From NCBI GenBank assembly GCA_020438595.1, contig JAGQUI010000187.1, positions 1 through 5,938 on the forward strand: a DNA stretch of 5,938 nt. Reading direction: 5' to 3'. The notes under the pieces were generated by a model, which made no database searches, had not been told where the DNA came from, and saw only the letters and a list, made by a program, of their open reading frames with translations. Source of the DNA: Propionibacteriaceae bacterium. Its GTDB lineage: Bacteria; Actinomycetota; Actinomycetes; Propionibacteriales; Propionibacteriaceae. Below, piece by piece: positions 1 to 5,938 of the stretch. The position numbers and the translations under genes are program-made. How positions within the stretch are numbered: position 1 is the stretch's first letter; every line of letters begins with the position of its first letter.

Positions 1-110
1 AGGCGGGCGTGTTCGGCATCTGCGAGTGAGCCGCCACCGTGTCATCCCCGGACCCTGAGGGGCCGCCCGGCTTTCGCCTCGCGGTGCCTGAGGAGCGCCC
101 CGGTGAGGCG

Positions 111-150
111 CGAAGGGCGCGTGACGAAGGGCGCGTGACGAAGGGCGCGT
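111..150. repeat. 14-bp tandem repeat, about 2.9 copies
   Basis: The unit CGAAGGGCGCGTGA occurs at 111-124 and 125-138 without mismatch, followed by its first 12 bases at 139-150. It lies in the non-coding stretch just beyond the 3' end of the minus-strand gene ending at 159. A short inverted pair, CGCCTC at 75-80 and GAGGCG at 105-110, lies next to it but has a long loop and no T-tract, so I do not call a terminator. It is probably a slippage-derived array. No function is visible. Confidence 0.8.
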
Positions 151-158
151 CCCGCCGA

Positions 159-773
159 TCAGCCCAGCGCGAGCACCAATTCGTCCCCGGAGCGTACGAA
201 GCCGATCCGCTCCAGGTAGTGGCGCGACATCTCCGAGTCCGCCCCGGCCGTGATCCGTTCGAAGCCGGCGCCGGTGAACACGCGGGCGCCGCGGCCGTAG
301 AGCCACCGCCCGATGCGTGAATCGCGGTACGCGTGCATCACGTAGTCCAGCCGGAGCCGCAGCGTGCTCCCGTCCGGGGTGCCGACGAACGCGCCCGCGG
401 GCAGGCCGTCCCGGATCAGGACGAGCACGAAGTCGTCGGGCGCCGGCTCGTCGAAGTCCGGGTGGATGCCGGCGATGTCGGCAGCGTGCGAGTGCAGGAA
501 GTCGAGCAGGAACGGCGCGTCCGGGTCGATCGGCACCGCACCGAGGTCGCGGTTCGGGGCGAACTCCTTGCGCAGGAACCAGATGTTGAGCACGGCCACG
601 GCCGCGTTCGTGATGATGATCGGGATCGACGGCAGCAACGCCCCGTAGACCACGAACACCACCGAGCCCACCAGCGAGACGATGCGCAGCCGAACCACCG
701 ATGTCATCGCGAGCGACGCCACGACGAGCGCGGACGCCAGGTAGCCGACCAGTTCCACCGGGCTGAATCCCAT
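159..773 (-). CDS. YgjV-type inner membrane protein with C-terminal GNAT-like domain
   Basis: A 204-residue protein starting at ATG 771-773. The first ~70 residues hold three hydrophobic helices (about 6-25, 30-46 and 49-66), separated by short loops and ending in the basic sequence FLRKEF. This is the arrangement of the small YgjV-type inner membrane proteins. Residues ~85-204 are soluble, probably cytoplasmic, and resemble the end of a GNAT acyltransferase fold: a strand (LRLRLDYV), then YRDSRIGRWLY in the position of the acetyl-CoA pyrophosphate loop, then GFERITAGADSEMSRHYLERIGF, which fits the usual strand, helix and 'yyeklGF' ending. The loop reads R150-x-x-R153-x-G155 instead of the canonical R/Q-x-x-G-x-G/A, so catalysis is uncertain. 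The N-terminal part of the GNAT fold is not clearly recognisable. It is divergent from the gene at 805. No Shine-Dalgarno is seen, which fits a leaderless message. The substrate is unknown. Confidence 0.8.
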   Translation of the reverse strand: MGFSPVELVGYLASALVVASLAMTSVVRLRIVSLVGSVVFVVYGALLPSIPIIITNAAVAVLNIWFLRKEFAPNRDLGAVPIDPDAPFLLDFLHSHAADIAGIHPDFDEPAPDDFVLVLIRDGLPAGAFVGTPDGSTLRLRLDYVMHAYRDSRIGRWLYGRGARVFTGAGFERITAGADSEMSRHYLERIGFVRSGDELVLALG

Positions 774-804
774 CCGGCCACACTACGGCCGCTACGGTGG
801 GCGC
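774..804. promoter_or_regulatory. Divergent, probably leaderless promoter pair
   Basis: The 31-bp gap between the two divergent start codons holds two TANNNT -10 hexamers pointing outward. TACGGT at 793-798 serves the plus-strand gene starting at 805. TAGTGT, reading on the minus strand from 785 to 780, serves the gene starting at 773. In both cases exactly 6 nt separate the hexamer from the start codon. This is the spacing expected when transcription begins at or next to the first base of the start codon, which is common in actinobacteria. Neither gene has a convincing Shine-Dalgarno. No -35 element is claimed. The two -10 elements flank the palindrome CGGCCG at 786-791. The hexamers and spacing are seen directly; leaderless transcription is inferred. 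Confidence 0.5.
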
Positions 805-1215
805 GTGCCTAAACAGCCAGAGCAGCCGCAGGCCCGGGGAGGCGAGGGATCGCTGCGCGCCCGGCTGCGGCTGGTGGCGGTGGTGCTGCTCGGCCTGCTC
901 ACCGCGACCTACCTGGTGCTCGCGGTGAAGCTGTACTTCTTCCCCGCCGTGGAGGCGGTGGCGAGCGGGCTGTTCGGCATCGTGCTCGCCGTGATCGCCC
1001 TGCTCTACGCGCTGGCGACCCGGGCCGTGCTGCGGCAGTCCCGGGTGGGGCACCTCCTCGCGGTCGTGCTGTGCGTGCTCGCCGTGGTCCTTGGCCTGAC
1101 GCCGGGCATGACCTGGATCGACTGGACGGTGCTGGGCGTGAACCTGGTCGCGGTCGCCGTGCTGCTCGGCTGCGTCCCGCGCAAGGCCCCGGACCGAGTT
1201 GGGGACGGTTCCTGA
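805..1215 (+). CDS. Small four-helix integral membrane protein, function unknown
   Basis: A 136-residue protein with a GTG start at 805-807, chosen because it lies 6 nt after a TANNNT hexamer and leaves a basic cytoplasmic-type N-terminus. Residues 1-22 are hydrophilic (Gln, Pro and Arg rich). Four hydrophobic segments follow at about 23-46, 51-73, 82-99 and 104-124. The C-terminal tail is short and basic. I see no catalytic motif and do not recognise a named family. The last seven residues (DRVGDGS) and the TGA stop at 1213-1215 are encoded inside the inverted repeat that begins at 1191. The natural C-terminus may therefore have been replaced or extended by repeat insertion. No partner is evident beyond the divergent membrane protein sharing its promoter region. 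Confidence 0.7.
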   Translation: MPKQPEQPQARGGEGSLRARLRLVAVVLLGLLTATYLVLAVKLYFFPAVEAVASGLFGIVLAVIALLYALATRAVLRQSRVGHLLAVVLCVLAVVLGLTPGMTWIDWTVLGVNLVAVAVLLGCVPRKAPDRVGDGS

Positions 1216-1268
1216 CTCGGTCCACCCCGGGCGGTGGACCGAGTCAGGAAACGTCCCCAACCCGGTCC
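1191..1268. repeat. Large inverted repeat (BIME-like hairpin) over the stop codon of the preceding gene
   Basis: The arms at 1191-1226 and 1233-1268 are reverse complements over 36 bp with two mismatches, around a 6-nt loop (CCGGGC). Each arm also contains its own smaller inverted pair: GGACCGAGT at 1191-1199 with ACTCGGTCC at 1215-1223, and GGACCGAGT at 1236-1244 with ACCCGGTCC at 1260-1268. The element can therefore fold as one long stem or two short hairpins, like a pair of inverted REP units. The 12-mer GGGGACGGTTCC at 1201-1212 is identical to the start of the repeats flanking the transposase gene, and the 9-mer GGACCGAGT recurs at 4497-4505. It covers the TGA of the membrane protein and lies 62 bp before the peptidase start. 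There is no T-tract, so any terminator role would be non-canonical. Confidence 0.85.
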
Positions 1269-1317
1269 GCGGTCGGCTCGTCCCCGTCCCGGGTCGCGCG
1301 GGGTTGCCCGCTCGGGT

Positions 1318-1322
1318 AAGGA
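1318..1322 (+). promoter_or_regulatory. Ribosome binding site deciding the peptidase start
   Basis: AAGGA lies 8 nt before the ATG at 1331. This favours 1331 over the in-frame ATG at 1322, which the motif overlaps, and over longer in-frame starts back to 1199, which would have to be translated through the hairpin. The protein family's N-terminus also fits a start at 1331. Confidence 0.6.
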
Positions 1323-1330
1323 TGGGGCCC

Positions 1331-3394
1331 ATGCCTCTCGATGCCGCGAACCCGCTGTCCGTTCCGTCCTCGCTGCCGTTCGAACTGCCCGACTTCACCG
1401 CGATCCGCGACGAGCACTACCAGCCGGCGATCGAGGCCGGCATCGCCGAGCACCTCGCCGAACTCGCCGCGATCGCGGCGGACGCGGAACCGGCGAGCGT
1501 CGCGAACGTGATCGAGGCCTGGGAGTCGGCCGGACGCCTGCTCGCCCGCGCGCTGAACGCCTTCTACACCAAGCAGCCGGCCGACACCAACGACGTCCTG
1601 GACGCCGTCGACGCCGCGGTGGCACCACAGCTCGCCGAGCACTCCGACGCGGTGTACCTCGACCGGGCGCTCTACGAGCGGGTGGCCGCACTGGCGAAGC
1701 GGGCCGCGGCGGGGGAGGTCGAGCTCGACGCGGCGTCCGCCTACTGGCTGGAGCGCCGCCTGCTCGCGTTCGAGCGGGCCGGGGTGAACCTGCCGGAGGC
1801 CGACCAGGCCCGGCTGCGGGCGCTGAACCACCGGATCGCCGAGGTGCAGTCCGAGTTCGGCCGCAAGGCGCTGGCCGGGATGAACGCCGGCGCGGTGCTG
1901 GTCACCGACGAGGCCGAGCTGGACGGGCTCAGCGCAGCGGAGGTCGCCGGTGCCCGCGAGCGTGCCGCCGAGCAGGGCCACGCGTCCGGCTGGCTGATCG
2001 AGCTGGGCAACACCTCGGGGCAGCGGCCGCTGGACGTGCTGAAGAACCGCGGCCTGCGCCGCCGGATCCACGAGGCGGCGGTCGGTCGGGGGCTCGGCGG
2101 CCCGCACGACACGCGTCCGCTGGTGGTCGAGCTGGCGCGGCTGCGCGCCGAGCGCGCCGACCTGCTCGGCTTCGCGAACCACGCCGCCTACGTGGCGGCG
2201 GACGGGTGTGCGCGTACCGGCGGGGCGGTCTGGGAGCTGCTCACGAAGCTGGCGCCGGCGGCCGTCGCGAACGCGCGTGCCGAGGCGGCCGACATGGAAC
2301 CGGTGTGGCAGCGGGTCGCGCCCGGCGAGCGCCTGGAGGCGTGGGACTGGCAGTTCGTCGCCGAGTTGCTGCGCACCGAGCGGTACAGCCTGGACGCGAC
2401 GCTGCTGCGCCCGTACCTCGAGCTGGAGCGGGTGCTGCACGAGGGGGTGTTCGCCGCGGCGAACGGTCTGTACGGGATCAGCTTCACCGAGCGGGACGAC
2501 CTGGTCGGGTACAACGATGAAGTACGCCTGTTCGAGGTTCAGGAGGCCGATGGCACGCCGGTCGGGTTGTTCGTCGCGGACTTCTACACGCGACCCGGGA
2601 AGCAGGGCGGCGCGTGGATGAACAACCTGGTCGACCAGAACCACCTGCTCGGCCAGCCGCCGGTGGTGGTCAACAACTCGAACCTGGTCAAGCCGCCGGC
2701 GGGTGAGCCGACCCTGATGACGTGGGACGACGTGATCACGCTGTTCCACGAGTTCGGGCACGCGCTGCACGGGTTGCTGTCGGACGTCCGCTACCCGTCC
2801 CAGTCGGGCACCGAGACGCCGCGCGACTTCGTCGAGTACCCGTCCCAGGTGAACGAGGTGTGGGCGCTGGACGCCGGGATCCTGCCGCGGTACGCCGTGC
2901 ACCACGCGACCGGCGAGCCGATGCCGGCGGAGTGGGTGGAGACGTTGCGCGGCTCGACGCTGTTCCAGCAGGGGTTCAAGACCACCGAGTACCTGGGTGC
3001 GGCGCTGCTCGACCAGGTGTGGCACCGGACGCCCCTGGCGGAGCTGCCCACCGATCCGGAGCAGGTGGAGGAGTTCGAGCGGGCGGCGCTCGCGTCCGTC
3101 GGCCTCGACTACGGGCTGGTGCCGCCGCGCTACCGCTCGACGTACTTCCGGCACACGTTCGAAGGCGGCTACGACGCGGGTTACTACGCCTACATCTGGT
3201 CCGCGGTGCTGGACGCGGACACGGCGGCGTTCATCCGCGCCCGCGGCGGCCTGACCAGGGAGAACGGCGAGCGCTTCCGCCGCCGGCTGCTCGCCCGCGG
3301 TGGCTCGATCGACGCCATGGACGCCTTCCGTGACTACCGCGGCGCCGACCCTGAACTCCGCCACCTCGTGGAGCGCCGCGGCCTGTCCGTCTAG
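1331..3394 (+). CDS. dcp: Peptidyl-dipeptidase Dcp, M3A zinc metallopeptidase
   Basis: A 687-residue cytoplasmic-type enzyme with no signal peptide. Dcp-type members of M3A remove dipeptides from the C-terminus of oligopeptides and act in intracellular peptide turnover. The zinc site is complete: HEFGH at residues 473-477 (H473 and H477 as ligands, E474 as catalytic base), and the third ligand E502 in RDFVEYPSQ. The substrate-binding stretch HTFEGGYDAGYYAYIW begins near residue 608. The C-terminal signature GGLTRENGERFRRRLLARGG, followed by a short RDYRG-type ending, matches E. coli Dcp closely from memory, and the length is close to the ~680 residues usual for Dcp. Oligopeptidase A (PrlC) is the main alternative, but the ending and the PSQVNEVWA region favour Dcp. 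Translation starts at ATG 1331 behind AAGGA. The TAG stop at 3392-3394 touches the first transposase-associated repeat. It appears monocistronic. Confidence 0.93.
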   Translation: MPLDAANPLSVPSSLPFELPDFTAIRDEHYQPAIEAGIAEHLAELAAIAADAEPASVANVIEAWESAGRLLARALNAFYTKQPADTNDVLDAVDAAVAPQLAEHSDAVYLDRALYERVAALAKRAAAGEVELDAASAYWLERRLLAFERAGVNLPEADQARLRALNHRIAEVQSEFGRKALAGMNAGAVLVTDEAELDGLSAAEVAGARERAAEQGHASGWLIELGNTSGQRPLDVLKNRGLRRRIHEAAVGRGLGGPHDTRPLVVELARLRAERADLLGFANHAAYVAADGCARTGGAVWELLTKLAPAAVANARAEAADMEPVWQRVAPGERLEAWDWQFVAELLRTERYSLDATLLRPYLELERVLHEGVFAAANGLYGISFTERDDLVGYNDEVRLFEVQEADGTPVGLFVADFYTRPGKQGGAWMNNLVDQNHLLGQPPVVVNNSNLVKPPAGEPTLMTWDDVITLFHEFGHALHGLLSDVRYPSQSGTETPRDFVEYPSQVNEVWALDAGILPRYAVHHATGEPMPAEWVETLRGSTLFQQGFKTTEYLGAALLDQVWHRTPLAELPTDPEQVEEFERAALASVGLDYGLVPPRYRSTYFRHTFEGGYDAGYYAYIWSAVLDADTAAFIRARGGLTRENGERFRRRLLARGGSIDAMDAFRDYRGADPELRHLVERRGLSV

Positions 3395-3430
3395 CGGGGA
3401 CGGTTCCGGACGGTCCGGCTTTTCCACAGG
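3395..3430 (+). repeat. REP-like repeat copy A
   Basis: A 36-nt unit identical to copy B. It starts CGGGGACGG, contains an imperfect hairpin (GGACGGTTC at 3398-3406, C, GGACGGTCC at 3408-3416, with one G-G mismatch and one G-T wobble), and ends in the tail CTTTTCCACAGG. An alternative perfect hairpin, CCGGAC-G-GTCCGG, lies at 3406-3418. CGTCCCCG at 3442-3449 can pair with the first 8 bases. It begins directly after the TAG stop of dcp. Confidence 0.88.
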
Positions 3431-3454
3431 CGGACGGCACGCGTCCCCGAGAGC

Positions 3455-3490
3455 CGGGGACGGTTCCGGACGGTCCGGCTTTTCCACAGG
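3455..3490 (+). repeat. REP-like repeat copy B
   Basis: Identical over all 36 nt to copy A and starting 60 nt after it. The imperfect hairpin lies at 3458-3476 and the tail CTTTTCCACAGG at 3479-3490. GTCCCCG at 3496-3502 can pair with its first 7 bases. The identity of A and B points to recent duplication or gene conversion. Confidence 0.88.
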
Positions 3491-3509
3491 GGCGTGTCCC
3501 CGACAGGAC

Positions 3510-3519
3510 ATGTCCACAG
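3510..3519 (+). repeat. Degenerate inner tail box, left side
   Basis: ATGTCCACAG lies 29-30 nt inside the end of copy B and is the exact reverse complement of 4424-4433 on the other flank. It resembles the CCACAG end of the 36-nt repeats and lies on the palindrome GGACATGTCC (3506-3515). It is probably a third, decayed or alternative recognition tail. It differs by one base from the actinobacterial DnaA box TTGTCCACA. Confidence 0.5.
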
Positions 3520-3565
3520 GGCGGCCAGTGGGCAGGCGGCTTCTGCCCGATTGTCCTCCGAAGGA

Positions 3566-4351
3566 TCAGATGAGTTCTCGGGACGGATGGGGACGCGCAA
3601 CGTGCATCCGCTTCACCGCGGACGCGCTCAGCCCCGTGATTCTGCTGATCTGCTCGTACGGGACGGATCGCAGGCGCAGGTCGCGGATTCCCCGATGCTG
3701 CGCCGCGAGACTCAGCGCGCCGAACTCCACGGGCGTTGCCGCGCCCGTCGCGCGGTGGAGCAACTCGGCCGCCCGATCGTCGCTGCGCTGCGGCCGACGG
3801 CGTTCGTCGGGCATCGGATCGTCCGGCAACGCCGGTGGCAACTCGGCGATGTGCGCCAGCACTGCACCGCCAAGAAGGCGCCGCAGCTCCTCTCCGTCCA
3901 CCGCGCTCGAAGGTCTGCCCAGAAGCCGACGGCTGCTCCACCTGTAGTCGTCCGCCCGCTCTACGAGTCCGGCCTCGACCGGGTTGTCCCAGACGTAGCG
4001 GATCAGCTTCACCAGGTACTCGCCGGTCTCCACGGGCCGGCTCTTGAACCGGTCCTGGAAGAGGTGACCCACGCGTCCGTACTTGTGGTTGAACCATCCG
4101 GCGTACCGGACGCCGACTCGCTTGACGACGCTTCCGATCGGCTCCCTCGTGGTGCGCAGCACGAGATGGACGTGGTTGGTCATCAGGCAGTAGGCCAGAA
4201 CCAGGCACCCGGAGGCCGCCTTGGCCTGCGCCAACGATTGGAGGAACCGCTCCCGATCCTCATCCTCAAGGAAGATCGCGTCGCGGTTCACGCCGCGCAG
4301 CATCACGTGGTAGATCCTCGAATCGGCGTGCTGTCTGGCGTGTCGAGGCAT
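3566..4351 (-). CDS. REP-associated tyrosine transposase (RAYT), Y1/HUH superfamily
   Basis: A 261-residue protein. Y1 transposases nick single-stranded DNA at hairpin-bearing ends through a 5'-phosphotyrosine. The RAYT branch recognises and processes REP hairpins. The fold begins with IYHVMLRGVNRDAIF (residues 13-27). The metal-binding HUH motif is H60-V-H62 in MTNHVHLVLR. The family-typical GHLFQDRFKSRPV follows at 95-107, then YLVKLIRYVWDNPVEAGLV at 112-130, where Y119 is the likely nucleophile, and YRWSS at 136-140. All key residues are present and the frame is intact, so it may be active. Residues ~195-250 form a C-terminal extension with a helix-turn-helix look (PYEQISRITGLSASAVKRMH), which may bind the repeats. 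The ATG at 4349-4351 is chosen because it follows AGGAGGA and opens the domain correctly. A weak TAGGCT hexamer at 4385-4380 may be its promoter. The gene lies between inverted REP-like pairs. Confidence 0.92.
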   Translation of the reverse strand: MPRHARQHADSRIYHVMLRGVNRDAIFLEDEDRERFLQSLAQAKAASGCLVLAYCLMTNHVHLVLRTTREPIGSVVKRVGVRYAGWFNHKYGRVGHLFQDRFKSRPVETGEYLVKLIRYVWDNPVEAGLVERADDYRWSSRRLLGRPSSAVDGEELRRLLGGAVLAHIAELPPALPDDPMPDERRRPQRSDDRAAELLHRATGAATPVEFGALSLAAQHRGIRDLRLRSVPYEQISRITGLSASAVKRMHVARPHPSRELI

Positions 4352-4353
4352 GG

Positions 4354-4360
4354 TCCTCCT
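4354..4360 (-). promoter_or_regulatory. Ribosome binding site of the RAYT gene
   Basis: AGGAGGA on the minus strand ends 2 nt before the ATG at 4351. It matches the anti-Shine-Dalgarno very well, but the spacing is shorter than usual. It decides the start of the transposase gene, because the open frame continues upstream to 5209 without any family sequence. Confidence 0.6.
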
Positions 4361-4423
4361 GACTCCACGGAGGAGATCGAGCCTAGGCAACTGGCCGGCG
4401 AGTCTGGATGCCCGGCCGCGGAT

Positions 4424-4433
4424 CTGTGGACAT
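4424..4433 (-). repeat. Degenerate inner tail box, right side
   Basis: Read on the minus strand this is ATGTCCACAG, exactly matching the left inner box at 3510-3519 in inverted orientation. It lies 30 nt inside the tail of copy C, mirroring the left flank. It continues the terminal inverted symmetry of the cassette beyond the two full repeats. Confidence 0.5.
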
Positions 4434-4453
4434 CTCGTAGCGATTCGGCGAGA

Positions 4454-4489
4454 CCTGTGGATAACCCGGACGGTTGGGAACCGTCCCCG
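4454..4489 (-). repeat. REP-like repeat copy C (divergent)
   Basis: The minus-strand unit matches copies A and B at 31 of 36 positions. The changes keep the hairpin: on the plus strand GGACGGTT (4468-4475), loop GGG and AACCGTCC (4479-4486) form a perfect 8-bp stem, and the mid-stem G-G mismatch of the other copies is repaired. Its tail reads GGTTATCCACAGG and contains the exact DnaA box TTATCCACA (minus strand, 4464-4456). Confidence 0.85.
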
Positions 4490-4513
4490 GATCTCCGGAC
4501 CGAGTGCCGGATT

Positions 4514-4549
4514 CCTGTGGAAAAGCCGGACCGTTCGGAACCGTCCCCG
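4514..4549 (-). repeat. REP-like repeat copy D
   Basis: The minus-strand unit is identical to copies A and B except for one base, which turns a G-T wobble in the hairpin stem into an A-T pair. The stem occupies 4528-4546 and the tail CTTTTCCACAGG runs 4525-4514. It starts 60 nt from copy C and lies one base beyond the TGA stop of the lipoprotein gene, so on the minus strand it is the immediate 3' flank of that gene. Confidence 0.88.
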
Positions 4550-4550
4550 A

Positions 4551-5621
4551 TCAGCGGAGGGTGTCGAGGTAGAAGATGCTGGCGAGGCGTCGGGGGCCGT
4601 CGGGGTCGGGACGGGAGGCGAAGCCGAAGCACAGCCGCGGGGTGCCGTTGACCACGTCGACGGCGAGGCCCTCGGGCTCGCGGTACGCCAGCGAGCGGCC
4701 GATTCGGATCCGGCGCTGCTGGACGATCCGGCCGGTGCGCAGGTCGATCGCCGAGAGGAACGTGTTGAACGGATCGGACGCCGTGCCGGCGTGCCCGCCG
4801 GTGCCGACCCACGTGTAGACGTAGGAGCCCAGCACCGTGAACGCCTGCAGCACCGGGGTGCCGCCATCGGGCTGCAGACGGGTGTTCGACGGCTCGGGAA
4901 TCGCAGCGAGCGGGCGGCCGAAGTCGCCCTGCGTGGCGTCCGCGAGTCGGTAGAGCCGGTAGGTCGTGGCCTGGCCGTCGAACCGGCGCACCAGCAGCCG
5001 CTTCGCCACCGGGTCGATCGCACAGCCCACCTCGGGGCTGCCGGTGAGGAACTTCTCCACCTTCGGACGCCGGCCCGGCGCGAACCGGAACCGCGCCAGC
5101 GCCGTCCCCCGGCCGGCACGGGTGTTCTCGGTCGCATCCGACTCGAACCACAGGTACGACTTCGACCCGACCGACTCCACGCCGAACGACTGGCCGTGCC
5201 CGGCGTCATTCACGTGCACGTGGCCGAGCACCTTGCCGTGCCGACCCACCTGGTTGATGCACAGGTCCGCGCCGGGCCGCCCGTCCCGTCCCTGCACGGC
5301 GAACAGCCGGTGGTTGGCGGTGTCGTAGCCGATGCCCTGCATGGTGCTGTCCGACTCGTGCAGCCGGACCTCGCGCAGCGCCACCCGCGGCCGCGTGGCC
5401 AGGTCGAACCGGGCGGACGGGCGGATCCCGGCGGGCGTCGCCGCGGTCGGCGCCGTGGTCGGGGCGGTCGGACGGGTCGTGGCGGACGCGGGACGCCCGC
5501 TCGGCGGCGGCGCCTGACGTTGCGCGTTCGAGGCGCCGGACGGGGTCGTGCACCCGGCGGCGGCCAGCCCGACACCGGCCAGCAGCAGGCTGCGGCGCGA
5601 CCAGGTGTCGGGCGCGGACAC
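4551..5621 (-). CDS. Tat-exported lipoprotein with TagC-like beta-propeller domain
   Basis: A 356-residue protein with a GTG start at 5619-5621. The N-terminus has a twin-arginine motif (S8-R-R-S-L-L-L), a hydrophobic core, and a lipobox ending at C24 (LAAAGC). It is therefore predicted to be exported folded by Tat and lipid-anchored outside the cell. Residues ~25-68 are a Pro/Thr/Ala-rich linker. The rest is strand-rich and resembles the extracellular 'teichoic acid biosynthesis protein C'-like propeller proteins of actinomycetes, with MQGIGYDTANHRLFAVQ, DLCINQV, GHGQSFGVESVGSKSYLWFESDA and RGTALARFRF as recognisable blades. No active-site motif is seen. A binding or structural role at the cell surface is inferred from the family; the teichoic-acid name comes from annotation history rather than proof. 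The start lies 2 nt after the TAA of threonine synthase, so the two are probably cotranscribed. Its TGA stop is one base from repeat D. Confidence 0.8.
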   Translation of the reverse strand: MSAPDTWSRRSLLLAGVGLAAAGCTTPSGASNAQRQAPPPSGRPASATTRPTAPTTAPTAATPAGIRPSARFDLATRPRVALREVRLHESDSTMQGIGYDTANHRLFAVQGRDGRPGADLCINQVGRHGKVLGHVHVNDAGHGQSFGVESVGSKSYLWFESDATENTRAGRGTALARFRFAPGRRPKVEKFLTGSPEVGCAIDPVAKRLLVRRFDGQATTYRLYRLADATQGDFGRPLAAIPEPSNTRLQPDGGTPVLQAFTVLGSYVYTWVGTGGHAGTASDPFNTFLSAIDLRTGRIVQQRRIRIGRSLAYREPEGLAVDVVNGTPRLCFGFASRPDPDGPRRLASIFYLDTLR

Positions 5622-5623
5622 GG

Positions 5624-5938
5624 TTACGTCCCGACTCGTTGCGCGATCAGGGCCTTCAGCGCCGCCGCATCGTTGGGCAGCTGCACGACGTGGCGGGGCA
5701 GGTCCTCGAGCCCGGCGAACCGCTCGGGACGCTCGGGCTCGCGTCCGATCGCCTCCACGATCGTCCCGGCGAACTTCACCGGCAGCGCGGTCTCGGTCAC
5801 CACCAGCGGCACGCCGTCACGGACGAACCGCCGTGCCACCTGCACCCCGTCCGCGGTGTGCGGATCGACCAGCACGCCGTCGCGCTCCCACACCGAGGCG
5901 ATGTTGGCCAGCCGGTCGGCGTGGGTCGACGAACCCGA
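5624..5938 (-). CDS. thrC: Threonine synthase, C-terminal part (5' end outside window)
   Basis: The last 104 residues of a gene entering from the right edge; the frame is open to 5938 and ends in TAA at 5624-5626. Threonine synthase is a PLP enzyme converting O-phosphohomoserine to threonine and phosphate, the last step of the pathway. The visible part reads THADRLANIASVWERDGVLVDPHTADGV, then ETALPVKFAGTIVEAIG, and ends LPRHVVQLPNDAAALKALI. This parallels the E. coli ThrC C-terminus (TAHPAKF...VEAILG...LPADFAALRKLM), so it belongs to the long, E. coli/yeast-like class. The PLP lysine and the N-terminal domain lie outside the window. The downstream lipoprotein gene follows after 2 nt. Confidence 0.87.
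   Translation of the reverse strand, partial: SGSSTHADRLANIASVWERDGVLVDPHTADGVQVARRFVRDGVPLVVTETALPVKFAGTIVEAIGREPERPERFAGLEDLPRHVVQLPNDAAALKALIAQRVGT

Follow-up and report, generated by a model that had tools for sequence, protein, structure and literature searches.

A probable TIRtron of a Propionibacteriaceae-type actinobacterium with DnaA-box matches in its terminal repeats and upstream of its Y1 transposase gene

TIRtrons and TIRYTs, named by the Di Nocera group in 2013 (PMC3733652), are the closest described systems to the element considered here; GGGGWSAS is given for some of their terminal inverted repeats (TIRs), and the words actinobacteria, actinomyc-, streptomyces, mycobact- and frankia are absent from the main text of that paper. 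In the available text of Quentin et al. 2018 (PMC6006769), 20 of 26 TIRYTs fall in subclass 2.1, the TIRYT subclass shows helix-turn-helix (HTH) C-termini, some of them Bac_DnaA_C-like, and the Actinobacteridae sample contains subclass 1.1 alone, which is IS200-type. The same text quotes TT[AT]TNCACA as the DnaA box consensus, which according to it the published repeats do not resemble, and describes the cleavage and rejoining of REP sequences by E. coli TnpAREP. A literature search, run largely outside subscription journals, returned no actinobacterial TIRYT and no further paper linking DnaA with RAYT or TIRYT in the manner set out below.

The window (the whole 5,938-nt stretch of DNA analysed) is considered to contain a TIRtron of a Propionibacteriaceae-type actinobacterium, in which a Y1/HuH transposase gene lies in composite TIRs and belongs to a clade whose upstream DnaA-type boxes predict control by DnaA; this reading is given a probability of about 0.7. 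Within the published scheme the element is probably a member of subclass 2.1. The TIRtron itself is of a known kind; what is new is the DnaA-box match in every repeat unit together with a box at a fixed place upstream of the clade genes. The initial annotation had assigned the locus to the REP/RAYT systems: its call of a RAYT-type Y1 transposase in an actinobacterium is borne out, while published TIRtrons and TIRYTs fit the element better than the GTAG REP/RAYT systems do.

Table 1. Features of the element and its neighbours, in window coordinates.
Feature	Position	Strand	Remarks
dcp, M3-family peptidyl-dipeptidase, neighbour	1331..3394	+	profile matches
Y1/HuH transposase gene (TIRYT/RAYT type), 261 aa	3566..4351	-	Pfam Y1_Tnp E 6.7e-12
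thrC 3' end, threonine synthase, neighbour	5624..5938	-	profile matches; cut by window end
Left arm of composite terminal inverted repeat	3386..3490		82% complementary to 4454-4558
Right arm of composite terminal inverted repeat	4454..4558		pairs with 3386-3490
Repeat unit A	3395..3430	+	window sequence comparison
Repeat unit B	3455..3490	+	same as A; window sequence comparison
Repeat unit C	4454..4489	-	inverted; 5 differences from A (31/36 positions equal)
Repeat unit D	4514..4549	-	inverted; 1 difference from A
DnaA-box match TTTTCCACA in unit A	3420..3428	+	
DnaA-box match TTTTCCACA in unit B	3480..3488	+	
DnaA-box match TTATCCACA in unit C	4456..4464	-	equivalent to distal promoter box (-113)
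DnaA-box match TTTTCCACA in unit D	4516..4524	-	
Degenerate proximal promoter box ATGTCCACA (-82)	4425..4433	-	one mismatch
Mirrored proximal-box copy ATGTCCACA, 3' side of gene	3510..3518	+	contains TCCACAG; inside stretch 3507-3534 / 4409-4436
Putative -10 element TAGGCT (-34)	4380..4385	-	48 nt past proximal box start
Separate inverted GGGGAC unit pair, other tail (GGGGACGGTTCCTGACTCGGTCCACC)	1199..1260		REPIN-like; without adjoining transposase

Sequence comparison confirmed the four 36-nt units described in the initial annotation, with A and B identical on the left and C and D inverted on the right, as well as the start-to-start spacing of 60 nt in the A/B and C/D pairs alike and the likeness of the 24-nt linkers, which once oriented agree at 15 of 24 positions. 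The units of the composite repeat are GGGGACGG, with the core GGGGAC. The proposal of long imperfect TIRs built of two units each also stands, the arms being 105 nt each, and a weaker mirrored stretch of 28 nt (71%) lies further inward; folding lends the description of the units as hairpins weak support, the three distinct units (A being the same as B), folded as DNA, giving -4.6, -8.6 and -4.7 kcal/mol with z of 0.20, -1.89 and 0.10. The separate inverted pair of GGGGAC units is near-perfect and lies between a 136-aa ORF and dcp; the folding energy of the sequence around it (1197-1264) is -37.1 kcal/mol (z -10.29), tails like its own flank other transposases in loci L103 and L108, and the pair is possibly that of a second host transposase. 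Elsewhere in the window, the minus strand at 4551-5621 encodes a 356-aa protein that has an N-terminus lipoprotein-like by eye and weakly matches PF21311 (E 6.9e-08), a beta-propeller receptor-binding domain of phages, and at 159-773 (minus strand) a 204-aa protein with a weak N-terminal SemiSWEET match (19.4 bits, cut-off 80).

The window transposase scores 65 bits against REP_Tyr_transpos, the NCBIfam model of REP-associated tyrosine transposases, which is under the cut-off of 80; a PDB sequence search gave as its best match a repeat protein over short stretches, with E. coli TnpArep at E 0.63. Residues H60, H62, Y119 and N123 are invariant in 24 aligned homologues and are presumably catalytic. 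In Pfam the C-terminus of the window protein matches Sigma70_r4_2 alone, weakly (E 0.032, residues 230-249), and weak HTH_23 matches are found in the C-termini of 10 of the 24 homologues (best E 0.00048). Bac_DnaA_C is not among the matched families shown (25 of 30); a relationship of the C-terminus to DnaA domain IV was rejected, as profile comparison gave a probability of 0.1%.

The named relatives of the transposase and of Dcp, which are few, include Micropruina and Propionicimonas; in related loci the Dcp pieces are 72-91% identical and the clade transposases 49-63%. Out of 198 Propionibacteriaceae genomes 197 were searched, and the transposase is present in 19 of these, in G040 merely as a weak broken match; a class-level search matched 5 of 394 genomes, G005 strongly and the other four weakly or in part. 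The 34 transposase places gave 30 loci (four places had no locus); upstream regions were analysed for 28 of these, leaving out L110 and L099, the latter a weak and broken match. The window gene belongs to a 24-row clade with tree support of 100/96; besides the host, 16 clade genomes carry one to three transposase copies each, all diverged.

Of 28 whole-genome loci, 10 have the gene next to dcp and/or thrC: both genes stand beside it in L081, L082, L084, L086, L087, L090 and L093, thrC alone in L083 and L091, and dcp alone, within the examined stretch, in L096; L092, with thrC further off, was excluded from this count. L007 covers the same G005 copy over a longer stretch; there dcp is followed by thrC and then by the transposase gene, which thus does not lie between the other two. 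The dcp/thrC site of L086 (G003) has its transposase gene reversed relative to the window, as if flipped between its own inverted repeats or separately inserted. A single orthologous lineage kept at this site was found to be without tree support (8 changes against a shuffled mean of 9.5, 98 of 500 shuffles being as low); as the genes at the site do not form one clade, recurrent insertion, exchange and poor resolution are each possible. An ordinary IS200/IS605-like insertion sequence, moving whole, would likewise present a compact gene between terminal repeats, and the scatter of the dcp/thrC-site genes in the tree would allow repeated arrival there; this explanation is nevertheless considered highly improbable, as the diverged one to three copies per clade genome and the recurrence of the gene beside dcp and/or thrC both stand against it.

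The repeats on which the TIRtron reading draws recur around homologous genes. Among 80 homologue loci of several phyla, where some flanks are ended by contig ends, GGGGAC[AG] is present on both sides in the orientation of the window in 46 and in the opposite orientation in 2; in the clade, GGGGAC[AG]G units occur on both sides in 24 of 24 loci, and in the opposite orientation in none. The two sets overlap, some loci having been included in both with separate identifiers. The unit tails vary from locus to locus. A 60-nt period as a trait of the family was rejected, as the spacings in other loci range from 14 to 76 nt and the 60-nt period is peculiar to the window element. In 12 of the 17 clade loci that have at least two units per side, a spacing found on one side is matched to within 1 nt on the other, so the whole composite repeat behaves as one mirrored arm.

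The 19 Propionibacteriaceae genomes with the gene contain a median of 167 copies of GGGGACRGKYYC (14-368), against 13 (1-270) for the 178 without it, while the medians for a reversed-pattern control are 11 and 10, respectively; the Mann-Whitney p of 1.3e-11 for this difference treats the genomes as independent, which they are not. The expected dependence of copy number on the gene is seen in the medians and broken by 11 of the 178 genomes without a detected gene, which have at least 33 core copies (270 in G103), so that the link of the repeats to a present gene is strong, not strict. A search for any Y1_Tnp domain in 8 of those 11 genomes (G057, G066 and G086 being outside the test) found none; G103, G108 and G024, with 76-270 core copies and no Y1_Tnp found, could hold orphan repeat families, have lost their genes or be incomplete assemblies.

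In relatives the core repeats occur both singly and as inverted pairs, with plus/minus pairs at spacings of 44-78 nt in the stretches of G185 and G122 that were analysed. In 277 kb of G185, a stretch partly chosen around known repeats, 34 of 38 units fall outside called genes, as do 15 of 15 in 400 kb of G122; the gene calls come from a simple codon-usage script, which called 82% (G185) and 85% (G122) coding. The dispersal anticipated in the initial annotation is thus seen for the core in related genomes, while the window's own unit is rare there: its 35-nt form, allowing at most 3 mismatches, is present in 2 of 197 related genomes, at three places in G003 and one in G185.

The ends of all four units read TTTTCCACAGG or TTATCCACAGG and fit TT[AT]TNCACA; what had been taken for a different tail of an actinobacterial repeat is thus a fit to the DnaA box. 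A strict box occurs within 150 nt upstream of the gene in 23 of 29 loci (28 from Propionibacteriaceae and the window), where 0.0086 per 150 nt would be expected from the remainder of the same loci; the corresponding count for the other homologue loci (L009-L080) is 1 of 72. Among the 23 box-bearing loci, L098 does not belong to the clade; its box differs in position and is on the opposite strand. Clade genes have a proximal box that begins between -76 and -93, being exact in 20 of 24 loci, carrying one mismatch in three (the window, L081 and L084) and lost in L094; 16 of 24, L094 included, have a further TCCACA placed 29-32 nt upstream of the proximal-box place, and this is missing from L085, L088, L090, L093, L101, L102, L103 and L108. 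The motif TANNNT, a putative -10 element, follows 47-50 nt past the box start in 20 of the 24 loci. The conserved stretch at the promoter boxes is TTRTCCACAG; mean pairwise identity in 24 sequences (23 clade rows and L107, without L094) is 0.88 for the box and 0.32, near random, for the flanks. As the 24 clade loci share ancestry, this represents conservation within one clade and not 24 independent gains, and the homologues outside the clade indicate that the box is not needed for TIRtrons in general. Around dnaA in eight related genomes TTGTCCACAG is found 11 times, TTATCCACAG three times and TTTTCCACAG twice; the background amounts to 7 boxes for the 277 kb of G185, where a repeat pair and a transposase promoter account for three, and to 4 boxes for the 400 kb of G122. 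The presence of DnaA-box-like sequences in both promoter region and repeats suggests that activity of the element may be tied to DNA replication, and control of the transposase gene by DnaA, the initiator protein of chromosome replication, is the favoured prediction from the sequences.

The boxes could instead be an operator of the transposase itself, whose C-terminal HTH would bind them in an autoregulatory manner, with the likeness to DnaA boxes being convergent or inherited. The weak HTH_23 matches, the DnaA_C-like or other HTH domains noted for the subclass in the available text of PMC6006769, and the fact that the box-bearing clade is a clade of the transposase itself are consistent with an operator; it is considered unlikely, however, in view of the negative profile comparison with DnaA domain IV, the absence of Bac_DnaA_C among the families shown, the homologues of the same domain layout that go without the box outside the clade, and the identity of the sites to boxes around dnaA in the same genomes. 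A second alternative reads the unit on the opposite strand as a canonical REP, defined in the available text of PMC6006769 by a 5' GT[AG]G and a stem-loop; GTGG (from TCCACA) would then mark the hairpin base, with TCCACA acting as the enzyme's tetranucleotide guide rather than as a regulatory box. All units contain GTGG and none GTAG, and on the opposite strand of A and B a 5-bp hairpin is predicted five bases after GTGG, but hairpin folding is no stronger than that of shuffled sequences (z 0.04, -0.03, -1.92 and 0.83) and the 23 promoter-proximal boxes have no following hairpin on that strand (mean z 0.17, with 2 of 23 below -1.5). The conserved TTRTCCACAG is moreover longer than GTGG, and in 23 of 24 loci it does not occur on the 3' side of the gene, points which together make the REP reading very unlikely.

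The window is unusual in where its boxes lie. In the other clade loci they are placed between repeat and gene and are confined to the promoter side; of the 24 clade loci, the window alone also has a box 3' of the gene, inside the mirrored units. Upstream units with a box in their first 36 nt are seen in the window (both of two units) and in L105 (1 of 2). As the distal box of the window lies inside a repeat unit, a box is present in all four units and on both sides of the gene. The pattern GGGGACN{12,28}TTNTCCACAG, sought in 20 genomes (three that lack the gene and 17 of the 19 that have it), gave 13 matches, and 0 in a reversed control: two are transposase promoters (G003:C225 and G005:C19), eight make up four dispersed inverted pairs, of which three are in G003 and the fourth is in G185, and the remainder are a single unit in G047, one match in G185:C58 that looks like chance, and a small GGGGAC palindrome in G005 (L136, 1479-1532) with a TTATCCACA box mid-palindrome. 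Abundant box-bearing palindromes were not found, those of TTTTCCACAG occurring in 2 of 197 genomes, G003 and G018; the palindrome of two TTTTCCACAG sites in L115 (G018) belongs to a genome without the transposase. A bolder version, in which a HuH transposase lineage under DnaA control has taken the box into its mobile repeat, seeds new DnaA sites on the chromosome and spreads in a replication-coupled manner, is considered rather unlikely; if box-bearing repeats do spread, they would perhaps also draw on the DnaA pool.

By analogy with work on RAYTs, the enzyme would recognise the units as single-stranded DNA and cut near the GGGGAC core, and inverted unit pairs would spread to extragenic sites, the core being kept while tails may change between lineages. 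DnaA is hypothesized to bind the upstream boxes and so to tie transposase expression to the replication cycle, which would be the time when the single-stranded substrate of the enzyme is exposed. In the window, the repeats may have grown inward over the promoter box and then been mirrored to the other side of the gene.

The findings extend TIRtrons to an actinobacterial family, and boxes conserved in position upstream of a whole clade provide a testable link between the spreading of repeats and chromosome replication, when single-stranded substrates appear; they bear on the regulation of RAYT/TIRYT enzymes and on why hosts keep them. In common with TIRtrons and TIRYTs, the window element has a RAYT-related Y1 transposase, long TIRs with a GGGG core in place of GTAG REPs (its units contain no GTAG), possibly an HTH-like C-terminal extension (a weak match in the window) and, judging from related genomes, repeat families that occur singly, paired or grouped; it differs in being actinobacterial and in having boxes upstream of the gene and, in the window, within the repeats. 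Compared with GGGGWSAS, GGGGACGG has one mismatch, at the seventh position, and several relatives have GGGGACAG, which fits. Proteobacterial REP/RAYT systems and REPINs share the arrangement of a transposase gene flanked by short, dispersed extragenic repeats, often in inverted pairs, whereas the window units lack GTAG, contain GTGG only within the DnaA-box match, and accompany a protein under the REP_Tyr_transpos cut-off. With IS200/IS605 elements the Y1_Tnp domain is shared; unlike these, the window clade has composite repeats on both sides of genes that are present in few, diverged copies per genome. IS50/Tn5 carries a DnaA box in its transposon end, although its transposase is an unrelated DDE enzyme; in the window clade the boxes are also conserved upstream of the gene for the HuH enzyme.
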